Source: Cohnella laeviribosi DSM 21336
GTDB taxonomy: Bacteria; Bacillota; Bacilli; Paenibacillales; Paenibacillaceae
DNA length: 64,000 nucleotides
Direction: 5' to 3'
Assembly: GCF_000378425.1 (NCBI RefSeq)
Contig: NZ_KB899816.1
Span: forward strand, 62,001-126,000
Shown: one piece after another, positions 1-64,000 of the stretch
Numbering within the stretch: position 1 is the first letter of the stretch
How the letters are laid out: every line of letters begins with the position of its first letter
The notes under the pieces: model-generated
Told to the model about the DNA's origin: nothing
The model's input: only the letters and a program-made list of their open reading frames with translations
The model's database searches: none
Position numbers and translations under genes: made by a program

Positions 1-1396
1 CTCCTTTTTGCAGCGCCGACACGACCTCTTCCAGCTTCATGCCGCGCGAAGCCTTCGCCAGCACCAGATCGTCCGGGGACAGCTCCCGCAGCAGCGCGTC
101 GATCAGCTCCCGCTTCCGCTCGAAATGCCGCACCGCGCCCGGAGGAAAAGCGGCCTCCGCCGCCTTCGCCGTAAACGCGGAAAGCGGTCCGACCGTGTAC
201 AGGACATCCGCCTTGTCCGGCGTCAGAAACCGGCCGATGCCGGCGTGAAACTCGGCCTCGTCCGGCCCCAGCTCCAGCATGTCGCTGAGCACGACCCACT
301 TGCGCCGGTACCCTTTCAACTGCGCGACAAGATCGATCGCCGCCCGCACCGACGTCGGGCTGGCGTTGTACGCGTCGTTCAGCACGACCGCGCCGTTGTA
401 CGCCTTCGTCCGTTCGATCCGCATCCCGGTGAGAACCGCGGTTTTGAACCCTTCGGCGATTTGCGTTTCGCTCAGCCCGAACAGCCGGCCGACCGCAAGG
501 ACCGCGAGCGCGTTCACCGCATTGTGCCGCCCGGTCACGGGCAGCTCGAACAGAGCGTCCGGACGGTCCGCCGTACGGAAGGCGCAGCCTTCAAGCGTCA
601 CCTCCGCTTCGAGCAGGCGCACGTCGCAATCCGCTCCTTCCCCGAACGCGATCCGCTTTATGCCCGCAGGGAGCTTAAGCTCCGCCAGTTCCTCCGCAAG
701 CAGCGGCTCATCCCCGTTGTATACGAGCGCGCCGCCCGGCTTCAGCCCTTCGGCAATTTCAAGCTTGGCGCGGGCGATGTTGCGGCGCGAGCCGAGCTGC
801 AGCAGGTGCGCGTCGCCGATGTTCGTGATGACGGCCGCGTCCGGCTTCGCCAACCGGGACAACAGCGAAATTTCGCCTCTGCCGCTCATGCCCATTTCGA
901 GCACAAGCACTTCCGTGTCCGCGGGAGCGCGCAAAATCGTCAGCGGCAGTCCGATATGGTTGTTCAGGTTGCCCGCGGTGCAGGCGACCTTGAAGCCGGT
1001 CGCCAGCACGGAGGCGAGCAGATCCTTGGTCGTCGTCTTGCCGTTGCTGCCCGTCACGCCGACCACGCGGGCGTTCAGGCTGCCCAGATAGTTCTCCGCC
1101 AGCTTCTGCAAGGCGGCCAGCGTGTCGTCCACGACGACGAGCGGCACCCCGGGGGCTGCCGGAAGCGGTCGATCCGCCTGCCACAGCGCGGCGGAAGCCC
1201 CGGCCTTGACGGCCGCCTCCAGATGGTCGTGTCCGTCGAACCGTTCGCCGGCGAGCGGTACGAACAATTGGCCCGGCGCAAGCGTCCGCGTATCGGTCGA
1301 CACGCCGGCGACGCGCTGCCGCCCGGCGTCCTCCGTCCCTTCGATCCGGCCGTTTCCGCACCAGTCCGCTACGGTTCTAAGCGATGCGATGATCAC
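1..1396 (-). CDS. murF: UDP-MurNAc-tripeptide:D-Ala-D-Ala ligase MurF, 3' end cut by window
   Basis: Cytoplasmic Mur ligase that adds D-alanyl-D-alanine to UDP-MurNAc-tripeptide, the last cytoplasmic step of the peptidoglycan precursor. Translating the minus strand from the GTG at 1396 gives an open frame of about 465 codons running off the window; MurF is usually about 455-465 residues, so only the last few residues are missing. The ATP-binding loop GSNGKTTT is at residues 116-123, the family motif GNLNNHIGLPLT follows near 142-153, and LNDAYNASPTS lies in the C-terminal half. The start overlaps the murE stop by four bases (GTGA), so translation is probably coupled. MurE-then-MurF order is usual in Paenibacillus-type dcw clusters. 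Confidence 0.95.
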   Translation of the reverse strand, partial: MIIASLRTVADWCGNGRIEGTEDAGRQRVAGVSTDTRTLAPGQLFVPLAGERFDGHDHLEAAVKAGASAALWQADRPLPAAPGVPLVVVDDTLAALQKLAENYLGSLNARVVGVTGSNGKTTTKDLLASVLATGFKVACTAGNLNNHIGLPLTILRAPADTEVLVLEMGMSGRGEISLLSRLAKPDAAVITNIGDAHLLQLGSRRNIARAKLEIAEGLKPGGALVYNGDEPLLAEELAELKLPAGIKRIAFGEGADCDVRLLEAEVTLEGCAFRTADRPDALFELPVTGRHNAVNALAVLAVGRLFGLSETQIAEGFKTAVLTGMRIERTKAYNGAVVLNDAYNASPTSVRAAIDLVAQLKGYRRKWVVLSDMLELGPDEAEFHAGIGRFLTPDKADVLYTVGPLSAFTAKAAEAAFPPGAVRHFERKRELIDALLRELSPDDLVLAKASRGMKLEEVVSALQKG

Positions 1397-2880
1397 AATT
1401 TTCGACTCCTTAACGCTTCTTTCGCTACCAGGCGGTCGTCAAAATCGTGCGTGACGCCGCCGATAATCTGATAGGTCTCGTGGCCTTTCCCCGCAATCAA
1501 TACTACATCTCCGGGGCTTGCCATTTCAACCGCCTTCCGGATCGCCTCGCGCCGGTCGGGCTCAAGCGTGTAGCGGTCCCGGGACGTTCCGGCTTCCGCG
1601 ATTCCCGCCTCGATGTCGCGCAGAATCGCCAGCGGGTCTTCCGAGCGCGGATTGTCGCTGGTCACGATCACCCGGTCGGCAAGCTGGGCCGCCAGCCGGC
1701 CCATGATCGGGCGCTTCGTGCGGTCGCGGTCTCCCCCGCAGCCGAACACGCAGATCACGTTTCCTTCCGCGATTTCCCTTACGGTCCGCAGCACGTTTTC
1801 GAGCCCGTCGGGCGTGTGCGCGTAATCGACGATGACCGCGAACGCCTGCCCTTCGTCCACCGCTTCCATCCGGCCGGGCACGCCGGGCGCGCTTTCCAGG
1901 CTGGCGACCGCCTCATCCAGCCCGATGCCCTCGCAGAGCGCCGCCGCAAGCGCGGCGAGCGCGTTGTAGACGTTAAACTTGCCGACCAGCTTCAGGCGCA
2001 CCTCGCGGCTGCCGCGGAACGTATCGGCCGTAAACGAAGTGCCGCTTGCGGAAATGCGCACGTTTTTCGCCCGGACGTGCGCCTCCCGCTCCACGCCGTA
2101 CGTCACGACCTCCGCCGCCGTAAGGCGCGCGAACCGCCGCGACGCGTCGTCGTCCGCGTTCAGCACCGCGTAGCCGCGCTGCGCCGGATCGCTTTCGTAC
2201 GCGTTGCCGAGCCGGGAGAAAAGCAGTCCCTTGGCGTCCGCGTACGCTTCCATCGTGCCGTGGTAGTCCAGGTGATCCTGCGTCAAATTGGTAAACACCG
2301 CGCCGCGGAACCAGGTTCCTTTCACGCGCCCTTGCTCCAGGGCGTGGGAGCTGACCTCCATGACGCAGCGCTCCGTTCCGCTGTCCACCATCTCGCGGAA
2401 AATCCGCTGCAGGTGAAGCGCGTCGGGCGTCGTGCCCGACATCGGCCTCCTTTCGCCATTAAAGCGGGTTTCGATCGTGCCGATGACGCCCGGCTTGATT
2501 CCGGCATCCGCCAAAATGCGCTCGATCAGGTACGTCGTCGTCGTCTTGCCGTTCGTGCCGGTGACGCCGATCGGGCGCAGCCTGTGCGACGGGCGGCCGA
2601 ACCAGGCGTCCGCCAGCATCGCGAGCGCCTGGCCGACATCGGGTACGATCAGCTGCGGCAGGTTCACGTCAAGCCGGCGGTTGACGACCAGCGCGGCCGC
2701 CCCGGCCGCTGCGGCCTGGGGCGCGAAGTCGTGTCCGTCCACGGTATGCCCGGGCAAACAAAAGAACAGCTGACCCGGCCGCACGCGACGGGAATCAGCC
2801 TCCAAGCCTTGTATCGGAATGCGGATATCGCCGACGGAGCGATATACGATCAACTGATTGGCGAGCTCTTGCAACAACAT
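1393..2880 (-). CDS. murE: UDP-MurNAc-L-Ala-D-Glu:meso-diaminopimelate ligase MurE
   Basis: Adds meso-diaminopimelate to UDP-MurNAc-dipeptide in the cytoplasm. 495 residues from the ATG at 2880, matching the family. That start sits about ten bases after AAGGAGG; the frame is open further upstream but those codons lack a ribosome site. The ATP loop GVTGTNGKTTTT is near residues 102-113, SSHALEQGR in the middle, and DNPRSEDP in the C-terminal domain; DNPR is the motif associated with diaminopimelate rather than lysine addition, so the wall should be of the A1-gamma type. It lies 109 bases after spoVD, with its own candidate promoter in the gap, and overlaps murF by four bases. Confidence 0.96.
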   Translation of the reverse strand: MLLQELANQLIVYRSVGDIRIPIQGLEADSRRVRPGQLFFCLPGHTVDGHDFAPQAAAAGAAALVVNRRLDVNLPQLIVPDVGQALAMLADAWFGRPSHRLRPIGVTGTNGKTTTTYLIERILADAGIKPGVIGTIETRFNGERRPMSGTTPDALHLQRIFREMVDSGTERCVMEVSSHALEQGRVKGTWFRGAVFTNLTQDHLDYHGTMEAYADAKGLLFSRLGNAYESDPAQRGYAVLNADDDASRRFARLTAAEVVTYGVEREAHVRAKNVRISASGTSFTADTFRGSREVRLKLVGKFNVYNALAALAAALCEGIGLDEAVASLESAPGVPGRMEAVDEGQAFAVIVDYAHTPDGLENVLRTVREIAEGNVICVFGCGGDRDRTKRPIMGRLAAQLADRVIVTSDNPRSEDPLAILRDIEAGIAEAGTSRDRYTLEPDRREAIRKAVEMASPGDVVLIAGKGHETYQIIGGVTHDFDDRLVAKEALRSRKL

Positions 2881-2914
2881 CAACCATCGGCCTCCTTCGA
2901 CTTGCAGTATCCTC

Positions 2915-2943
2915 ATTATCAACCAATGACCATTCCGTTACAA
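2915..2943 (-). promoter_or_regulatory. candidate SigA promoter for murE-murF
   Basis: On the minus strand TTGTAA (2943-2938) and GATAAT (2920-2915) are separated by 17 bases, about 35 bases upstream of the murE start. It lies in the spoVD-murE gap. It would keep murE and murF expressed in vegetative cells independently of the sporulation gene upstream. The -35 is only a partial match. Confidence 0.4.
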
Positions 2944-2989
2944 GAGAAACCGGGCACGATTTTCTGAAAATGAAAAGATTTTTATGCGC

Positions 2990-4918
2990 TCAGGATTCCG
3001 GCGCTCCTTCGCCCAGATAGATGCGGATCACCGATCCTTTTTCCACCCTCGCTCCGGCCGCGGGCGCCTGGCGGATCACGGTCGTTCCTTTGCCCGAAGC
3101 GGACAGCCGGAAGTTCATGTTCAAATCCTCGTACAAATCCGTTACCGTCTTGCCGACGATGTTCGGCACGGTGACGATCCGGGTTTCGCCCGGCTTGTAT
3201 TCCTTGGACAGCTGCTTGGCGCTCGGCTTCACGCCCAGATACGGCAGCGCGTCCGCCATGATGTTGCGCACGACCGGCGCCGCGACGACGCCGCCGAACT
3301 GGATGCCCTGCGGATTGTCGACCGCGACGTAAACGATCAGCTTCGGATCGTCGGCCGGAGCGAAGCCGATGAACGAAACGATATGCTCGTTCGGCGAGTA
3401 CCTGCCGTTCACGACCTTTTGCGCGGTCCCCGTTTTGCCGCCCACCCGGTAGCCGTCCAGAAACGCGTTGCCGCCCGTCCCCCGGGCCACGACGCTTTCG
3501 AGCGCCTCGCGAACCTTCTTCGAAGTCTCCGGCGAAATCACCTGACGAACGAGCTCGGGCTGCGTTTCCTCCAGCACGGCGCCCGTTTCCGGCTGGATCC
3601 ACGCCTTGGACACGTGCGGCTTATACAGCTTCCCGCCGTTGATCGCCGCCGCCACCGCCGTAATTTGCTGAATCGGCGTCACGGACACCCCTTGCCCGAA
3701 CGAAGTGGTCGCAAGCTCCACCGGACCGACCCGGCTCGGCTTAAACAAAATGCCGTTTTCTTCGCCTTCCAGATCGATGCCGGTCCGCTTGCCGAAGCCG
3801 AAATCCTTGATGTACTTAAACAGCGTATCCTTGCCCAGCCGCTGTCCGAGCGCCACGAACCCGGGGTTGCAGGAATTTTCGACGACCTCGAGGAACGACT
3901 GGCTGCCGTGCCCGCCCTTCTTCCAGCAGCGCAGCTTCGCGCCGGCCACGTCGACATAGCCGGGATCGTAGAAAAATTCGTTTTTCAAATCCACCTTGTT
4001 TTCATTCAGCGCCGCGGACAGCGTAATGATCTTGAACGTGGACCCCGGCTCGTACGTCATCCAGATCGGCAAAATCCGGTTGTACACCGACGGATCGGCC
4101 TGCTGGTACTGATCCGGCTGGAACGTCGGCCGGCTGGCCATGGCCAGAATTTCGCCGTTGTTCGGGTCCATGGCGATGGCGATAACGCTGTCGGCCTGGT
4201 ATTGCAGCATGGCCTGGTCCAGCTCCCGTTCGACAATCGACTGGATCGGCTCGTCGAGCGTAAGCTGCAGCGTCAACCCGTCGCGCGGAGGCGCGTAGTT
4301 TTCCGACGACTCCGGCATCTGCCTGCCCGCGGCGTCGGTCAGAAACGAGACGTTGCCCTCAAGGCCCGTCAGACGGTCGTTGTAGCGCTTCTCGAGCCCC
4401 GTGAGCCCCTCGTCGTAACCGACGATGCCGAGAATGTGCGAGGCCAGGCTGCCGAACGGATAATACCGCTTGCTGTCTTCGGCGACGATGATGCCCGGAA
4501 GGCCCAGATCGCGCACCTTTTGCGCCAGCTCCGTCGTCATTTTGCGGCCTCCCGGCTGCAGGCGAACGTTGCTGGCTCTTTTGGTCAATTGCGAATAGAG
4601 CTTTTCCTCCGTCATGCCGAGCAGCGGGGACAGCTTTCTCGCCGTCTCGCCCGGATCTTTGACCTGGGCCGGAATCGCGTATATCGTCGGCGCGCTGACG
4701 TTGTAGGCGAGGCTGACGCCATTGCGGTCCACGATGGCGCCCCTCTTGGCTGCAAACGGAATTTGCCTCCGCCACGAGTCTTCGGCCTTAGCGGACAGTT
4801 CTTCGCCTTTCCACAGCTGCACGTAACCAAGTCGGAAGATCAGCGCGCCGAAGCCGATGACGACGAGAATAAGGGCGGCAAACAGCCGCCTGCGGACGGT
4901 CACCTGAGATATTTTCAT
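2990..4918 (-). CDS. spoVD: sporulation-specific penicillin-binding protein SpoVD-like
   Basis: Class B transpeptidase expected to act in spore cortex synthesis. 642 residues: one N-terminal membrane helix (about 12-32), a PBP dimerisation region (about 50-210), a transpeptidase domain with the catalytic serine in STFK (293-296), SCN (349-351) and KTG (495-497), and a single C-terminal PASTA domain (about 580-636). One PASTA domain and a position directly after pbpB fit SpoVD rather than PbpB. The ATG at 4918 follows GGGGAGGGGG by a suitable distance. The 136-base gap upstream shows no convincing SigE promoter, so mother-cell control cannot be read from the sequence. Confidence 0.9.
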   Translation of the reverse strand: MKISQVTVRRRLFAALILVVIGFGALIFRLGYVQLWKGEELSAKAEDSWRRQIPFAAKRGAIVDRNGVSLAYNVSAPTIYAIPAQVKDPGETARKLSPLLGMTEEKLYSQLTKRASNVRLQPGGRKMTTELAQKVRDLGLPGIIVAEDSKRYYPFGSLASHILGIVGYDEGLTGLEKRYNDRLTGLEGNVSFLTDAAGRQMPESSENYAPPRDGLTLQLTLDEPIQSIVERELDQAMLQYQADSVIAIAMDPNNGEILAMASRPTFQPDQYQQADPSVYNRILPIWMTYEPGSTFKIITLSAALNENKVDLKNEFFYDPGYVDVAGAKLRCWKKGGHGSQSFLEVVENSCNPGFVALGQRLGKDTLFKYIKDFGFGKRTGIDLEGEENGILFKPSRVGPVELATTSFGQGVSVTPIQQITAVAAAINGGKLYKPHVSKAWIQPETGAVLEETQPELVRQVISPETSKKVREALESVVARGTGGNAFLDGYRVGGKTGTAQKVVNGRYSPNEHIVSFIGFAPADDPKLIVYVAVDNPQGIQFGGVVAAPVVRNIMADALPYLGVKPSAKQLSKEYKPGETRIVTVPNIVGKTVTDLYEDLNMNFRLSASGKGTTVIRQAPAAGARVEKGSVIRIYLGEGAPES

Positions 4919-5013
4919 GCTAAAACCCCCTCCCCGGAACCGGCGGGCCGAGCCCGCGCCGCTTAGTTCAAGCTATTCCAAGGAAAGGGGGGTTAGAACA
5001 AGCCCTGCTATTT

Positions 5014-5043
5014 CTTTATAAAACCGCCCGCCGGACAAGGCGG
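5014..5043 (-). terminator. weak stem with U-rich tail between pbpB and spoVD
   Basis: On the minus strand CCGCC and GGCGG form a short GC stem followed by TTTTAT, just after the pbpB stop codon. It could partly end the vegetative division transcript before spoVD. The stem is only five pairs. Confidence 0.3.
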
Positions 5044-5054
5044 ATGACCCGGCT

Positions 5055-7349
5055 TCATCCGCCGGCCGGTCCATTCGCGCCGCCGCCTCCGGACGAATCG
5101 CCGGAAGAGGCGTCCGACTGCCCGCCGGCTGACGCGTCCGGCCGTTCCGCGTCCGCTTCGCCCGCAGGCCGCTGCATTTCCCCGGGAGGGGCGAGCGACA
5201 GCGCGACGGAGATCCGGCCGTCCTTCACCGTCGCCTGCTGCGCGATTACATATCCTTCGCCCGTTGCCTGGCACGTCGCGCCGAGCAGCGAGCAAAGGTC
5301 GAGCGCGTCGCGCAGCGACAGCCCCTTCATGTCCGGAACGCTGCCGACTTTCTTTTCGGTAAACAAGTACACCCGCTCCGATGTCGGCAGCACGCTTCCG
5401 GGTTCGGGCAATTGATTCAGCACCTTGCCTCCCTTGCCCAGCACCTCCGTCTGAAAGCCGGCGTTTTTCAGTTCCGCCGACGCCCGTTCCACCGTCATGC
5501 CGCCGACATCGGGAACGGCAACGGTGACCGGAGCCTTCTCCGCCTCCTTGCCGCCGCTGCCGTCTTTCTTCTCCACCTTCGGCAGCACGCCGAGATGGCG
5601 CAGCGACTGCTCCATGATCTGCTTGAAGATCGGCGCCGCAACCGAACCCCCGCCGGCGAACTTGTCGTCCGGGCGGTCCACCAGCACGTACAGCACGATC
5701 TTCGGGTCTTCCACCGGCGCGTAGCCGATGAACGATACGACGTATTTGTCTTCGGCGATTTTTCCGTTTTCATAGACTTGAGCCGTCCCCGTCTTGCCCG
5801 CGATGCGGTAGCCGGGAATGTAGGCGTTGCGTCCGGTGCCGATTTCCTGGTCGCTGACGACCTGCTCCAGATATTCGCCGACCTTCTTCGAAGTCGCTTC
5901 GGAAATCACCTGCCGCACGACCTCCGGCTCGACGACCGTCTTCTTGCCGGTAGCCGGGTCGGTAATCGCCTTGACCAGATGCGGCTTCATCAGCTTGCCG
6001 CCGTTGGCGACCGCCGCCACCGCCGCCACCTGCTGAATCGGCGTCACCGTGACCGCCTGGCCGAACGTGGCCGAAGCCCAGTCGCGGTTCCACGTGGGGG
6101 TCGATTTGCCGATAACCTCGCCCTGCAGCTCGATGCCCGTTTTGACGCCGAAGCCGAAGTTATCGATATACTGCTTGAATTTTTCCTTGCCGAGCATTTG
6201 GTAGCCGAGCTTGACGAACGCGACGTTGCTGGAATGCTTGAGGCCGTCCAGATAGGTGATTCGTCCCCAGCCGCTCCAGTTGTGGTCGTGAATGGGCTTG
6301 TCCCGGCTGGAGATGCTGATGCTCCCCGACTGGTAGTAGGCGTTCGGATTGAACAGCCCTTCCTGCACCGCCGCCGCGAGCGTGACGATCTTGAAGGTGG
6401 AGCCGGGCTCGTACACCGATTGGATCGCGTTGTTTTTAAACGCTTCCGGGTTCTTCGTCTCCCAATAGGCGTTCGGGTTGAAATCCGGAAGGCTGACCAT
6501 GCCGAGAATGTCCATCGTCTTCGGATCGGCCGCGATCGCGGTAATGCTGACCGGATTGTATTGCTTGTAGGCCGCCCTCAGCGCTTCCTCCATGTAGAAC
6601 TGAATGTCCCGGTCGATCGTCAGCGTGACGTTTTTCCCGTCAATCGCCTGCTTCACTTCCACCTTGCCGTTCGGAAGCTGCGTGCGGATGCCGTCTTTCT
6701 CGTACGTGATCGACCCTTCCTGGCCCTTCAGTTCGTCGTTCAGCGTCTTCTCCAGCCCCATCACCGCGACGCCCTCTTTATTCTCGTAGCCGAGGACGTG
6801 GGAAGCGAGCGAGCCGTTCGGATAGAAACGCTTCTTATCCTCGATAAAATAGAGGCCGACGTCGGTTTTGCCCGTCTGCTCCCTAAGCTGATCCCGAAAC
6901 GCCATCAGCCGGTCGGCGACGTTCTTGTCCATCTTCCATCCTTCCGGCCGAATCTCGCGCTGGTCCAGATAGCTTCCGTCTTCCCGTTTGGCGTCGACGG
7001 CCGCGCGGACTTCCGATTCCGGCTTGTTCAGCACCAGATGCACCTTGTTGACGATCTGGTCGATCAGGCGCCATTCGGGATGTTCTTCGTCGAGCTCGTG
7101 AAGCTTTTTCGGCCCGACCGCCAGCGTATAGGCGACCGTGTCCGCCGCCAGCACGTTGCCGTCCCGGTCCGTAATGGTCCCGCGGTCCTGCACCAGCTTC
7201 TTGCTCGTGATCCATGTTTTGCGCGCCTGTTCCTCCCAAAACGCCGCATTGGCGACCTGCACCCAGTAGATTCTTACGATTAAACCGAAAAACAGGAGGG
7301 TGATGAACCCTCCCAGAAACAACGTGCGTAATTTGATTCGTTTGACCAT
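5055..7349 (-). CDS. pbpB: division penicillin-binding protein PbpB/FtsI-like (two PASTA domains)
   Basis: Class B transpeptidase that crosslinks septal peptidoglycan. 764 residues: N-terminal membrane helix (about 9-27), PBP dimerisation region (about 50-235), catalytic STFK (317-320), SSN (373-375) and KTG (519-521), then two PASTA repeats (about 609-665 and 668-722). The last 40 residues are a Ser/Gly/Ala/Asp-rich tail without predicted structure. The ATG at 7349 lies 24 bases after ftsL and has AGAGGGTG upstream. Gene order ftsL-pbpB-spoVD is the standard Bacillales arrangement. Confidence 0.94.
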   Translation of the reverse strand: MVKRIKLRTLFLGGFITLLFFGLIVRIYWVQVANAAFWEEQARKTWITSKKLVQDRGTITDRDGNVLAADTVAYTLAVGPKKLHELDEEHPEWRLIDQIVNKVHLVLNKPESEVRAAVDAKREDGSYLDQREIRPEGWKMDKNVADRLMAFRDQLREQTGKTDVGLYFIEDKKRFYPNGSLASHVLGYENKEGVAVMGLEKTLNDELKGQEGSITYEKDGIRTQLPNGKVEVKQAIDGKNVTLTIDRDIQFYMEEALRAAYKQYNPVSITAIAADPKTMDILGMVSLPDFNPNAYWETKNPEAFKNNAIQSVYEPGSTFKIVTLAAAVQEGLFNPNAYYQSGSISISSRDKPIHDHNWSGWGRITYLDGLKHSSNVAFVKLGYQMLGKEKFKQYIDNFGFGVKTGIELQGEVIGKSTPTWNRDWASATFGQAVTVTPIQQVAAVAAVANGGKLMKPHLVKAITDPATGKKTVVEPEVVRQVISEATSKKVGEYLEQVVSDQEIGTGRNAYIPGYRIAGKTGTAQVYENGKIAEDKYVVSFIGYAPVEDPKIVLYVLVDRPDDKFAGGGSVAAPIFKQIMEQSLRHLGVLPKVEKKDGSGGKEAEKAPVTVAVPDVGGMTVERASAELKNAGFQTEVLGKGGKVLNQLPEPGSVLPTSERVYLFTEKKVGSVPDMKGLSLRDALDLCSLLGATCQATGEGYVIAQQATVKDGRISVALSLAPPGEMQRPAGEADAERPDASAGGQSDASSGDSSGGGGANGPAGG

Positions 7350-7373
7350 GTCCGTTCACCCTCTGGCAAAGCT

Positions 7374-7787
7374 TCACGGCTTCGAAGCCGCATCCGTTCG
7401 GCTTCCGGCGGGAGACAGCGTGATCGGTTGCTCGTCGTTTTGAATCAGGCCGTTCTGTCTTGCAATCTCTTTGATCCGGCCCGGATCTTTCAGCTTTTCC
7501 ACTTCTCTTTGCAGTTCTTTCGCTTCTTCCACCTGCTGCTCGTACCGCGCCGTCACGTCCTGAATCTCGCGGTTCAACTGATAGAGTCCCGCATAACGGT
7601 AGATGACGACGCTGGACACCGCAACAAACAAAAAGACGGTAAACAAATAAAGCAGCTTCTCTCCGACCGGAATCGAGCGCCGGCGCGGTTCGCGCGCGGA
7701 CGCAGGCGACGGCGCCCGCCGCTTTGCCGGCTCCTCGGGCTTGCGTTCCGGCCGGAGCGCCAAGTTCCCATAGTAACGCTCAGGCAT
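7374..7787 (-). CDS. ftsL: cell division protein FtsL
   Basis: Small bitopic divisome protein of 137 residues. A basic, proline-rich cytoplasmic N-terminus (1-43) precedes one membrane helix (about 44-63) and an extracellular heptad-rich coiled coil (about 68-105) that in the family pairs with DivIC and DivIB. It is recognised by topology and position between rsmH and pbpB, because FtsL sequences diverge strongly. The rsmH stop is 5 bases below the ftsL start region, so the genes are tightly linked. The N-terminus is longer than in many homologues. Confidence 0.88.
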   Translation of the reverse strand: MPERYYGNLALRPERKPEEPAKRRAPSPASAREPRRRSIPVGEKLLYLFTVFLFVAVSSVVIYRYAGLYQLNREIQDVTARYEQQVEEAKELQREVEKLKDPGRIKEIARQNGLIQNDEQPITLSPAGSRTDAASKP

Positions 7788-7791
7788 TCTT

Positions 7792-8781
7792 TTATTCCCC
7801 TTCCGGGCTATTGTTCACGGGCTCATCTTTTCCAAGCCTCTCGGCAATGCGCAATTTGGCGGAGCGGGCCCTGGGATTCTCCTTGAGCTCGCGTTCGGAC
7901 GGCAAAATCGGTTTTCGCGGCGTAAGCTTAAGCCGACCCTCGCTCAGGATTTCGACGGGAAAACCCGGAGGGGACAGATTTTTCGGCACTTCGCTCACAA
8001 AGGTCTCCTTGCAGATGCGGTCCTCCAGCGAGTGAAACGTAATGACGGCGATCCGCCCTCCGGGCTTCAGGCAATCGATCGCCTGCAGCAGCGCTTCGCG
8101 GAAGGCTTCCAGCTCGTCGTTCACGGCGATGCGGATCGCCTGGAACGTCCGCTTCGCCGGGTGCGGCCCCGTCCTCCGGGCTGCGGCGGGAATGGAAGCT
8201 TTCACGATTTCGGCCAGCTCGCCGGTCGTTTCGATCGGCGATTTCGCCCTGGCCTCGACGATCCGGCGGGCGATCGGTTTCGCGAACTTCTCCTCGCCGT
8301 AATCGCGGATGATGCGGGCGATCTCCCGCTCGTCCCATTCGTTGACGATTTCCCGGGCCGTAAGCCGCTGATCCCGGTCCATCCGCATGTCCAACGCGGC
8401 GTCGTGGTTGTAGCTGAAGCCGCGTTCCGCCTCGTCGAGCTGCGGGCTGGAGACGCCGAGATCGAACAGGATGCCGTCCACCTGCGGCTTGCCGCCTGCC
8501 TGCGGCACGCCGGCCTTGCGGAGCACGGCTTCCAGATGCCGAAAGTTGCTTTTCACCAACGTTACCGTTTCGCCGTATGGAGCAAGCCGCTCCCGGGCGT
8601 GGGCAAGCGCCCGGTCGTCCTGGTCGAGGCCGATCAGCCTGCCGTAAGGAGCGGCGAGCTTCGCGGCGATCGCTTCGCTATGTCCGGCGCCGCCCAGCGT
8701 GCAGTCGACATAAATGCCGTCTTTCCTGACATTCAGGCCTTCTACCGCTTCCTCTTTAAGCACAGTAATATGGTGAAACAA
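7792..8781 (-). CDS. rsmH: 16S rRNA m4C1402 methyltransferase RsmH (MraW)
   Basis: S-adenosylmethionine-dependent enzyme that N4-methylates C1402 of 16S rRNA. The family signature [10 protein letters not shown] is near residues 29-38 and the Rossmann-type fold follows. I choose the TTG at 8781 (329 residues) because GGGAGGG lies eight bases upstream; the other in-frame TTG two codons earlier (8787) sits directly on that ribosome site. The resulting N-terminus, FHHITVL, also fits the B. subtilis protein. It lies 107 bases after mraZ in the dcw operon. Confidence 0.95.
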
Positions 8782-8888
8782 ATGCAAGCCCTCCCGGCAA
8801 CCTCATGGGGTCCTTCTTTGTGTCTATTTTCTATGTTGAAAGCAATGTGTAAACCAGGTCTGTTCCCGACGAACCGGCCGGTCCGAAC

Positions 8889-9326
8889 CTAAAACGGAAG
8901 ATCGAAATCGACGAGCTTCTCGGCGATCTCGGCAAACGACTCCTCGGACTGCTCTTTGTAGGCGTCCCAGGTTGATTTGTCCCAAATCTCCACCCGGTTC
9001 GAGACGCCGATGACGACGCACTCTTTCTCCAGCTTCGCGTATTCCCGCAAATGGCCGGGCAACGTTACCCTTCCCTGTTTGTCCCATTCGCATTCGGACG
9101 CCCCGGAAAAGAAGAAGCGGGTAAACGACCGCGCGTCCGACTTCATCAGCGGCAGCTGTTTCAGTTTTTGTTCAAACGCATTCCACTCGGAGCGGGGGTA
9201 GACGAACAAGCAGTTGTCCAATCCGCGGGTGACGATGAAATCGGTGCCGAGGGCTTCGCGGAACTTCGCAGGGATGATGATTCGACCTTTGTCGTCGATC
9301 GAATGCTGGTATTCCCCCAAAAACAT
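8889..9326 (-). CDS. mraZ: transcriptional regulator MraZ
   Basis: First gene of the dcw cluster; 145 residues built of two AbrB/SpoVT-like swapped-hairpin domains, starting [15 protein letters not shown], where DxKGR is the repeated family motif (second copy near DKQGRVTLP). MraZ rings bind repeated GTG-containing boxes and repress or tune their own operon. Here four such boxes lie immediately upstream and contain the promoter. The ATG at 9326 follows a GGGGGTGG-like ribosome site, leaving a very short leader. Confidence 0.96.
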
Positions 9327-9344
9327 CGGCCCTCGCCACCCCCT

Positions 9345-9380
9345 CCACTATACACCACTTTCCCCCACTTTCAACCACTT
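9345..9380 (-). promoter_or_regulatory. mraZ promoter overlapping a four-repeat MraZ operator
   Basis: On the minus strand GTGG occurs four times at exactly 10-bp steps (plus-strand CCAC at 9345, 9355, 9365, 9375), three of them as AAGTGG and the last as TAGTGG. This matches known MraZ operators, which are short-spaced direct repeats. A SigA promoter, TTGAAA (9374-9369), 16 bases, TATAGT (9352-9347), lies inside the array, so MraZ binding would block RNA polymerase. The repeats are seen; autoregulation is inferred from the family. Confidence 0.85.
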
Positions 9381-9401
9381 AGAAAATTATTCGCCCCATA
9401 A

Positions 9402-9432
9402 AATAAAAATCCTGCCTTACGGGCAGGATTTT
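9402..9432 (-). terminator. intrinsic terminator after the DUF4349 gene
   Basis: Perfect 11-bp stem (AAAATCCTGCC with its complement) around a 5-base loop; on the minus strand it is followed by a U-rich stretch. It ends the DUF4349 transcript and insulates the mraZ promoter. Confidence 0.85.
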
Positions 9433-9462
9433 CGAAAAATATTTTACGGGATTAAACGATTT

Positions 9463-10623
9463 TCATTTTCCGCTCTCGCCTTGTTCCGCGTCGTCCTGTG
9501 CCGCCTCGTCGGACGCCGTGGCGTCCTGCGGCGTTTTTTCGGCGTTGAGCAGCCTTCGCTTCTCCGCGCTGCGCTCCCTTCTCGCTGCGCGGCTGCGGCG
9601 AACGAGCACGAACGTCGGCGCCGCCAATATGGCGGCGACCAGCAAAACGGGCAGCAGCGCCGCCAGGAACGTCAACAGCCCCTCGCCGATCAGGCCCAGC
9701 ACGCGGGCGCTGCCCTTCATCGCGCGAGCCAGACGCGCGCCCAGGTCCGCGTTTCCGTCTTCCGCCGGCTCCGTCATGTCTTCCGGCTCGCCTTCGTAAA
9801 GCCGCAAGTTCACCGTGGAATACGCCACGTTCTGATCGAGGTAACGCATCCGGCCTTTGATCTGCTCGATTTTCTGCTGGACGCTTGCGATCTCGTTCGA
9901 AAAGCGGACCAGGTCGTCCGACTTCGTCGCCTTGTCCATAAAGGCGAGCAGCCGTGCCTCCAGCGCCTGCTGGGCCTTCAGCCGCGCTTCCAGATCCACA
10001 TATTCCTCGGTGACGTCGTTGCCCTGCATCTGCCTTTCAAATTCGAGATGGGGGATTTGCTTGAGCTCGGCCAGAAAGGAACTGAAGCCGGACGAAGGCA
10101 CCTTGATGACGTAAGTCGAGCCGATCCGGCCGTCCGTGCGCGTATCGGCAAACTGGACGATGTATCCGCCGCTTTGGAAAATCGCATTGGACACCTGTTC
10201 CTCCGCTTTGGCGAACGACGCGACTTTCATCGTCACGTTCGCGGAATAGATCATCTTCCGGTTGTACCCGGCGTTCGCATCGGCGACGGGACCGATTCCC
10301 GCGCCCGCGGCCGGCGGGATCGAATCGGCTTCGCTTCCGGAACCCGCCTCCCCCGCCGCCTCCTGTGCCTGAGCCTTGCCCACGTCGGCCGCCTGCGCCT
10401 CCTGTCCGGCGGCGGGCAGCGCATCATGCTGCGCGCCCCCTTCGAAGGTCGGCTGCGCCTCCGCCGCGGCCGGCGCTCCCGGCGCGCTCATTCCGCCCGC
10501 GGCCGCGTCGTTTTTTTCTTCCCCGCCGGAGCTGCATCCCCCCAGCAACAGCGCCAGGGCAAGCAGCGATCCCGCCGCCCAAACGCCGATGCTCCCGATC
10601 CTTGTCCGCCTTCCCTTTTCCAT
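9463..10623 (-). CDS. DUF4349 lipoprotein
   Basis: Predicted surface lipoprotein of 386 residues with unknown biochemical role. From the ATG at 10623 the signal peptide ends in the lipobox LLGGC (Cys30). A low-complexity Ala/Gly/Glu linker (about 35-120) leads into a DUF4349 domain that starts near NRKMIYSANVTMKV and includes a coiled coil (about 230-290), then a membrane helix (about 325-350) and a charged cytoplasmic tail. Having both a lipid anchor and a C-terminal helix is typical of this family. The frame is open further upstream, but AAGGGGG fits only this start. It is a single-gene unit with an ECF-like promoter and a strong terminator. Confidence 0.85.
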   Translation of the reverse strand: MEKGRRTRIGSIGVWAAGSLLALALLLGGCSSGGEEKNDAAAGGMSAPGAPAAAEAQPTFEGGAQHDALPAAGQEAQAADVGKAQAQEAAGEAGSGSEADSIPPAAGAGIGPVADANAGYNRKMIYSANVTMKVASFAKAEEQVSNAIFQSGGYIVQFADTRTDGRIGSTYVIKVPSSGFSSFLAELKQIPHLEFERQMQGNDVTEEYVDLEARLKAQQALEARLLAFMDKATKSDDLVRFSNEIASVQQKIEQIKGRMRYLDQNVAYSTVNLRLYEGEPEDMTEPAEDGNADLGARLARAMKGSARVLGLIGEGLLTFLAALLPVLLVAAILAAPTFVLVRRSRAARRERSAEKRRLLNAEKTPQDATASDEAAQDDAEQGESGK

Positions 10624-10656
10624 GCGCTCATCCCCCTTTGTTTTTCCATTTCGATT

Positions 10657-10683
10657 GACGAGGGGTAAAAGGAAAATGTTGCA
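10657..10683 (-). promoter_or_regulatory. ECF-sigma-type promoter for the DUF4349 lipoprotein
   Basis: On the minus strand TGCAAC (10683-10678) and CGTC (10660-10657) are 17 bases apart, about 35 bases before the start codon. This is the AAC / CGTC pattern used by envelope-stress ECF sigma factors such as SigM, SigX and SigV of B. subtilis. Which sigma factor reads it cannot be told from the window. Confidence 0.55.
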
Positions 10684-10809
10684 TCTTTTTACAAACGCAG
10701 TTCGAGGGCCGCTCCCCGCTTGTCCGTCGGGCGTCGGGAGACGGGAACCGATCCGAAACGGATTCTCCGTTCCGATCCGCGGATCCACTCGCCTCTCCCA
10801 ACCGCTCAA

Positions 10810-10986
10810 GCCTTACGCGCTCTCTGCATCCGTACGCATTTTCTGCGCCGAGACCTGCTCCTTCGTCTGCAAAAATACGAGGTTCAGCAGGAGATCCCGG
10901 GAGAGCGGAACAGCTACAGCAAGAGGGAGCCGGACGCCGCCATCTTTGAGATGAAGGCAGAGCACAATATGAGGTATAGATCATGA
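10810..10986 (+). pseudogene. relic of an IS1182-like transposase
   Basis: The plus-strand frame ending at 10986 contains LLRLQKYEVQQEIPGERNSY followed by SKREPDAAIFEMKAEHN. This resembles the conserved RNSYSKTDPDATFMRMKEDH block of IS1182-family DDE transposases as I remember it. Only about 50 residues remain: there is no transposase-like sequence before it, a stop follows at once, and no inverted repeats were found. It directly precedes the 112-bp tandem repeat. The family assignment is from memory of the motif and has not been tested by alignment. Confidence 0.5.
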
Positions 10987-11001
10987 CGTTGGCGAGTCTC
11001 T

Positions 11002-11225
11002 TCGGGCGCGCGGCTCGTCTGACCGGCCGGGCGTAGCTGCAGTTGCCATAACCGCAACTGCGCAGCCCATTTTCGCGCAAGCCCCCGTTCTAGTTGCTTT
11101 AGCGGCAATTAAATCGGGCGCGCGGCTCGTCTGACCGACCGGGCGGCACTGCAGTTGCCATAACCGCAACTGCACAGCCCATTTTCGCGCAAGCCCCCGT
11201 TCTAGTTGCTTTAGCGGCAATTAAA
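11002..11225. repeat. two tandem 112-bp repeats carrying AGTTGC dyads
   Basis: Two adjacent units (11002-11113 and 11114-11225) have an exact period of 112 bp and differ at only a few positions, mostly around unit positions 23-36. A truncated third start, TCGGGC, follows at 11226. Each unit has two dyads of the same design: AGTTGC-N7-GCAACT and, about 50 bp later, AGTTGC-N7-GCAATT. The minus-strand reading frames across it repeat with the DNA and carry no recognisable protein. It looks like a structured intergenic repeat rather than a gene. The source element and function are unknown. Confidence 0.85.
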
Positions 11226-11407
11226 TCGGGCTGGCGAAAAAAGAAATATGAATCCGGATATGAAGAAATCCAATTCTCCAACCCGATTCGCCTTCGCCGG
11301 CTGTTCGAGGAAAGGATGAAGCCGAGAGACAAAAGCGAACCGAAAACGGAACGCAGGACAGACACGCCAAAGGCTGCTTCCCCTTTCCTTCCCCGGCTTA
11401 TGGCCAT
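11226..11407. other. intergenic stretch, no feature recognised
   Basis: Between the tandem repeat and the ahcY terminator I see no conserved frame, promoter or hairpin. The open minus-strand frames here have no ribosome site. Confidence 0.5.
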
Positions 11408-11440
11408 AAAAATAGGCCAACCAGAAATCTCTGGCTGACC
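11408..11440 (-). terminator. intrinsic terminator of ahcY
   Basis: On the minus strand an 11-bp stem with wobble pairs (GGTCAGCCAGA with TCTGGTTGGCC, loop GATT) is followed by TATTTTTA. It lies about 80 bases after the ahcY stop. Confidence 0.75.
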
Positions 11441-11518
11441 TGATCATACGAAAGCCGCTCCACAACGTTTGGACTGCTTAGGGGGCAGCCCCTTAACCGC
11501 TCCGGTACCGGTTGCCGG

Positions 11519-12781
11519 TCAGTGGGTCGCCCAGCTTTGCAGGTACGCTTTCTGCTCTTCGCTCAACGTGTCGATGGAAATGCCCATCGCCGCAAGCTTC
11601 GTCCGGGCGACCTGTTCGTCAATCTCGTACGGCACGTTGACCACTTTCGCGCCGATCGATTGGTAATTTTCGTTTACATAACGCAAGGAGAGCGCCTGCA
11701 GCGCGAACGTCATGTCCATAATCTCCGCCGGATGCCCGTCGCCTGCGGCAAGGTTGACGAGACGCCCTTCGGCGAGCACGTAGATGCGGCGTCCGTCCTT
11801 CAGCACGTACTCTTCGATATTGCGGCGGACGGTACGCTTCGAGACGGCAAGTGCGGCCAGCTCGACCAGATTGACTTCCACGTCGAAGTGCCCCGCATTG
11901 GACAAAATCGCGCCGTCCTTCATGTTTTCGATATGGCAGCCGCGAATGACGTCCTTGTTGCCGGTAACCGTCACAAAGAAATCGCCGACTTTGGCCGCTT
12001 CGGCCATCGGCAGCACCGTAAAGCCGTCCATGTACGCTTCGACCGCCTTGATCGCGTCCACTTCCGTCACGACCACGTTCGCGCCAAGCCCTTTCGCCCG
12101 CATCGCCACGCCTTTGCCGCACCAGCCGTAGCCGTTGACGACGACCGTCTTGCCCGCCACGACCAGGTTCGTCGTCCGGTTGATGCCGTCCCACACCGAT
12201 TGGCCCGTGCCGTACCGGTTATCGAACAGATGCTTGCAATACGCGTCGTTCACCGCGACCATCGGGAATTTCAAGGTGCCGTCCTTTTCCATCGCTTTGA
12301 GCCGCAAAATGCCGGTCGTCGTCTCCTCCGCCCCGCCGCGGATCGTGGACAGCAGGTCCTGGCGCTCGGTGTGCAGAATGGTAACGAGATCGCCGCCGTC
12401 GTCAATGATCAAATCGGGCTTTGTTTCGAGCGTCTTGATGAGCAGATCGCGGTATTCCTGCGCCGTCGGATTGTATTTTGCGAACACGGTAATGCCGTCC
12501 GCGGCCAGCGCCGCGCAAATGTCGTCCTGCGTCGACAGCGGATTGCTGCCCGTGATCGCCACTTCCGCGCCGCCCGCCTGCACGACTTTGGCCAAATAAG
12601 CCGTTTTCGCTTCCAGGTGCAGCGAAATCGCGACCTTAAGCCCCTTGAACGGCTGCTCGCGCTGGAACTCCTCGCGGATACGGTTCAGCACGGGCATGTG
12701 CGCCTGCGCCCAGTCGATTTTAAGCTTGCCTTCCGGAGCCAGCGACGGGTCCCGGATAATGCTGTTGGTAGTCGTAGCCAA
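11519..12781 (-). CDS. ahcY: adenosylhomocysteinase
   Basis: Cytosolic NAD-dependent enzyme that splits S-adenosylhomocysteine into adenosine and homocysteine, removing the by-product of methylation. 420 residues. The Rossmann motif VVVNGYGWCGKGVAMRAKG lies in the middle, SLHLEAKTAYL near the N-terminus forms part of the substrate site, and the chain ends with the family-typical YLQSW. The start is TTG at 12781, supported by GAGGAGG eight bases upstream. The gene follows bshC by 40 bases on the same strand, so the two may be cotranscribed. B. subtilis uses the Pfs/LuxS route and lacks this enzyme. Confidence 0.96.
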   Translation of the reverse strand: MATTTNSIIRDPSLAPEGKLKIDWAQAHMPVLNRIREEFQREQPFKGLKVAISLHLEAKTAYLAKVVQAGGAEVAITGSNPLSTQDDICAALAADGITVFAKYNPTAQEYRDLLIKTLETKPDLIIDDGGDLVTILHTERQDLLSTIRGGAEETTTGILRLKAMEKDGTLKFPMVAVNDAYCKHLFDNRYGTGQSVWDGINRTTNLVVAGKTVVVNGYGWCGKGVAMRAKGLGANVVVTEVDAIKAVEAYMDGFTVLPMAEAAKVGDFFVTVTGNKDVIRGCHIENMKDGAILSNAGHFDVEVNLVELAALAVSKRTVRRNIEEYVLKDGRRIYVLAEGRLVNLAAGDGHPAEIMDMTFALQALSLRYVNENYQSIGAKVVNVPYEIDEQVARTKLAAMGISIDTLSEEQKAYLQSWATH

Positions 12782-12821
12782 TTCCTTTCCTCCTCAACCG
12801 TTTTATAGGTAGTTAAAGCTG

Positions 12822-14468
12822 TCAGGCTTGATCCAGCAATCCCTCGACCAGCCGGTGGCCGCCCGTCGGGTCGAACGGCACGCCGTTCCAGGCGTCCAGC
12901 CATTTGGGGCCGTATCGATTCAGAAAATGAACGATTCCCAAAACGCGCTCCTGCCATCTGTCCTGAGGAGCCAGCGACAGACGCATCCGGTCCCACTGCC
13001 TAAGCCCCGCCTCGTGCTGCTTGGCCAGCGCGTCGACGGCGCGTTTTTCCAGATAGTCAATCTGCTCCATAATTTTGCTTTGATTGCTTTCGCCGAGCTT
13101 CCGCAGCGCCGGCTGAAGCGCCTCAAGCGTGTCGAGGATCGGACCGTAAAGTCCGGCAAACCGGTCTCTGACTTCCTGAAACTTCTCCTCCAGACGCCAC
13201 TTGTCCTGCTCGGCCAGCCACTGCGCCTTCTTTTCCGCGCCTTCCCGCACGATGTCTTCCGCCGTTACGCCGTATTTGTCGAGCAGCTTTGCGATGTTGG
13301 GCTCCAAATACGTGAACGATTGCCGCGGCACGATCAGCGGCAGCGACATGCCGAACCGCTCGAATGCGGGACCGAGCACGCTCCAATAAGCGATCTCGGC
13401 GGGACCGAGCACGGTGGCGAGCACCGGGAGCACGAACTCCTGCATGATCGGCCGCGTCAGGGCGTTGTTGCTCAGGCGGGCCGGGTCCTCGTCCGCCAAG
13501 GAAAGAAGTTCATCCCGCGAAAACAAAACGTTCCCCTTTCGATCGGCAAACCGGCCTTCCCGTTTAAACAGCAGCGTCCGGCCCGCATCGAGGTGGACAA
13601 ACAGGTTCGCGCCCCCGGGCGCCGATTCGGCCTGCAGCGGAAAGCCGAGCGATTTTACGGCCCCCTCCCCTTCCCGCAAAGCCGCCTCCAATTCGTCGTT
13701 GCGATCGATCAGTTGGCGGAACATGGGCCCTTCCAGCGCCCTCAGCTCGGGATCGTCGGCGTCGAGCAGCAGCAGCCCGTCCGGAGCGAACCAATCCGCG
13801 ATCAAGCGGGCGAACGCAAGCGTCAGCGTCGGCGCGTCCGCGGCATGCTTGCGCAGCCGGTCGAGCAGTCCGGGCTTGAACTCCGTTTCCGGAAGCGCAG
13901 CCGCCAAGGCGTCGAGCGCAGCCTCCCAATCCCGCTGCTTAAGCGGGGTCCGGCTGACGGAATGGCGGGGGCCTTCGGGACGCTCGATCCGAATCCGCGC
14001 CAGCTCGCCGTCGGCGGCCGCCACGTAGACGTGGTTCGCCTCGTCGAAATCGTGATCCTCGCCCGCTATCCAGAACACCGGAACCACCGGGCGGCCAAGC
14101 AGGCGTTCGGCGTAGCGGGCCGTTTGAACGACGGTCAGCGCCTTATAGGCGATCATCAGCGGGCCGCCGAACAACCCGGCTTGCTGCCCGCCCACGACCA
14201 CCAGGCTATCGGGCCGCTCCAGCCGTTCCAGCGAGCGCGACACCGCTTCGTGCTTCGGCAGCCGGGCATGATAGGCGCGGAGCGCTTGCGCCAGAAGGCG
14301 CCGGTCCGCCCTCCGCTCCGCCGCCGCATCCAGCGCGGCGGCCCGCCGCTGCCAATTGGCGGAAACGGACGGGTGGCCGCCGAACAGCCCGCAAACCTTG
14401 TCGTCCCGGCGCCGGTACAGTTCCGCTAGCGAAGGAGAAGACAACCCTTCCAGGGGTGTTACGTTCAT
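12822..14468 (-). CDS. bshC: bacillithiol biosynthesis cysteine-adding enzyme BshC
   Basis: Putative ligase that joins L-cysteine to GlcN-malate, the last step of bacillithiol synthesis, in the cytoplasm. 548 residues from the ATG at 14468, close to the B. subtilis protein (YllA, about 539). Recognisable family blocks are VVVGGQQAGLFGGPLMIAYK near residue 90, PVFWIAGEDHDFDEANH near residue 130, and a C-terminal coiled coil. GGGAGG lies eight bases before this ATG; the frame continues 369 bases upstream without a better start. In B. subtilis the same gene precedes mraZ; here ahcY and the DUF4349 gene lie between them. Confidence 0.94.
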   Translation of the reverse strand: MNVTPLEGLSSPSLAELYRRRDDKVCGLFGGHPSVSANWQRRAAALDAAAERRADRRLLAQALRAYHARLPKHEAVSRSLERLERPDSLVVVGGQQAGLFGGPLMIAYKALTVVQTARYAERLLGRPVVPVFWIAGEDHDFDEANHVYVAAADGELARIRIERPEGPRHSVSRTPLKQRDWEAALDALAAALPETEFKPGLLDRLRKHAADAPTLTLAFARLIADWFAPDGLLLLDADDPELRALEGPMFRQLIDRNDELEAALREGEGAVKSLGFPLQAESAPGGANLFVHLDAGRTLLFKREGRFADRKGNVLFSRDELLSLADEDPARLSNNALTRPIMQEFVLPVLATVLGPAEIAYWSVLGPAFERFGMSLPLIVPRQSFTYLEPNIAKLLDKYGVTAEDIVREGAEKKAQWLAEQDKWRLEEKFQEVRDRFAGLYGPILDTLEALQPALRKLGESNQSKIMEQIDYLEKRAVDALAKQHEAGLRQWDRMRLSLAPQDRWQERVLGIVHFLNRYGPKWLDAWNGVPFDPTGGHRLVEGLLDQA

Positions 14469-14618
14469 TAAGGGGTCCTCCCATATCTTTTGAGACATAT
14501 CAAACTTGATTGTACACAACAGCCGGTAGGCCGTCAAAAAGAATCGCCGTTTGCCGAAGGCGGCAAGCCGGACTCGGGGAGGCCGGCTTGTTCGAAGCGG
14601 ATGAGGCCGGACGGCGAC

Positions 14619-14654
14619 AAAAAAAGCCGTCCGCAGCCTTTCGCTGCGAACAGC
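14619..14654 (-). terminator. intrinsic terminator of the opp operon
   Basis: On the minus strand CTGTTCGCAGC pairs with GCTGCGGACGG (two wobbles, loop GAAAG) and is followed by CTTTTTTT. It lies about 90 bases after oppF and before bshC. Confidence 0.85.
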
Positions 14655-14746
14655 TTTAACCTTCGGCTTGCCGCGCGATCGCAAACCGGCTTTCTCCCGC
14701 CGCCGTCCGCGCCCGCGCCAGCCGGCGCGCCGCACCCGGCGTGCGG

Positions 14747-15715
14747 TCAGGCGTAATGGCACGCCACCCGATGCCCCGGACGGATCTCGCGAAAGGCGGG
14801 AGATTCGGCCGCGCATTTCTCCGTGGCGTACGGACACCGCGTGCGGAACGCGCAGCCGCTCGGCGGGTTGATCGGGCTTGGCAAATCGCCGGAGAGCACA
14901 ATCCGCTCCCGCTCCGCCTCGACCTTCGGATCGGGGATCGGAATCGCCGAGAGCAGCGCCTGCGTATACGGATGCTTCGGATTGCCGTACAGCTCGGCGC
15001 TTTCCGCAAGCTCCACGATTTTGCCGAGATACATGACGGCGACGCGGTCGCTGATATGCTTGACCATCGACAGATCGTGCGCGATGAACAGATAGGTCAG
15101 CCCCATCGACCGCTGCAAATCCTTCAGCAGGTTGACGACCTGCGCCTGGATCGACACGTCGAGCGCCGAAATCGGCTCGTCGCAGACGACGAATTTCGGC
15201 CCGGCCGCAAGCGCGCGGGCGATGCCGATGCGCTGGCGCTGTCCGCCCGAGAACTCGTGCGGGTAGCGGGCGGCGTGGTCGGGGCGCAGGCCCACCTTGT
15301 CCAACAGCTCCTCGACCTTTTTGCGCCGCTCTTTGGCGCTGCCGGCAAGACCGTGAATGTCGAGCGGTTCCGCGATGATGTCGGCTACGCTGAAGCGGGG
15401 ATTGAGCGACGCGTGCGGGTCCTGAAAGACCATCGCCATCTCCCGCCGCAGCGCCTTCAGCTTCGCGCCTTTTAGCTTGAAAATGTTTTGCCCCAAAAAC
15501 CGCGCTTCGCCTGCCGTCGGCTCGTACAGCCGGACGATCGTCCGGCCCGCGGTCGATTTGCCGCAGCCGGATTCGCCGACGACGCCCAGCGTCTCGCCTT
15601 GCCCGACCTGGAACGTCAAATTGTCGACCGCGCGAAGCGTCTGCTTGTTGCCTATATGAAAAAATTTGCTGAGTCCGTTCACTTCCAGCAGCGCTCGATT
15701 CGTCCCTGCGCTCAT
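14747..15715 (-). CDS. oppF: oligopeptide ABC transporter ATPase OppF
   Basis: One of the two cytoplasmic ATPases that power peptide import. 322 residues: Walker A GESGCGKS near residue 50, signature [15 protein letters not shown], Walker [14 protein letters not shown]-loop AHDLSMV, then the peptide-transporter C-terminal domain with CAFRTRCP. The ATG at 15715 overlaps the oppD stop by four bases (ATGA) and has AAGGAGG seven bases upstream. Last gene of oppABCDF. Confidence 0.94.
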
Positions 15716-16707
15716 CGTACCGCCTCCTTCGCCAACGGATGGTGCAGCCAGCACTTGGCCGCCTGCCCGGCCGGACCGACCGGCACCAGCTCGGGATCGC
15801 GGTCCGCGCACACTTCCATCGCCTCGGGACAGCGCGCGCAGAACGCGCATCCCGGAGGCGGCGCGAGCAGATCGGGAGGGGTGCCTTCGATCGGGATCAA
15901 CGGCTTGCCTTTGGGCAGATCGAGCCGCGGCATCGAACGCAGCAGTCCGCGCGTATACGGATGCTGCGGATTGCGGAACAGCTCCCATGTCGTTCCCGAC
16001 TCGACCACCTGGCCGGCGTACATGACGACGACGCGGTCGCACAGCTGGGCTACGACGCCGAGGTCGTGCGTGATCAGAATAATGGACGTGCCGAACCGTT
16101 CCTGCATCTCTTTCATGACGCGCAGAATTTGCGACTGGATGGTCACGTCGAGCGCGGTGGTCGGTTCGTCCGCAATCAGAAGCGACGGATTGCAGGCCAG
16201 GGCGATGGCGATCATCGCCCGCTGGCGCATGCCGCCGGAGAACGAATGCGGATATTGGCCGTAGCGCTTCTCCGGATTCGGAATGCCGACGAGCCGGAGC
16301 AGCTCGACCGCCCGTTCCCGCGCCTCGGTTCGGTTCATTCCCTGGTGCTTGAACAGGCCTTCCGTAATTTGCCGGCCGACGGTCATCGTCGGATTGAGGG
16401 ATGTCATCGGGTCCTGGAAAATCATGCCGATGTCCCTGCCGCGCACCGCCTCCATTTCCCGCTCCGGCAGCTTCAGCAGATTCCGCCCTTTAAATTCGAT
16501 CGAGCCCTTCTCGATCCGCGACGGCGGACTCGGCAGAAGCCGCATGATGCTCTGCGCCGTCACGCTTTTGCCGGAGCCGGATTCGCCCACGATCGCGACC
16601 GCTTCGCCTCTTTTCACTTCGAAATTGACGCCCCGCACCGCCCGAATCTTCCCGCCTCGCGCGGCGAACGATACGTGCAGGTCGGACACCCGAAGAATCG
16701 TTTCCAT
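15712..16707 (-). CDS. oppD: oligopeptide ABC transporter ATPase OppD
   Basis: Second ATPase of the peptide importer, 331 residues. Walker A GESGSGKS near residues 40-47, signature [15 protein letters not shown], Walker [14 protein letters not shown]-loop THDLGVV. The C-terminal extension holds the cysteine cluster CAFCARCP followed by EVC, which in OppD-type proteins may bind an iron-sulfur cluster; the partner OppF lacks most of these cysteines. It lies 25 bases after oppC and overlaps oppF by four bases. Confidence 0.94.
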
Positions 16708-16732
16708 CTCCTCACCCCCAAGTCGAAAAGCG

Positions 16733-17704
16733 TTATTTTTTCAGCTTCGGATCAAACGCGTCCCGAAGTCCGTCCCCGAACACGTTGAACGCCAGCATCG
16801 TCAGACTGAGCAGCGCGGCGGGTATCAGCAGCTGCCACGGATACAGGCTCCAGCTTGCGAGCGAATCGTTGATCATCGTGCCCCACGAAGCCGCCGGCGA
16901 CTGTACGCCAAGCCCGAGAAAACTCAAAAAGGCTTCGGCGAAAATCGCGGACGGCACCGAAAGCGTCAGGGTGACGATAATCGGACCGAGCGAATTCGGA
17001 ATGAGGTGCCTGAACAGGATACGCATCGGCCCCGCGCCCATCGAGCGCGCCGCGAGCACGTACTCCTGGGTTTTGAGCTGCAGAATCTGGCCGCGGACAA
17101 TCCAGCTCATGTTGATCCAGCCCGTCACGCACAGCGCCGCAATAATCGTCCACATGCTCGGCTCCATGACGACCAGAAGCAGAATGACGACCAGCAAATA
17201 CGGAATCGAATAGAGGATTTCCGATATTTTGTTCATCGCTTCGTCGAGGCGTCCGCCCGCATATCCCATGATGCCGCCGTACACGACGCCGATGATCAGA
17301 TCGATGAAGGCGGCGGCCAGCCCGACGGTGAGCGAAATCCGGGCTCCCATCCAGACGCGGGAAAACAAATCCCTTCCCAGATGGTCCGTGCCGAACCAGT
17401 ATTCCGCAGACGGCGGCTGATTGGTCATGTCCAGATTGTTCGTGTAATAGTCGTGCGGCGAAATGACGGGGCCGATAACGGCCATCGCCGACAGCAGCGC
17501 CAAAAACGCGAGCCCGCTCATCGCCAGCCTGTTGCGGACGAGACGGCGCATCGCATCGCGCCAGAGGGGAACGCTCTCGCCGGCAATCGCTTCGGCCGAA
17601 GGACGCTTGGCCAGCTTCCGGAACATCTCCCGGGTCAGCGCCCCATCCCCGCCCCGCTGCCGGGCCGAAGACTCCGCTTGCGCCGCCGTTGTTTTTTCGC
17701 TCAT
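16733..17704 (-). CDS. oppC: oligopeptide ABC transporter permease OppC
   Basis: Inner permease subunit, 323 residues with six predicted membrane helices. After a long hydrophilic N-terminus (about 1-58) comes the family block TDHLGRDLFSRVWMGAR and the cytoplasmic EAA loop LAARSMGAGPMRILFRH that contacts the ATPases. The start overlaps the oppB stop by four bases, indicating coupled translation and equal dose of the two permeases. Confidence 0.93.
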   Translation of the reverse strand: MSEKTTAAQAESSARQRGGDGALTREMFRKLAKRPSAEAIAGESVPLWRDAMRRLVRNRLAMSGLAFLALLSAMAVIGPVISPHDYYTNNLDMTNQPPSAEYWFGTDHLGRDLFSRVWMGARISLTVGLAAAFIDLIIGVVYGGIMGYAGGRLDEAMNKISEILYSIPYLLVVILLLVVMEPSMWTIIAALCVTGWINMSWIVRGQILQLKTQEYVLAARSMGAGPMRILFRHLIPNSLGPIIVTLTLSVPSAIFAEAFLSFLGLGVQSPAASWGTMINDSLASWSLYPWQLLIPAALLSLTMLAFNVFGDGLRDAFDPKLKK

Positions 17705-18639
17705 GATGCCGCCCCCTTCCCGGACCGCAACCGGATTCTCGGATCGACCAGCCCGTAGACGATATCCGTAATCAAGCGGGCCGCCATCAGCACAATCGCG
17801 TAAAACAGCGTAATGCCCATGATGAGCGTATAATCCCGGTTCGATACGCTGGCGACGAAGTATTGCCCGAGCCCCGGGATGCCGAAAATTTGCTCGACGA
17901 TCACCGAGCCGGTCACGATGTTGGCCGCCATCGGCCCCGCATAGGTGACGACCGGCAAAATGCCGTTGCGCACCGCATGCCGCAGCACGATCGCCCGTTT
18001 GCTCAGCCCTTTCGCTCTGGCCGTCTTGATGTATTCGGCGGACAGCGCTTCAAGCATCGAAGACCGGGTCAGCCGGGCGATATACGCGATCGGCAGCGCC
18101 GACAGCGCAATAACCGGCATGACGTAATCGAGCGGCCCGTTCAGTCCCGCCACCTGAAGCCAGCGGAGCTTGTAGCCGAAAACATACTGCATCAGGGAGG
18201 CGAGCACGAAGTTCGGCACGCTTACCCCAAGCACGGCGAGCACCATTGAAACGCTGTCAATCAGCTTGCGGTGATGCATGGCCGCCAAAATGCCCACCGC
18301 CACGCCGACGATGATCGATACGGCGATGGCGACGACGCCCAGCCGAAAGCTGTAGCCGAACGAGTCCGAGATGATGCCGGCCACCGTTTGATAATTGCTT
18401 TTCATGGACATGCCGAGATCGAAATGCAGCAAATTGTTCAAATACGCCAAATACTGCTGCCATACCGGCTTGTCCAGCCCGTAATAAGCCAGCAGCTTCT
18501 GCCTGATTTCCTCCGGCACCGCCTTCTCCTGCGTAAACGGATCGCCGGGGATGGCTTTCATCAGAAAAAAAGTCGCCGTTGCCAGCACGAACAGCGAGAC
18601 GGCGACGGAGACGATTTTCCCGATCCAATAACGTGTCAC
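17701..18639 (-). CDS. oppB: oligopeptide ABC transporter permease OppB
   Basis: Permease subunit with six predicted helices, beginning TRYWIGKIVSVAVSLFVLAT and carrying the EAA loop TARAKGLSKRAIVLRHAVRN. I place the start at the GTG 18639 (312 residues, the normal OppB length, with AGGAAGGAG upstream). An in-frame start 123 bases earlier would add a soluble stretch read through the intergenic hairpin and is unlikely. It follows oppA by 94 bases that contain a large stem-loop. Confidence 0.92.
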   Translation of the reverse strand: MTRYWIGKIVSVAVSLFVLATATFFLMKAIPGDPFTQEKAVPEEIRQKLLAYYGLDKPVWQQYLAYLNNLLHFDLGMSMKSNYQTVAGIISDSFGYSFRLGVVAIAVSIIVGVAVGILAAMHHRKLIDSVSMVLAVLGVSVPNFVLASLMQYVFGYKLRWLQVAGLNGPLDYVMPVIALSALPIAYIARLTRSSMLEALSAEYIKTARAKGLSKRAIVLRHAVRNGILPVVTYAGPMAANIVTGSVIVEQIFGIPGLGQYFVASVSNRDYTLIMGITLFYAIVLMAARLITDIVYGLVDPRIRLRSGKGAAS

Positions 18640-18676
18640 GTGACCAAACGCTCCTTCCTGCCGCGGCGCGCCGGCG

Positions 18677-18725
18677 GCCAATCGGGATATGGAGTGGCGG
18701 CGCCCGGTACCATATCCCGATTGGC
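18677..18725. repeat. 16-bp perfect stem-loop between oppA and oppB
   Basis: Positions 18677-18692 and 18710-18725 are perfect inverted repeats around a 17-base GC-rich loop. There is no U tract, so it is not a classic terminator. In binding-protein operons such hairpins often protect the upstream mRNA or partly stop transcription, giving more binding protein than permease. Confidence 0.85.
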
Positions 18726-18733
18726 TCAGCCCG

Positions 18734-20386
18734 TTATTCCAGATAAGCCCGCGTATAGTCAACCATGCCTTGGTAGTCCATGACGATATTTTTCAGGTTC
18801 GATTTGACCAAATGAACGCCCGTGTAGTAATAGAGCGGCAATATCGCCATGTTGTCGCCGATCAGAATCTTCTCGGCCCGGTGCATCAGTTCCATCCGTT
18901 TCTTCTGGTCGACGGTTGCGTAAGCTTCCTTGACCAGCTTGTCGTACTCCGCGTTTTTGAAGCCGATATCGTTGTTCCCGCTCGCCGACGTCATCATGTC
19001 GATGAAGGTCATCGGATCGTTGTAGTCGGCGGACCAGCCGGCGCGGGAGATGTCGTAGTTCAGGCTCGTGCGGTTTTTGAGAAACACTTTCCATTCCTGC
19101 GTCTCGATCTTGACTTCGACGCCGAGCGTTTTGCGCCACATGTCGGCCAGCGCTTCGGCGACCTGCTTGTGGCCCGTGTTCTCGTTGATCGTAAGCGTCA
19201 CCGGCGGCAGCTTCGCCAGCCCTTTCTCCTGCAGGCCTTTGGCCAGCGCCGCCTTGGCCGCTTCCGCGCTCGGGCTCATGAAATCCCGGTCCGGATACTC
19301 TTCGCGGTACGTTTTTTGCGCGCCCATGATGCTGGGGGGAACGAAGCCGTACGCCGGTTCCTGGCCGCCCTTGGTCACCTTGTCGACAAGCTGCTGCCGG
19401 TCCACCGCCAGGGCGAACGCTTTCCGGATATTGACATTGTCAAACGGCGATTTCGTATTGTTGAAGTTGTAATAATACGTGCTTGCGATCGGCTTGATGC
19501 GCAGCTCGTCCTTGTTCGTTTCCTTCAGCTTCCCGATCTGCTCGACCGGAATTTCGCCGGTCGGGAAGCCGGCGTAGTTGAGCTGTCCGGTCTGGAACAT
19601 CTGCAGCTCGGTCGAAGCGTTGGCCACCATGACGAAACGGACTTTGGACAGCTTGATCTCGTCTTTGGCGTAATAGTTCTCGTTCGGAACGAGTTCGATT
19701 TCGTTGCCGTGCTTCCAGGTCGCGATTTTGAACGGACCGTTGGAGACGATCGTTTTCGCTTCGGCCGCCCACGCCTCGTTGTCCTTGGCGGACGAATGAA
19801 CCGGGAACGTCGTCCAGAACGACGTAATACTCAAAAAGTAAGGCGTCGGATGTTCCAGCCGCACCTGCAGCGTATAATCGTCCAGCGCCTTTACGCCCAC
19901 CTGCGCCGGATCGCTGATATGGTTCGGATTGTTCGCCTTGATGTTGTAGTTCTCCGCGTTTTTGATATAGTACAGCTGATAGGCGTACGGCGATGCCGGA
20001 TTCAGATCCGGATCGAGCACCCGTTTCCACGCGTATTCGAAATCGTGCGCGGTTACCGGGTCGCCGTTGGACCATTTGGCGTCCTTGCGCAAATGAAACG
20101 TATACGTCAGCTGATCGTCGGAAATGTCCCAAGATTCGGCTATGCCGGGAAGGACCTTTCCGTTTTCGTCCTTGCGCGTAAGGCCTTCGTACAGTCCCGT
20201 AAGAACCGTAAAGGAAACGGAGTCCTGCGCCAGCGCGGGATCAAGCGTAGGCGGCTCCGACGTCAGATTCATGCTGAATACCTGATTTTTTGCTGAAGAC
20301 CCGCCTTCTTTCCCCGATCCGCACGCGGCCAGCACGGAAGCCAGCGCCAAAATTAGCGAAAGGGTGACAACCCAAGATTTCCGCAT
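18734..20386 (-). CDS. oppA: peptide-binding lipoprotein OppA
   Basis: Extracytoplasmic peptide-binding lipoprotein of the importer, 550 residues. The signal peptide ends in lipobox LAAC (Cys22). The SBP_bac_5 fold follows, with the family block PGIAESWDISDDQLTYTFHL near residues 79-98 and a C-terminal half ending in YYYTGVHLVKSNLKNI. The ATG at 20386 has AAAGGAG nine bases upstream. First gene of oppABCDF, with a consensus -10 upstream. Peptide length preference cannot be read from the sequence; it could equally be called DppE-like. Confidence 0.93.
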   Translation of the reverse strand: MRKSWVVTLSLILALASVLAACGSGKEGGSSAKNQVFSMNLTSEPPTLDPALAQDSVSFTVLTGLYEGLTRKDENGKVLPGIAESWDISDDQLTYTFHLRKDAKWSNGDPVTAHDFEYAWKRVLDPDLNPASPYAYQLYYIKNAENYNIKANNPNHISDPAQVGVKALDDYTLQVRLEHPTPYFLSITSFWTTFPVHSSAKDNEAWAAEAKTIVSNGPFKIATWKHGNEIELVPNENYYAKDEIKLSKVRFVMVANASTELQMFQTGQLNYAGFPTGEIPVEQIGKLKETNKDELRIKPIASTYYYNFNNTKSPFDNVNIRKAFALAVDRQQLVDKVTKGGQEPAYGFVPPSIMGAQKTYREEYPDRDFMSPSAEAAKAALAKGLQEKGLAKLPPVTLTINENTGHKQVAEALADMWRKTLGVEVKIETQEWKVFLKNRTSLNYDISRAGWSADYNDPMTFIDMMTSASGNNDIGFKNAEYDKLVKEAYATVDQKKRMELMHRAEKILIGDNMAILPLYYYTGVHLVKSNLKNIVMDYQGMVDYTRAYLE

Positions 20387-20429
20387 ACTGGAAAGCTCCT
20401 TTTTTTATCTATTTTTAATAACATCTAGC

Positions 20430-20435
20430 ATTATA
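20430..20435 (-). promoter_or_regulatory. -10 element of the opp operon promoter
   Basis: A perfect TATAAT on the minus strand lies 44 bases before the oppA start. No good -35 hexamer is present at 16-18 bases, so the promoter may need an activator. Confidence 0.5.
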
Positions 20436-20501
20436 CCGCCGAGTTCATGTTTGAACTACAGGTCGATATTTCCAAGCAGAATCGCGAAGGCGTTTGGCCC
20501 C

Positions 20502-20541
20502 AAAAAAAAGAAACAACCTTCCTCAATTGGTAGGTTGTTTC
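20502..20541 (-). terminator. intrinsic terminator after DUF3397
   Basis: On the minus strand a 10-bp stem (GAAACAACCT with AGGTTGTTTC, 12-base loop) is followed by eight T. It ends the panE-DUF3397 transcript ahead of the opp promoter. Confidence 0.88.
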
Positions 20542-20624
20542 CGGAAACGCCTTTTTATGCCGACGTTTTTTTGTGCCAAAGTTTAAATGCTAATTTTTAT
20601 GCTAATGAAAAGGTACGTCTTCCT

Positions 20625-21029
20625 TTACGCGGACAGCCGGAAGAGCGACCGAACAAGCTCAACCGCCATCAGCAGGACGTACATGACGCTGAGGACAAAA
20701 AAGGACAAGCGCCACACCGCCCGGATCAGTTTCGCTCCGTCGACCTTGCCCCTGACCCGGTTCTGGGCGTTGCCGATCAGGCCCGCAAGCAAAAGCATAA
20801 ACAGCAGGATCAAGTAAGGTCCGAAGGAAGTGCCGAGCTTGTTGAGCAGGCTGGATACGATGCCGATCAGAAACAGCGTCGTGACATCCATCGACAGCCG
20901 GATGGCCCGCTTCTTGTCCTTGCTCCGCGCATGAGCGACGAAGAACACAAGCAGAAAAGGGACGACCGGCACAACGGCCAGCGCCGCGTAGCCGTATTTC
21001 AACGCTTCCCAGACAGCAGCCATGAACAC
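20625..21029 (-). CDS. DUF3397 family membrane protein
   Basis: 134 residues with four predicted membrane helices (about 12-32, 48-65, 70-88 and 105-125) and a basic loop after the first. It matches the DUF3397 family, which is found beside panE in Bacillales; function unknown. It starts six bases after the panE stop and is followed by a strong terminator, so it is the last gene of a panE-DUF3397 unit. Confidence 0.8.
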   Translation of the reverse strand: MFMAAVWEALKYGYAALAVVPVVPFLLVFFVAHARSKDKKRAIRLSMDVTTLFLIGIVSSLLNKLGTSFGPYLILLFMLLLAGLIGNAQNRVRGKVDGAKLIRAVWRLSFFVLSVMYVLLMAVELVRSLFRLSA

Positions 21030-21035
21030 CTCTCC

Positions 21036-21992
21036 TCATCCGCCGGATAACGCCTTCACCAATGCCGTCAGCTTGTCGTTCCAGGGCGATGCCCGTCCGA
21101 TCGCGGACGCCAGGCGGCTGACCGCTCCGTTGATGGAGCCGATCTCCGTCGCCCGCCCCGCAAGCGCGTCCTGCAGCATCGAGGAGCGGTTGGCGGCCGT
21201 TCGTTCGCAAACGCCGATCACTTCCCGCCACAACTCCTCGGAAGCTTTAAGCCCATACGAAGCGAGAATGCCGGCCGTTTCCTCGTAGACCGCCCTCATC
21301 GCCGAGCGCCTCTCGGCCGTCGCCAGCATTTCCCCGTTCGTCACGCGCAGCAAAGCGGTCAAAGGATTGATCACCGCGTTGACGAGCAGCTTGCGCAATA
21401 TCCGCTCCGTCATTTCATTCGACAAAAATACGGTAAATCCTGCCTGGGAAAGGCAACTTTCGACGGTACGGGCCGTTTCCGCGGGGATGGGACCGGCCAG
21501 GCGGACGGGGGTTGCGCCAAGCAAGGGAGCGCGGCCGAACCAGGTCGTCCCGCGCCCGGTATGCCGGACCGTCCGCGCGTCGATCTTCAGCGCCGCCTCG
21601 GTCGTCACCGCGGCCATAAGCGTTCTGCCGGGCAATGCGGCTTCAAGGCGCTCCAGATGGCCGATGCCGTTGCACAGCGCCACGATCGCCCCGCCCCGGC
21701 CGACGGCCCGATCCAGCGCCGCAAGCAGCGGCGGCTTCAGCGCGGTTTGCTTCACCGCCAGAAAAGCAATCACGTCTTCCCCGGGCGGCGCATCCTTGAC
21801 CGCCGCCGCCTCGACGGAGGCGACGGCGTCCGCGGTCCCGTCCGCATGCTCGATGCGGACGCCTTCGGCTTTCAACAGCCTTGCCTGTTCTTCCGTGCGG
21901 GTCCAGATTTCCACCGGCTGGCCGGACGCCGCCAGCTTCCCGCCGATCAGCAAGCCGAGCGCTCCTCCCCCGACGACCGCAATGCGCGTCAT
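21036..21992 (-). CDS. panE: 2-dehydropantoate 2-reductase
   Basis: NADPH-dependent reductase making pantoate for coenzyme A. 318 residues from the ATG at 21992, which has GAGGAGG seven bases upstream. The N-terminal Rossmann motif is RIAVVGGGALGLLIGGKLA; the helical C-terminal domain contains the conserved KLLVNAVINPLTAL block with the catalytic-type lysine. Position before the mra region and after a GerR-type gene matches ylbQ of B. subtilis. The longer open frame upstream is leader sequence. Confidence 0.92.
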   Translation of the reverse strand: MTRIAVVGGGALGLLIGGKLAASGQPVEIWTRTEEQARLLKAEGVRIEHADGTADAVASVEAAAVKDAPPGEDVIAFLAVKQTALKPPLLAALDRAVGRGGAIVALCNGIGHLERLEAALPGRTLMAAVTTEAALKIDARTVRHTGRGTTWFGRAPLLGATPVRLAGPIPAETARTVESCLSQAGFTVFLSNEMTERILRKLLVNAVINPLTALLRVTNGEMLATAERRSAMRAVYEETAGILASYGLKASEELWREVIGVCERTAANRSSMLQDALAGRATEIGSINGAVSRLASAIGRASPWNDKLTALVKALSGG

Positions 21993-21994
21993 GG

Positions 21995-22082
21995 CGTTTC
22001 CTCCTCTCTTTTTCGTTCCAATGCGTTCCCCCTCTTTCTCGCTTAAATACGTTTCCCCTCTCTTTCTCGCTCCAATATTATA
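21995..22082 (-). promoter_or_regulatory. panE leader: TATAAT element and three imperfect purine-rich repeats
   Basis: A -10 TATAAT (22082-22077) is followed on the minus strand by three related blocks of the form AACGAGAAAGAGAGGGGAAACG (near 22050-22074, 22024-22045 and 21995-22018, 26-29 bases apart). Each block contains a ribosome-site-like GAGAGGGG or GAGGAGG; only the last is correctly placed for panE. They look like a local tandem expansion of the Shine-Dalgarno region. Confidence 0.55.
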
Positions 22083-22321
22083 CAGCAAGATTGTACAGCC
22101 GGCTCTCAACGGGAGTTCCTCTCGTAGGGGCGACGCCCCGGGCGAGGGGGGGCTCCATGCGGCAGTGCGCATCCAGCATGTAGTCCGCCCCGTACCTCTC
22201 TTAGCCCCGAGCGGCTATATTGGAATTGGTGCAGGATATGGTCTCCTTTCGCGCCTTTCCGGATCGCATTCTCTTTTCGGGGACGACGCGATTTTTGAGC
22301 AGGGGGCGGGTCCGGCCGCAC
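22083..22321. other. intergenic stretch, no feature recognised
   Basis: GC-rich sequence between the panE promoter and the gerR terminator, with short self-complementary runs (for example around 22120-22160) but no supported gene. Confidence 0.5.
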
Positions 22322-22360
22322 AAAAAAACGACCTGCCCACAAATCTTGTGGAAACAGGCC
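22322..22360 (-). terminator. intrinsic terminator of the GerR-like gene
   Basis: Minus-strand hairpin with outer arms CGGCCTG/CAGGTCG and inner CCACAA/TTGTGG, followed by seven T, immediately after the stop codon of the regulator. Confidence 0.88.
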
Positions 22361-22367
22361 GATTTCT

Positions 22368-23012
22368 TCATTCGATGCGCTCCAGATTGCCGTTGGCGTC
22401 CATCTTGAAGCGAGTCTTCTCTTCCTCCGGTTCTTCCGCGAGAAACGCAAGCCGCCTCGCACGGTCCATAATCTTGATCAGCGCCTTATAGTCGTCGTTC
22501 ACGACTTGGTAGTCGGTCTGGACCTCGTTTACTTCCTTGGAAAGACGCTCGTTCTCCTCCTGCAGGGCGGCAATCCGTTCGTCCTTCTCTTTCAATTCTT
22601 TTTCCAGGTGCTTGATTTGCCGGTTCAACTCCTGGATCAAGCCTTTCCATTGCCGCAGATAACGGATGACTGCTTCGAGCGACAGCGATTCGGCCGTCAC
22701 CGCTTCCCCTTTGGCCAGTGGCGCCTCGCCGCCGGTTGTTTCTTCCGCGGCGTCCAAATCGGCTATGCCCTGCTTTTTCAAATAATTCCGCTTCTGCCGC
22801 TGCTGCTTGGCGAGCTGGATCGCCTCGCTATACCGTTTCCGCACGCAGCTGTTCCACCTGAATCCGCAGGCCGCCGCGGTCCGCGCGATTCTCCGCCCTA
22901 CTTCTTCGAATGCGGCCAGCTGCGTGCCGCCTTCCCGGATATGCCGCAGGGTCACCTCGGCCAAAATCAAATCGTCGTCTTCCGTCCATGCATCCTGTCT
23001 GGCTGCTGTCAT
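22368..23012 (-). CDS. gerR: RsfA/GerR-family sporulation transcription regulator
   Basis: Putative DNA-binding regulator of late forespore or mother-cell genes, 214 residues. The N-terminus (QDAWTEDDDLILAEVTLRHI) is a Myb/SANT-like helix-turn-helix with the family hallmark ACGFRWNSCVRKRY near residues 47-60. A long coiled coil (about 125-190) follows. The ATG at 23012 is preceded by GAGGAGGG. GerR (YlbO) sits at the same place in B. subtilis, two genes from panE. RsfA and GerR are paralogues, so the exact name is inferred from position. Confidence 0.82.
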   Translation of the reverse strand: MTAARQDAWTEDDDLILAEVTLRHIREGGTQLAAFEEVGRRIARTAAACGFRWNSCVRKRYSEAIQLAKQQRQKRNYLKKQGIADLDAAEETTGGEAPLAKGEAVTAESLSLEAVIRYLRQWKGLIQELNRQIKHLEKELKEKDERIAALQEENERLSKEVNEVQTDYQVVNDDYKALIKIMDRARRLAFLAEEPEEEKTRFKMDANGNLERIE

Positions 23013-23229
23013 CTGACTGTTTTCCCTCCTCAACTTGCATCGATGCTTCTCAATCCATTTCTATGCTTGGCGAGAAATTCATAGAATCTATCGGATACTC
23101 CTATGTATATCCAATTTTTGCGCGCGTATACCTGTGCGGTACCGAAACGAAATCCAGAATAAAAACGCGATCCTTGCGGAAACCTACGTAACCGAAACGA
23201 AAAGTTTGCCAATTCGTCACTTCTTCCGG

Positions 23230-23259
23230 TTTACACTTCGTACGGGCAGCGGGTATAAT
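23230..23259 (+). promoter_or_regulatory. SigA promoter of the DUF2626 gene
   Basis: TTTACA (23230-23235), 18 bases, TATAAT (23254-23259), about 48 bases before the start codon on the plus strand. Confidence 0.65.
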
Positions 23260-23306
23260 AGCGTTTAGAATTGGGTTGGAATGCGAAGCAGAGAGGGGGA
23301 TCTTTC

Positions 23307-23543
23307 ATGGCACGCATGTTTCGGGTGCTCGGCTTCTTCACGCTTGTGATCGCGCTGATGTCCTTCGCAGGCGATATGTGGGAAATGGCCTTGCTGTTCT
23401 TTATACAGGCGGCCGTATTTTTCCTGTTCGGTTATCTGAAATTCACGGAGCGGACCTATATCTTCATGTTCTGGGGATATATGATCATTGCGTTCCTGGG
23501 CTTTACATACTGGTCGGTGTTCGAGATGGGTCTGCCGTTCTGA
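23307..23543 (+). CDS. DUF2626 family membrane protein (YqgY-like)
   Basis: 78 residues with three closely packed membrane helices (about 5-22, 28-45 and 52-72); starts MARMFRVLGFFTLVIALMSF. This matches DUF2626, a small family confined to Bacillales, of unknown function. I use the internal ATG at 23307 because AGAGAGGGGG precedes it; the frame begins 36 bases earlier without a ribosome site. It has its own promoter and a bidirectional terminator. Confidence 0.85.
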   Translation: MARMFRVLGFFTLVIALMSFAGDMWEMALLFFIQAAVFFLFGYLKFTERTYIFMFWGYMIIAFLGFTYWSVFEMGLPF

Positions 23544-23566
23544 TCGATGGCGGAGCCATTCGGAAG

Positions 23567-23607
23567 AAAAGCTTGAGACGCAGGCTTCCCTGCGTCTCAA
23601 GCTTTTT
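23567..23607. terminator. bidirectional terminator between DUF2626 and the MidA-like gene
   Basis: Perfect 18-bp stem starting AAAAGCTTGAGACGCAGG with a five-base loop. T runs flank it on both strands, so it can stop the two convergent genes. Confidence 0.93.
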
Positions 23608-23639
23608 TGTTTGCCGCCCTTTCTTTTTCACCGTGCCGG

Positions 23640-24800
23640 TCAACCGCGTTTCGCGAAAATTTGCACCTTGAACAGTTCGCCCATCCCGTCGGACAGCAGA
23701 AGCTGGCGGATCTGGCGGTTGCGCCGGACGACCGGGGCAAACGGATCGGTACACGCATGCGCGGCAAGCCGGTCCAGCACGCCCGACGCGATCAGAAACC
23801 GCTGCTGCGTCCCGTACCAGAGCGGCTCCCAGCCCGCGTGAACGGCGGCGTCGCGGATCGCCGTAAAATTCACGTGCGCGGTGATGTCCTGCTCGCCGGG
23901 CAAAACGTAGGGTTCGCCGTGCGCGATATGCCGCCTGTAGCATACCAGCGTTCCCTCCATCCGGTGCGGACCCGTCAGCTCGGCCGCCTCATCCCCGTAA
24001 TCGAGGATGACCAGCAGCGCATTTCCGAGCTTGCCGTACAAGCCGGCCACCCAATCGGCCGCGTCGAGGCCGACCTCCGCAATCTGCCCCTTAAGCAGCT
24101 TCGTCCCGTCCAGCGCAAGGCGTTCCGCGAGTCTCGGCGTGCTGAGTCCGGTCAGGCAAGGCGCGGGCCGCCCGGCGTTCTCGTCCCAGAACACGCCCTG
24201 CTCTGCCAGCCCGTCCTCCGTTTGCACGACCCGATGGACCGGAAAAGCATCGAGCAGCTCGTTCGCGATAACGATCGTGTTCCCTTTCCGCCACGGATAA
24301 GCCTCGGCCTCCGCTTCCGCGAAAATGCGGGCCGATCCGCTTTCGATCCGATCGCGCAGCGCAATCTCCGCCTCCCGGCGGTGCGCCGGATGATCCTCGA
24401 CGACAAAAAGCCGGAACCGGTCGCTCGCCCCCTCCCGGCCCCAGGATTCGCCCAGCTGCCGGATCAGCCTTCCCGTCCCGCCTCCCCAATCGACCACGTT
24501 TGCGCCGCTTCCGACGCCGAACCGTTCGTCGGCCAGCTTCCAAAGCGCAGCCGCAAGCTGCTCGCCCATCGTTTCGCCGAGAAACGGGCTCGTGTAGAAG
24601 TCGCCGGACCGGCCGACCCGCACGGGACCGCTGCGGTAATAGCCGCAGTCCGGATCGTAAAGGCACAATCGCATGTAATCGCGGAAGGTCAGGCAGGGCA
24701 CTTCCGCGCCCGAAGGCAGCCGGCCGACGCGGCCGCTTCCGGCCAGCTCGTTCCGGAACGCTTCGGCGAACTTGGGCACAGGCGCATGATCTTCCGGCAA
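23640..24800 (-). CDS. SAM-dependent methyltransferase, MidA/DUF185 family
   Basis: 386-residue class I methyltransferase of the DUF185 family (NDUFAF7/MidA in eukaryotes; the bacterial substrate is unknown). Visible blocks: MRLCLYDPDCGYYRSG and GDFYTSP near residues 43-71, the SAM-binding VVDWGGGTGRLI near 103-114, ANELLDAFPVH near 180-190, and LVILDYGDEA. The start is TTG at 24800, nine bases after AAAGGAGG; the next in-frame methionine is already inside the fold. A stand-alone gene facing DUF2626. Confidence 0.85.
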   Translation of the reverse strand: MPEDHAPVPKFAEAFRNELAGSGRVGRLPSGAEVPCLTFRDYMRLCLYDPDCGYYRSGPVRVGRSGDFYTSPFLGETMGEQLAAALWKLADERFGVGSGANVVDWGGGTGRLIRQLGESWGREGASDRFRLFVVEDHPAHRREAEIALRDRIESGSARIFAEAEAEAYPWRKGNTIVIANELLDAFPVHRVVQTEDGLAEQGVFWDENAGRPAPCLTGLSTPRLAERLALDGTKLLKGQIAEVGLDAADWVAGLYGKLGNALLVILDYGDEAAELTGPHRMEGTLVCYRRHIAHGEPYVLPGEQDITAHVNFTAIRDAAVHAGWEPLWYGTQQRFLIASGVLDRLAAHACTDPFAPVVRRNRQIRQLLLSDGMGELFKVQIFAKRG

Positions 24801-24975
24801 TCTTCTTCGCCTCCTTTCCCTGCGTTTGCCAACCGATTATAATTAAACTTCGGACAGAACGATCGCGTAATCTTATGCAGGCTCAAGAGAACGCCTGCCG
24901 GACTTCTATTTTCGACGTTCGGTTCATAGGCTGAACTACCGCGCCGCTCGTCCGCCCGAAAGGAAGGAGGCCCCG

Positions 24976-26067
24976 ATGCGACGATTGTTATGGTTAGGAT
25001 TGCCGCTGCTGCTGGTCGTTGCGGCGTTGACGCGGGCCGGGGCGCTCGTTCCCGTGTACGCCGACCCGGCGAGCATGACGGATGAAACGCGCAAGCTGCT
25101 GGAAAAAAGCCTGTCCGTCACCGAAATCGAACGCGAGATCGAACGGATCGGAACCTTAAGGCGCAGCGCCGAAAAAGACATTGCCCAGAGCGAGGCGAGA
25201 CTGGCCCAGCAGGAGATGGCCATCTCCGCCCAGCGCGAACGGGCCGGCCGCGCCCTTCGTTCTTATTATATGGGACAGAAGGATATTCTGCTGTCCGCCG
25301 TTTTTCAAGCCCGGTCGCTGTCCGAACTGCTGCGGACATGGGAGCTGATGGAGCTGGTGTTTCGGGCCGACCGGGAAGCGATGCTGACCTATCAGGAAGA
25401 ATACGACCGTCTGCGCCAAGGCTACGAAGCGCTCAAGCGGAGCAAGCAGGAGCTCTCCGACGTGGAGAACGCCCTGATCGCCCAGCGCAACCGGGTGGCC
25501 GCCTTGCGGCGCGAACTCGATCAGGCGCTTGCCGACAGCGGGCAGGGAGACTATTTGCGGCAGCTGATGAACGAGCTGCAGGCCTATTGGCGCAGCGTCG
25601 GCTTGTACGAGGTCCGCGAGCATTTCCGCGCGCTGGCGAAGGCGATGGGCCATTTGCCGGACTGGATTCAGGAGCACCCGGACATGATGACGACAAGCGG
25701 GTTGAAGACGACGATTACGATTCCCGACAGCATGCTGAACGAATTCATCCGCAGCCAGGACGAGCGCTTCAAGACGTTCACGATTTCGTTCAAACCCGGC
25801 CGGATGAAGCTGGAAGGTTCGCGCGGCGACCTGAGCGTTGCGATCGAAGGGCACTACACCCTGGAAAACGAGCCCGAAAATGCGATCCGGTTCCATGTCG
25901 ACAAGCTGGTGTTCAACGGCCTCGAATTGCCGGATACGACCAGAGCCGATCTGGAGCGCGAATTCGACCTCGGGTTCTATCCGCAACAGCTCATTCGTTA
26001 TGTAAAGGCCGACAGCGTCAGCATCGAAGAAGGACAATTAACGGTCACGCTTAAAATCGGCAAATAA
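24976..26067 (+). CDS. exported coiled-coil protein, PcsB/FtsX-associated-like N-terminus
   Basis: 363 residues, function not recognised. A signal peptide (about 1-28) is followed by a long coiled coil (about 34-190) like the N-terminal part of PcsB- or YibP/EnvC-type hydrolase activators, including RALRSYYMGQKDILLSAVFQ. The C-terminal half (about 230-363) is a beta-rich region with NEFIRSQDERFKTFTISF and no catalytic NlpC or M23 motif. GAAGGAGG precedes the ATG. Its 3' end overlaps the convergent gene at 26038 by 30 bases. An exported scaffold or regulator of a wall enzyme is a guess. Confidence 0.7.
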   Translation: MRRLLWLGLPLLLVVAALTRAGALVPVYADPASMTDETRKLLEKSLSVTEIEREIERIGTLRRSAEKDIAQSEARLAQQEMAISAQRERAGRALRSYYMGQKDILLSAVFQARSLSELLRTWELMELVFRADREAMLTYQEEYDRLRQGYEALKRSKQELSDVENALIAQRNRVAALRRELDQALADSGQGDYLRQLMNELQAYWRSVGLYEVREHFRALAKAMGHLPDWIQEHPDMMTTSGLKTTITIPDSMLNEFIRSQDERFKTFTISFKPGRMKLEGSRGDLSVAIEGHYTLENEPENAIRFHVDKLVFNGLELPDTTRADLEREFDLGFYPQQLIRYVKADSVSIEEGQLTVTLKIGK

Positions 26068-27357
26068 TTCCGTTGCGAGCGCCTTCCATCTCTCCGGCGC
26101 GACGGAACCGTCCAGCAACCCGCTCCACAAGGCTCCGATCTCGGCCAGACGCGAAGCGACTTCAGGACCCGAGGCGAGCGCCGGCTCGTTCGGGAACCCG
26201 CGCAAGCCCGAATCGCTTAACGCCTCTACGATCCCGTATGCCTCCGAATAAAGGGAACGGGAAACCGGCAGCCGTCCGGTTTGGCGATAGTTTTGCAATT
26301 GGTTGTCCTTGCTCGTCATTTCTGCGGCCCAGACGCGGGCCGCTTCTTCGTGTTTCGTCTTCGCGGACAGCACGATGCTGACGCCTCCGGGCCAGACAAA
26401 ATCGCGGTTCCAGGCCGACCGGTCGATAGCCAGGGCGGCGGCCTCGGAGCCGGACAACGTCCGCAGCGCCCGTGTGGCGGCGGAATTTCTCGCGACAACC
26501 GCCGCCGCTTCCCCTGCGGCAAACGACCGCCAGAACGCCGGCGTCAGCGGACCGGAACGAATGCCGCTTCGCGCCTCGGCAAGCAGAGACAGCGCCTGTT
26601 CCAGCGCGCCGCCGTCCGACGCTTGTCCCGCCGAGGTCAGCGGCGCGTCCTCGCGCCGGTTTGCGAACAGCCCGATCCACGCGAGCAAAGCCAGCGGATC
26701 GGAGCCGTCAATGGCAAGCCATCCGGCGTTCAGCCCCGTTTCCGCAAGCTTGCCGGGCAGCTCCCGCCAAGCCTCGGGGGAAAGCGGGGGGCTGAACTTC
26801 GTCTCCCCCTCGGCCTGCAGGGCGCTGAGCACCTCGGTATTCCATACGACCACATACGGATCCATATCGCGAGGCACGGCCCAAACGTAGCCGTTCCATT
26901 TCAACTGGGAAACGAGAGAATCGAACGGCTCCGAAATCGCCTCGCCGACGAACACCTCGTCGGCCGGCAGCAGCTCGCCCGCCACCGCAAGCGCTGCGAC
27001 CCATTCGTTCGGCACAAGCCAGATGTCCGCGCCGTCCGGGCTCCATTCCTCCCCGTTCCAGCGCCTGCCGGCCTCCGCCGGGTCCTGACGCCTCAGTTCG
27101 ACCGAAACGTCGGGATGGCGGAGCCGAAAGGCCTCGTTCTGCGCCTGCAAGGTTTCGAATTCGGACATGCCGACGACGGCCGTGACCGCAAGCTCCGCCG
27201 GCTCCTCCCCAACGGGCGAAGCGGACGGCAAAGCCTCCGTCCCTCCGGAAGGACTGGCCGGCTTCACGGTGGGAGCGGGCGCCGAAGCCCAGGGAGACAG
27301 AAGCAGAACCGCCAGCGTCAGCAGCACGAGTATAACGGTCGACTTGCGACGCGCCAC
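26038..27357 (-). CDS. orphan extracellular solute-binding-like protein
   Basis: 439 residues with a family 1 sugar-type solute-binding fold: ADIWLVPNEWVAALAVAGEL, WNGYVWAVPRDMDPYVVVWN and an aromatic-rich C-terminal lobe. The start is the GTG at 27357, eight bases after GAGGAG; the ATG 30 bases earlier has no ribosome site. An uncleaved-looking N-terminal helix (about 5-24) replaces a lipobox, since no cysteine follows it, so the protein may be a signal-anchored sensor rather than a transporter subunit. No permease or ATPase gene is nearby. The 3' ends of this gene and the coiled-coil gene overlap. Confidence 0.75.
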   Translation of the reverse strand: MARRKSTVILVLLTLAVLLLSPWASAPAPTVKPASPSGGTEALPSASPVGEEPAELAVTAVVGMSEFETLQAQNEAFRLRHPDVSVELRRQDPAEAGRRWNGEEWSPDGADIWLVPNEWVAALAVAGELLPADEVFVGEAISEPFDSLVSQLKWNGYVWAVPRDMDPYVVVWNTEVLSALQAEGETKFSPPLSPEAWRELPGKLAETGLNAGWLAIDGSDPLALLAWIGLFANRREDAPLTSAGQASDGGALEQALSLLAEARSGIRSGPLTPAFWRSFAAGEAAAVVARNSAATRALRTLSGSEAAALAIDRSAWNRDFVWPGGVSIVLSAKTKHEEAARVWAAEMTSKDNQLQNYRQTGRLPVSRSLYSEAYGIVEALSDSGLRGFPNEPALASGPEVASRLAEIGALWSGLLDGSVAPERWKALATELFADFKRDR

Positions 27358-27454
27358 GCCGCTCACTCCTCTTTCGGTTTTTGCCATTTATCTATGATAA
27401 CAGGTAGGAACAGGAATGTCTCGCGTTTTTGGCAATCGTGATCTGGCCGGCGCG

Positions 27455-28789
27455 CTACAGCCGTTCCGCCGCGAGCTGCGCGAGCCGGGAACGCTCCCCT
27501 TTTTCCAGCGTGACGTGCCCGCTGATGCTCTCCTCCCTGAACCGTTCGACCAGATAAGTCAACCCGTTGCTTTGCGCGTCCAGATACGGGTGATCGATCT
27601 GCTCCGGATCGCCGAGCAGCACGATTTTGCTTTGCTCGCCGACGCGGGAGACGATCGTCTTCACCTCGTGTCGGCTCAAATTTTGCGCCTCGTCGATGAT
27701 GATGAACTGCCCGGGAATGGATCGTCCGCGGATATAAGTGAGCGCCTCGACCTGGATGCTGCCGAGCCCCATTAAGATTTTATCGAGATCCCCCGATTTT
27801 TTCGTATTGAAAAGAAACTCCAGATTGTCGTAAATCGGCTGCATCCACGGGCGCAGCTTCTCTTCCTTCTCGCCCGGCAAATACCCGATATCTTTGCCCA
27901 TCGGCACGACGGGACGGGCGATCAGCAGCTTTTTGTACTTGTGCTCGTCTTCCACCTTTATCAGCCCCGCCGCCAGGGTAAGCAGCGTCTTGCCCGTTCC
28001 GGCCCGCCCGGTCAACGTCACCAGCGGAATGTCGTCGCTGAGCAGCAATTCGAGCGCCATCCGCTGCTGAGCGTTGCGCGCGGTAATCCCCCACACCGGA
28101 TCGTTGCTCAGATGCAGCGGTTCGAGCCGCTGGCCGTCCGGACTCACCTTCAGCAACGCCGATTTGGACGTGCCGAGTTCGTCTCGCAAAATGACGAATT
28201 CGTTCGGGTGCAGGCCGGATGAAATACCAAGCTGCCGTACGGACAAAAACCGGAAATTGTAAAACTCGTCGATCACCGAAGGGTGCACGCGCAGCGTAAC
28301 GTGACCGGTGTACTGGTCGGAAGGAGTAACCGTCCGGTCCGACAAATAATCTTCCGCCTTGATGCCGAGCACATCGGCCTTGACGCGGACAAGAACGTCC
28401 TTGCTGACCAGAATGACGGGACGGCCCGCCTCGCCGTGCTCGAGCTCTTCCATGTGGTAATTCAGCGCCACCGCTAAAATCCGGTTGTCGTTGGTCATTT
28501 CGCCGAAAAGTTCTTGCACCCGGACGAACCGCCGGTGATTCATCTCGACCTTGAGCAGCCCGCCGCTTGGCAACGCAATGCCGGCGTGCAGATGTCCCTG
28601 TCCGCGCATCCGGTCAAGCTCGCGGGATACGAAGCGGGCGTTGCGTCCGATTTCGTCGGCCAGCCGTTTTTTGGAGTCGATCTCCTCCAATACGACCGAA
28701 GGGATGACAACCTCGTTCTCCTCGAACGAAAACATCGCCAGCGGATCGTGCAGCAGCACATTCGTGTCGAGTACGTAAATTTTTTTCAT
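27455..28789 (-). CDS. ylaK: PIN-PhoH family NTPase YlaK-like
   Basis: 444 residues: an N-terminal PIN ribonuclease-like domain (about 1-125, starting MKKIYVLDTNVLLHDPLAMF with acidic positions D8 and E36) fused to a PhoH helicase-like NTPase (Walker A GRAGTGKT, Walker B FIIIDEAQN). PIN-PhoH proteins are thought to act on RNA. I use the ATG at 28789, seven bases after GGGAGGG. Divergent from ylaJ, as expected for the yla cluster. A second PhoH protein without the PIN domain lies at 62984-63955. Confidence 0.92.
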   Translation of the reverse strand: MKKIYVLDTNVLLHDPLAMFSFEENEVVIPSVVLEEIDSKKRLADEIGRNARFVSRELDRMRGQGHLHAGIALPSGGLLKVEMNHRRFVRVQELFGEMTNDNRILAVALNYHMEELEHGEAGRPVILVSKDVLVRVKADVLGIKAEDYLSDRTVTPSDQYTGHVTLRVHPSVIDEFYNFRFLSVRQLGISSGLHPNEFVILRDELGTSKSALLKVSPDGQRLEPLHLSNDPVWGITARNAQQRMALELLLSDDIPLVTLTGRAGTGKTLLTLAAGLIKVEDEHKYKKLLIARPVVPMGKDIGYLPGEKEEKLRPWMQPIYDNLEFLFNTKKSGDLDKILMGLGSIQVEALTYIRGRSIPGQFIIIDEAQNLSRHEVKTIVSRVGEQSKIVLLGDPEQIDHPYLDAQSNGLTYLVERFREESISGHVTLEKGERSRLAQLAAERL

Positions 28790-28889
28790 CGGTGGTCCCT
28801 CCCGGGTTCGACGATTTTTGGCGTTTTTACATACCTGGCAGACGACAGGGGACAATAAGGGAAGCACTCCAAACGAAGAAGGTGAAAAC

Positions 28890-29486
28890 ATGCGATGGCA
28901 GCCATACGGGTATAAAGCTGCAATGGGCCTGCTGCTGGCCGCTTTGGCTTCAGGGGCCGCGGGCTGCGGCGCGAAAAAGGCCGCGCCCGAGCCGACGGCC
29001 AACCGCTTCCGGACTCAAAGCGAACAAACGGCCAACGCGGCGAAACAAAAGATCAAGGATCCGAAAGCGGTAGCCGCGCATCTGGAACGGCTTGCAACCA
29101 GCGTGCAGGGCGTCAAGGGAGCGAATTGCGTCGTCTTCGGTAATTACGCGATCGTCGGCATCGACGTGGATCCGGCGATGGATCGGTCGCGGGTCGGAAC
29201 CGTCAAGTATGCGGTCGCGGAGGCCTTCCGCAAAGACCCTTACGGCATTGACGCGCTGGTGACGGCGGACGTCGATATCGCGCACCGGCTCCGGGAAATC
29301 CGGCAGGACGCGCAGCAGGGGAGACCGATTGCCGGCTTTGCCGACGAGCTCGCGGATATCGTCGGGCGCCTCATGCCGCAAGTGCCGCGCAGCATCATTC
29401 CTCCCGCTTCCCCGGATAACGACAGCGCGGTGAAGAAACGGGAAACGGATTCGGCTCGGGGTCATCACGTCCACTCCTCCCGATGA
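28890..29486 (+). CDS. ylaJ: YhcN/YlaJ-family sporulation lipoprotein
   Basis: 198 residues; signal peptide ending in AAGC (Cys26), so lipid-anchored. The core VTADVDIAHRLREIRQD and the block preceding it (VAEAFRKDPYGIDAL) identify the YhcN/YlaJ family of spore-associated lipoproteins. The C-terminal 30 residues are low complexity. The ATG at 28890 has GAAGGTG upstream; a longer frame from 28818 lacks the signal peptide context. Divergent from ylaK. Confidence 0.87.
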   Translation: MRWQPYGYKAAMGLLLAALASGAAGCGAKKAAPEPTANRFRTQSEQTANAAKQKIKDPKAVAAHLERLATSVQGVKGANCVVFGNYAIVGIDVDPAMDRSRVGTVKYAVAEAFRKDPYGIDALVTADVDIAHRLREIRQDAQQGRPIAGFADELADIVGRLMPQVPRSIIPPASPDNDSAVKKRETDSARGHHVHSSR

Positions 29487-29500
29487 GGTTGAGCGCATGC

Positions 29501-29531
29501 AAAAAAGCCCAGTGAACCATCACTGGGCTTT
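29501..29531 (-). terminator. terminator of the small gene, containing its stop codon
   Basis: Perfect 11-bp stem (AAAGCCCAGTG with its complement) and six-base loop, followed on the minus strand by six T. The TGA of the 67-codon gene lies at 29522-29520, within the hairpin. On the plus strand there is no T run, so it is a poor stop for ylaJ. Confidence 0.88.
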
Positions 29532-29723
29532 GCGCATGCCGACAAACGCTTGTCCAAGGGTATGGAATTGTTCCGTCCGACGCTCGGCACGCTCGCCGGG
29601 CTGGCCGTCCGAAATCGCCGCGGGACAAGCCGGCCAACGCGCGCGAGCGGCGACGCCATGCTGAGCTGCGGATAATGGGGCGTTCATTCCGGATTCGGGA
29701 AGCAACGTGAACTGGACCGCCAT
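29520..29723 (-). CDS. 67-residue protein of unknown function, own transcription unit
   Basis: Frame beginning MAVQFTLLPESGMNAPLSAA and ending QAFVGMRKAQ. No family recognised; the composition is rich in Ala, Arg and Glu, with no membrane helix. The case for a real gene is its context: a SigA-type promoter (29784-29755), an optimal GAGGAGG seven bases before the ATG, and a perfect terminator overlapping the stop, all on the minus strand between ylaJ and the LCP gene. It could also be an sRNA whose frame is incidental. Confidence 0.55.
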   Translation of the reverse strand: MAVQFTLLPESGMNAPLSAAQHGVAARARWPACPAAISDGQPGERAERRTEQFHTLGQAFVGMRKAQ

Positions 29724-29754
29724 TCGCAGACCTCCTCGAAGCGTTCGTGGCCTC

Positions 29755-29784
29755 ATTATAGCATACGCCGAAATCCGATTCCAA
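29755..29784 (-). promoter_or_regulatory. SigA promoter of the small gene
   Basis: TTGGAA (29784-29779), 18 bases, TATAAT (29760-29755) on the minus strand. A transcript starting near 29748 would have a leader of about 25 bases. Confidence 0.65.
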
Positions 29785-29801
29785 GACCGATCCGCCCGGT
29801 T

Positions 29802-30905
29802 TTAACCGGCGTCGGAAGCAGACGCCGCCTCGTCCCCGCCGACCGTCCGGCCCTCCGGCGAAAGCTCCTCCGCCAGCGCCTCCCGCGCCTTTTGGACGCT
29901 GCTATCGTCCAGATAAACGTAAGGACTTTTCCATTTCCCTTCCAGCGGGATGAACCGGATATGCTCCGAATCGAGATCGTAATAGGCCTTGAGCATATGG
30001 GTAATCTGCTGTTTCGGGATGTCCGTCGTCATGTTGTTGCCGACGGCGCTGATGACGTTGCCGAGCCTGGTCACGCCGCCGAGCGACTTGAGCTTGTCGG
30101 CGATCGCCGCAAGGACGCGCGCCTGGCGTTCGTTGCGGGCGAAATCGCTGGAATCGGCGGTTCCCCGGTTCGACTTCCGGTACCGGACGAAATCAAGCGC
30201 CTGCTTGCCGTCCAGCACCTGCTCGCCTTTTTTCAAATCGATATTGGTCTTGTCCGCGTTGTCGACGTACCGCATGTCCTGATCGACATAAACCTTCACG
30301 CCGCCCAGCGCGTCCACGACATCGATGAATCCCTGGAAATTGATAATGGCCGTATAATCGAACTTGACGCCGAAAAACTCGCCGAACATCTTCCGCATTC
30401 CTTCCCGGGCGTAGGCGTAGGCTTGGTCCTCGTTCAGCCCTTCCTCCGACCGGCCTTCACGGTAAAATCCCGAATAATAAGCGTTCACTTTCTGTTTCTT
30501 GTATCCGTCCAGCTCGAGCAAGGAGTCGCGCGGAATCGAAACGACCGTGGCGGTATTCGATTTCGGGTTAAAGGCCGCCACCATCAGCACGTCCGTATTC
30601 AGCGTTCCCGTGCCCGAACGGGTGTCCAGTCCCAGCAGCACCATCGACACCGGCCTGACCTGCGCGCTGTCCGCCGAGGCGATCGGCTTGTCGTCTCCGC
30701 CCCCGGAGATATCGTTGAGAAACTGGTTGAATTCCCAGTACAGGTAGCCGGCATAAGCGCCCAAACCCAAAATCACGACGGCAAAAAACGACAGCAACAC
30801 GGTTGCCCAACGGCGGCGCTTCGGTTTTTTCGTCTTTCGGGGCGCCGGCGTTCGACGCGTCTGTGCGCTCCTGGAGCGCGGCGGCAACGGCGTACTTGCG
30901 TTCAT
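29802..30905 (-). CDS. LytR-CpsA-Psr (LCP) family wall glycopolymer ligase
   Basis: Membrane-anchored phosphotransferase that attaches teichoic acids or other glycopolymers to peptidoglycan. 367 residues: basic cytoplasmic N-terminus (1-33), one helix (about 34-56), then the extracellular LCP domain with LGLDTRSGTGTLNTDVLMV, VSIPRDSLLEL and QALDFVRYRKSNRG. The conserved Asp and Arg residues that bind the polyprenyl pyrophosphate are present. The ATG overlaps the preceding stop by four bases. Which LCP paralogue it is cannot be told. Confidence 0.93.
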   Translation of the reverse strand: MNASTPLPPRSRSAQTRRTPAPRKTKKPKRRRWATVLLSFFAVVILGLGAYAGYLYWEFNQFLNDISGGGDDKPIASADSAQVRPVSMVLLGLDTRSGTGTLNTDVLMVAAFNPKSNTATVVSIPRDSLLELDGYKKQKVNAYYSGFYREGRSEEGLNEDQAYAYAREGMRKMFGEFFGVKFDYTAIINFQGFIDVVDALGGVKVYVDQDMRYVDNADKTNIDLKKGEQVLDGKQALDFVRYRKSNRGTADSSDFARNERQARVLAAIADKLKSLGGVTRLGNVISAVGNNMTTDIPKQQITHMLKAYYDLDSEHIRFIPLEGKWKSPYVYLDDSSVQKAREALAEELSPEGRTVGGDEAASASDAG

Positions 30906-31204
30906 TCGCTCACCTCAGCATCTTCTCCGCCACCATCCGGAGCGAGGCCGTACAGCTCGTTGCGAAGCTGTTCGGACGCTTCCCGGTCGAACCAGACGGT
31001 CCGAGGGGCGGCATCCCGCTCCCGATACGTGACGTAATATTTCGCGGCGTCGGCCGAGCTGATTTCAAACGACGCCAATCCGTGATCTTCCGACAAAATT
31101 TGCGCGAAAAAGCGAAGCGAATCCCTTGCGGCCTCGTCGTCCGGCCGTACCTCGGTCATCAGCTTCGTCTGGAGCCAATAAAACAACGCGTCGGTCAGAC
31201 GCAT
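30902..31204 (-). CDS. conserved-looking hypothetical protein in the typA-LCP operon
   Basis: 100 residues from the ATG at 31204, beginning MRLTDALFYWLQTKLMTEVR. No family recognised. Alternating charged and hydrophobic residues and a WFD segment suggest a small soluble alpha/beta protein; no signal or membrane segment. GGGGGGAG lies close before this ATG; another ATG ten codons earlier has no ribosome site. It is coupled to the LCP gene by an ATGA overlap and follows ylaH. It takes the place of ylaI/ylaJ in the B. subtilis order. Confidence 0.7.
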   Translation of the reverse strand: MRLTDALFYWLQTKLMTEVRPDDEAARDSLRFFAQILSEDHGLASFEISSADAAKYYVTYRERDAAPRTVWFDREASEQLRNELYGLAPDGGGEDAEVSE

Positions 31205-31255
31205 CCCGCTCCCCCCGATCGGCTGCGATCGCATCCTGAATCCGTCCCGTTCGGC

Positions 31256-31567
31256 TTAACGCGATCCGGACGTTTCGGACGCCGGCTTGTTGCCGCCGTC
31301 CTTGCGCTTGCGCCATTTGTCGTACAGCTGGCGAAGCCGCAGCATCAGCATCATGATGACGGCGACGCCCATGCATTGGATGATCGGCAGCTTGTCGATC
31401 TGGAGAATCAGCAGGATGAAGCAGCCGACCGCCATCATGACGTAAACCAGAATCTCTTTCAAAATCGGCAGTTTTCCGGGACGAAACACGGCGTTGAAAA
31501 TATAGGCGGTAAACGCAAATATGAGCAGATAGGAGACGACAGGATGGTCCTGGAACCACTGCTGCAC
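31256..31567 (-). CDS. ylaH: YlaH-like membrane protein
   Basis: 103 residues, predicted membrane helices at about 10-28, 36-55 and 62-76, then a basic tail. Matches the YlaH-like family of Bacillales, function unknown, and has the expected position 45 bases after typA (ylaG). Confidence 0.82.
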   Translation of the reverse strand: MQQWFQDHPVVSYLLIFAFTAYIFNAVFRPGKLPILKEILVYVMMAVGCFILLILQIDKLPIIQCMGVAVIMMLMLRLRQLYDKWRKRKDGGNKPASETSGSR

Positions 31568-31612
31568 GCTTGTTTCCTCCTTCGTTGGCGCCCGGAGAAG
31601 CGGGGTAAAACC

Positions 31613-33454
31613 TTAAACGCCCGATTCCGCCAGTTTGCGCTGCTTTTCGTATTTGTCGCGCTCGCTTTTGTTCAAAATCTTTTTCCGCAGGCGGATCGAC
31701 TTCGGCGTAATTTCGCAGTACTCGTCGTCGTCCAAATATTCGAGCGCCTCTTCCATCGACATCAGGCGGGGCGTCTTCAGCTTGACCGTCTCTTCCTTGT
31801 TGGCCGTCCGCATGTTGGTGAGCGCTTTTTCTTTGCAGATGTTGACGATGATGTCGTTTTCGCGCGTATGCTCGCCGACGATCATCCCTTCGTACACCTC
31901 CGTGCCCGGAAGCACGAACAGGGTGCCGCGGTCTTCGACGCTCAACATGCCGTACGTCGTCGAAGTGCCCGTCTCGCTGGCGATGAGCACGCCCTGATGA
32001 CGGCCCCCGACTTGTCCGCCTACAACCGGTCCGTAATGGTCGAACGCATGGTTCATGACGCCGTACCCGCGGGTCAGCGTCAGGAAGTGCGTCCGGTAGC
32101 CGATGAGGCCGCGCGCCGGAATGAGAAATTCCAGCCGGACCTGGCCGTTGCCGTTGTTGATCATATTGACCATCTCGGCTTTCCGCGTGCCGAGGCTTTC
32201 CATGACGCTGCCCATGCTTTCCTCCGGCACGTCGATGATCAGCCGCTCGATCGGCTCGCATTTGACGCCGTCGATTTCGCGGACGATAACCTGCGGCTTG
32301 GACACCTGCAGCTCATAGCCTTCGCGCCGCATATTTTCGATCAGGATGCCCAGATGCAGTTCGCCGCGGCCGCTGACGATGAATGCGTCCGGGCTGTCCG
32401 TCTCCTCCACGCGCAGGCTGACATCGGTCTCCAGCTCTTTGAACAGCCGCTCGCGCAGCTTGCGGGACGTCACGAATTTGCCCTCGCGCCCGGCGAAGGG
32501 GCTGTTGTTGACGAGAAACGTCATCTGCAGCGTCGGCTCGTCGATCTTCAGGACGGGCAAGGGTTCGGGCTTTGCGGGATCGGCGACCGTTTCGCCGATA
32601 TTGACGTCCTTGATGCCGGCGATGGCGATAATGTCGCCGGCTGCCGCTTCCTCCAGCTCGATCCGCTTCAGCCCCTGGAAGCCGAACAGCTTCTCGACCC
32701 GGGCCTGGCGGATCTTGCCTTCGCGGTCCAGCACGGCAACCGGCTGGCCTTGGCAGATTTTGCCCCGGTTCACGCGGCCGATCGGAATCCGGCCCAAATA
32801 TTCGTTATAGTCGAGGAGCGTAACGAGGAACTGCAGCGGTTCTTCCGTGCTTTCGCGGGGAGCCGGAATATGCTTCACGATCGTTTCGTACAGCGGCTCC
32901 ATCGAGGTGCCGGGCACGGAAGCATCGAGGCTGGCGATTCCGTTCAGTCCCGATGCGTAGACGACCGGGAAATCCAACTGGTCGTCGCTGGCTTCAAGCT
33001 CGATGAACAGCTCCAGCACTTCGTCGACGACTTCGGCCGGACGCGCCGCCGGCCGGTCGATCTTGTTCACGACGACAACCGGCACCAGCCCCGCTTCCAG
33101 CGCCTTCCGCAGCACGAATTTGGTCTGCGGCATGCAGCCTTCGAAGGCGTCGACGACCAGCAGCACGCCGTCGACCATCTTCATGATCCGCTCGACTTCG
33201 CCCCCGAAGTCCGCGTGCCCCGGCGTATCGACGATATTGATCAAATAGTCCTTGTAACGTACGGCCGTGTTTTTGGCCAAAATGGTAATGCCGCGTTCCC
33301 GTTCCAGATCGTTCGAGTCCATTGCGCGCTCCTGCACCTGCTCGTTGTCCCGGAACGTACCGGATTGACGCAGCAGCTGGTCGACCAGCGTCGTTTTGCC
33401 GTGGTCGACGTGCGCAATGATAGCGATGTTCCGGATGCGATCTCTTGGATGCAT
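31613..33454 (-). CDS. typA: ribosome-associated GTPase TypA/BipA
   Basis: Translational GTPase that binds ribosomes and supports growth at low temperature and 50S assembly. 613 residues. G1 AHVDHGKT (14-21), the DTPGH switch and NKID G4 are all present, followed by EF-G-like domains III and V and the BipA-specific C-terminal domain. The ATG at 33454 lies seven bases after GAGGAG; the open frame upstream is leader. First gene of typA-ylaH-unknown-LCP, with its own promoter. Confidence 0.96.
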
Positions 33455-33529
33455 GGTTCCACTCCTCTTGATCTCTGTATCCCAACATAAAACGCCGACG
33501 CAAGGCCGACGTATACCCACATCCCTTCT

Positions 33530-33557
33530 ATTATAAGCGAATCAGGCCTTAAATCAA
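33530..33557 (-). promoter_or_regulatory. SigA promoter of typA
   Basis: TTGATT (33557-33552), 16 bases, TATAAT (33535-33530) on the minus strand, about 75 bases before the typA start. Confidence 0.65.
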
Positions 33558-33561
33558 GGGA

Positions 33562-34044
33562 TTACCAGATTTTCGGGCGGCGCAGCACCAAGTAGGTGCC
33601 GATGCCGATCAGGATCAGCGCCAGGAGATATACCCCCCACGTCCACAGCAGCGTCATGACGAACATGAGCAGCGAAATCGCTCCGAGCCCGACCGAGGCG
33701 ACCCAGACGCTGCGGTTGCGGACCGGGCCGAATATGTAGTATTCGTACAGTCCCACCGCAACGGCAAACAAAAAAAGCGGCCACAAATACTTCATCAGGC
33801 TCCAGTCGAACCAGCGTCCGATCAGCAGCGGAACGGATACGACGGTCAATATTCCCGCAGGAATAAGCGCAACCTCCGGCAAGATCCGGCCGAAATACAG
33901 CACATGGAGCAGCACGCCGGCAACCAGAACGAACAGCGGCCAGAACACCGAACCGATATAGGCAAATACGCCTAGCTTCCCCAACAAGATGATCAATCCC
34001 GCAGCCAAAACCAGAACGCCCACTGCGGCGGATTGCTTATTCAC
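33562..34044 (-). CDS. LiaF/LiaI-like multi-pass membrane protein
   Basis: 160 residues with six or so short hydrophobic segments, arranged as in the transmembrane part of LiaF/DUF5668 proteins (for example GVLVLAAGLIILLGKLGVF and the repeated WPLF near residues 35 and 88). Only the membrane half is present; the cytoplasmic C-terminal domain of LiaF is absent. GTG start at 34044 after GGGGGGG. No liaRS-like genes are adjacent. Function unknown; membrane-stress related is an inference from the family. Confidence 0.65.
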   Translation of the reverse strand: MNKQSAAVGVLVLAAGLIILLGKLGVFAYIGSVFWPLFVLVAGVLLHVLYFGRILPEVALIPAGILTVVSVPLLIGRWFDWSLMKYLWPLFLFAVAVGLYEYYIFGPVRNRSVWVASVGLGAISLLMFVMTLLWTWGVYLLALILIGIGTYLVLRRPKIW

Positions 34045-34171
34045 TTTGGCCCCCCCAATTCTCTCAAAAACTGTAGCTATGTTTGAACCAATTTCCTTTT
34101 AGTGTAATGGAATTGAGGCGAAAAAACTAGGCCGCTAAGTTAAATTTCAGACAAAGATCATGAATGGTCCG

Positions 34172-34190
34172 AAAGACGGAAACCGTCTTT
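34172..34190 (-). terminator. short hairpin after the first TerC gene
   Basis: AAAGACGG and CCGTCTTT pair around a three-base loop just after the stop codon at 34201; few T follow on the minus strand, so termination would be weak. Confidence 0.45.
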
Positions 34191-34200
34191 ATGCCGCGAT

Positions 34201-34866
34201 TCAAACGCGCCTTCTCCGCAGCCAAAGCGCCGCGGCGAGCAGAATCGCAACGGCAACGAACGGAAGCGCCTCGGCCGCTTGGGGAGAAAGCTGCGGAAGC
34301 CAGCGGTTCCAGGCGGGGTCTTTAAGCACCATATCCCCGGCCGCATACCCGAGCAGCGCACCGCCGATGTAGACGAGGAACGGCAGGCGGTCGAGCGCGT
34401 TCATCATAAACGAACTGCCCCAAATGATCAGCGGTATGCTCATGGCGATCCCGATGACCAGCAGAACGACGTCCCCTCGGGCGACGGCGGCGATGGCCAG
34501 CACGTTATCCAAGCTCATGACGAAATCGGCGGTCACGATCGTCCAGACGGCGCCGGAGAGCGTCCCCGCCGCTTCCGTCCGCTGCGAATGGCCGTGGTTT
34601 TCCGCCAGCAATTTCAGCGCGATGGCAAACAGCAGCAGCGCCCCGGCCGTCTGCAGAAGAGGAATGTTCAGCAGCGTCACCGCTCCGACCGTCAGCACGC
34701 AGCGCAGCACAACGGCCGCAGCGCTCCCCCACCATATGGCTGCGCGGCGTTGCCCGGGCGGAAGCCGCTGCCCGGCCATCGCAATGACGACGGCATTGTC
34801 TCCGCTCAGCAGCACGTTAATGAGCACGATTTGCAAGAAGACCAACAGATTTTCTCCAAATCCCAT
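34201..34866 (-). CDS. TerC-family integral membrane protein (copy 1)
   Basis: 221 residues, seven or so predicted helices, with the two TerC hallmarks SGDNAVVIAMA near residue 21 and MSLDNVLAIAAVA near residue 116; the aspartates lie in the membrane and in the family are linked to manganese export. Divergent from a second TerC gene at 35011. No yybP-ykoY manganese riboswitch was found in the 144-base gap between them. Confidence 0.87.
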   Translation of the reverse strand: MGFGENLLVFLQIVLINVLLSGDNAVVIAMAGQRLPPGQRRAAIWWGSAAAVVLRCVLTVGAVTLLNIPLLQTAGALLLFAIALKLLAENHGHSQRTEAAGTLSGAVWTIVTADFVMSLDNVLAIAAVARGDVVLLVIGIAMSIPLIIWGSSFMMNALDRLPFLVYIGGALLGYAAGDMVLKDPAWNRWLPQLSPQAAEALPFVAVAILLAAALWLRRRRV

Positions 34867-34951
34867 CCCCTAATCCTCCCCTCATACCCGTTGTATGTAC
34901 AAGCCGTTCAGGTTATGTTATAGAATGTTGAACAAATGCCGGGATTTCTTT

Positions 34952-34978
34952 TGAATCCTTTCGGCCGTCTCATACGTA
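34952..34978 (+). promoter_or_regulatory. possible ECF-type promoter of the second TerC gene
   Basis: TGAATC (34952-34957), 17 bases, CGTA (34975-34978), 32 bases before the GTG start. It resembles the SigW pattern TGAAAC-N16-CGTA at five of six -35 positions; B. subtilis yceF, a TerC gene, is in an ECF-controlled operon. Spacing is one base long. Confidence 0.35.
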
Positions 34979-35010
34979 TTTAACAGTTGTACATTTTAGG
35001 GGGGTCCAAC

Positions 35011-35724
35011 GTGGAAGAGATATTCAGTCTGCAGTTTTTCGGTTCTTTGCTACAGATCGTCTTTATCGATTTGCTCCTGGCAGGCGATAATGCGATCGTC
35101 ATCGGACTTGCGGCAAGAAACCTGCCGAAGCACAATCAGCGGAAGGCGATATGGTACGGCACCGGAGGGGCGATTCTGATTCGCGTGGTCGCCACCTTGC
35201 TGGTCGTGAGCTTGCTCAAGATCCCGTTTTTGCAGGCGGTCGGCGGCGTCGTGCTGCTGTGGATCGCATACAAGCTGCTCGTTCAGGAGGACTCCCACGA
35301 AGAAATCAAAGCGAGCAATTCCCTGTGGGGAGCCGTTCGCACCATCGTGATCGCCGACGCGGCCATGGGACTCGACAATGTCATTGCCGTCGCCGGAGCG
35401 GCGCACGGCAACGATCTGCTGGTGATTCTGGGTCTTTTGATCAGCATTCCGGTCGTCGTCTGGGGAAGCACGCTGTTTGTCCGGCTGATTAACCGGTTTC
35501 CCTGGATCGTCTATTTCGGTTCCGGCGTACTGGCCTATACCGCGGCCAAGATGATTACGCATGAACCGAGATTCGACGGCCTGTTCCACGACAATCCCGT
35601 TGTGACGTGGACGTTCGTGGCGGCGATGATCGCCGTCGTGGTCCTCGGCGGCATGTGGACGAATGCGATCAAGGCGAGGAAGGAACGGGAGAAAGGCCTG
35701 GCGAACGGAGACGCGCGCAAATGA
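35011..35724 (+). CDS. TerC-family integral membrane protein (copy 2)
   Basis: 237 residues, about seven helices, hallmarks AGDNAIVIGLAARNLP near residue 24 and MGLDNVIAVAGAAHG near residue 115, plus an eighth hydrophobic stretch (about 200-222). The start is GTG at 35011 directly after AGGGGGG; a TTG eight codons earlier would place that ribosome site inside the frame. Clearly paralogous to copy 1 but with different loops, suggesting different regulation or metal partner. Probably membrane metal homeostasis. Confidence 0.87.
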   Translation: MEEIFSLQFFGSLLQIVFIDLLLAGDNAIVIGLAARNLPKHNQRKAIWYGTGGAILIRVVATLLVVSLLKIPFLQAVGGVVLLWIAYKLLVQEDSHEEIKASNSLWGAVRTIVIADAAMGLDNVIAVAGAAHGNDLLVILGLLISIPVVVWGSTLFVRLINRFPWIVYFGSGVLAYTAAKMITHEPRFDGLFHDNPVVTWTFVAAMIAVVVLGGMWTNAIKARKEREKGLANGDARK

Positions 35725-36019
35725 ACGCTTGAACGATTTCCCGTATGCGGGATTATCCTCCGGCTCCTTTTCCGGCTTCGGGTCATCCGTGGTAAGCCGT
35801 CCCGGGCTTTGGCGTTTTGACGATCGGATCAAACGGACCGTGGTTCCGCTATCCCGTCCATATCCGGCTAAAATCCCAAGCGCCCGGACACAGAAGCCGT
35901 TATTCTATCCAAACAGGAGCCTTTTTTGATGAATGGACGGGAAATAACGGACCCGATGTCCGAAACGGCAACGATTTGGACTTTACAACGGTACATAGCG
36001 GATTTCCTGTCCCGCTCCC
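35725..36019. other. intergenic stretch, no feature recognised
   Basis: Between the second TerC gene and the shared terminator. Frames here have no ribosome site or recognisable protein. Confidence 0.5.
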
Positions 36020-36078
36020 GAAAAGAAAGAACCCCCGAAACTCCGCATAACGCGGAATTCGAGGGTTCTTTCTTCGTT
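36020..36078. terminator. large bidirectional terminator between terC copy 2 and thiI
   Basis: Long hairpin: outer arms AAAGAAAGAACCC/GGGTTCTTTCTT with a bulge, inner arms TCCGC/GCGGA. U-rich arms on both strands let it serve thiI (minus) and terC (plus). Confidence 0.75.
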
Positions 36079-36128
36079 TATCGCGGCAGAGAGGCCGGAC
36101 AACGGGGCCGGACAGCGGGCCGGCGCGT

Positions 36129-37370
36129 TCAGAACCACCGGTCTTCGTCGGCCGTCCCGGCCGCTTCCGCCTTTCGGGCGGCGGGGACGCGGCCGCGGGA
36201 GTCGATCAGCACCGTTTCCGTGCCGGCTACCGCCTCTTCGATCAGACGCTCAAGCTCCGCCTTCATTCCGGCTTCGATCCGCTCCACCACGTGCAGATTC
36301 GGATTGGTCGCCGGCGATTTCGGAACGAACAGCGTGCAGCAGTCCTCGTAAGGCAATATCGACGTTTCGTAGGTGCCGATTTTTTCGGCTTGACGGATGA
36401 TGTCCAGCTTGTCCATCATCACCAGCGGCCGGAGCAGGGGCAACGACACCGTGCGGCCGATCACGTTCATGCTGCCGAGCGTTTGGCTGGCGACCTGCCC
36501 GAGGCTGTCTCCGGTTACGAGCGCGAGCGCGCCGCTGCGCTCCGCCAGCTTTTCCGCAATGCGGAGCATCGATCTGCGCATCAGCGTGATGATCAGGTTT
36601 TCCCGCCCTTTCTGCGCCAGCATCGTCTGAATCTCCGTAAACGGCACAAGATGCAGCTTCAACCGTCCTCCGTAATGCGCGAGCCGCTGCGTCAAGGATA
36701 CGACTTTCTCCGTTGCCTGCTCGCTGGTGAACGGGTAGCTGTGAAAATGGACGGCCTCGATCTCCAGCCCTTTGCGCATCGCCATCCATCCCGCTACGGG
36801 GCTGTCGATTCCGCCCGACAGAAGCAGCATCGCTTTGCCGTTCATCCCGATCGGGAAGCCGCCGGCTCCCGGAATGACGCGGCAGTATACGAACGTTGCC
36901 TCGGCCTGAATATCGACCTTCAGTTCGATCTCGGGATTGCGCACGTCCACCTTTAGATCCGGCGTGTTGCGCAGCACATGCGCCCCGACCAGATGGTTCA
37001 TCTGCTGCGAGTCGTGGGGGAAGTCCTTCCACGTTCTCCGCACCGTGACTTTAAACGTCTTCGGAGTCCGCTCAAGTCCCCGCATAACCTGAAGCGCGGC
37101 ATCCTGAATCGCCTCGACTTTGTTTTCCGCCCTGACGACCGGGCTGAACGAGGACAGGCCGAATATTTCCGAAAGGCGCTCGGACACGGCGTCGAAATTT
37201 TCTCCGTTCAGATGAATGAAGAGTCTGCCGTACGATCTTTCGAATTCCAGCTTTGAAAAAGAAGCCAAGGCCTGCTTGATGTTGGTAAACATGAGCGATT
37301 CGAATCTGCGCCGGTTGCGGCCCTTGATCGTCAATTCTCCGAATCTCACCAGGATTAAATTGTAATTCAT
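36129..37370 (-). CDS. thiI: tRNA 4-thiouridine synthetase ThiI
   Basis: Makes 4-thiouridine at position 8 of tRNA, using persulfide sulfur from the partner desulfurase. 413 residues: N-terminal ferredoxin-like and THUMP domains (about 1-165), then a PP-loop ATPase with LLLSGGIDSPVAGW near residues 181-194. CCTLFVPKSPATNP lies in the C-terminal part. There is no rhodanese domain, as in Bacillus. The start overlaps the desulfurase stop by four bases. Confidence 0.95.
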   Translation of the reverse strand: MNYNLILVRFGELTIKGRNRRRFESLMFTNIKQALASFSKLEFERSYGRLFIHLNGENFDAVSERLSEIFGLSSFSPVVRAENKVEAIQDAALQVMRGLERTPKTFKVTVRRTWKDFPHDSQQMNHLVGAHVLRNTPDLKVDVRNPEIELKVDIQAEATFVYCRVIPGAGGFPIGMNGKAMLLLSGGIDSPVAGWMAMRKGLEIEAVHFHSYPFTSEQATEKVVSLTQRLAHYGGRLKLHLVPFTEIQTMLAQKGRENLIITLMRRSMLRIAEKLAERSGALALVTGDSLGQVASQTLGSMNVIGRTVSLPLLRPLVMMDKLDIIRQAEKIGTYETSILPYEDCCTLFVPKSPATNPNLHVVERIEAGMKAELERLIEEAVAGTETVLIDSRGRVPAARKAEAAGTADEDRWF

Positions 37371-38530
37371 GAAAAACTCCTCTCCAACGGCTTCAGCTTC
37401 GCGACGACCGCCCTAAGCCTGTCGGCTAAAATATCGATATCGCGTTCCGTATGCTCGTCGCCGAAGCTGATTCGAATGCTGCCCGAAGCCCGCTGTTCGT
37501 CCAATCCCATGGCGGTCAGCACCCGGCTCGGCTTCAGGCTTTTGGAAGAGCAGGCCGACTGCGTGGAAATCAAAATGCCGTGCTCTTCGAGCATGTGCAC
37601 AAGCACTTCCGGTCTCATGCCGGGGTAGGAAACGTTGACGATTTGCGGAGCGGACCGCTCTTCCTCTTCCGGCACGTTAAGGCAAAGCTCCGGAATGTCC
37701 TTGAGCAGCCCGATCAGCTTGCGCCGCAGCCCGTACATCCGCGTCCTCCGCTCGTCCATCGATTCCATCGTCAGTCGGAGCGCCTGCGCCGTCGCGACGA
37801 TGCCCGGCACGTTGTGGGTTCCGCTCCTTCGGCCATCCTCCTGTCCTCCGCCGGCAAGCAGCGGGGCCAGCGCCAATCCTTCGCGTACCAGCAAGAAACC
37901 GACGCCCTTCGGGCCGCGAAATTTGTGCGCCGATCCGGTATACAGATCGATCCCCCATTCCTTCCAGCGCACCGGCACTTTGCCGATCGCCTGGACGCCG
38001 TCGACATGAAACCGCACCTGGGGACGGTCCGCCAGCAGCCGGCCGATTTCCTCGATCGGCTGGATCGCTCCGGTCTCGTTATTGACGTGCATGACGCTGA
38101 CCAGCACCGTATCTTCCCGCAGCGCGTTGGCGACGGAATCGGGGCTGACGCGGCCTTGTCCGTCCACCGGCAAAATCGTGACCTCCACGCCCTGCCGCTC
38201 GAGCTGCTTGACGCACTCGTAGACGGAAGCATGCTCAATCGCCGTTGTAATAATATGCTTTTTCGGCTTGCGGGACGAAAACACGGTGCCTTTGATCGCA
38301 AAGTTGTTGCTTTCGGTGCCGCCCGAAGTGAAGACCACTTCGTCCGGCTTCGCTCCGAACGCTCCCGCTACGGCCGATCTTGCCCTTTCGACGAGCCTCA
38401 TCGCCTCCGCGCCCGATTTGTGAAGCGCCGCCGCATTGGCGTAGTGCAGCGTCATCAGCTCTCCGACGGTCCGCACGACTTGCTCGTATGGAAGCGTAGA
38501 CGCCGCATGGTCAAAATACAGCATGTCCAT
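37367..38530 (-). CDS. cysteine desulfurase NifZ/IscS-like, partner of ThiI
   Basis: PLP-dependent enzyme that takes sulfur from cysteine. 387 residues: PLP lysine K203 in SAHKFRGPKG, catalytic C327 in STQSACSSK on a short loop. Gene order and four-base overlap with thiI match nifZ-thiI of B. subtilis, so tRNA thiolation is the likely use rather than general Fe-S assembly. The ATG at 38530 follows AAAGGAGG by seven bases; the open frame 150 bases further upstream has no such site. Confidence 0.94.
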   Translation of the reverse strand: MDMLYFDHAASTLPYEQVVRTVGELMTLHYANAAALHKSGAEAMRLVERARSAVAGAFGAKPDEVVFTSGGTESNNFAIKGTVFSSRKPKKHIITTAIEHASVYECVKQLERQGVEVTILPVDGQGRVSPDSVANALREDTVLVSVMHVNNETGAIQPIEEIGRLLADRPQVRFHVDGVQAIGKVPVRWKEWGIDLYTGSAHKFRGPKGVGFLLVREGLALAPLLAGGGQEDGRRSGTHNVPGIVATAQALRLTMESMDERRTRMYGLRRKLIGLLKDIPELCLNVPEEEERSAPQIVNVSYPGMRPEVLVHMLEEHGILISTQSACSSKSLKPSRVLTAMGLDEQRASGSIRISFGDEHTERDIDILADRLRAVVAKLKPLERSFS

Positions 38531-38590
38531 TCCTTCTCCTCCTTTCCCGCAACGATGCACAATCATTTTTCCCAATCGTAAAAAAAGACC

Positions 38591-38613
38591 AAAAAGGGAT
38601 GACTGCGCATCCC
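38591..38613 (-). terminator. intrinsic terminator of the lytic transglycosylase gene
   Basis: GGGATG and CATCCC stem, loop CGCAGT, followed on the minus strand by TTTTTGG and a second T run. Confidence 0.75.
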
Positions 38614-38661
38614 CATTTGATCCCCGATCCGGATAACATGAAATGTATAGCGGCGGCTTTC

Positions 38662-39417
38662 TTACAACAGCGACGTCCAATTGCTTCGCGCATCCAGCAC
38701 TTTGCGGATGTACGCCTGCGTTTCGGCGGGAAGCTCCGAAAGCCTGGAAAGAACATCTTCGTTCGTGCGCAATCCCAGACGGTCGACCCGTCCGGGCCCC
38801 GCATTGTAGGCTGCCAAAGCCGCCATCTCGTTGCCGTCGTATTTGCGCAGCAAATACGAAATGTAGCGGGTTCCGCCATCGATATTTTGCGCCGGATCGA
38901 ACGCGTCGGTCACGCCCAACCCCCGCGCCGTGCCGTCCATAAGCTGCATCAAGCCTTTGGCTCCGGATGAAGATACCGCGTCGGCCCGAAACGACGACTC
39001 TGTCTGGATGATGGCTTTGACCAGAGCAGGATCGACGCCGTACCGGGCTGCCGCTTCCTTGATTAACGGATCGTAAAGCGAAGTGGCGCCAACGTCTTCG
39101 ATAAGCCCCGCCGAGCCCCCGGTCCAGGCGTTCAAACCGGACAAGCCTAGGGGGCCGCTCGGCCCGAACAGTTGGGAAGAATCGGACGATCCCGAGCCGC
39201 CGTAGGCGCCGGATGAGCCGTAACCCGCCGAAGCCGCGAGGCTTTCCGATTCAAGCATTTGCGCCAGAAGCTGGCTGAACAAACTGTCGTCCCCGTCCCG
39301 CACGGACGATACGGGGTCGGTATCGAAACCGAGCGGATCCGCGCCGGCAAGCCACTGCGACAGCAGCAGCTCCTTCAAAATGCGGGGATCCGTCGCCATG
39401 ACCTTCATGTCGCTCAT
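38662..39417 (-). CDS. lytic transglycosylase, SLT domain (YjbJ-like)
   Basis: 251 residues. After a Ser/Gly-rich linker (about 58-105) the catalytic domain (about 110-235) shows IIQTESSFRADAVSSSGAKG with the catalytic glutamate in ESSF, GLMQLMDGTARGLGV, and AALAAYNAGPGRV: the goose-lysozyme-like SLT fold that cleaves peptidoglycan glycan strands. No signal peptide is visible, as in Bacillus YjbJ and phage-type enzymes, so how it leaves the cell is unclear. Single gene with terminator. Confidence 0.9.
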   Translation of the reverse strand: MSDMKVMATDPRILKELLLSQWLAGADPLGFDTDPVSSVRDGDDSLFSQLLAQMLESESLAASAGYGSSGAYGGSGSSDSSQLFGPSGPLGLSGLNAWTGGSAGLIEDVGATSLYDPLIKEAAARYGVDPALVKAIIQTESSFRADAVSSSGAKGLMQLMDGTARGLGVTDAFDPAQNIDGGTRYISYLLRKYDGNEMAALAAYNAGPGRVDRLGLRTNEDVLSRLSELPAETQAYIRKVLDARSNWTSLL

Positions 39418-39577
39418 CTGTCAATCTCTCCCGGAAATTGATGCCTGTCCTTACCCATTTTACATCAATTCGGGAGACCAAGAAAGAAAAAACTGACAAT
39501 CGGAAGGGTCTTGGCCTCAAAACGCGCTTTTAGGCCTACGTCTTCTGTATCAGTCTTTGTTTTTGGGCTTCAGGCGG

Positions 39578-40078
39578 TTATTTTTGCTGGTTTTGCAGCC
39601 GGCGCTGGATCAAATATTCGCTTTCATAATACGACAAATCGTCGCGAAGTTCCTCGTAAATGCGGGATATGCTCAACACGATGTCGCGAATCGCGCGAAC
39701 CGGCTTGATCCGGAACCGGATCGCGTCCTGGCCAGTGTACGCATAACGGCCGTCTTCGGAGTAGCCTTCGTTCTTCGGGTAGAAAAACGCGTTCACGCAA
39801 TTGTGGTAAACCTCGTACAAAGCCTTTTCCGCCGCTTCGGCATCGAAATTCGGCCTGCGCAGCAATGCCCCCAGCTTCTCGTACGAAACTTCGGAGAAGA
39901 CGAGCAAATGGCGAAGATCGGACAGCATGCCGGAATAAAAAGCGATCAGCTTCTCGTCTTGCTCTTCGACTAACTGCGGTAGTGCGTTAGCGTTCAAAAA
40001 AGCTTCCAGCTCGGCGCACGCTGCCTTTAATTTGTCTCGGCTGGATTCGGCGAGGGCCCTGGCATTGGCGGATGGCAT
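39578..40078 (-). CDS. ypuI: YpuI-like (DUF3907) protein
   Basis: 166 residues, soluble, mostly helical. The blocks LYEVYHNCVNAFFYPKNE and YAYTGQDAIRF resemble B. subtilis YpuI/DUF3907, a family of unknown function limited to Bacillales. AAAGGGG precedes the ATG. It stands alone between the lytic transglycosylase and the subtilase. Confidence 0.72.
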   Translation of the reverse strand: MPSANARALAESSRDKLKAACAELEAFLNANALPQLVEEQDEKLIAFYSGMLSDLRHLLVFSEVSYEKLGALLRRPNFDAEAAEKALYEVYHNCVNAFFYPKNEGYSEDGRYAYTGQDAIRFRIKPVRAIRDIVLSISRIYEELRDDLSYYESEYLIQRRLQNQQK

Positions 40079-40291
40079 AACTCACTTACCCCTTTCATTT
40101 TCCCACGGACATAAGTAAAAACGTTTCGTCAGATCGGCGTCCGCGAAACTTATCCTCATCGTACCATAAATTCAAATGAAACGGTACTGGCTCCCGCCAA
40201 AATCGCCCGTATTAATTTTGACCCGCTGCTGAAAGCTAACGTTAGTCCGGCGCCAACGATCGCCGGCATGCGGACAAGGAGGTTTAACGGG

Positions 40292-42244
40292 ATGCGCCGT
40301 AAAACATGGTTCGGCCTATTGTTTGTCGCCGCCGTCTTCCTGCTGGCGGTTCCGCTTATCGTGCCCCCTTCGGGGCCGAGAGCGCCCGCTCCGGCTCCCC
40401 AGACGGAAGGCGGCGGCTTCTCGCCCGCGCGGCAGACGCGCGAGGCTTCCTTCAAGCAAAGCGCAATCGAGCGGGACAAGGCGGCGACCGAACGGCTAAG
40501 CCGCATGGACAGCGAGCGGGATCTTCGGCTGCTGCTTTCCGCGGAGGAGAAAACTCCCGCCGGCAAACGGCAAGCGCTTTTGCAGCAAACGGTTCGAAAG
40601 CATTCGCATTTGATCTCGGTCTGGTGGAAAACCGGCGGCCAGACGTACAAAGCCGATTCCGCGCCGGCCGGGCTTAAACGCAGCGCGGCGCCCTATTTGC
40701 GCAAAGCCAATGCCGCCTTGGCCCGCGGGAAAAGCTACCAGTCGCCGGCTTTTACAAGCGGCGGGGAAAGCAATTTCGTCGTGGCCATCCCGGGGGCAAA
40801 ACGCGGCGAAGGCGTCGCGGCGCTCGTTCATTCCGATATCGTTCAGGAAGTCGAGCGGCATCAGAAGAAAAATTTGCGCGTCGTTCCTTATCCCGCGGAA
40901 GGAAGATACCGCCTGGAATCGGTCATCCCCAACTCGAACCGGGATACGACCGTGCGCAGCGGAGAGGACAACGGCAACGCCAGCCATTATGCGGTTGACG
41001 AGCTGGTCGTGAAGTTTAGGCAGCCGCTGACCGGAAAACAGCTTCTTCAGCTGCGGAAGCAGCTGCAAATCACGGTGGTCCGGCACCGCGGCACGACCTA
41101 CCTCTTCCGGTCCGGCAAATACGACATGGCGCAATTAAAAGCGTTTTTTTCCAAATGGAATCCGGTCTATATGGAGCCGCACTACTTGTATCTGACTAAC
41201 GAAGCGTCCGGGATCGACGGTTTCGGCGATAACGGCGATACCCCCGCCATCGTCCCCAACGATACGCTCTACGGCCGATACCAGTGGAACTTGCCGGAAA
41301 TCGCGACGGAAAAAGGCTGGAACGTAACGCGGGGCAAAAACGAGATTATCGTCGCGGTCGTGGACACCGGCGTTCAGCTCGATCATCCCGATCTTCAGGG
41401 ACGGCTTGTCCCCGGGACGAATATCGTCGATCCGTCCAAGCCGCCGGAGGACGATGTCGGTCACGGAACCCATGTCGCCGGCATTATCGCCGCGCAGGTC
41501 AACAACAACGAAGGCGTCGCCGGCATGACCTGGTACACGAAAATCATGCCCGTCAAAGTGCTGGACAGCACCGGAGCGGGAACGACGTATTCGGTCGCGG
41601 AAGGCATCATATGGGCGACGGACCACGGTGCGAACATCATCAATATGAGCCTGGGCAATTACGCCGATGCCCAGTTTCTCCACGATGCCGTCAAATACGC
41701 TCACGACCGGGGCGTCGCGCTCGTTGCGGCCAGCGGCAACGACAACACCGACCGTCCCGGCTATCCCGCCGCTTACCCGGAAGTGATCGCCGTCTCGGCG
41801 ACCGATCCGGACGAGACCCGAGCCGAATATTCCAATTTCGGCGACTACATCGACGTGGCCGCTCCGGGCAGTTCCATCGCCAGCACGTATCCGGGAAGCC
41901 GGTACGCCGCGCTCTCCGGGACGTCGATGGCGTCTCCGCACGTCGCCGGGCTTCTGTCGCTGGTCAAAGCCGCCAACCCGAATTTGACCAACGACCAGAT
42001 GGCGGACGTCATCCGCAAGACTGCCCGGGATTTTGGCGCCGCGGGCAAGGACGCCGACTACGGGTACGGGCAGATCGACGTCGATGCGGCAGTCAAGGCG
42101 GCCAGCGCCGGCGCTTCGGGCGGCGGTACCGGCTCTGCCGGGGTCCGGGCGGACCTCAGCGGCAGAGAAGGACTTGGCTCGCTGCAGTTGTTCCCCGAAC
42201 GGGTTCGCCGGGAAGTGCGGCGGATTTTGGACAAAAGCCCTTGA
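40292..42244 (+). CDS. membrane-anchored S8 family serine protease (subtilase)
   Basis: 650 residues from the ATG at 40292, nine bases after AAGGAGG. An N-terminal membrane helix (about 4-24), a Pro/Ala linker and a propeptide-like region (about 60-300, with a fervidolysin-like VDELVVKFRQPL segment) precede the catalytic domain (about 325-600). The triad is Asp358 (VVDTGVQLDHPDL), His394 (GHGTHVAGI) and Ser545 (SGTSMASPH). No cleavage site is obvious, so it may stay anchored. It lies upstream of a thiol-oxidase pair, although the domain has no cysteines of note. Confidence 0.93.
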   Translation: MRRKTWFGLLFVAAVFLLAVPLIVPPSGPRAPAPAPQTEGGGFSPARQTREASFKQSAIERDKAATERLSRMDSERDLRLLLSAEEKTPAGKRQALLQQTVRKHSHLISVWWKTGGQTYKADSAPAGLKRSAAPYLRKANAALARGKSYQSPAFTSGGESNFVVAIPGAKRGEGVAALVHSDIVQEVERHQKKNLRVVPYPAEGRYRLESVIPNSNRDTTVRSGEDNGNASHYAVDELVVKFRQPLTGKQLLQLRKQLQITVVRHRGTTYLFRSGKYDMAQLKAFFSKWNPVYMEPHYLYLTNEASGIDGFGDNGDTPAIVPNDTLYGRYQWNLPEIATEKGWNVTRGKNEIIVAVVDTGVQLDHPDLQGRLVPGTNIVDPSKPPEDDVGHGTHVAGIIAAQVNNNEGVAGMTWYTKIMPVKVLDSTGAGTTYSVAEGIIWATDHGANIINMSLGNYADAQFLHDAVKYAHDRGVALVAASGNDNTDRPGYPAAYPEVIAVSATDPDETRAEYSNFGDYIDVAAPGSSIASTYPGSRYAALSGTSMASPHVAGLLSLVKAANPNLTNDQMADVIRKTARDFGAAGKDADYGYGQIDVDAAVKAASAGASGGGTGSAGVRADLSGREGLGSLQLFPERVRREVRRILDKSP

Positions 42245-42270
42245 ATCTGCGAATTCCCGCATCCTCCGGG

Positions 42271-42289
42271 TCCGCGAACGTTTCGCGGA
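42271..42289 (+). terminator. weak hairpin after the subtilase gene
   Basis: TCCGCGAA and TTCGCGGA around CGT, followed only by TTTG. Possible but weak terminator. Confidence 0.3.
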
Positions 42290-42406
42290 TTTGGGGGATG
42301 TTTGTTTGTTCGCATTTTCTCATGCTTTTTTATGGATTTTCGTTTAAAATGAAAGATTGAGAGATATCGAGTCATTTCTAAATACGGAATAGAAAGGAAG
42401 AATAGA

Positions 42407-43135
42407 TTGGACAAGCCGCAACGGAAAGCCTTGAACAAAAAACTGCGCCAGCAGCAGCAACAGCAAAAACAACGCAGAATGAGGATTCTGATTTGGGCTA
42501 CGGCCATTTTGTTCGCCGCAATCGTCGCCGTCGCGTTTATCTTGAAGCCCGAACCGAAACCGATCGCGATCGATTACGGCAAAGTGCCGACGGTCGGCCC
42601 GGAAAATGCCCCGGTCAAAATCGTCGAGTTCGGCGATTTCAAATGCCCGGCATGCAGAATTTTTAGCCAAAACATTTATCCTCAACTGAAAGCGGATTTT
42701 ATCGATACGGGCAAAGCTTCGTTTTCGTACTTAAACTATACGATCATCAGTCCCGACGGAGATTCGGTCACGGCGGCCGTTGCCGCGCAGGCGGTTTATC
42801 ACCAGAACAAAGACGCCTTCTGGACATATTATAAAACGCTGTTCGACCACCAGGGCGACGAACATACCGTATGGGCCACGCCGGATTATTTGGTGCAGCT
42901 CGCCAAGCAGGCGGACCTCGGCATCGATTACGACAAGCTGAGTCAGGACATTGTCAACAACACCTACAAGGACGAGGTTGACAAGCAAACCCGCCTCGCC
43001 AGGGACAACGGCTTCTACTCTACGCCTACGATTCTGATCAACGGCAAAAAGCTCGACGATAACGCAAGCCTGAATTACGGCAAACTGAAAGCGGAAATCG
43101 AAAAAGCGTTGAAAGCGCAAGAGAACGGCAAGTAA
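42407..43135 (+). CDS. bdbD: membrane-anchored thiol-disulfide oxidase BdbD (DsbA-like)
   Basis: 242 residues: a Gln-rich basic N-terminus (about 14-25), one helix (26-46), then a DsbA-type thioredoxin fold with the active site CPAC (80-83) and the cis-proline loop STPTILING. Oxidises cysteine pairs in exported proteins. TTG start at 42407 with AAAGGAAG upstream. The partner bdbC follows after 10 bases, the usual oxidase/quinone-reductase pair. Confidence 0.92.
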   Translation: MDKPQRKALNKKLRQQQQQQKQRRMRILIWATAILFAAIVAVAFILKPEPKPIAIDYGKVPTVGPENAPVKIVEFGDFKCPACRIFSQNIYPQLKADFIDTGKASFSYLNYTIISPDGDSVTAAVAAQAVYHQNKDAFWTYYKTLFDHQGDEHTVWATPDYLVQLAKQADLGIDYDKLSQDIVNNTYKDEVDKQTRLARDNGFYSTPTILINGKKLDDNASLNYGKLKAEIEKALKAQENGK

Positions 43136-43145
43136 AGGTGGGGAT

Positions 43146-43616
43146 TTGAACGTGTTGGCCCGGATACGCGCATACAGCCTGTACCTCGCCTGGGTCGTGT
43201 CGCTTGCGGCAACCGGAGGCAGCCTTTTTCTCAGCGAAGTGATGCATTTCATCCCCTGCAGCCTTTGCTGGTTTCAGCGGATATTCATGTATCCGCTCGT
43301 TCTTTTGCTGGGACGGGCCGCGCTTCGGGACGACCGCGGCATCGTCGGCTACGCCTTGCCGCTTTCCGTCATCGGGGGGCTCATCTCTCTCTACCATTAC
43401 GGAAAGCAAAAGATTCCCGCGCTGGCCCAAGTGCTGCCTTGCACGAGCGGGGTGCCGTGCGACAAGGACTACCTGGACTGGTACGGCATCATCACGATCC
43501 CGCTGCTCGCGCTGATTGCCTTTGTGCTGATTACGATATTGCTGCTTCTCGGCAAAACATCCTCGAACGGCGCGGACGAAGCCGACTCGGAGGAAGCCGG
43601 CGCCGAGGAAGCGTAA
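43146..43616 (+). CDS. bdbC: disulfide bond formation protein BdbC (DsbB-like)
   Basis: 156 residues, four membrane helices. Re-oxidises BdbD and passes electrons to quinone. First pair C38-S-L-C41 in IPCSLCWFQR, second pair C99 and C105 in LPCTSGVPC; a charged tail follows the last helix. TTG start at 43146 after AAAGGTGG; a GTG two codons later is also possible. Ends at a strong terminator. Confidence 0.92.
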   Translation: MNVLARIRAYSLYLAWVVSLAATGGSLFLSEVMHFIPCSLCWFQRIFMYPLVLLLGRAALRDDRGIVGYALPLSVIGGLISLYHYGKQKIPALAQVLPCTSGVPCDKDYLDWYGIITIPLLALIAFVLITILLLLGKTSSNGADEADSEEAGAEEA

Positions 43617-43645
43617 GGCGCGCGGCCGCCCGTTCCATCACTCCA

Positions 43646-43683
43646 TAAGGAAAAAACGGTCGTTGGGGACCGTTTTTTCCTTA
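43646..43683. terminator. bidirectional terminator between bdbC and phyH
   Basis: Perfect 16-bp stem containing AAAAAACGGTC, loop GTTGGG, with A/T tracts on both sides; suits bdbC (plus) and the PhyH gene (minus). Confidence 0.92.
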
Positions 43684-43825
43684 TGACGGCCCCATTATCG
43701 GAAGCTCCATTGGAGGGGGCCGCCCCCTCAACCGCCATGTAGTCCGCCTAGTACCCTACAGCCGCTGCGCCATTCCAGGCAACTTCGCCCACAACTGGGC
43801 AACGGTGCTTAACCGCCCCGACTCC

Positions 43826-44677
43826 TTACTTTTGGTAAACAACCGGATTCAAAGGGCTAGCGGCTAACCCGCCGGGCCGGCAACCGGGCAACCAGGCTTG
43901 CAAATCGTTGCGGCGCGCGTTGCTGTCCGGTTCGGCCACTTTGGCGCCGTCCGCATAATAGATGATCGTCATCACCTCGCGCATCGTGTCCGTCGGATTG
44001 CCCGGGGCGCTGTGAAGCGTCCAGCCGGCGTGGAAGGTGGCGTCTCCGGCCGCCATGGCGCCGTAGCTCACGATCGGAAACCCTTTGTCGTCGATGTATT
44101 GCCGCAGCGTCCGATGCGACTCGTCGGATATTTCCAGCTTGCTGATGTAGCCTTTGAGATGGGAACCCGAGGCGAACGTCATCGAACCGACTTCTTCCGA
44201 AACGGGGACAAGCGGCATCCACATCGTGATCGTTTTGTCCGTATCCAGCGGCCAGTAAATTTGGTCCTGATGCCAAGGGGTGTGCCCTCCGCCGGGTTCT
44301 TTGAAAAGAGCTTGATCGTGATAGATGCGCACGCAGTCAACGCCCATCAGGTCCGCCGCGATTTTCGCAAACCGCTTGGCGAACACGAACCGCTTGACCG
44401 CTTCGCTTTTTTGCCACAAGTTCGTGATTTGAATGAACGCTTTGCCGTACGTATCCCGTTTGTGCACCGGTTTATCGTGATAGTTTAGCGCTTGGACCCA
44501 GCGGCTGATTATGGGCTCATAAACCCCGATTTCATCGGGAGACGCTACCCCGCGCAGGAAGATATGGCCGTCCCGCTGATAGGCGCCGATTTGTTCGTTT
44601 GTCAGATTATACTCATCTTGCATTAGCTGCAGCCCATCGGCTTGCTCGAAAGGCTCCGCTTGCTTTTCTTGGCTCAT
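43826..44677 (-). CDS. phytanoyl-CoA dioxygenase (PhyH) family protein
   Basis: 283-residue Fe(II)/2-oxoglutarate-dependent oxygenase. The iron ligands are H136 and D138 (HTPWHQDQIYW) and probably H222 (TLHSAPGN); R233 (TMREVM) would bind 2-oxoglutarate. Substrate unknown: bacterial PhyH proteins hydroxylate many small molecules. Divergent from an AraC-type regulator 132 bases away, which likely controls it. Confidence 0.88.
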   Translation of the reverse strand: MSQEKQAEPFEQADGLQLMQDEYNLTNEQIGAYQRDGHIFLRGVASPDEIGVYEPIISRWVQALNYHDKPVHKRDTYGKAFIQITNLWQKSEAVKRFVFAKRFAKIAADLMGVDCVRIYHDQALFKEPGGGHTPWHQDQIYWPLDTDKTITMWMPLVPVSEEVGSMTFASGSHLKGYISKLEISDESHRTLRQYIDDKGFPIVSYGAMAAGDATFHAGWTLHSAPGNPTDTMREVMTIIYYADGAKVAEPDSNARRNDLQAWLPGCRPGGLAASPLNPVVYQK

Positions 44678-44809
44678 GCGCGTTTTCTCCTTTTTTCTTT
44701 GATTCGGATTCGTACTTTATTTATGATTGTAGGAAGGATTTTCTATAAAATCGTTGTCTAACTCTCTTGAGTATTTGTCAAAAACAACTGACGTGGGGGA
44801 AAGGTGCGC

Positions 44810-45664
44810 ATGAAACCGATCGTTCCGTATATTCGCGAATGCGATTTTGCCGTGCGCAAGCCGTGGATCATGCCGGAGCGCCGGCTTCTCGATTACTTGA
44901 TCGTTTTCATTCAAGAAGGCCAATGCCGCTTCACGGTAGACGAGGTCGAATATCGCTTCCAAAGGGGAGAGTTTTGCTTCATTCAGCCGGGCAGCTTGAA
45001 TCGGTTGGAAGGTCTGACGAATACGATCACGCCGTTCGCCCATATGGACATTTTTTATCATCCCGATCGGGAACAGAGCTTTCCCACCAGGGCGGGCCAG
45101 ACGGACTTAACCCCTTACCTGCACCTGCTTCAGCCGAGGTTGAACGATGTGTTCGGCATCGACGTTCCGGTCAGGCTCCAACCCCGAAATCCGGCCAAAT
45201 TCCGCGATACGTTCCTTCAAATGGTGGAATGCTGGCAGTACCGCGATCCGCTGATGCAGCTCAAGGCACAGCATGCGGCGACGGAATTGCTCGTTGCCAT
45301 CTTGGAAGAGCACCGCACGGACATCCAGCAGCTTCGGCCTTCTGCACAATCGTTCCATTGGATTTCGTCGTATTTTTCGTTCCATCTGAGCGAGCCGTTG
45401 TCGGTCGAAGCGATGGCGAGGCGCGCGAACCTGTCGCCTTCGCGGTTCAGCGCGCTGTTCAAGCAGCGCTTCGGCATGGCTCCGTACCAATATTTGCTGG
45501 AGATGCGCGTCAGCCATGCGCGGGAGCTCCTCGAGACGACGGAGCTGTCGCAAGAGGAAATTGCGGCGTACTGCGGCTTCGCGGATATCCATCATTTTTC
45601 AAAAACGTTCAAGAAAAAAACGGGCAAGCCGCCCGGAGCCTTTCGCCGCCGCCCGGAAGCATAA
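44810..45664 (+). CDS. AraC-family transcription regulator
   Basis: 284 residues: an N-terminal cupin-like sensor domain (about 20-110, QEGQCRFTVDEVEYRFQRGE) and a C-terminal pair of helix-turn-helix motifs (about 185-282), with LSVEAMARRANLSPSRFSAL and EEIAAYCGFADIHHFSKTFK. Effector unknown, probably a sugar or the substrate of the divergent dioxygenase. The ATG at 44810 has AAAGG close upstream; a GTG two codons earlier is less likely. Confidence 0.92.
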   Translation: MKPIVPYIRECDFAVRKPWIMPERRLLDYLIVFIQEGQCRFTVDEVEYRFQRGEFCFIQPGSLNRLEGLTNTITPFAHMDIFYHPDREQSFPTRAGQTDLTPYLHLLQPRLNDVFGIDVPVRLQPRNPAKFRDTFLQMVECWQYRDPLMQLKAQHAATELLVAILEEHRTDIQQLRPSAQSFHWISSYFSFHLSEPLSVEAMARRANLSPSRFSALFKQRFGMAPYQYLLEMRVSHARELLETTELSQEEIAAYCGFADIHHFSKTFKKKTGKPPGAFRRRPEA

Positions 45665-45718
45665 CGAGCCGTTCCCGGTCCACCGTCCGGGAACAGCTTC
45701 CTTTCCGGCGCAGCCTAA

Positions 45719-45754
45719 ACCAAAAAGCCCGCAAAGCCCTAAGGCCTTGCGGGT
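45719..45754 (-). terminator. terminator of RNase P RNA
   Basis: CCCGCAAGGCC with GGCTTTGCGGG (one wobble, loop TTAG) followed by CTTTTTGG on the minus strand, eight bases after the RNA's 3' end. Confidence 0.92.
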
Positions 45755-45761
45755 TATGTAC

Positions 45762-46181
45762 GACCGGAAAGTTTGCCATAAGCCGGGTTCTGTTCTTCCG
45801 GTGGTATAACGGACCGGCAGGTCCTCCCACGTGATGGAAGCGACAATCATCTTTCTAGGCCGTACGTTACCGCACGGCTCAAGCGACCAACCCGAACGCA
45901 CCTCGGGCCAAGGCTGCGGCTTCGAGAGCCGCTGCGTTCCTCTTCGGTCTTGCTCCGGATGGGGTTTACCAGGAGCAAAGTCGCCAGTGCTCCTCGTGGT
46001 CTCTTACACCACGGTTCCACCCTTGCCTGTGCCGCAAAACGCGGCCATCGGCGGTCCGTTTCTGTGGCACTATCCTTCGGCTCGCGCCGACTGGACGTTA
46101 TCCAGCATCCTGCCCTGTGGAGCCCGGACTTTCCTCTCGCGGCAGACGCCGCCAGCGATTGTCTGTCAAACTTTCCGGTCC
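45762..46181 (-). ncRNA. rnpB: RNase P RNA, type A architecture
   Basis: Catalytic RNA that trims tRNA 5' ends. Ends are set by the P1 helix: GGACCGGAAAGTTTG (from 46181) with CAAACTTTCCGGTC (to 45762), about 420 nt. Diagnostic blocks on the minus strand: AGAGGAAAGTCCGGGCTCC, a P8 of the form CTGGATAACGTCCAG, GGATAGTGCCACAGAAA, GACCGCCGATGGCC, GGTAAACCCCATCCGGAGC and, at the 3' side, ACAGAACCCGGCTTAT. These follow the E. coli-like type A fold, not the Bacillus type B fold. Confidence 0.96.
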
Positions 46182-46189
46182 ATTAGCCT

Positions 46190-46218
46190 AGTATACCGCG
46201 AATCGGCTCAAGACACAA
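46190..46218 (-). promoter_or_regulatory. promoter of rnpB
   Basis: TTGTGT (46218-46213), 17 bases, TATACT (46195-46190), placing the start about eight bases downstream, right at the RNA 5' end. Confidence 0.65.
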
Positions 46219-46286
46219 CGGGAATCGCTGGATATGCGAACAACCGGCACGGATCCGGCGCAGGCGCCGGCCCGGCCGGTTGCCGG

Positions 46287-47402
46287 TTATTTCAGCCTGA
46301 ACGGCTCCGTATTGACTTGCGAGGCGATCACCTCGGTGGCGTATCCCTTTTCCTCCAAGCGCTCGCGCAGCCACTGCGCCGTTTTCGGCTTCATGATTTT
46401 TTCGGCATTGTGTCCCGGATCGATCAGAGCCAGCCCCATCGCGGCAGCGTCGTGCGCGGTATGGTAGTCGATGTCGCCCGTGACGAACACGTCCGCGCCC
46501 GCAAATTTCGCGTGGCGAATGTACCGGGAGCCCGAGCCGCCGAGCACCGCCACCTTCCGGACCGTTTTCGAGCCGTCGCCGACCGCCCGAACGAACGGAA
46601 CGTCAAAAGCCCGCTTGACCCGCTCCGCGAACGCGTCCAGACTTTCCGGCTCCGGCAGCGCGCCGACCCTTCCCAGCCCGAACGACCGGCCTTTCAAATC
46701 CATCGGGTAGATGTCGTAGGCCACTTCTTCGTACGGGTGCGCCTTCAGCATCGCCTGCACCGCCGCTTTCAGCGCGCTTTGGGGAACGACCGTCTCGATG
46801 CGCGTCTCCGCGACCGTTTCGAGCTTGCCCTGCTTCCCGATAAAGGGATCGGTTCCTTCCCTCGGCAGAAAGGTTCCCGTTCCCTCCACGTTAAAACTGC
46901 AGTGGCTGTAATTGCCGATCCACCCCGCGCCGGCGTTGAACAGGGCTTCCCTTACCGCTTCCCGGTGTTCGTTCGGCACAAAAACGGCCAGCTTGTACAG
47001 CTTGTCGGTATGCACTTCCTCCAGCACGCCGGTAACGTTCAGGCCGAGCGCTTCGGCCATCCAGTCGTTCATGCCTCCCTCGGCGGTGTCCAGGTTCGTG
47101 TGCGCCACATAAACGGCAATGTCCTTGCGGAGCAATTCGGCCGCCAGCGCGCCTTCCGGCGTATCCGTGCGGAGCGTCTTAAGCGGACGGTAGATCAGCG
47201 CATGATGGGCAATGATGAGCTCCGCGCCTGCCGCTGCCGCCTCTTCCACGACGGCGGGCGTCACGTCCAGCGCCACGAGCACGCGGCGGACCTCCTTCTG
47301 CAGCGTCCCGACCTGAAGGCCGATGCGGTCGTCCGGCACCGCATAATGTTTGGGCGCAAGCCTCTCCATAAACTGAATTATCGTTTCTCCGCGTGCAAAC
47401 AT
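46287..47402 (-). CDS. yqfO: Nif3-like dinuclear metal-centre protein (YqfO)
   Basis: 371 residues, like B. subtilis YqfO (373). Nif3 fold with metal-binding IAHHALIYRPLK near residue 63 and the C-terminal VTGDIDYHTAHDAA and IDPGHNAEK; the insert domain (about 130-235) is the PII-like CutA domain of long Nif3 proteins. Function remains uncertain; a GTP cyclohydrolase-like role has been suggested for the family. The ATG at 47402 follows GGGAGGTG and overlaps trmK by 25 bases. Confidence 0.93.
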   Translation of the reverse strand: MFARGETIIQFMERLAPKHYAVPDDRIGLQVGTLQKEVRRVLVALDVTPAVVEEAAAAGAELIIAHHALIYRPLKTLRTDTPEGALAAELLRKDIAVYVAHTNLDTAEGGMNDWMAEALGLNVTGVLEEVHTDKLYKLAVFVPNEHREAVREALFNAGAGWIGNYSHCSFNVEGTGTFLPREGTDPFIGKQGKLETVAETRIETVVPQSALKAAVQAMLKAHPYEEVAYDIYPMDLKGRSFGLGRVGALPEPESLDAFAERVKRAFDVPFVRAVGDGSKTVRKVAVLGGSGSRYIRHAKFAGADVFVTGDIDYHTAHDAAAMGLALIDPGHNAEKIMKPKTAQWLRERLEEKGYATEVIASQVNTEPFRLK

Positions 47403-48190
47403 GCGAGCACCTCCCGCAAAAGTTCCGTTTTCGCTTCCCATTCCCGCGCCTTCTCCGCCGTTTCCGGCGAATCGGACAGACGAAGCCGAGCCAAAATCTG
47501 TTCCCGCTTGCCGATTTCCTCGGTCCATTTCCGCCTGAACAGCTCGCCGCCTTCCCGCACCAGCAGCGGTCCCATCTCGTAAGCCAACGGCTCCGGCAGC
47601 TTCAGCCCTTCGTCCTGTCCCTTTCCCCGCGGCAATTGGATATCGTACAGCTCTCCGTTCCGTTCGTCGGCCTCTTTCTCATCGGGGGCCTTGACTGCGC
47701 GAAGCAGCGTGTAAATTTCCCCGCCTTCCTCCAGCAGCCGCTCCGCGTCCAGCACGTATCCGTGCTCCCGCAGCCAGCGGCGCACCTGATCCTCCGCCAC
47801 GTGAGGCGACAAAATCAAGGTGCGAACCCCTTCCAGACGGTCGCCGGCCGATTCCAGAATGCGCACGATCAGACTGCCGCCCATTCCGGCGATGCAAACG
47901 GTATCCGCTTCTCCGGGCGAAAGGACGGACAAGCCATCCCCTTGGCGGACGGATACGATCTCTTCCAAGCGGGCGTCGGCCACCTGGCGTCTAGCGGCTT
48001 CCGCCGGCCCGGCATGCACGTCGCCCGCCACCGCATACGCGATTTTTCCGGAGGCAGCCAAATAGACCGGCAGCAGCGCGTGATCCGTCCCGATGTCGGC
48101 AAATCTGGCGCCTTCCGGCACCCAATCGGCCAGGGCGGCCAGCCGCGCGGAAAGCCGGATTCCCATTTCTTTCGCTCGTTCATTCAGCAT
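47378..48190 (-). CDS. trmK: tRNA (adenine22-N1)-methyltransferase TrmK
   Basis: 270-residue SAM-dependent methyltransferase for m1A22 in bacterial tRNA. SAM-binding DIGTDHALLPVYL near residues 32-44 and IAGMGGSLIVRIL near 100 are family hallmarks; a coiled coil occupies the C-terminus. Ribosome site is weak at the ATG 48190; the next ATG, eight codons in, is also possible. It follows the membrane protein gene by three bases and overlaps yqfO, as in B. subtilis yqfN-yqfO. Confidence 0.92.
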   Translation of the reverse strand: MLNERAKEMGIRLSARLAALADWVPEGARFADIGTDHALLPVYLAASGKIAYAVAGDVHAGPAEAARRQVADARLEEIVSVRQGDGLSVLSPGEADTVCIAGMGGSLIVRILESAGDRLEGVRTLILSPHVAEDQVRRWLREHGYVLDAERLLEEGGEIYTLLRAVKAPDEKEADERNGELYDIQLPRGKGQDEGLKLPEPLAYEMGPLLVREGGELFRRKWTEEIGKREQILARLRLSDSPETAEKAREWEAKTELLREVLACLHAEKR

Positions 48191-48193
48191 AGA

Positions 48194-49027
48194 TTACGCA
48201 ACCCATTCCATCCAATGTTTTCTCCATTTGTACAAGCTGATGCCGGCAATCGCGATCTTGGCCAGCAATTGAAACGGAATCCACTGCGTGTCGATGCCGT
48301 ATAACGCGGAGTACAGTTCCGGCATAAACCACAGCACGATCGCCGTCGCGAACAAAACCGTTCCCGCGGAGCGGATTTTTACGCTGACGAACCAGCTGAG
48401 CCAGACAAACAAAACGGCGGCCGGAAGCCAGAACAGCTGCACCTCGATCCCGTTCGGCTCGTTTATTTTATGCGCCAGCGTCCAGGCGTACAGAACGACG
48501 ACGGCCATCCAGCCGCACCATTGCAACAATCCGAACCGCAGCGCGACGCCGACGCCGATCCAGGTCAGGGCGCACACGATAAGCAGCAGGACGGGGCCCG
48601 CTCCCTTCTCCCAGCCGTGAAGATGCAAAATCGCCATTCCCGAGACGAGCAGAAGCAGCATGCCCGTCCCGAGCAGGAGAAACGCGCGATGCGGAAGCCT
48701 GTCCCGCCACCGGGCGCCTCCGGCGACAAAGCCGGCCGTCGCTGCGGCCGCAAGTCCGATTTGCAATGCAAGGGGAAACGCGTTAAAATAAAGTACAACC
48801 AAGCAGATCAAGGCAAAAATGCCAAATCCAAGCAACCATTGCCTGCGGGACGCCTGCTCGATTTTGCGAACGGCCCGGCCAACCAGATTTTTCGGCCGGT
48901 CTTCCAAATCATCCAGATACAGATTTTGCAGAAAGTCGCAATATTGCTCCGGAAGCAGCTTGCTTCTCCGCCAGGATTCGATTTCGTTCACGATTAATTT
49001 TTTCTTATCCCCATCCGATACAGGCAT
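48194..49027 (-). CDS. multi-pass membrane protein of unknown function
   Basis: 277 residues: a soluble charged N-terminus (about 1-62) with LLPEQYCDFLQNLY, then about eight predicted helices. No family recognised. It begins just after the sigA terminator and is coupled to trmK by a 3-base gap, so it is the first gene of a separate unit with trmK and yqfO. The N-terminal segment could be a small protein-binding domain. Confidence 0.8.
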   Translation of the reverse strand: MPVSDGDKKKLIVNEIESWRRSKLLPEQYCDFLQNLYLDDLEDRPKNLVGRAVRKIEQASRRQWLLGFGIFALICLVVLYFNAFPLALQIGLAAAATAGFVAGGARWRDRLPHRAFLLLGTGMLLLLVSGMAILHLHGWEKGAGPVLLLIVCALTWIGVGVALRFGLLQWCGWMAVVVLYAWTLAHKINEPNGIEVQLFWLPAAVLFVWLSWFVSVKIRSAGTVLFATAIVLWFMPELYSALYGIDTQWIPFQLLAKIAIAGISLYKWRKHWMEWVA

Positions 49028-49054
49028 GCCGATTCGCTCCTTTCCGATTGGAAC

Positions 49055-49087
49055 AAAAAGACCTTCAACCGTCTCGGCAGAAGGTCT
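49055..49087 (-). terminator. terminator of the dnaG-sigA operon
   Basis: AGACCTTC and GAAGGTCT stem with a 13-base loop, followed by TTTTTG on the minus strand. Confidence 0.8.
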
Positions 49088-49114
49088 CCCAATCAGGCTA
49101 ATACCTGTATCGGC

Positions 49115-50239
49115 TTATTCGAGGAAATCTTTTAGCCGTTTGCTGCGGCTCGGATGGCGCAGCTTGCGCAACGCCTTCGCCTCAATCTGGCGAATCCGTT
49201 CGCGGGTAACGCCGAACACCTTGCCCACTTCTTCCAGGGTGCGCGTACGCCCGTCGTCGAGGCCGAAGCGCAATCTCAGCACATTCTCTTCCCGTTCGGT
49301 CAGCGTATCGAGCACGTCTTCCAGCTGTTCCTTCAGCAGTTCGTAGGCGGCGGCGTCAGCCGGGGCCAGCGCTTCCTGGTCTTCGATGAAGTCGCCGAGA
49401 TGGGAATCGTCTTCTTCCCCGATCGGCGTTTCCAGCGATACCGGCTCTTGCGCGATTTTCATGATTTCGCGGACTTTATCCACGCTCAAATCCATTTGCT
49501 CGGCAATTTCTTCCGGCGTCGGCTCGCGCCCAAGCTCCTGGAGCAGTTGACGGGACACCCGAATCAGCTTGTTGATCGTTTCGACCATATGCACCGGTAT
49601 CCGGATCGTGCGGGCTTGGTCGGCGATAGCGCGGGTAATGGCTTGACGGATCCACCATGTTGCATACGTGCTGAACTTGTAGCCTTTCGTATGGTCGAAT
49701 TTCTCGACCGCCTTCAGAAGGCCCATATTGCCTTCCTGAATCAAATCGAGAAAGAGCATGCCTCGTCCGACATAACGCTTGGCGATGCTGACAACAAGAC
49801 GAAGGTTCGCTTCGGCCAGTCTCTTTTTCGCCTCTTCCCCGTCCTGTCCGCCGCTTTCGATTTTTTTGGCAAGTTCGACTTCGTCGTCCGCTCCGAGCAG
49901 CGGAACTCGTCCGATTTCCTTCAAATACATGCGGACCGGGTCGTTGATTTTGATTCCGGGAGGCAGAGACAGATCGTCATCGAAATTGAAATCGTCGTTT
50001 CCGTCTTCATCGCCGTTTCTGCCAAGCTCGTCGTGATCGTTGGCCACCTCGATGCCAAGGTCCGCCAGCTGCTCGAAAAACTCGTCGATTTGATCGGGAT
50101 CCTGATCGAATGGAGACAGCTTCTCCATGATCTCTTTATAGGTCAGAGAGCCTTTCTTTTTGCCCTGCTCAAGCAATTGCGCCTTGACCTGTTCCAATGT
50201 CGCTTCCGTTTCCAACCCGGTGTGTTGATCGTTCGCCAT
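49115..50239 (-). CDS. sigA: housekeeping RNA polymerase sigma factor SigA (RpoD)
   Basis: 374 residues (B. subtilis SigA 371). Acidic region 1.1 (about 20-90), region 2 with [20 protein letters not shown] and [20 protein letters not shown], which melt and read the -10, region 3, and region 4.2 helix-turn-helix [20 protein letters not shown]. The ATG at 50239 has GGAGGGAG upstream; the 90-base extension is dnaG-sigA spacer. The end of the macromolecular synthesis operon. Confidence 0.97.
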
Positions 50240-50270
50240 TACCGACTCCCTCCTCCCCGGATCATCCGCA

Positions 50271-52094
50271 TCAAGCATCCTTGCGCTGTTTCTCCAGGGC
50301 GATAATCTCTGTTCCAATTTGTACGGCAAGCATGATGTCTCCGGCCCGCTCCGCGCGAAGCATCTCCTCTTTTTTTCTCTCGATTTCGCGGGTTAGCGCG
50401 GCCTGACCGATCGTGCGAATGCAATCCTCCATAACCTTCTCGTCAAAAGGGATATCCTCCATCGCGAGGGCGCTGGCCACCCGCTCGAGTCGTTCATCCT
50501 GCAAAAAAGCGGTAAACCGGCTGACATCGGGATCGTTGCCTTGCGCGTAATAAGCGTATAAATAAGCAGCAATGGCTGCATGATCCTCTATATGAAAGCC
50601 GTCTCCTATCCGATCCCGGACGGCAAATGCCGTTTCCGCGTCCTGCATCATCCAGGAGATCAGCTGGCGTTCCGCCTGCACATAGGCGGGAGCAAGCGAC
50701 GGATGGCGGGATGAAGTTCGCTTTTCATTCCATACATTATTCCACGTTCCGCCAGGAATATCCCCAGTTGTTCCCAATTTTTCCTGACGGCGGATGTCGG
50801 CGACCTCCTGCTTCAGGGTATCAAGCGAAACGTCGAACTCCTGAGCCAGCTCTTTCAGGATCAACTCCCGTTCCGTCGGAGACGGTTGCCTTGCGACGAG
50901 GCGGGCCGCATCGCGCAAGTACCGAATCTTCCCATCTTCTTCTAGGAGTATATGGGATTTCCTTAAATAGATGAGTTGAAATTTGATGGCCGAAACCGCG
51001 CCTTCGACGATTTCCCGGACAAAAGCTTCCGGACCGTTTTGCGTTATGAATTCGTCGGGGTCCGTCTTCGCCGGCAGAAGCCCGACCCTTACCCGAAGCC
51101 CGACGGCTTCAAGCAAGGGGATGCTTTTGTGGGCGGCGGCTTGTCCGGCGTCGTCGCCGTCGTAGCAGACAATCGCCTCGTCCGCGAACCGCCTGAGCAG
51201 CGCCGCATGTTCGGCCGTGAGCGCCGTGCCCATCGTGGCGACGCCGTTGGTCACTCCCGCGTGCCAAGCTTTAATGCAGTCGACATACCCCTCGAACAGC
51301 ACGACCTGCCTCGTCTTGCGGATCGCGCTTCGGGCATCGTGCAGCCTGTACAGCGTTCGGCTCTTGTTGAAAAGCGGGGTCTCGGGGGAATTCAAATATT
51401 TGGGCTGCCCGCTTGTCATCAGCCTTCCCGCAAAAGCGGCGATTCGTCCGTCGGGGCCGCGGATCGGGAACATGATCCGGTCCCGAAACCGGTCTACGTA
51501 GCCTTCTCCTTCCTGCCGTCTGGACAGAAGGCCTCCGCGCTCCATATCCGCAAGCGAAAAACCTTTCCTCTCCAGCGCCTTAGCCAGCGTATCCCACTTG
51601 GCAGGCGCATAGCCGATGCCGAATTCTTCGATCAGCTTGTCGTGAATGCCGCGGGAGCGCAAATACTCCATCGCCGGCTTGCCCGCTTGCGTGTTGCGAA
51701 GCACGTAACGGTACAGCTTGGCGGCGTATTCGTGGGCCTCGTGCAGCACGTCTTTCTCCCGCTGGCGCGGGGACGGCTCTCCTTGAGGCCGGGCCCAGGT
51801 TACCGGCAAGCCCGCCTCCTCGGCCATACGCTTCACCGCTTCGGGAAAGGTCTCGTTTTCCATCTCCATCACGAACTTGATGACGTTGCCGCTCTTGCCG
51901 CAGCCGTAGCAATGGAAAATCTGCTTCTCCGGCGTTACGGTAAACGACGGCGTCTTCTCGGAGTGGAACGGACAAAGCCCGACCAAATACTTTCCTCGTT
52001 TGGACAAATGAACGTAACGACCGACCGTCTCCCCGATCTCGTAACGCTTAAGAACCTCGTCAATCGTCTGCTGCGGAATCAAGCCGCTGTTCAT
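50271..52094 (-). CDS. dnaG: DNA primase DnaG
   Basis: Makes RNA primers at the replication fork. 607 residues: CHC2 zinc finger with C41, H44, C62 and C65; RNA polymerase core; Toprim domain with [11 protein letters not shown] and [12 protein letters not shown]-terminal DnaB-binding helical region. The ATG at 52094 follows GAAGGTGG; the longer frame upstream overlaps the yqxD end region. Second gene of yqxD-dnaG-sigA. Confidence 0.97.
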
Positions 52095-52253
52095 CGTGCG
52101 TCCACCTTCTTCAGCGCGAACCGGCGGCGGATGCGGACAAACGAAAGAACGTCCCGAGACGCCCCAAAGAGACTTGTCCTTCTCCGCAAGCCGGAACGCC
52201 GACAACGAAAGTTCCTTCGGAACCTTCCGGCCGATCTATGTGTGTATTATTCG

Positions 52254-52724
52254 CTAGCGATCCCGGTTCTCCTGCATTTCTAGCAGCAACTGTGTCAGCT
52301 TTTGTTGAAATCTGACTCGGTCTTCGCTTGAAAAAGCCTTGGGTCCCTTGGTGCGCAAGCCTCCTCGTCGCAATCTGGCCGATTCGTGCCGCTGCGCCAG
52401 CAGCCCATCGATATCGGCTTCCGTAATCCGGTGTCCCCGCGGCGTCAATACGGCGGAACCCCGCGCCAGGCCGATCGCGGCAAGACCGTAATCGCCCGTC
52501 ACCAGAACATCCCTGGATGTCAGCACGTTGGCGATATAAAGGTCGGCCGACTGCGGGCCGGCGTCCACCGTCACGACTTCCACCTGCGGTTCGCGCGCCA
52601 GCGCGTGGGCATTGGAGGATACCATGAGTGCCGTCGCCCCGCAGCTGCGCACCGTTCGACCGATTTCCGTCTTGACGGGACAAGCGTCTCCGTCCACCAC
52701 AACCCGATTCCGATACGGGAGCAT
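52254..52724 (-). CDS. yqxD: YaiI/YqxD family protein (DUF188)
   Basis: 156 residues. Conserved acidic motifs VVVDGDACPVK near the N-terminus and DVLVTGDYGLAAIGLARGS are those of the PIN-like NYN/YaiI family, suggesting a nuclease fold; function not established. It precedes dnaG as in B. subtilis, and the operon promoter lies just upstream. Confidence 0.88.
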   Translation of the reverse strand: MLPYRNRVVVDGDACPVKTEIGRTVRSCGATALMVSSNAHALAREPQVEVVTVDAGPQSADLYIANVLTSRDVLVTGDYGLAAIGLARGSAVLTPRGHRITEADIDGLLAQRHESARLRRGGLRTKGPKAFSSEDRVRFQQKLTQLLLEMQENRDR

Positions 52725-52762
52725 CCGACATCACCGCGTATTCCACCAAAGTTTGCCGTATT

Positions 52763-52845
52763 ATTATATACGTCAAAGCGGACCAAAATCCTGCCTTTGA
52801 CTCATTAAATTTTAAAATAATAAACCTTGCGGACGAAGATGTCAA
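52763..52845 (-). promoter_or_regulatory. promoters of the yqxD-dnaG-sigA operon
   Basis: A near-consensus SigA promoter, TTGACA (52845-52840), 17 bases, TATTAT (52822-52817), and a second TATAAT (52768-52763) with a poor -35. Both read towards yqxD in an AT-rich island. Tandem promoters are usual for the sigA operon. Confidence 0.75.
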
Positions 52846-52898
52846 TACTTTATGCCATTTCTGTATCGATGGTTTGAGAAGGCTTGCATCCGCCCGAC

Positions 52899-52945
52899 AA
52901 ACGTCAGGCAACCCGCTTGTCGAAAAAGCCGGCTGCCTGACGTTT
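52899..52945 (-). terminator. 12-bp stem-loop at the end of ppsR
   Basis: AAACGTCAGGCA and TGCCTGACGTTT pair around a 23-base loop; the ppsR stop overlaps the arm. Only TTTG follows on the minus strand, so termination is likely but not classic. Confidence 0.6.
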
Positions 52946-53750
52946 ACGCGTAATTGAAATGTTCCAGGATCAGGCTCGCCGTCTCCTCCACGGCTTTGTT
53001 CGAAACGTCGATGACAACGCAGCCGATCTGTTTCATGATCCGATGGGCATATTCCAGCTCCTGCTCGATGCGCTCCATCGTCGCGTAGGAAGCCGTATCC
53101 GGAAGGCCGAGCGCCTTGAGCCGCTCCTTGCGGATGGCGTTCAGGGCGTCGGTGCGGATGGTCAGTCCGATCACCTTGCGCGGATCGACTTGAAACAGTT
53201 CCTTAGGCGGCGCCAGTTCGGGAACGAGCGGCACGTTGGCCACCTTGAACGTCTTGTGGGCGAGCACCATCGACAACGGCGTCTTGGACGTGCGGGAAAC
53301 GCCGGTGAGCACGATATCGGCCTTGCAGATGCCCGTTACGTCCCGCGCGTCGTCGTAGCGGACCGCAAACTCGACCGCCTCGACCTTGCGGAAATATCCC
53401 GCGTCGAGCACGTGGTTGAGACCGGGCTCGTGCCGCGAAGGCCTGCCGAACCGCCGCTCCATCTGCTCGATCAGCGGCCCGAGCAGATCCACCGCGGGAA
53501 TGCCCCGGGCGGCGGCTTGCTTCGCCATGCGCTCCCTGAGCTCCGGAATGACAAGCGTATAAAGCACGATCCCGTCGGAGGCGGCCATGTCCAGCACCGA
53601 ATCGATCGCTTCGACCGTCTGGATGAAGCCGATCCGGCGAATGTGGACCTGCAGCGGATGAAACTGCGCCGCCGCCGCCCGAACCGCTTGCTCGCCGGTG
53701 TCCCCGGCGGAATCGGAAGCGACGTACACGGTTACGCTGTCGCGCGCCAT
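52944..53750 (-). CDS. ppsR: pyruvate,phosphate dikinase regulatory protein (YqfL)
   Basis: Bifunctional ADP-dependent kinase and Pi-dependent phosphorylase of the DUF299 family, which switches pyruvate,phosphate dikinase (or PEP synthase) off and on. 268 residues from the ATG at 53750 (GGGGAGGG six bases upstream). Family motif GVSRTSKTPLSMVLAHK with the P-loop is near residues 147-163; the N-terminus VYVASDSAGDTGE is also typical. It follows glyS; in B. subtilis ccpN lies between them. Confidence 0.93.
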   Translation of the reverse strand: MARDSVTVYVASDSAGDTGEQAVRAAAAQFHPLQVHIRRIGFIQTVEAIDSVLDMAASDGIVLYTLVIPELRERMAKQAAARGIPAVDLLGPLIEQMERRFGRPSRHEPGLNHVLDAGYFRKVEAVEFAVRYDDARDVTGICKADIVLTGVSRTSKTPLSMVLAHKTFKVANVPLVPELAPPKELFQVDPRKVIGLTIRTDALNAIRKERLKALGLPDTASYATMERIEQELEYAHRIMKQIGCVVIDVSNKAVEETASLILEHFNYA

Positions 53751-53775
53751 TACGATCCCTCCCCGGCCCTTCGAA

Positions 53776-55863
53776 TTAGCCGGCCAATTTGGAAAAATCG
53801 GCAAACGAGCGGATGTCGTCCGCGATGGTGGCCAGCAGCGACAGGCGGTTGCGGCGGACCGCTTCGTCCTGGGCCATGACCATCACCGATTCGAAGAAAT
53901 CGCCGACCGGCTCCGCGAGCAACGCGAGCGCCTCGAGCGCGGCGGCAAGCTCTCCGCCGAGAACCGCCTTCTCATACTGCCCGTGCGCTTTCTGCCACGC
54001 CTCGTAAAGCTTGCCTTCGGCCGGCTCCGCGAACAGCCGCGCGTCCACCTGGCGGGATTCGTCCGCTTTCGCCGCCAGATTGCACACCCGGTTAAACGCC
54101 TCCACGGCGGGGCGGAACGCTTCCTTGCGGTCCCCGTCGCCCACCGCCGCCTGCAGCGCCTGAGCCCGCAAGACGGTGCGGCGAACGTCGTCGCAACCTG
54201 CTTCGAGCACCGCGTCGACCACGTCGTAGCGGATGTGCTGTTCCGCAAGCACGTTTTTGACGCGAAGCGCGAAGAATTCGTTCAGGTCCTTCAAAATATC
54301 CATCGCATCCCGCTTGAGGCCCCGGGCTTCATGGACATCGAGGGCGATCCGGAACAGCTCCGGCAGCGTCAGCTCCAGCCCGTGCGCGAGCAGCGTCGAT
54401 ACGATGCCCGCCGCCTGGCGGCGCAGCGCATACGGGTCCTGCGAGCCGGTCGGTACGATGCCGATCGAGAAGCAGCCGACGATCGTGTCGATCTTGTCGG
54501 CGATCCCGACGATCGCGCCTACCGGCGAAGCCGGCGGCGTGTCGCCCGCATTGCGCGGCGAGTAGTGCTCGTTGATCGCCCGCGCCACTTCGGCCCGCTC
54601 TCCGGCCTTCAGGGCGTAATCCTCGCCCATGATGCCCTGAAGTTCCGGAAACTCGTATACCATCTGGGTCACGAGGTCGAACTTGCAAATGTCGGCCGTC
54701 CGGCTGACGTCCGCCCGCACCTGCTCGTCCGCGCGAAGCTGCTGCGCGAGACGGTCGGAGATGGCGCGGACGCGGCGCACTTTGTCCGCGACGGTGCCGA
54801 GCTCCTCGTGGTAGACGATGTTCTCCAGCTTGGCGAGGAACTCGGGAATTTGCACCTTCTGGTCCTCTTCGTAGAAGAATTTCGCATCCGAAAGCCGGGC
54901 GCGCAGCACCTTTTCATTGCCTTTCGCCACCGTTTCCAGGGAAACGTCGTCGCCGTTGCGCACCGTGACGAAGTGGGGCTTCAGCTTGCCGTCTGCTCCC
55001 AGCACCGGGAAGTAGCGCTGATGCTCGCGCATCGACGTGATCAGCACTTCCTGCGGAATGTTCAGGAACGACGGATCGAACGAACCGTACAGCACCTGCG
55101 GCTTCTCGACCAGGAACAGCACTTCCTCCAGCAGGTCCTCCTTGACGGCGATCCGCCACCCCTTCGCTTCCGCCAGCTTCCGGATGCCGTCCTCGATCAG
55201 CCGCTGCCGCTCGTCGATATCGGCAATGACATGCTGCTCCCGCAGCTTCTCCAGATATTGCTTCGGCTCCTCGATGACCGCATCCGCGCCGAGGAAGCGA
55301 TGGCCCCGCGTCACATTGCCGCTTCGGACGCCCGCAATCTCAAACGGAACGACCTCCGTGCCGTACAGAGCGACAAGCCAGCGGATCGGGCGGACAAACC
55401 GCAATTCGTGCGCTCCCCAGCGCATGTTTTTCGGAAAGGTCAAAGACGTGATCAACTGCGTCAGCGCTTCGGGCAGCAGTCCCGCCGTCTCCAGGCCGGC
55501 GCTCGACTTATTGGCAAATACGTACTCGACGCCGCCGAGTTCCTTGAAAAACAGCTTCTCCGGCTCCACCCCCTGGCTGCGGGCGAAGCCGAGCGCCGCC
55601 TTCGTCCAGGCGCCGCTGTCGTCGAGCGCGATTTTGCGGGCCGGGCCCTTCACTTCCTCGCTGACGTCCGCCTGCTTTTCGGCAAGGCCCTCGACCAGCA
55701 CCGCGAGCCGGCGGGGCGTCGCGAACGCGCGCACGGCGCCGTACTCCAGCCTGCTGCCCTCCAGCCATTTCTCCGTCTTTTCCTTGAGCTGGTCGATCGC
55801 TCCCCGCACGAAGCGCGCGGGCACCTCTTCCAGCCCGATTTCCAGCAGCAGATCCTTAGCCAT
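53776..55863 (-). CDS. glyS: glycyl-tRNA synthetase beta subunit
   Basis: 695 residues; beta chain of the bacterial alpha2beta2 enzyme, with tRNA-binding and HD-like regions and a C-terminal DALR anticodon domain. Starts [19 protein letters not shown], contains [14 protein letters not shown] and EHQRYFPV, all family typical. It overlaps glyQ by eight bases, so the two chains are coupled, and both are controlled by the T-box upstream. Confidence 0.97.
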
Positions 55864-56743
55864 GGGCCTCCACTCCTTTCTTCAGCAGCGGGAAGCCGAG
55901 CCGCTCGCGCTCCTTGAGGAACGTCGCGGCGACTTGGCGAGCCAGGTTGCGGACGCGCGCAATGTAGCCCGTACGTTCCGTCACGCTGATCGCTCCCCGC
56001 GCATCCAGCAGGTTAAAGGTATGCGAACATTTGAGCACGTAATCGTACGCGGGGAAAACGAGATTTTCGGCCATGGCGCGGTTCGCCTCCGCCTCGTAGG
56101 TCGAAAACAGCTGGAACAGCATCGCCACATCCGACACTTCGAACGTATATTTGGAATGCTCGTATTCCGGATGCTTGAACACGTCCCCGTAAGTGACGCC
56201 GTCCACCCATTCCAGATCGAACACGTTCTCCTTGTCCTGAATGTACGAAGCAAGCCGCTCCATCCCGTACGTAATTTCCACCGATACCGGATGGCAATCG
56301 ATGCCCCCGACTTGCTGGAAGTAGGTGAACTGGGTCACTTCCATGCCGTCCAGCCATACTTCCCAGCCCAATCCCCAGGCGGCGAGGGTCGGCGCTTCCC
56401 AGTTGTCCTCGACGAACCGGATATCGTGGTGGCGGGGATCGATGCCAAGCCGGCTGAGACTTTCCAAATACAGCTCCTGGATGTTGTCCGGCGACGGCTT
56501 CATGATGACCTGGAACTGATGGTGCTGGTACAGCCGGTTCGGGTTCTCGCCGTATCGGCCGTCCACGGGCCTGCGCGAAGGCTCGACGTAGGCGACGTTC
56601 CACGGCTCCGGGCCGATCGCGCGCAGGAACGTCATCGGATTCATCGTGCCCGCGCCTTTCTCCACGTCGTACGGCTGCACGACGATGCAGTTCTGTTCGG
56701 CCCAGAACTGCTGCAGCGTCAGCGTCATTTGCTGGAAGTTCAT
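55856..56743 (-). CDS. glyQ: glycyl-tRNA synthetase alpha subunit
   Basis: 295-residue catalytic chain of class II glycyl-tRNA synthetase. Begins [19 protein letters not shown]; motif-type blocks [16 protein letters not shown] and [20 protein letters not shown] form the ATP and glycine site. Downstream of a glycine T-box; glyQ-glyS is the standard pair. Confidence 0.97.
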
Positions 56744-56805
56744 GTTCTCGCTCCTTTTATCGCAGTCGTGTCGGAGTGCGGCGGAATGGGGAGGCCTGGC
56801 ACGTC

Positions 56806-57066
56806 AAAAAGCCCCCGTCCCACGCCTGCCTCCGCAGACGTAGGGACGGGAGCGTTAGTCCCGCGGTTCCACCCTACTTGACTTCCGAACGAAAGCCGTC
56901 CATGTTTGAACAGTCCGTTCGCAAGCCCGCTCTTTTCCCGTTGGATGCCTCTCCGGAGCGCCATGTTCGCCGATTCGTCGCGCCGGGCTTCCACCATTCC
57001 CGGCTCGCTGACAGGTTGCGACGGCAACCGGTTACTTTCTCCTTCTTCGAGACCGATTCCAATGAT
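56806..57066 (-). promoter_or_regulatory. T-box leader controlling glyQS
   Basis: tRNA-sensing riboswitch. On the minus strand the conserved T-box AGGGTGGAACCGCG is at 56875-56862. It is followed by a long terminator (CTCCCGTCCC pairing with GGGACGGGGG, then TTTTTG, 56852-56806). The 5' part contains AGTAACCGGTTGCC and a Stem I-type end GGGAATGGTGGAAGCCCGG. Glycine specificity follows from the gene; I did not resolve the specifier codon. Confidence 0.95.
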
Positions 57067-57071
57067 CATCT

Positions 57072-57101
57072 ATTTTACACAACCTGTTAGGGGTTTGTCA
57101 A
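57072..57101 (-). promoter_or_regulatory. SigA promoter of glyQS
   Basis: TTGACA (57101-57096), 18 bases, TAAAAT (57077-57072), immediately before the T-box leader and 44 bases after recO. Confidence 0.8.
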
Positions 57102-57144
57102 ATGGTTTGGACCGTTCGTTTTGCGGTCTTTCGGATAGATCGGC

Positions 57145-57960
57145 CTATTCTTTTGTCCGTTCGGTCGGCTCGATGCTATCCGCGCTTTTCCGTTCCGCGT
57201 CCGCTTCCGGCAGCTCGCCGCTTAGCCGTTCCCACTGGTCGAGGAAATGGCGGGATTTGAGCTTGACCCCAAGATGGTGGTCCATCCACAGCCGCATCGC
57301 CTGGGCCAACCGCCTTTTGGTCGATTCCTTCACGTCCGTATTGCCCAACCGGCGCAAATCGAGCGCCGCAAACAGCCTGAGCAGCTTCCAGGCGCCGCCC
57401 TCCAGCGGCACGGCGTCCGGATCGCGGCCGGAGCAGCGAAGGCACAGCACCCCGCCGGCGGCAGCGCTTAACCGGAACGGCCCTTCCGGGTTGCCGCAGT
57501 TCGCGCACGCGTCCAGCAGGGGCGCGTAGCCGGCGGCCTGAACGATCTTCATCTCGAACGCCCGGATGACGATCTGCGCGTCCTTGCCTTGCGCCAAGGC
57601 TTCCAGGCAGGCTTTCAGCTGATGAAACAAATAGCTTCCCGCATCCTCTTCCCCGACGGCCCGGTCGCACAGCTCGGCCGCATAGGCCGCATACGCGGCC
57701 AGAGTCAAATCCTCGCGCAGCTCCCGGAACGACTCGATGATCTCTCCGCTGCTCAAGGTGCCGAGCCCGCCGGATTTGAAAAACGAAAAATCGCCGTATG
57801 TAAAAGGTTGGGCCAGAGACGCGAACCGGCTTTTCGGCTTTTTGGCTCCGCGCACGACAACCCCCTGCTTGCCGTGCGTCGGGGTGAACAGGGTGACGAT
57901 CTTATTGCCCTCCCCATAATCCGTCCCGCGAATGACGATGCCCTCCACCCGGTACATCAT
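57145..57960 (-). CDS. recO: DNA repair protein RecO
   Basis: Recombination mediator that loads RecA with RecR. 271 residues: N-terminal OB fold (about 1-80, YRVEGIVIRGTDYGEGNKIV), helical domain, and a CxxC-CxxC zinc site (CANCGNPEG and CLRCSG). ATG at 57960 follows GGAGGAG. Located after era and yqzL as in B. subtilis. Confidence 0.94.
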   Translation of the reverse strand: MMYRVEGIVIRGTDYGEGNKIVTLFTPTHGKQGVVVRGAKKPKSRFASLAQPFTYGDFSFFKSGGLGTLSSGEIIESFRELREDLTLAAYAAYAAELCDRAVGEEDAGSYLFHQLKACLEALAQGKDAQIVIRAFEMKIVQAAGYAPLLDACANCGNPEGPFRLSAAAGGVLCLRCSGRDPDAVPLEGGAWKLLRLFAALDLRRLGNTDVKESTKRRLAQAMRLWMDHHLGVKLKSRHFLDQWERLSGELPEADAERKSADSIEPTERTKE

Positions 57961-58056
57961 CGGGCCTCTCCTCCTCTCCCAAACGTCGGCTCTCCCATAC
58001 GCCAAGCGGCTTCCCGCGCCGTGACGCAAGAAGCCGCTCGCTTTGCCCGCCGCTTG

Positions 58057-58221
58057 CTACGCTTGCCCAAGCGGCGGCTCTCCGAGGACGGATTCGCCGT
58101 CCTCCCGGTCTGGCGCCGGCTCCGCCGGATCGCGCCTTCCGAGCTTGTCCATCTCTTTATACAGCAAGTAGGCCTCGACATCGCCGGTCTGCGTAAACAC
58201 GTGCCACGTGAAATTCCGCAC
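58057..58221 (-). CDS. yqzL: YqzL family small protein
   Basis: 54 residues from the GTG at 58221, which has GGAGAGGATG upstream. MRNFTWHVFTQTGDVEAYLL and the following YKEMDK match B. subtilis YqzL, a 47-residue protein of unknown function always found between era and recO. The frame extends 87 bases further upstream without a ribosome site. Confidence 0.85.
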   Translation of the reverse strand: MRNFTWHVFTQTGDVEAYLLYKEMDKLGRRDPAEPAPDREDGESVLGEPPLGQA

Positions 58222-58326
58222 AGCGCACTCATCCTCTCCCGATGGAAATGGCTTGCCCGTTTTTCCACCGTTAGGATGCCACGGCGCCGCCGGAGGTATG
58301 CCTGTCAACTTTTGCTTCGCAGCGGT

Positions 58327-59223
58327 TTAATCTTCGCGGAATCCGAGCGTATGGAGCACCGATTCCCGGTTGCGCCAGTCTTCCTTCACTTTCACCCACA
58401 GCTCCAGGAAAATTTTCGAGCCGAGCAGCCGCTCGATGTCGAGCCGCGCCAGCTTGCCGACTTCTTTCAGCATCGAGCCGTTTTTGCCGATGACGATGCC
58501 TTTTTGCGACTGCCGCTCCACGTAGATGACGGCGCCGATATGGACGACGCCGTTCTCTTCCGTGCGCATGCTTTCGATCTCGACGGCGATCGAATGCGGG
58601 ATTTCGTCGCGGGTCAGCAGCAGGATTTTTTCGCGGATGAGCTCGGCGCACACGAATTGCTCCGGATGGTCCGTCACCTGATCGGCCGGGTAATACATCG
58701 GGCCTTCCGGCAAATAGCGGGACAGCTGCTCCAGCAGCGTGTTCACGTTGTTGCCGTGCAGCGCCGACACCGGAACGATTTCCGCAAAGCGGTACAGAGC
58801 CGAGTATTGGTCGATGACCGGAAGCAGGTCCTCCGGGTGAACCTTGTCGATCTTGTTCAGCACCAAAAAGACGGGCGTGTCCACCTTTTTGAGCCGCTCG
58901 ATAATGAACCGGTCTCCGCCGCCAAGCGCTTCGCTGACATCGGTCAGAAACAGAATGGCGTCCACTTCGCTGAGCGCGCTTTCCGCGGATTTCATCATGT
59001 AGTCGCCCAGCTTGGATTTCGGTTTATGGATGCCCGGCGTGTCCAGAAACACAATCTGCATCTCGTCCGTCGTATAGACGCCGTGAATTTTGTTCCTAGT
59101 CGTTTGCGGTTTGTCCGACATGATGGCGATCTTTTGGCCGATCACCTGGTTCAGCAAGGTGGACTTGCCGACGTTCGGCCTGCCGACGATAGCGACAAAG
59201 CCGGACTTGAAGCCTTTCTTCAT
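58327..59223 (-). CDS. era: ribosome assembly GTPase Era
   Basis: Binds the 3' end of 16S rRNA during 30S maturation. 298 residues: G1 GRPNVGKS (14-21), switch [11 protein letters not shown]4 NKID, then a C-terminal KH RNA-binding domain with [19 protein letters not shown] at 59223 overlaps the cdd stop by four bases. Confidence 0.97.
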
Positions 59224-59654
59224 CCTGATTCCTTCTTTCCTTCCGTATCGCTTAAGGAAAAGGCGCCGGGCAGCAGGTCGGCCACCGTGGCCAGACGAAT
59301 AGCCCCGCTCAGATTGCCCATGATCACCGGCATATCCGGCGCGCACAGCTCCGCCATGACCTGCCGGCATACCCCGCACGGGGCGATCGGACCGGACGTG
59401 TCGCCGATGACGGCGATCGCCGCAAACGATCTTGGCGCGCAGCCGTCGGCAATGGCCCTAAACAGCGCGGTCCGTTCGGCGCAATTCGTCGGCCCGTATG
59501 CCGCGTTTTCCACGTTGCAGCCGCAATGCACGCGTCCGCCGGCGTCCAGAAGCGCCGCGCCGACCTGAAAACGGGAATACGGCGCATAGGCTTTGAGCCT
59601 CGCTTGCGAAGCCGCTTCAAGCAGCTTTTCCGCCGTCCAGCCCTTCCATTCCAT
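59220..59654 (-). CDS. cdd: cytidine deaminase
   Basis: 144-residue homotetrameric-type enzyme that deaminates cytidine and deoxycytidine in pyrimidine salvage. Substrate-binding [17 protein letters not shown] with catalytic E60; zinc ligands C58, C93 and C96 (PCGVCRQ). TTAGGAGGG precedes the ATG. Coupled to era by overlap. Confidence 0.96.
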
Positions 59655-59751
59655 CCTGAGCGCCCTCCTAACTTTAGCTTTTATATCTTACTAACCGTTT
59701 ATCGGGATCATGCGGCCGCCGCCGGCACGCAACCAGCCCCCTCTACGGCCA

Positions 59752-60126
59752 TCAGCCGCCGAACAGAGCCCGCCATAACGGCGGCCCCAGCACGATGAGC
59801 CCCACCGCGGCGGCAAACAGCGAGGCGACCAAGGTTGCGCCCGATGCCGTATCCTTGGCCGCTTTTGCCAGCTCGTTGCGCTCCTGAGACACCAAATCGA
59901 CCGCCCGCTCGATAGCCGTATTGAACAGTTCCGCCGTCCAGACGGCGGCCACTGCGGCCAGCAGCCAAAGCCAGTCGCCGGCCGGCAGCCTGAGCAGCGC
60001 GGCCAGCGCAAACACGACGGCGCCCGCGGCGACGTGAAAGCGCATATGCGGTTCGCTTCTGAACGCGTATGCGATCCCGGAGACCGCGTTGCGGAAGGAG
60101 GACAGCTCCGACTGCTTCCGGCTCAC
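59752..60126 (-). CDS. dgkA: DgkA-family undecaprenol/diacylglycerol kinase
   Basis: 124 residues, three membrane helices; motifs AELFNTAIERAVDLVS and AKDTASGATLVASL mark the DgkA family. In Gram-positive bacteria the enzyme phosphorylates undecaprenol, feeding the wall lipid carrier. GTG start at 60126 overlapping the ybeY stop by four bases. Confidence 0.92.
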   Translation of the reverse strand: MSRKQSELSSFRNAVSGIAYAFRSEPHMRFHVAAGAVVFALAALLRLPAGDWLWLLAAVAAVWTAELFNTAIERAVDLVSQERNELAKAAKDTASGATLVASLFAAAVGLIVLGPPLWRALFGG

Positions 60127-60689
60127 CGGGCGAGCCCCGCTTCCGCCAAAACCGCTTCCTGCTTGGCGAACATCTCTTTCTCCTCCGCATCGCTGCCGTG
60201 ATCATAGCCGAGCAGATGAAGAAAACCGTGCACGAACAAGAAGCCAAGCTCCCGCTCCACGCTGTGCCCGTATTCCTCGGCCTGCGCGTACATGCGGGGA
60301 ACGGAGATGACGATATCCCCGAGCGGCTCCTCGAACGGATCGTACGCTTCCGTCTCTCCGTCCTCTTCTTCCTCTTCGCCCGCTTCCCCGCCGGCGGCGT
60401 CCGCGTCGGCATCCACGGTTTCGTATTCATCGGCGTATCGGATAACCGGCTCCTCCCCGGCCTCCCGCATCGGAAAGGACAGCACGTCGGTCGGCTTGTC
60501 CAGCCCGCGGAATTCCCGGTTCAGCTTCCGGATGCCTTCGTCGTCGGTCAAGGTCAGCGTGACGACGCCCTCTTCGACGCCTTCCATTTTGCCGGCGATG
60601 CCGAGCAGACGCTCCAGAAGGCCGCGCCAGCTTTCCTCGAAAGGCGCCCCTTCCTCCCGCTCGTCCAACCATTCCAGTCTCAGTGTCAT
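60123..60689 (-). CDS. ybeY: endoribonuclease YbeY with an acidic insertion
   Basis: Zinc endoribonuclease for 16S rRNA 3' maturation and quality control. 188 residues against about 157 in B. subtilis. Zinc site H154, H158, H164 in HGFLHLLGYDH. The extra length is an acidic, low-complexity block (about 78-119), lying between the conserved LSFPM and LGDIVISV blocks. ATG at 60689 follows AAAGGAG and overlaps the pgpH stop by four bases. Confidence 0.95.
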   Translation of the reverse strand: MTLRLEWLDEREEGAPFEESWRGLLERLLGIAGKMEGVEEGVVTLTLTDDEGIRKLNREFRGLDKPTDVLSFPMREAGEEPVIRYADEYETVDADADAAGGEAGEEEEEDGETEAYDPFEEPLGDIVISVPRMYAQAEEYGHSVERELGFLFVHGFLHLLGYDHGSDAEEKEMFAKQEAVLAEAGLAR

Positions 60690-62959
60690 TCTCGTTGCTC
60701 CTTTGCTTCCTTGCGGTTTTTCCATTCTTTGTCGTCGGGATACTCGATCCGCGAATGAAACATGCCGATTACCGTCTCTTTGAGCGTTTCGGCTATTTTG
60801 TCCATTTCCTTCAGCGTCAGATCGCATTCGTTGAATTGGTCGTCGTCAAGCCGGTCCTTAATGATTTTCCGGATAATGCTCTCCACCTGTTCGACCGTCG
60901 GATGGCTGAGGGAACGGACGGCAGCCTCGACGCTGTCCGCGATGCCGACGATCGCCGCTTCTTTCGTCTGCGCTTTCGGTCCGGGATACCGGAAATCGTC
61001 CTCCGTCCACGGGCATTCCGTTCCCTGCTCTTCCGCGCGCTTGACCGCCTTGTAGTAGAAAAATTTCAGGAAGCTCGTCCCGTGATGCTGCTCCGCAATG
61101 TCCCGGATCGGCTTGGGAAGCTTGTATTGCTTCAGCATTTCGGCCCCGTCGCGGGCATGGGCGATAATGATGGAGGCGCTCACCTTCGGATCGAGCTTGT
61201 CGTGCGGATTGACGCCTCCGTTTTGGTTTTCGATAAAATAGGACGGCCGCTTGGTTTTGCCGACATCGTGATAGAACGAGCCGACGCGGCACAGCAGGCC
61301 GTTCGCGCCGACCGCCTCGGCGGCCGCCTCCGACAGGTTGCCGACCATGAGGCTGTGATGGTAAGTGCCCGGCGTCTCCGTCAGCAGCTTGCGCAGCAGC
61401 GGATGGTTCGGGTTGGAGAGCTCGACCAGCTTCAAGGCGGACAAAATGCCGAACGTCATCTCAAAGAACGGCATCAGCCCGATGACCAGCACGGCGGTCA
61501 GCAGGCCGCTGGCGAACATGAACCCGACGGACTGGATGAGCAGCATCCGGTCCGGATTCGATTCGACGAGCGTCAGCGCGACGACCGCAACCGATCCGAA
61601 CAGGCTGACCATAATGCCGGCCTTCAGGATGGACGACCGCTGGCTCGCCCGATGAATGGCCAGCACCGAAGTGAACGAAACGACCGCCGCCACGAAGCCG
61701 TACCGGAAATCGAACACCGACCCGTTGCCGACGTTCATGATGATGCTGGAAAGCACCGTGAACAGCAAGGCGCTGACCAGGCCCAGATGCATGTCGAGCA
61801 GCAGCGTGACCAGCATCGTCCCGACGGCGACGGGCGCCAGATAGCCGATATACGGCCATTCCTCGCTGCGCGCCATGGCGACCAGGTGCATCAGCAGGAT
61901 GTTCAGCGCGAAAATCAGCAGCAGCATGAGCCCGTGCGCGTTGTTCCGCTTGAGAGAGGGCGCCGACGGCGAGGCGGAGGCCGCCGTCATTTCCACGTAT
62001 CCGTAAATGGACAGCACGAACAGCAGCGAAAGCAGCAGAACGCCAAGCTGCGGCCAATAGGTGCGCTGCTCCTTCAGCAGCCCCATGCTGTCGAGCCGCT
62101 CGTACAAATCTTTGGTAATCACTTGCCCCGCCTTCACGATGACGTCGCCCTGCTTGATGACGACCTGCGGCGTGTTTTGCCGGGCTTCCGCCTTGGCGGT
62201 TTCGGTCGCTTCCTGGTCGTAGAAGCGGTTGGCGGTAATGACGAACCGCGCCAATTCCTGCAGCGTCTCCCGCTGCGTGCGCTGCTCCAGCGTGCTCGTG
62301 TTGATCAGCTCGGCCACCTTGGACCGGGCGGTTTCCGCATCCCGCAGCGATTCGGACGTCAGCTTGCGGACGATGTCGCGCCCGACCGTGCGCATCTCCG
62401 CCACCTGCTCGGACGTGAGCCGCGGCAGTTTGTAGAAGGTCTCCTCCGGAATGGAATACTTTTGAATCTCGACAACCCGCTTCATTTCCTCAAGCAGGCT
62501 TGCCGAATAGGTGGAGGAACCCTCGTTGGCTCTAATGAACTGCTCGATGAACTGGTCGAGCCTGCCCGGAATTTCCGACCGGTAAATTTCGACCTTGTTC
62601 TCCGTCGTCACCTGGTCGTCCTGGTTCAACTGATCGATCCGCAGCAGGATTTCGTCCAGCAGCGTCTCGTTGTGCAGCGCCACGGTGGAGTAGACGGAGC
62701 CGACCTTCTCGGCCGCCTCTTCCTGCGCCATGAGCGTGGCGTATTGGTCGATCTCCTGGTAAGGCGCCTTGATGTCGTGCTCGCTTTTCGCTCCGAGCGT
62801 AATATCGTACGTTTCCGGCACCAGGCGCGACGACAAACTGAAATAAAAAAGCAGCACAAATAGGAGCAGCAGCAAGGTGCGCACCGCTCCGCTCGTTTTC
62901 CAACCCGACGTATAGAAGGACGACGATTTGCCCGCCGGGCCGCTTCGTTTCCGGTTCAT
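60686..62959 (-). CDS. pgpH: 7TMR-HD cyclic-di-AMP phosphodiesterase PgpH (YqfF)
   Basis: 757 residues: cytoplasmic N-terminus, first helix (about 25-43), a large extracellular 7TMR-HDED sensor (about 45-300), seven membrane helices (about 303-500), and a cytoplasmic HD phosphodiesterase (about 530-690) with H534/H535, the pair H564-D565 in FYHDVGK, and HH at 625-626. Degrades c-di-AMP, which controls potassium and osmotic balance. It lies 24 bases after phoH. Confidence 0.96.
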   Translation of the reverse strand: MNRKRSGPAGKSSSFYTSGWKTSGAVRTLLLLLFVLLFYFSLSSRLVPETYDITLGAKSEHDIKAPYQEIDQYATLMAQEEAAEKVGSVYSTVALHNETLLDEILLRIDQLNQDDQVTTENKVEIYRSEIPGRLDQFIEQFIRANEGSSTYSASLLEEMKRVVEIQKYSIPEETFYKLPRLTSEQVAEMRTVGRDIVRKLTSESLRDAETARSKVAELINTSTLEQRTQRETLQELARFVITANRFYDQEATETAKAEARQNTPQVVIKQGDVIVKAGQVITKDLYERLDSMGLLKEQRTYWPQLGVLLLSLLFVLSIYGYVEMTAASASPSAPSLKRNNAHGLMLLLIFALNILLMHLVAMARSEEWPYIGYLAPVAVGTMLVTLLLDMHLGLVSALLFTVLSSIIMNVGNGSVFDFRYGFVAAVVSFTSVLAIHRASQRSSILKAGIMVSLFGSVAVVALTLVESNPDRMLLIQSVGFMFASGLLTAVLVIGLMPFFEMTFGILSALKLVELSNPNHPLLRKLLTETPGTYHHSLMVGNLSEAAAEAVGANGLLCRVGSFYHDVGKTKRPSYFIENQNGGVNPHDKLDPKVSASIIIAHARDGAEMLKQYKLPKPIRDIAEQHHGTSFLKFFYYKAVKRAEEQGTECPWTEDDFRYPGPKAQTKEAAIVGIADSVEAAVRSLSHPTVEQVESIIRKIIKDRLDDDQFNECDLTLKEMDKIAETLKETVIGMFHSRIEYPDDKEWKNRKEAKEQRE

Positions 62960-62983
62960 CCGGCGCTCCCTCCTTTACGGCGC

Positions 62984-63955
62984 TTATTGCTGCTGTTCCT
63001 TGTCCCGGTTGTAAGCGGCGATGATTTTTTGCACGAGCGCATGCCGGACGACGTCCTGTTCGGAGAAAAAGACCATGGCGATTTCCTCGATATCCCCCAA
63101 AATGCGCTGCGCTTCGACGAGACCGGATTTTTTGCCTTTGGGCAAATCGATCTGCGTCACATCGCCGGTGATGACCATGCGGGAACCGAAGCCGAGCCGG
63201 GTCAGGAACATCTTCATCTGCTCCGGCGTCGTGTTCTGGGCTTCGTCAAGGATGACGAACGAATCGTCAAGCGTCCGGCCGCGCATGTAGGCGAGCGGGG
63301 CGATCTCGATCAGTCCGCGCTCGAGCGCCTTGGCTACGCCTTCGGGGCCGAGCACGTCGTTGAGGGCGTCATAAAGCGGCCGCAAATACGGATCGACCTT
63401 CTCCTGCAGGTCGCCGGGCAGAAAGCCGAGATTTTCGCCCGCTTCGACGGCCGGACGGGTAAGCACAATCCGCTTGATCCGCCCTTCCTTGAGCGCCGCC
63501 ACCGCCGAAACGACCGCCAGATACGTTTTGCCCGTGCCGGCGGGACCGATGCCGAACACGATGTCCTTTTTGCGGATCATGGTGATGTAATGCCGCTGGC
63601 CAAGCGTCTTGGGCGCGATCGGCTTGCCGCGGAACGTCACGGCGATCTCGCCTTTGAACAGGGAGAGCAGCTCGTCCGCCTTGCCCGTTTTCGCCAGATC
63701 GAGCGCGTACCGCACATCCCGCTCCCCCAGCTGCAGCCCGCCGCGGATCAGTTCGAGCAGCGTCTCGAACAGCTGCTGCAACATCTGCGCTTCTTCTTCG
63801 CTTCCTTCCACCACGATTTCCGCTTCGCGGGAATGGATGACCGCCTGCGTCTTTTCCTGGATCAGGCGAAGAAACTTGTCCTGCGGGCCAAACAGCGAGA
63901 ACCCTTCCGCCATGTTGCGGAGAGGAATAGCGATAACTTGTTTCATTTCCGACAA
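62984..63955 (-). CDS. phoH: PhoH family ATPase
   Basis: 323 residues, similar in length to B. subtilis PhoH (319). Walker A GPAGTGKT (137-144), Walker B VILDEAQN near 235, and the TGDVTQIDLP block. Role unclear; linked genetically to YbeY and rRNA processing. Start TTG at 63955 with GAGG close upstream, or ATG three codons later. Upstream, a minus-strand frame ending TGA at 63964-63962 could be the tail of a yqfD gene outside the window. Confidence 0.94.
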   Translation of the reverse strand: MSEMKQVIAIPLRNMAEGFSLFGPQDKFLRLIQEKTQAVIHSREAEIVVEGSEEEAQMLQQLFETLLELIRGGLQLGERDVRYALDLAKTGKADELLSLFKGEIAVTFRGKPIAPKTLGQRHYITMIRKKDIVFGIGPAGTGKTYLAVVSAVAALKEGRIKRIVLTRPAVEAGENLGFLPGDLQEKVDPYLRPLYDALNDVLGPEGVAKALERGLIEIAPLAYMRGRTLDDSFVILDEAQNTTPEQMKMFLTRLGFGSRMVITGDVTQIDLPKGKKSGLVEAQRILGDIEEIAMVFFSEQDVVRHALVQKIIAAYNRDKEQQQ

Positions 63956-64000
63956 AAAGCCTCATTCCCTCTCAATTGGGCGTTTGAATGATTGGACGTT

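Follow-up and report, generated by a model that had tools for sequence, protein, structure and literature searches.

Arrays of regularly spaced palindromes between genes of Cohnella laeviribosi resemble the REP/BIME repeats of E. coli

What is a short tandem array of palindromes doing between two genes of Cohnella laeviribosi DSM 21336, and is it a local event or one member of a wider family? The array lies in what we call the window, the whole 64,000-bp stretch analysed (contig NZ_KB899816.1, positions 62,001 to 126,000; G+C near 0.6, host genome 4.48 Mb). TRF called 11002-11231 as a repeat of period 112, with 2.1 copies and a score of 425. Unit 1 (112 bp, 11002..11113, + strand) and unit 2 (112 bp, 11114..11225, + strand) are 96% identical at a spacing of 112, bearing out the claim of an earlier note on this DNA that two near-identical units stand in exact tandem; the truncated third unit that it also described is present, but amounts to merely 6 bases (11226..11231, + strand, TRF). 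Unit 1 runs in the order dyad HP1, linker, dyad HP2, linker, and the four related hairpins in a row claimed by the note are there, as dyads without strand centred at 11050, 11101, 11162 and 11213. HP1 of unit 1 (11039..11061) reads GCAGTTGC-N7-GCAACTGC and is followed after 51 bp by HP2 (11091..11111); HP1 of unit 2 (11151..11173) comes 61 bp after the unit-1 HP2, and its own HP2 (11203..11223) another 51 bp on. The core of HP1 is CAGTTGC-N7-GCAACTG (11040-11060 and 11152-11172), and both copies of HP2 read TAGTTGC-N7-GCAATTA. Taken alone, and with as many as 3 mismatches allowed, the dyad pattern falls short of significance in the window: it matches 6 times where 2.7 matches are expected, and 7 of 100 shuffles give at least 6. 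We therefore rest the case on the units standing in tandem and on their family across the genome.

The array is flanked by a gene for a DUF4349 protein (9463..10620, - strand, PF14257) and by the S-adenosylhomocysteine hydrolase gene ahcY (11519..12781, - strand, PF05221 and PF00670), and lies about 290 bp past the stop codon of the latter. Across the repeat the ORF list gave no coding sign, the ORFs being short and overlapping in several frames. The interval 10600-11530 contains no promoter-like site, and its sole terminator-like site, a stem-loop between ahcY and the array (11414..11441, - strand), is not at the dyads; one such site against a shuffle mean of 1.2 is not significant alone. Another repeated intergenic stretch, of GAAGCCGAGAGACAAAAGCGAACCGAAAACGGAACGC type, occupies 11310-11370 of the window and also flanks the elements of loci L007 and L008. 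Among the domain-identified genes of the window is bshC.

The array has relatives throughout its own genome. With blastn, copies occur at 22 places at E<=1e-4, and a covariance model searched on both strands at E<=0.01 gave 103 matches, merged by hand into 45 loci, which grade from strong to weak and together occupy about 45 x 200 bp, or roughly 0.2% of the genome. The model was built from 35 units: 6 of the 30 first loci were discarded as overlapping duplicates, units of 35 bits or less were dropped, and 35 of the 37 left were aligned, a partial unit of L006 and L030 being left out. For a 16-base dyad, exact matches number 30 here and zero in 36 further genomes of the genus; allowing up to 2 mismatches raises the number here to 69, against 6 for a reversed control pattern. 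An 18-base dyad matched 45 stretches of a named genome collection, one site each and in unrelated taxa, in a collection from which the own genome was possibly left out. Two further repeats of this genome deserve mention: a second family of tandem arrays, of GTACTG..GCGGACTACATGGCGG type with a 52-bp period and no clear palindrome (L098:1799-2036, L112:3653-4056, L203:4929-5320), and a terminator-like hairpin, ACCTCCA...TGGAGGT, that recurs beside elements in L003, L009, L012, L014, L015 and L024.

The suggestion of the earlier note that the repeat belongs to a dispersed family of structured repeats is thus borne out by the 45 loci. Its proposed search for the 112-bp unit succeeded within the genome and failed outside it, since none of 39 relatives, of which 24 belong to the genus itself, has a blastn match to the array. 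The note would have taken such absence from relatives as the mark of a local duplication. That rule misfires here, since the genome itself has many copies and its relatives show the geometry under other sequences. A tandem duplication that was recent, local and of no wider meaning would suit the 96% identity of the two units, but the 22 blastn places and 45 model loci already refute it, and we give it practically no credence. The observation holds, and reaches further than first described.

Spacing between the dyads is narrow. We measured 102 distances from one dyad to the next across the 45 loci, each extended by 250 bp in both directions; 94 of them fall at 50-52 or 60-61 bp (50, n = 9; 51, n = 55; 52, n = 1; 60, n = 2; 61, n = 27), and the usual order along an array is 51, 61, 51; the 8 remaining distances are 15, 36, 111, 112, 119 (twice), 134 and 175. 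The 51-bp spacing is partly built in, because the locus-finding model spans HP1 to HP2, but the 61 bp from unit to unit is not. In a model-free check, we searched twenty 20-kb stretches at fixed coordinates (400 kb) for dyads of the form KTGC-N7-GCAM less than 130 bp apart. This yielded 6 dyad clusters, all among the 45 known loci, in which every one of 18 neighbour distances was 50-51 or 60-61 bp (50, n = 2; 51, n = 10; 60, n = 2; 61, n = 4), and all 30 dyad pairs 16-130 bp apart fell at 50, 51, 60, 61, 111 or 112, the last two being sums of the shorter spacings. Shuffled element regions (20 mononucleotide rounds, a weak control) gave no pair at 50-52 or 60-62. The two preferred distances differ by about one helical turn. 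With 10.2 bp to a helical turn they equal 5 and 6 turns, and with 10.5 bp 4.9 and 5.8, so that it is plausible rather than proven that the dyads face the same side of the helix.

The dyads vary less than the linkers do. In the 35 aligned units, the arm columns of HP1 are 94-100% conserved, with one at 86%, and the loop columns range from 43% to 89%. The linkers are near constant in length (27-29 bp at 41 loci, 37-38 bp at 26 loci), and their median identity between loci is 0.54 for the 51-type (605 pairs) and 0.39 for the 61-type (300 pairs), against 0.26 for shuffled sequence in both cases. Between strong and weak loci, identity is 0.39 in the 51-type linker and 0.88 in the arms of dyad 1, an arm value partly set by the search pattern, which fixes half of the compared arm positions.

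Gene context, taken from a simple codon-based gene caller, places the family outside genes: 43 of the 45 loci overlap no called gene by more than 45 bases, and the other two may reflect over-long ORF starts. Both flanking genes were available for 40 element gaps, which divide into 19 convergent, 19 tandem and 2 divergent; among 80 other gaps of more than 150 bp in the same DNA, the numbers are 9, 49 and 22. L095 duplicates the window stretch, so that about 8 kb enters each set twice. Convergent gaps are therefore enriched (Fisher p 2e-5) and divergent gaps depleted (Fisher p 0.003). The orientation of the arrays in this genome has no association with GC skew (p 1.0) or with the majority coding strand (p 0.76). 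The case differs in G208, of another genus, where 12 of 14 loci have arrays oriented along the replichore (10 places with measured skew).

Insertion sequences also land in the arrays. Two ISs have ends CAAGAAAGTGGACAC and CTAAAAAGTGGACAC, and their partial proteins contain transposase domains of the integrase-core and HTH_Tnp_1 kinds. The pattern of their ends matched 17 times in the genome; one match, in L265, was dropped by eye as a chance match in other DNA, which leaves 16 junctions. Five of these 16 junctions abut a 112-bp element, a figure that leaves the number of insertions uncertain because two junctions may stem from one insertion. A third mobile end (CAACACTTCG..) is found at three places (L270, L271, L272), two of them at the same base of HP2; the third place is a CRISPR-like repeat array (ATTTCAATCCACGCA). 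IS targeting of REPs in REP-bearing species is described in PMC1525189 and PMC3733652. Elsewhere among the IS flanks, those of L254, L260, L262, L263, L266 and L268 contain, by eye, other palindromic repeats of the CGGACA..TCCGTTAT kind, about 52 bp apart, and a junction in L256 lies in an array that resembles the 52-bp GTACTG..GCGGACTACATGGCGG arrays.

REP/BIME-type repeats have been described mostly from proteobacteria. The family reported here fits none of the known families that we tested; its likeness is to the REP/BIME repeats of E. coli. We applied a REP pattern to 150 kb of E. coli K-12 and obtained 14 REPs, with close neighbours at 53, 53 and 57 bp (+-) and at 38 and 45 bp (-+); this geometry is alike, so that the array is BIME-like by architecture. 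As in BIME-2, short arrays of alternating palindromes with alternating linkers (here 51/61) lie outside genes and behind them. By contrast, the sequence is unrelated, the 51/61 spacing has little scatter, no RAYT was seen and REP tags are absent. The GTAG- and CGTC-tagged REP superfamilies, in the account given in PMC3733652, are likewise 20-40 bp palindromes in high copy, in dimers and tandem groups, in convergent or unidirectional contexts; the elements studied here are also palindromes of 20-40 bp in high copy outside genes, and 38 of their 40 gaps are convergent or unidirectional. The same survey places REPs elsewhere mainly between unidirectional and convergent genes, names the gamma and alpha divisions, and reports CGTC repeats without transposases (PMC3733652). 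However, neither a GTAG nor a CGTC tag stands at the stem end in the consensus of 35 units, and with no RAYT seen we do not count the family as a member of the tagged REP families. These results support the REP-like nature that the earlier note had offered as one reading, the loci lying outside called genes, in REP-like gene contexts and with insertion sequences in their arrays.

Other known classes fit less closely. REPINs and other RAYT-mobilised repeats, as outlined in PMC2817692, are paired palindromes of fixed length scattered between genes, as here, but no RAYT was found in this draft genome (102 contigs). CRISPR arrays share with the arrays of a related genus, g30, conserved palindromes and near-equal, unlike linkers; here, however, palindromes are few per array, loci are many, and linkers are partly alike, between loci in this genome and between species in g30. 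Inspection of copies by eye showed palindromes in tandem and no pair of terminal inverted repeats of the MITE kind. Titles and abstract openings in the open-access literature yielded no description of such repeats in Paenibacillus, Cohnella or Paenibacillaceae. Paenibacillus and Firmicutes are not mentioned in the main text of PMC3733652 or in PMC2817692, nor are Paenibacillus, Firmicutes, Bacilli or Cohnella in PMC6006769; passages of PMC10789242 concern CRISPR only.

The geometry extends beyond this genome. In G152 and G208, which represent two other genera, weak hits of the model proved to be tandem arrays of other sequence, with hairpins, at periods of 51-52 and 103 bp. In 100-kb samples, TRF found 50-52 bp arrays in 6 of 7 further genomes from the family (none in the G208 sample) and none in G025, of another family; a lag count gave at least one bin at 50-52 bp in each of the 7 family genomes and none in G025. 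These sampled arrays are not all palindromic, and some of the 51-bp ones may be coding, 51 being a multiple of 3. Across the samples, the spacings of perfect hairpin pairs with unlike arms do not peak at 49-54 bp, so that the 50-52 bp period is a property of tandem arrays and not of any hairpin pair. Behind ahcY itself, 2 of 11 relatives carry their own array, unlike that of the window in sequence: one of 104/52 bp (L182:2853-3182, genome G040) and one of 52 bp (L183:1345-1475, genome G022). The nearest relative has 85% ahcY identity, and comparison of the ahcY flanks in the 11 relatives established no empty site from which a target-site duplication of the MITE kind could be read.

A further search, across 394 genomes, asked for a pair of TTGC-N7-GCAA dyads whose centres lie 45-67 bp from each other. 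Matches occurred in 127 genomes, but a reversed-pattern control also scores in many (14 in G024), perhaps through real AACG-N7-CGTT arrays, and we therefore set the genome count aside and used the spacing distribution alone. Among the matches listed, 55 of 90 distinct places outside the own genome have spacings of 51, 52, 61 or 62; these places are not independent, several coming from one genome. Because the matches in genus g19 (33 listed places, 12 at 51) resemble, by eye, homologues of a few coding regions, this genus was set aside, which leaves 43 of 57 listed places at the same four spacings. In genus g30, the dyad AATGTTGCA-N5-TGCAACATT forms close pairs at 52 bp in 12 of 15 cases, at 51 twice and at 53 once, with linkers that differ between loci; in G064, of another genus, the dyads follow one another at 51, 62, 51 and 62. 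Orthologous g30 arrays (in G092/G121/G181, G068/G121 and G068/G092) have near-invariant dyad arms while loops and linkers change, and these invariant arms beside diverging linkers are the best sign of selection. In three g30 orthologues (L308, L312, L315), the array is headed by a dyad of the same kind within a hairpin that, read from the sequence, resembles an intrinsic terminator with its T run.

The main rival to a role as DNA is an element that works as RNA, in which hairpins at the 3' ends of transcripts shield mRNA from exonucleases or aid termination from both sides, the palindromy serving both strands. Its appeal lies in the position of the arrays behind genes, in the related g30 dyad that sits within a terminator-like hairpin, and in the stems themselves: single-side stem changes, counted by locus on the + strand, create G-U pairs more often than A-C mismatches (14 vs 4, p 0.03; HP1 alone 6 vs 2), an excess that speaks for some RNA role. 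The authors of PMC3733652 make a case for the transcription of many REPs, based on their location and on GT pairing. Yet a 51/61 spacing has no obvious reason in single-stranded RNA, the arm sequence is fixed, and compensatory change is almost lacking: RNAalifold found a double change in 1 of 12 consensus pairs, located in HP2 and in one sequence, so that the covariation which the earlier note had proposed to look for in the dyad arms is almost absent. Folding, also proposed there as a check, turned out moderate, with z of -1.9 and -3.5 for the units on the + strand and -1.2 and -0.8 on the - strand. Rfam matches RNase P alone in the window and no family in 8 array loci from this and other genomes, and the stretch around the array has no promoter-like site and its lone terminator-like site away from the dyads. 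The small-RNA version of the earlier note is thus unsupported, and an RNA-level role in general strikes us as possible but doubtful.

A selfish, non-autonomous repeat of REP or MITE type, moved by a transposase without benefit to the host and with a spacing inherited from an ancestral array, would explain why one genome holds many copies and 39 relatives show no blastn match, why the copies grade from strong to weak, and why insertion sequences lie within arrays. No RAYT was seen in the draft genome: the sole Y1_Tnp match is a 149-aa ORF, IS200-like by length, and the hairpins near this gene are of CGGCTTTAGCCG type, unlike the array dyads; mobilisation by a RAYT or IS200 enzyme was rejected on this ground, and the family has probably not spread via a RAYT transposase. 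The contrast between linker (0.39) and dyad-1 arms (0.88) from strong to weak loci, subject to the search-pattern bias given above, also speaks against this reading, as do the like geometry under other sequences in other genera and the retention of arrays at orthologous sites between g30 species. We consider a purely selfish origin unlikely.

The reading we favour, with confidence that stops a little short of even, is that of a BIME-like array of phased palindromes that acts mainly as DNA, with dyads probably bound by gyrase or a nucleoid protein. Each 112-bp unit has two related 21-23 bp dyads whose centres alternate at 51 and 61 bp, and arrays of such units are set behind genes, above all between converging genes, at some 45 genome sites; they would act mainly as double-stranded DNA. 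A putative dimeric protein, either DNA gyrase, which PMC2817692 reports to bind BIME-2 of E. coli, or a nucleoid protein, could then bind the dyads on similar faces of the helix and, once bound, handle supercoils or chromosome folding behind transcription units. The arrays may in this way form a landing platform for a DNA-organising protein. Several observations weigh against the DNA reading: the G-U bias in the stems points to RNA, the g30 dyad is extended into a terminator-like stem, the G208 arrays run mostly along the direction of replication, and neither 51 nor 61 is a whole multiple of 10.5. The search bias in the 51-bp spacing and in arm identity, the missing 49-54 bp peak for hairpins with unlike arms, and the sampled arrays that are not palindromic count against it too. 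More speculative, and in our estimate rather improbable as a whole, is a family-wide class in which lineage-specific dyads are held by selection at 51-52 or 61-62 bp (5 or 6 turns) and, placed 3' of genes in dozens of intergenic gaps, serve a fast-evolving protein of chromosome architecture as landing arrays.

A narrow spacing rule that appears under different sequences in several genera, and is kept at orthologous sites, makes the geometry separable from the sequence, and this separation makes a DNA-phasing role directly testable. What holds the geometry of REP and BIME repeats is an unsettled question. Should a binding protein come to light, chromosome organisation or the boundaries of transcription units in this family would gain a new component.
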